Positions 1-6,613 of a stretch of 6,613 bases of DNA are shown one piece after another; within the stretch, counting starts at the first letter, position 1; each line of letters starts with the position of its first letter. The translations under genes were made by a program, and so were the position numbers. This DNA comes from Prevotellaceae bacterium (lineage in GTDB: Bacteria; Bacteroidota; Bacteroidia; Bacteroidales; UBA932), in the NCBI GenBank assembly GCA_031259645.1, contig JAIRLC010000103.1, forward strand, positions 1 through 6,613, written 5' to 3'. The notes under the pieces are model-generated. The model was not told the origin of the DNA, did no database searches, and saw only the letters and a list, made by a program, of their open reading frames with translations.

Positions 1-270
1 CCGGTAAAAAAAGAAACAAGCCCGGGACAACGGCCGGTGATGCGCACCGCAGCGTTGAGCCGCCAGCCCATACCGAATTTTCGCCCCGATGACCCGGCGT
101 TGATAAAAGAAGGAATGGCTATTGAACACGAACGTTTTGGCCGCGGCACGGTAAAGCGTATAGAGGGCAACGCCTCGAATGTGAAAGCGGTGGTGGAATT
201 TGAAACGGAAGGCGCTAAAACCTTGCTGCTTAAATTTGCCCGGCTGCGGATTGTTGCGTCACATGATTAG
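1..270 (+). CDS. uvrD: UvrD/PcrA-type ATP-dependent DNA helicase, C-terminal fragment (5' end outside window)
   Basis: The reading frame is open from base 1 and ends at TAG 268-270, giving the last 89 residues of a longer protein. The part from about residue 37 reads GMAIEHERFGRGTVKRIEG, then a stretch with VVEFETEG and LLLKFARLRIV. This is the small Tudor-like C-terminal domain of superfamily 1A helicases of the UvrD/PcrA group (typically GxxVxHxxFGxGTV ... LLLxYAxLxxL), known in the family to contact RNA polymerase. The ATPase and helicase motifs lie upstream of the window and are not visible. The family unwinds DNA in nucleotide excision repair and at stalled transcription complexes. The ATG at 37 is internal and not a start. 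Assignment to UvrD rather than PcrA cannot be made from this piece. The stop codon lies inside a TGATTAGTGGT motif that recurs at the ends of the two genes to the right. Confidence 0.88.
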   Translation, partial: PVKKETSPGQRPVMRTAALSRQPIPNFRPDDPALIKEGMAIEHERFGRGTVKRIEGNASNVKAVVEFETEGAKTLLLKFARLRIVASHD

Positions 271-285
271 TGGTATCATCGGAAT

Positions 286-317
286 TTTCGGTTTTATTAT
301 AAAAAATATTACCTTTG
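286..317 (+). promoter_or_regulatory. Candidate Bacteroidota housekeeping promoter for the alpha-galactosidase gene
   Basis: TACCTTTG at 310-317 fits the -7 element TAnnTTTG exactly. The -33 element expected 19-21 bp upstream would be TTTC at 286-289 (20-bp spacer), a one-base departure from TTTG. Transcription would begin near 321-325, leaving a leader of about 25 nt before the ATG at 347. The position in the only gap between the helicase and galactosidase genes supports it. The weak -33 box lowers confidence and may mean an activator is needed. Confidence 0.45.
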
Positions 318-346
318 TTATAGATAACGTCAAAAATAACCCGATT

Positions 347-2530
347 ATGAACGTTAAATACTTCATGTTTTTATTTTGTCCCTTGGCCGTACAAGGGCAA
401 ACCACCGACATTGTCCAAACCGCCGATATTATCGAAGTGAAAACCGATAATACGTCTATGATTTTTACGGCAAAAACCGATGCGCCGGTCTTCTTTCAAT
501 ATTGGGGCAACAGGATTGACAGTACCGCCGACTTCTCCCTCGGAAGGGCGGTGGAACAGCAACTCTTCCCGGCATACGGGGGACGCTACTTCCTGAATCC
601 CGCGCTGCGCCTGACCCACGAAGACGGTGTGCTGACCACAGAATTGGTGTATATCGACATGGAAAGCAACTCGCTTGACGAGAACCGCACGGAAACCATC
701 GTCCATCTCAAAGACAAGCTGTATCCGGTGTTTGTGGATGTCCATTTTGTGGCGCACAAAGCGGAAGATGTTATTGTACAATATGTAACCGTTGTGCATC
801 ACGAAAAAGATTCGGTGCGCATAGCAAATATCGCGTCATCCTACTTCCCGCTCCACGCCGAGGCGTACTACTTGACGCATTTTTACGGCTCGTGGGCAGC
901 CGAGATGCAGTGGAAAGAAGAACGCTTGACGCCGGGCACAAAAGTTGTTGAATCGAAAAAAGGCGTGCGGACGGCGCAATCCGAAAACCCGTCGTTCCTC
1001 CTGTCGCTGAACAGGCCGGCGGAAGAAGATTTCGGCGACGTGTATGCCGGCGCTTTGGCGTGGTCGGGCAATTACAAATTGTCGTTTGAATTTGACGAGC
1101 CCGGCGTGTTGCACACCTTGGGCGGGCTCAACGATTTTGCTTCGGAATATTATTTAGATTCCAGCCGGGTTTTCCGGACGCCCGACATGGTACTCACCTA
1201 CAGTGCGCACGGAAAAGGGCAGGTTTCGCGGAATTTCCACGACTGGAGCCGTAAGTACGCCCTTGCGCATGGCGACAAGCTGAATCCGGTATTGCTGAAC
1301 AATTGGGAAGGCACCTACATGAACTTCGACGAGAAAACGCTCACCGACATGATAGACAATGCGGCCGATTTCGGCATTGAGCTGTTTGTGCTCGATGACG
1401 GGTGGTTCGGTAACCGGTTTCCCCGCGACGACGATGACGCCGGGCTGGGCGACTGGCAAGTTAATAAAAAGAAACTGCCGCGCGGTATCGGCTATCTGGC
1501 CGACTATGCGGTGAGCAAAGGCCTCAGGTTTGGCTTGTGGATAGAATTAGAGATGGTCAATCCTAAAAGCGAGCTGGCGCAAAAACATCCCGAATGGGTG
1601 GTGAAAAGCGGCGAGCGCGACGTCTTGACCATGCGCAACCAATGGTTGTTGGACATGACCAACCCTGACGTGCAGGATTTCGTGGTGCAAACGTTCGACG
1701 AGATTGTGGCGATGTCGCCCAACATTTCGTATATCAAATGGGACGCCAACAGGCATGTGGAAAATGTGGGGTCGGAGTATTTACCGGCCGGCCGGCAAAC
1801 GCATTTCTGGTATGAATATGTGCAGGGATTGTATGCTGCGTATGAGCGGATCCGGGAAAAACACCCCGATATGGAAATACAATTATGTTCGTCAGGCGGC
1901 GGTAGGGTTGATTTCGGCGCACTGAAATATCACGACGAATTTTGGGCCAGCGACAACACCAGCGCGGTAGACCGGATATTTATCCAGTACGGAACCAATA
2001 CTATTTACCCGGTACAGGCTACGGCGTCGCACGTGTCATCCAGTCCGAATCACCAAACCGGCATAAATGTGCCCTTGAAATTCCGTTTCGATGTGGCCAT
2101 GTCGGCGCGCTTGGGCATGGAGCTGCAACCAAAGGATATTACCGGCAGTGATTACCGGTTTGCCAAAAAAGCCATCCGCGAATACAAGCTAATCCGCCCC
2201 ATTGTGCAGTTGGGCGACTTGTACCGCCTGATATCGCCGTACGGCGAAAACGGCTGGGCCTCGTTGATGTATGTGTCGAAAGATCAGGAGCAGGCGGTAT
2301 TCTTTGCCTACAGCTTAAAATACCACAACCCCACCTATTTTGAAACAAAGTTAAAAGGGCTGCATCCCGGCAAGCGGTATAAAATTACCGAATTGAATGG
2401 CCGGTCCAACCACAGTTCATTTTATGGAAACGACAAAACTTTTTCCGGCGAATACCTGATGAATGTGGGCATCAGGCTGCGGCTGTACAGGCCATACAGC
2501 AGCGCTGTGCTACTTATCTCCGAGGAATAA
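347..2530 (+). CDS. Exported GH36 alpha-galactosidase (melibiase)
   Basis: This 727-residue protein has the full length and layout of glycoside hydrolase family 36. An N-terminal beta-sandwich spans about residues 25-295, a TIM-barrel about 300-630, and a C-terminal beta domain follows to the end. Visible family motifs are NNWEGTYMNFDE (from N318), LDDGWFGNR (D350/D351), YIKWDANR (nucleophile D466), CSSGGGR (from C514) and ASDNTSAVDR (acid/base D536). The retaining reaction removes terminal alpha-galactose from oligosaccharides such as melibiose and raffinose or from galactomannan side chains; the real substrate cannot be read from sequence. The ATG at 347 was chosen because it gives a short signal peptide (MNVKYFMFLFCPLAVQG, likely cut before Q18) and sits about 25 nt after a promoter. 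The frame is open back to base 200, but that would overlap the helicase gene and bury the signal peptide. C11 lacks a good lipobox, so a soluble periplasmic enzyme is more likely than a lipoprotein. No SusC/SusD, transporter or regulator genes adjoin it. Confidence 0.93.
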   Translation: MNVKYFMFLFCPLAVQGQTTDIVQTADIIEVKTDNTSMIFTAKTDAPVFFQYWGNRIDSTADFSLGRAVEQQLFPAYGGRYFLNPALRLTHEDGVLTTELVYIDMESNSLDENRTETIVHLKDKLYPVFVDVHFVAHKAEDVIVQYVTVVHHEKDSVRIANIASSYFPLHAEAYYLTHFYGSWAAEMQWKEERLTPGTKVVESKKGVRTAQSENPSFLLSLNRPAEEDFGDVYAGALAWSGNYKLSFEFDEPGVLHTLGGLNDFASEYYLDSSRVFRTPDMVLTYSAHGKGQVSRNFHDWSRKYALAHGDKLNPVLLNNWEGTYMNFDEKTLTDMIDNAADFGIELFVLDDGWFGNRFPRDDDDAGLGDWQVNKKKLPRGIGYLADYAVSKGLRFGLWIELEMVNPKSELAQKHPEWVVKSGERDVLTMRNQWLLDMTNPDVQDFVVQTFDEIVAMSPNISYIKWDANRHVENVGSEYLPAGRQTHFWYEYVQGLYAAYERIREKHPDMEIQLCSSGGGRVDFGALKYHDEFWASDNTSAVDRIFIQYGTNTIYPVQATASHVSSSPNHQTGINVPLKFRFDVAMSARLGMELQPKDITGSDYRFAKKAIREYKLIRPIVQLGDLYRLISPYGENGWASLMYVSKDQEQAVFFAYSLKYHNPTYFETKLKGLHPGKRYKITELNGRSNHSSFYGNDKTFSGEYLMNVGIRLRLYRPYSSAVLLISEE

Positions 2531-2560
2531 TGATTAGTGGTTAGTGATTAGTGGTTAGTG
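2531..2560 (+). repeat. Tandem heptad repeat TGRTTAG, left arm of inverted repeat
   Basis: The 14-mer TGATTAGTGGTTAG occurs twice in direct succession (2531-2544 and 2545-2558), i.e. four heptads alternating TGATTAG and TGGTTAG, plus a closing TG. It begins on the base after the galactosidase stop codon. Bases 2539-2560 are perfectly complementary to 2625-2646. The seven-base period puts stop triplets into all three frames of this strand, and the complement (CTAACCACTAATCA units) does the same on the other. Function is unknown. Confidence 0.85.
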
Positions 2561-2624
2561 TGTCACGTCCTGAAAAAAGTTGACAGGTTAATAATCATTT
2601 TTATTTGTTTGTTTTTTGTTCATT
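2561..2624. other. AT-rich spacer between the inverted-repeat arms
   Basis: This 64-nt segment separates the two arms. Its left part, TGTCACGTCCTGAAAAAAG followed by TTGACAGG, contains small nested inverted repeats: TGTCA 2561-2565 with TGACA 2581-2585, and CCTG 2569-2572 with CAGG 2584-2587. The right part is T-rich (2597-2620, TTTTTATTTGTTTG then TTTTTTG). No ORF or promoter is evident. The left part might be a relic of an insertion-sequence end, but I cannot name one. Confidence 0.4.
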
Positions 2625-2659
2625 CACTAACCACTAATCACTAACCCGTTAACCACTAA
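2625..2659 (-). repeat. Heptad repeat, right arm of inverted repeat
   Basis: Read on the minus strand, the direction of cysE, this arm contains TTAGTGGTTAAC (2648-2659), then GGGTTAG and the TGATTAG / TGGTTAG / TG series. Bases 2625-2646 pair perfectly over 22 nt with 2539-2560. The outer part (2647-2659) is a degenerate further copy. It starts three bases after the cysE stop codon, so the repeat follows the 3' ends of both converging genes in sense orientation. A large hairpin could form in either transcript and act as a bidirectional barrier or RNA stabiliser. No U-tract follows either arm, so it is not a canonical intrinsic terminator. Confidence 0.8.
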
Positions 2660-2661
2660 AA

Positions 2662-3558
2662 TCAGATGCCCAGCCCGTCGGTGAATGACGCGGTGGCTTT
2701 TTTCTGCACAATGCGCGAGTGCGGCGGCACGGAATATACCTGCCAGATATTCCCCCCGATGATGGAATGATGGCCAATGGTAATACGTCCCAGAATAGTG
2801 GAGTTGGCGTAAATAATCACGTAATCCCCAATAACCGGATGGCGCGGCTCATTCATGGGCAATCCTTCGTGATCGAGCGTAAACCCTTTGGCGCCGAGGG
2901 TTACACCCTGATAGAGCCTCACGTGGTTGCCAATCACGCAGGTCTCGCCAATCACTACGCCGGTGCCGTGGTCAATGCTGAAATATTCCCCGATGCGGGC
3001 GCCCGGATGAATGTCAATGCCGGTGGCGGAATGTGCCAGTTCGGTGATAATACGCGGCAATACCGGTATTTTCATGAGCAACAGTTCATGCGCCACGCGG
3101 TAGTGTACCATGGCCTGAATAGCCGGATAACAAAATATCACTTCGCCGGAACCGGTGGCTGCCGGGTCGCTGTCGCACACCGCTTTGATGTCGGTGGCCA
3201 GCAGCCGCTTTATTTCCGGCAACCGGTCGATAAACGCAAGCGTGAGCGCCGGCGCGGTTTCTTCCCACTCGCCGGAGGTATGGTCGAAAACGCATAAACT
3301 TTTATATATTTGCTCGTTAAGCAGCGAAAATAGCCGCTCCATATACACTTCCATGTGCGATTCCTGCGTGTATTCACTAATTTCGGTATCACCGAAGAAA
3401 TCGGGAAAAAAGATGGATTTGATCAGGTTCATGATTTCTTTTATCCTGTTGACATTGGGCAACGCCTGTTCCGGCTTCGGAATGTACTCATATTCTTTAA
3501 TTTCATTTTGCGACAAGGCGCTTGCAATTTTTTTCAGGGAATGGGCATGTGTATTCAT
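2662..3558 (-). CDS. cysE: Serine O-acetyltransferase
   Basis: The enzyme transfers acetyl from acetyl-CoA to L-serine, giving O-acetylserine for cysteine synthesis in the cytosol. The 298-residue product has an alpha-helical N-terminal half (to about residue 170) and a left-handed beta-helix of hexapeptide repeats (about 175-280). Conserved sites seen are DIHPGARIG with catalytic Asp182, IDHGTGVVIGET with catalytic His197, and EPRHPVIGDY with Arg239/His240 of the substrate/CoA region. The chain ends DGLGI; a C-terminal Ile after Gly is the residue that inserts into the active site of O-acetylserine sulfhydrylase to form the cysteine synthase complex in characterised members. The length near 300 with a long helical N-terminus is usual for Bacteroidota homologues. 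The ATG at 3558 was preferred over an in-frame TTG at 3573, which would add only five residues. The gene is convergent with the galactosidase and divergent from the coiled-coil/zapA operon. No cysK is in view, and no good promoter was found on this strand. Confidence 0.93.
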   Translation of the reverse strand: MNTHAHSLKKIASALSQNEIKEYEYIPKPEQALPNVNRIKEIMNLIKSIFFPDFFGDTEISEYTQESHMEVYMERLFSLLNEQIYKSLCVFDHTSGEWEETAPALTLAFIDRLPEIKRLLATDIKAVCDSDPAATGSGEVIFCYPAIQAMVHYRVAHELLLMKIPVLPRIITELAHSATGIDIHPGARIGEYFSIDHGTGVVIGETCVIGNHVRLYQGVTLGAKGFTLDHEGLPMNEPRHPVIGDYVIIYANSTILGRITIGHHSIIGGNIWQVYSVPPHSRIVQKKATASFTDGLGI

Positions 3559-3599
3559 GCCGCGAAGATACAATATTTTAAGTTAAGAATAATTTTTTT

Positions 3600-3629
3600 T
3601 TTGATAATGGAAACTTTGTTGTATATTTG
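3600..3629 (+). promoter_or_regulatory. Strong Bacteroidota promoter for the coiled-coil protein / zapA operon
   Basis: TTTG at 3600-3603 and TATATTTG at 3622-3629 match the -33 (TTTG) and -7 (TAnnTTTG) elements exactly, with an 18-bp spacer, one base short of the usual 19-20. The -33 box is the end of a ten-T run (3593-3602), and the flanking DNA is AT-rich, which could act as an UP-like element. Expected start is near 3633-3637, giving a leader of about 15-20 nt before the ATG at 3653. Confidence 0.75.
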
Positions 3630-3652
3630 TAGCCTCACTATGGGGTTTTTCT

Positions 3653-3946
3653 ATGGAAGAACGGGTTAATGAATTGTTGAAACGTTTAAGGGATAAGCAG
3701 TTACAGCTTATCGCCTATTACGAAAAAACACAGCGTGAGTATGTTGAATTATTGGCTGAAAACCAGAGAAATAAAGATGAAATAACACGCCAATATGAGC
3801 GGATAAAAGAATTGGAAGAAAAGAATAAAAAGTTGCAGTTAGCCGAGGCATTTAAAGGATCAGGTGCCGGCACTAATGATGCAAAATTAAAAATAGGAAG
3901 AATTGTGAGGGAGATTGATAAATGTATTGCTCTATTAAACAGATAA
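3653..3946 (+). CDS. Small coiled-coil protein preceding ZapA (ZapB-like candidate)
   Basis: This 97-residue, strongly charged protein has three visible parts. Residues about 1-66 form one long helix with heptad-type spacing and abundant Glu, Lys, Arg and Leu (VNELLKRLRDKQLQL, then IKELEEKNKKLQLAEA). A flexible hinge GSGAGTND follows at 69-76. A short terminal helix, KLKIGRIVREIDKCIALLNR (78-97), is the part most like a conserved docking motif. There is no signal peptide or membrane segment. The gene starts the operon just after a strong promoter and ends 6 nt before zapA, which suggests joint expression and action at the division ring. ZapB of Enterobacteria is also a short cytoplasmic coiled coil that binds ZapA, but I see no sequence proof of homology. 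The functional label is inference from context and shape; the ORF being a real gene is well supported. Confidence 0.8.
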   Translation: MEERVNELLKRLRDKQLQLIAYYEKTQREYVELLAENQRNKDEITRQYERIKELEEKNKKLQLAEAFKGSGAGTNDAKLKIGRIVREIDKCIALLNR

Positions 3947-3952
3947 AATTGA

Positions 3953-4243
3953 ATGGGAGAAGAAACACTTTCCATTAAAATTAATGTAGCCGATCGTTAT
4001 TATCCGTTTAAAATAGCGGCGTCTGGAGAGGAAAGCCTTAGAGCAGCGGCGCGGCGTATTAACGAAGTGGTGGCCCAATATCGTCAGCGTTATTCCGACC
4101 GCGACATGTACGACGCCCTTGCCATGGCAGCCTTGCACTTTGTTTTAAAACTTATTGGGTGTGAGGCGGTTCAAGGACGGGTAGTAAATGAGGTGGCGGT
4201 GCTTGATGAAGAGTTGGAAGAGTATTTACAAGGTATTGAATGA
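3953..4243 (+). CDS. zapA: Cell division protein ZapA
   Basis: ZapA binds FtsZ and cross-links its filaments at midcell. The 96-residue product has the family pattern: a beta-hairpin opening (LSIKINVADRYYPFKI, residues 6-21), then EESLRAAARRINEVVAQYRQRY (26-47), the first helix, with the conserved E-LR-AA--IN core. DMYDALAMAALHFVLKL (51-67) follows, and a C-terminal acidic helix (about 75-94) probably forms the tetramer coiled coil. Length is usual for the family. The start ATG at 3953 lies 6 nt after the preceding stop, so the pair is almost certainly co-transcribed from the promoter at 3600-3629. A candidate 6S RNA gene begins about 30 nt downstream, the same order as zapA-ssrS in Enterobacteria. 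Confidence 0.92.
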   Translation: MGEETLSIKINVADRYYPFKIAASGEESLRAAARRINEVVAQYRQRYSDRDMYDALAMAALHFVLKLIGCEAVQGRVVNEVAVLDEELEEYLQGIE

Positions 4244-4272
4244 AGTAACGTATAGTTCCTATTACATATTGT

Positions 4273-4474
4273 GTCTGCATTGTTACGTGTTTCTTTGCGA
4301 AACTCAACACTATTATTATTAAAGGAGTTTATCTCGGTTGCTAAGAACAGGCCTGGTTATCCTTCGGGAGATTTCGACTTGTCGAGACGTTGGACGTTCG
4401 AGGTTAATATCCGGAAGCTCCGCCTTGATTTTCAGGGTTTTCGACAAACAAGCGTAATGATGCAGACTTTTTTT
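4273..4474 (+). ncRNA. ssrS: Probable 6S RNA (RNA polymerase-binding regulatory RNA)
   Basis: The gap between zapA and rny folds by eye into a single long rod. The first helix pairs 4273-4288 with 4452-4467 (16 consecutive pairs, three of them G-U, starting GTCTGCAT / ATGCAGAC). A small internal loop follows. The second helix pairs 4294-4305 with 4435-4448, with single-base bulges at A4444 and T4438. Then comes a central bubble of 18 nt (4306-4323) opposite 13 nt (4422-4434), and a helix of 4324-4330 with 4415-4421 (GGAGTTT / AAGCTCC). The apical part holds a UUCG-capped hairpin (CCTTCGGG 4361-4368) and a TCGA-CTTG-TCGA hairpin (4374-4385). Seven Ts end it. About 200 nt, a closing stem, a central bubble imitating an open promoter, an irregular apical stem and a place right after zapA are the hallmarks of 6S RNA, which sequesters housekeeping holoenzyme in stationary phase. 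The 5' end is estimated from the stem. No good consensus promoter lies just upstream, so it may be processed from a zapA transcript. Confidence 0.8.
4452..4474 (+). terminator. Intrinsic terminator formed by the closing stem of the 6S RNA
   Basis: The 3' strand of the 16-bp closing helix (4452-4467) is followed directly by TTTTTTT (4468-4474) and then ATTT. The stem is formed with 4273-4288, about 165 nt upstream, so this is a long-range rather than a compact hairpin. It would end the small RNA and probably most transcripts coming from the zapA operon, separating them from rny. Confidence 0.6.
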
Positions 4475-4518
4475 ATTTGAGGATATATAAAATGAACTAA
4501 AACAAACATAACAAAATT

Positions 4519-6054
4519 ATGGAATTACCAATTATATTAGCTATAATAGCCATCATCGTTGGCGGGGGGGTGTCATTTTTTGCAGTAAATGCTTTGTTGT
4601 CGAAGAAACGTGATAAAATCATTAAAGAGGCGCAAACAGAGGCGGAAAATATCAAGAAGGAGAAGATACTGCAGGCCAAAGAGCGGTTTTTACAGTTGAA
4701 AACGGAACATGAAAGTGTGATTAATGAGCGGAATAATAAATTGTCACAGGCGGAAAACAGGTTGAAGCAGAAGGAGTCGGTGTTGGGACAACAATTATCT
4801 GAAGCGCAACGGAAAATAAAAGAAAACGACGCCATCAAAGAAAGTTTGTCGGTACAGATGGAAGTGGTGGAGAAACGTATTGAAGAGTATGAGCGGTTCC
4901 GCCGTCAGCAGATTGAGAAATTGGAAACTATTGCTGGCCTTTCGGCGGCAGAAGCAAAGAACAACCTGGTGGAATCATTGAAAGCCGAGGCGAAAACGCA
5001 GGCCATGTCGTATGTCAATGAGGTGATGGATGAGGCGCGGCTGAATGCCACGAAAGAGGCGAAGCGTATTGTGATCCTCTCGTTGCAGCGGGTGGCGCAG
5101 GAAGCCGCCATTGAAAATGCCGTTACGGTTTTCCATATTGATAATGATGAAGTGAAAGGCCGCATCATCGGTCGCGAAGGCCGCAACATTCGTGCTTTGG
5201 AAGCCGCTACAGGCGTGGAAATCGTGGTGGATGATACGCCGGAAGCGATTGTGATTTCCGGCTTCGACCCCGTACGCCGCGAAGTGGCGCGGTTGGCGCT
5301 ACATCAATTGATTACGGACGGACGTATCCATCCGGCGCGTATTGAAGAAGTGGTGGCCAAACTCCAGAAACAGGTTGATGAAGAGGTGGTGGAAGTGGGA
5401 AAACGTACCGCTATTGATTTGGGTATTCACGGCTTGCATCCTGAGTTGATCAAGTTGGTGGGCGCCATGAAATACCGGTCGTCGTATGGACAAAATTTGT
5501 TGCAACACTCGCGCGAAGTGGCGAACTTCTGCGCCATTATGGCTGCTGAATTGGACTTAAACCCCAAGATGGCAAAGCGTGCCGGCTTGTTGCATGATAT
5601 TGGAAAAGTGTCGCCCGACAATCCCGAACTGCCGCACGCCATTCTGGGTATGCAACTGGCCGAGAAATACAAGGAAAAGCCGGAAGTTTGCAATGCCATC
5701 GGGTCGCACCACGAAGAAGTGGACATGACGTCGTTAATAGCACCGCTGGTGCTGGTGGGCGACGCCATATCGGGCGCCCGCCCCGGCGCTCGCCGTGAAG
5801 TGGTGGAATCCTACATCAAACGTTTGAAGGGCATGGAAGATTTGGCCTTGTCGTATCCGGGCGTGATAAAAACGTATGCCATTCAGGCAGGCCGCGAATT
5901 GCGGGTAATTGTGGGTAGCGAAAAAGTGAGTGACGCCGATGCAGAAAGCCTGTCACAAGATATTGCGAAGAAAATACAGGAAGAAATGACTTATCCGGGA
6001 CAAGTGAAAGTAACGGTAATCCGTGAAACCCGGGCTGTAAGTTTTGCAAAATAA
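4519..6054 (+). CDS. rny: Ribonuclease Y (membrane-anchored endoribonuclease)
   Basis: RNase Y makes initiating cuts in mRNA decay at the inner face of the membrane. The 511-residue product shows the full domain order. A single membrane helix spans about residues 4-27 ([22 protein letters not shown]). A long charged coiled coil covers about 30-190. A KH domain (about 205-275) carries the RNA-binding GREG loop (G218-G221) in [17 protein letters not shown]. An HD phosphohydrolase domain (about 325-420) has H330 (HSREV), the H359-D360 pair (LLHDIGK), H397-H398 (HHEEVD) and D415 ([14 protein letters not shown]), the expected metal ligands. A C-terminal domain follows to about 511. Nothing is missing. 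The start ATG at 4519 has an A-rich leader with no Shine-Dalgarno, normal for the phylum, and puts the membrane helix at the very N-terminus. A run of seven Gs (4564-4570) lies in the membrane-helix codons. The gene follows the 6S RNA candidate; no clear promoter of its own was found. Its stop directly abuts the next start. Confidence 0.96.
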
Positions 6055-6613
6055 ATGTCCGGATTTATCTTTCCAAACCGTTTTTTTATTCTGTTGTGCG
6101 GATGCGCTTGTTTATTTTTCTCCTGCAGCCGGGGCGACTTGCCGCAACAGTTGGCCGCTTGTGCGGAGGCCATTACCCAAATTGAATTTTCACAGGGCGG
6201 CGACACCGCTACCTTGACCGGAATTGACGGGAAGTGGGTGGTCAATCGCGGCCGGGCTGCCAAGATAGAACACTTGTCCAATTGGTGGCATGTGGCGCTG
6301 AATTGGCGGTTGCGCCCTATGGCGCTTGATGAAACCATAAAACAGAAAATAACCACTCAGATTGTCCGGGAAGGGCTACATACCGCTGTATTTACCGAAC
6401 GCCATGATCATCCTTGGCTCACATTTTATATAAGCAATATAGAATATACAGGTACGGTGGTGTATTATGGCGGACAATTATTTTTGGCAGACATACCCTA
6501 TACCGGTTATGCGGTTATGGATGTGTTTAACGCCACGCCCGGATACTGGAAAGACGCCACAGTGTTTTCCTGTTTGCCGTTTGATTTGGATACGGTGACG
6601 GTGGAACACCTGC
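6055..6613 (+). CDS. Putative lipoprotein, perhaps DUF4340-like (3' end outside window)
   Basis: Starting at the ATG directly after the rny stop codon (TAA then ATG, no gap), the frame stays open to the window edge for 186 residues. The N-terminus, MSGFIFPNRFFILLCGCACL then FFSC, is a lipoprotein signal. C24 (FFSC, followed by SRGD) is the likely lipidated cysteine, though C17 (LCGC) is also possible. The mature part has DGKWVVN near residue 59, a helix-like stretch with LSNWWHVALNWRLRP, and a beta-rich region with LTFYISNIEYTGTVVYYGG, GYAVMDVFNATPGYWKD and ATVF. The order GKWVVN, then an LxxAL-WRLR helix, then a TFYI / G-V-Y / GY---F / YWKD-TVF pattern recalls DUF4340-type cell-envelope proteins of Bacteroidota, an uncertain resemblance from memory. 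Its zero spacing suggests translational coupling to rny. Function is unknown. Confidence 0.8.
   Translation, partial: MSGFIFPNRFFILLCGCACLFFSCSRGDLPQQLAACAEAITQIEFSQGGDTATLTGIDGKWVVNRGRAAKIEHLSNWWHVALNWRLRPMALDETIKQKITTQIVREGLHTAVFTERHDHPWLTFYISNIEYTGTVVYYGGQLFLADIPYTGYAVMDVFNATPGYWKDATVFSCLPFDLDTVTVEHL

Follow-up and report, generated by a model that had tools for sequence, protein, structure and literature searches.

Does the interval between zapA and rny in this Prevotellaceae genome hold a 6S RNA gene, and how far does the arrangement around it extend? 6S RNA regulates transcription globally, and its binding to the RNA polymerase holoenzyme, its promoter mimicry and pRNA release are established elsewhere in bacteria. 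From the window (the whole stretch of 6,613 nt that was analysed) and its relatives, we conclude with high confidence that positions 4273–4474 encode a conserved rod RNA, likely the genome's 6S RNA, predicted to imitate an open promoter and so bind the holoenzyme via its central bubble. We reach this reading because of the fold, the covariation, the single copy per genome in the relatives searched, the homology to the 6S-Flavo and Bacteroidales-1 families, and the place between zapA and rny.

Results

A rod-shaped RNA in the gap

The window encodes, on the + strand, the cell division protein ZapA (3953–4243; Pfam ZapA, 52.3 bits, cut-off 23.8) and RNase Y (rny, 4519–6054; NCBIfam TIGR03319, 626.7 bits, cut-off 454.35), leaving a gap of 275 nt between the zapA stop at 4243 and the rny start at 4519. 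The conserved array begins with a coiled-coil-like ORF of 97 aa (3653–3946, + strand) that gives no Pfam or NCBIfam match over cut-off. This ORF is kept immediately 5′ of zapA through the phylum; it is ZapB-like by position only, and is a candidate ZapB counterpart.

As a preliminary description had held, the gap is not empty: a folded RNA was confirmed at 4273–4474 (+ strand; rod plus T7 tail, both ends predicted), 29 nt from zapA. The gap RNA has a minimum free energy of −60.9 kcal/mol, compared with a mean of −47.26 (s.d. 4.02) for shuffled sequences (z = −3.39), and none of the 200 shuffles folded as low. In the comparative structure, all of it on the + strand, the closing arm pairs 4273–4302 with 4439–4467 (helices 1 and 2), so that the rod described earlier stands with an arm of about 30 nt a side instead of 33; the central bubble (5′ side, 4303–4323, ~21 nt; 3′ side, 4422–4438, 17 nt) stands likewise, at about 21 × 17 nt instead of 18 × 13. 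The further helix reported beyond the bubble is there as well: 4324–4337 pairs with 4411–4421, forming two helices inside the bubble (helices 3 and 4); the strand GAAC..CC at 4345–4353 pairs with 4392–4399 in the distal helix (helices 5 and 6); and an apical hairpin occupies 4372–4387 (helices 7 and 8). The seven T of the tail, also as described, lie at 4468–4474, and the closing arm followed by this run marks the likely transcript end. A terminator scan found none, but it allows loops of 3–8 nt only and is blind to a long-range arm.

A conserved tract, AAACTCAACA (4300–4309, + strand), comprises the last AAA of the arm and the bubble's 5′ edge. On its 3′ side, the bubble is able to fold into a small hairpin: at most 3 of 100 shuffles folded as low in 14 of 20 related sequences (three identical here), and in the other six the hairpin did no better than chance.

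Compensatory changes among relatives

A DNA search with the gap through 59 genomes, including its own, found it in 20, its own among them. The coiled-coil ORF and rny are present at all 20 loci (L001–L020), and zapA was seen in 15 by tblastn at E ≤ 1e-3; a profile later found zapA in four of the remaining five (L009, L015, L018 and L020), L019 being outside the set given to the profile.

We aligned the 20 RNAs by sequence alone (alignment A1). RNAalifold recovered 33 pairs from A1, 23 of them with changes on both sides, and the named structure of 42 pairs left 90.8% of 830 cells paired, with both-side changes at 27 of 42 pairs (115 cells); none of 500 shuffles matched A1 on any of five measures. 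Sliding the structure by 1–3 columns reduced pairing to 34.2–48.8%, a control that favours the structure, which was partly drawn from A1; the double changes are therefore the stronger point. They fall at 17 of the 23 pairs of the closing arm (helices 1 and 2). Helices 5 and 6 are 100% paired, with G-C, A-U and U-A alternatives, and helices 3 and 4 are 77.5% and 80.0% paired, the alignment being one base off in some rows.

A larger alignment, A3, holds 100 sequences from 100 of 131 sources (the window plus 130 loci), with duplicates and truncated, weak and further distant sequences left out. Here 89.8% of 3975 cells are paired and both-side changes occur at 41 of 42 pairs, in an alignment that was fitted to the structure; the slid controls gave 32.3–52.8%. 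Compensatory changes, which the preliminary description had named as a check on its claim, are thus many, affecting the closing arm as well as the helices adjoining the bubble, and the RNA has what marks the broad 6S class: a rod with a closing arm, a large central bubble and a distal stem, with covariation. The tract 4300–4309, among the longest conserved runs, is invariant at 9 of 10 positions in the 20 sequences and still strongly conserved in the 100.

The same pattern bears on whether the gap encodes a small protein instead. A frame of 69 codons with a GTG start at 4271 is indeed open in the window, as had been pointed out together with its want of protein character. However, substitutions follow the base pairs, the ORF gives no Pfam or NCBIfam match at the limits used, and frameshifts cut it to 16–23 codons in all four relatives of the same genus. 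We therefore reject the 69-codon ORF as a protein gene, a reading whose probability we regard as negligible.

Curated families fall below their cut-offs in the window

Rfam models of 6S RNA do match the window, although both matches fall below their cut-offs: 6S-Flavo (RF01685) at 4302–4441, with 32.7 bits against a cut-off of 85 (E = 0.057), and RF00013 at 4274–4467, with 21.2 bits against 46.4 (E = 0.4). The longer of the two, that of RF00013, stops at the end of the closing arm. Bacteroidales-1 (RF01693) matched neither the window at E ≤ 5 nor the window's own genome at E ≤ 0.001, and RF01685 had no match in a whole-genome search of that one genome at E ≤ 0.001. No Rfam 6S family in the window thus reaches its own cut-off (85 bits for RF01685, 46.4 for RF00013 and 60 for RF01693), and the RNA is not filed under RF01685 as curated. 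Elsewhere in the window, at 2527–2662, between genes for a GH36 glycosidase and a serine acetyltransferase, short TTAGTGATTAGTGG-type repeats with inverted copies about 80 nt apart attract chance matches of plant microRNA models.

The relatives gave a similar picture. Among L001–L020, 6S-Flavo matched at E ≤ 1 in four loci, all sub-threshold; in a set of eight loci, six with a match to our own model, no 6S family appeared at E ≤ 1; and of 20 Bacteroidales rny loci, 19 with such a match, none reached any Rfam cut-off. Bacteroidales 6S copies can therefore go unannotated, in keeping with the earlier remark that 6S-like RNAs of this phylum are diverged and often missed. Because the Rfam families were sub-threshold or silent across loci, a model had to be built here.

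Model R1 joins the RNA to curated 6S RNAs

This covariance model, R1 (203 positions, 42 pairs, built from A1), scores 196.6 bits at 4269–4473 of the window, whose own sequence is part of the model. Of 40 related genomes, 39 have exactly one match each. Fifteen of the 40 had contributed a sequence to the model, and of the 25 that had not, 24 were matched, the miss being a 61%-complete genome (G044). Among rny loci from named records, R1 matched with at least 37 bits in 76 of 79 (three cut by the locus start); L100 also has a match, which brings the count to 77 of 80, L021 and L023 among the 77 being contigs already in R1. The misses are L036, L097, where the zapA–rny gap is roughly 80–90 nt, and L056, where rny begins about 100 nt from the contig end. 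In Thermophagus xiamenensis (L036) the gap is roughly 130–140 nt, too short for the RNA, and holds no credible match; the 6S gene there is elsewhere in the genome or was missed. Under stricter filters R1 found 43 of 296 genomes across the phylum and 15 of 40 in the class, the window's own included in both counts, and it is therefore not a phylum-wide detector.

R1 hits coincide with curated 6S RNAs. Of 29 distant phylum loci with R1 hits, 20 were scanned with Rfam at its cut-offs, and an above-cut-off RF01685 match lies within the R1 match in 11 and is absent in nine. In G036 the only R1 hit (C7:9806–9986) falls where RF01693 scores 136.3 bits against a cut-off of 60, and the overlap recurs in G038, there with a sub-threshold 37.5 bits; in the remaining 38 of the 40 relatives RF01693 gave nothing at E ≤ 0.001. 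The Rfam entry for RF01693 reads '6S-Bacteroidales RNA suggested'. A third, more remote family (f42) supplies L132 and L133, in which the R1 hits are spanned nearly to the base by RF00013 matches of 27.6 and 27.3 bits, both short of the cut-off. That the RNA is homologous to curated 6S RNAs is thus found indirectly, via R1 (RF01685 in 11 of 20 loci, RF01693 in G036), and from its overlaps with RF01685, RF01693 and RF00013 it follows that the window RNA stands between separate Rfam families. The original assignment to 6S RNA gains support from this tie to above-cut-off 6S families as well as from the covariation.

Architecture alone cannot tell 6S RNA from a look-alike that acts otherwise, such as Ms1, a binder of core polymerase that the accessible part of PMC9130861 describes as structurally related to 6S. 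Direct homology to 6S-Flavo speaks against such an RNA here, as does the detection, reported in the accessible text of PMC7366714, of 6S RNA with pRNAs in Bacteroides; we consider an Ms1-like function very improbable.

The zapA–6S–rny order in the phylum

The coiled-coil gene, zapA, the 6S gene and rny lie in this order on one strand in 37 of the 39 relatives with an R1 hit. In G042 the upstream part is cut by the contig end and rny is present; in G036 none of the three protein genes appears in the fetched flanks. The homologue in G036 (L174) lies at about 1907–2087 on the − strand. Among the 77 RNAs from named records, zapA lies no more than 150 nt away and rny follows in 72; of the five exceptions, four lie at most 34 nt from the locus start, and for the fifth, L096, the nearest zapA ORF was found 891 nt away. 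Of 42 phylum hits outside the window's own genome, 38 were fetched and four left unfetched, and zapA and rny flank the RNA in 33 of the 38. The five without these flanks (L111, L116, L120, L128 and L138; flanks of ~1.5–2 kb) all belong to family f34. Since zapA and rny are absent from the fetched flanks, either the 6S homologue or the zapA and rny genes have moved in G036 and f34.

So constant a place could also be expected of a cis-acting element, the rny leader or the zapA mRNA's 3′ end, that controls these genes and not polymerase at large; the RNA sits between the two genes in those 37 of 39 relatives, and in some its start coincides with the zapA stop or falls within it. Yet in the five f34 hits and G036 the fetched flanks of the homologue contain neither gene, the RNA is homologous to 6S-Flavo and Bacteroidales-1, and the T run ahead of rny fits a separate transcript. 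We give a cis-acting role only a slight probability, and retain the reading as 6S RNA.

The adjacency of zapA and 6S had been proposed as synteny kept across phyla. It is real within the phylum (the 37 of 39 relatives and 33 of 38 fetched hits above) and in E. coli K-12, where zapA is followed 41 nt on by ssrS and then by fau; the Bacteroidota zapA profile matches E. coli ZapA at 4.8e-12. The accessible text of PMC7641849 describes arrays in beta- and gamma-proteobacteria, putative operons, with ssrS directly 3′ of zapA and zapB before zapA. The cross-phylum case rests on E. coli K-12 and that part of PMC7641849. In the literature searched, we recognised no description of a zapA–6S–rny order in Bacteroidota; Wehner 2014, by title the most relevant, may have one.

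Discussion

On the pattern of known 6S biology, this RNA may work as follows. It would build up as growth slows and keep hold of the housekeeping holoenzyme; once outgrowth begins, polymerase would copy the tract 4300–4309, read toward the 5′ arm, into a short pRNA, which would then open the rod and free the enzyme. By analogy with E. coli, AAACTCAACA probably serves as the template for pRNA, and with this conserved stretch of the bubble comes a concrete pRNA prediction. The 6S mechanism in other bacteria is also treated in the accessible part of PMC7641849. Within the phylum, 6S RNA together with two classes of pRNA has been detected in B. thetaiotaomicron (PMC7366714, accessible text) and 6S RNA in F. 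psychrophilum (PMC9723704, accessible text).

In L154 (G018), L155 (G019), L018 and L019 the first bases of the R1 match reach or take in the zapA stop, the distance falling to −13 nt, which suggests that in these relatives the RNA is processed from the zapA transcript or has a promoter within that gene. Given this position in some relatives, the 5′ end of the RNA may arise by processing of a zapA transcript. No common promoter signature stands out upstream of the RNA in the two scans made: TAnnTTTG, the Bacteroides −7 motif, was present in 5 of the 99 stretches upstream, compared with 3.2 on average after shuffling, and a sigma-70 scan gave one site, on the − strand only.

We conclude that the window RNA is very likely a genuine 6S RNA lying below current Rfam cut-offs. 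Built from 20 sequences, R1 recovers copies that Rfam misses and links two of its families; it also reveals that distant families of the phylum retain the order coiled-coil gene, zapA, 6S, rny. Because E. coli matches this order with zapA–ssrS, one can test directly whether a zapA–6S array is ancestral. We see an even chance that 6S-Flavo, Bacteroidales-1 and the Bacteroidales RNAs missed by Rfam are one family whose place after zapA is an ancestral linkage predating the split of Bacteroidota and Pseudomonadota; if so, a cell-division gene has been tied to a global brake on transcription for most of bacterial history. The deep zapA–6S–rny linkage is the part worth following.

Comparison with known 6S RNAs

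Among the curated families, 6S-Flavo (RF01685) is the best Rfam match to the window and has the conserved tract ACUCAACA in common with it; zapA and rny also flank the 6S-Flavo loci that coincide with R1 hits. RF01685, however, models 108 positions and has no closing arm outside 4302–4441, whereas the window RNA has the arm. RF00013 aligns along the entire rod of the window, yet at 21.2 bits remains below its cut-off, and Bacteroidales-1 (RF01693) in G036 has, unlike the window, neither zapA nor rny in the fetched flanks. E. coli 6S RNA (ssrS) is, as in the window, a rod with a closing arm and a central bubble, and in both cases zapA precedes it on the same strand, at 41 nt in E. coli and 29 nt in the window; the downstream gene is fau in E. 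coli, whereas it is rny in the window.
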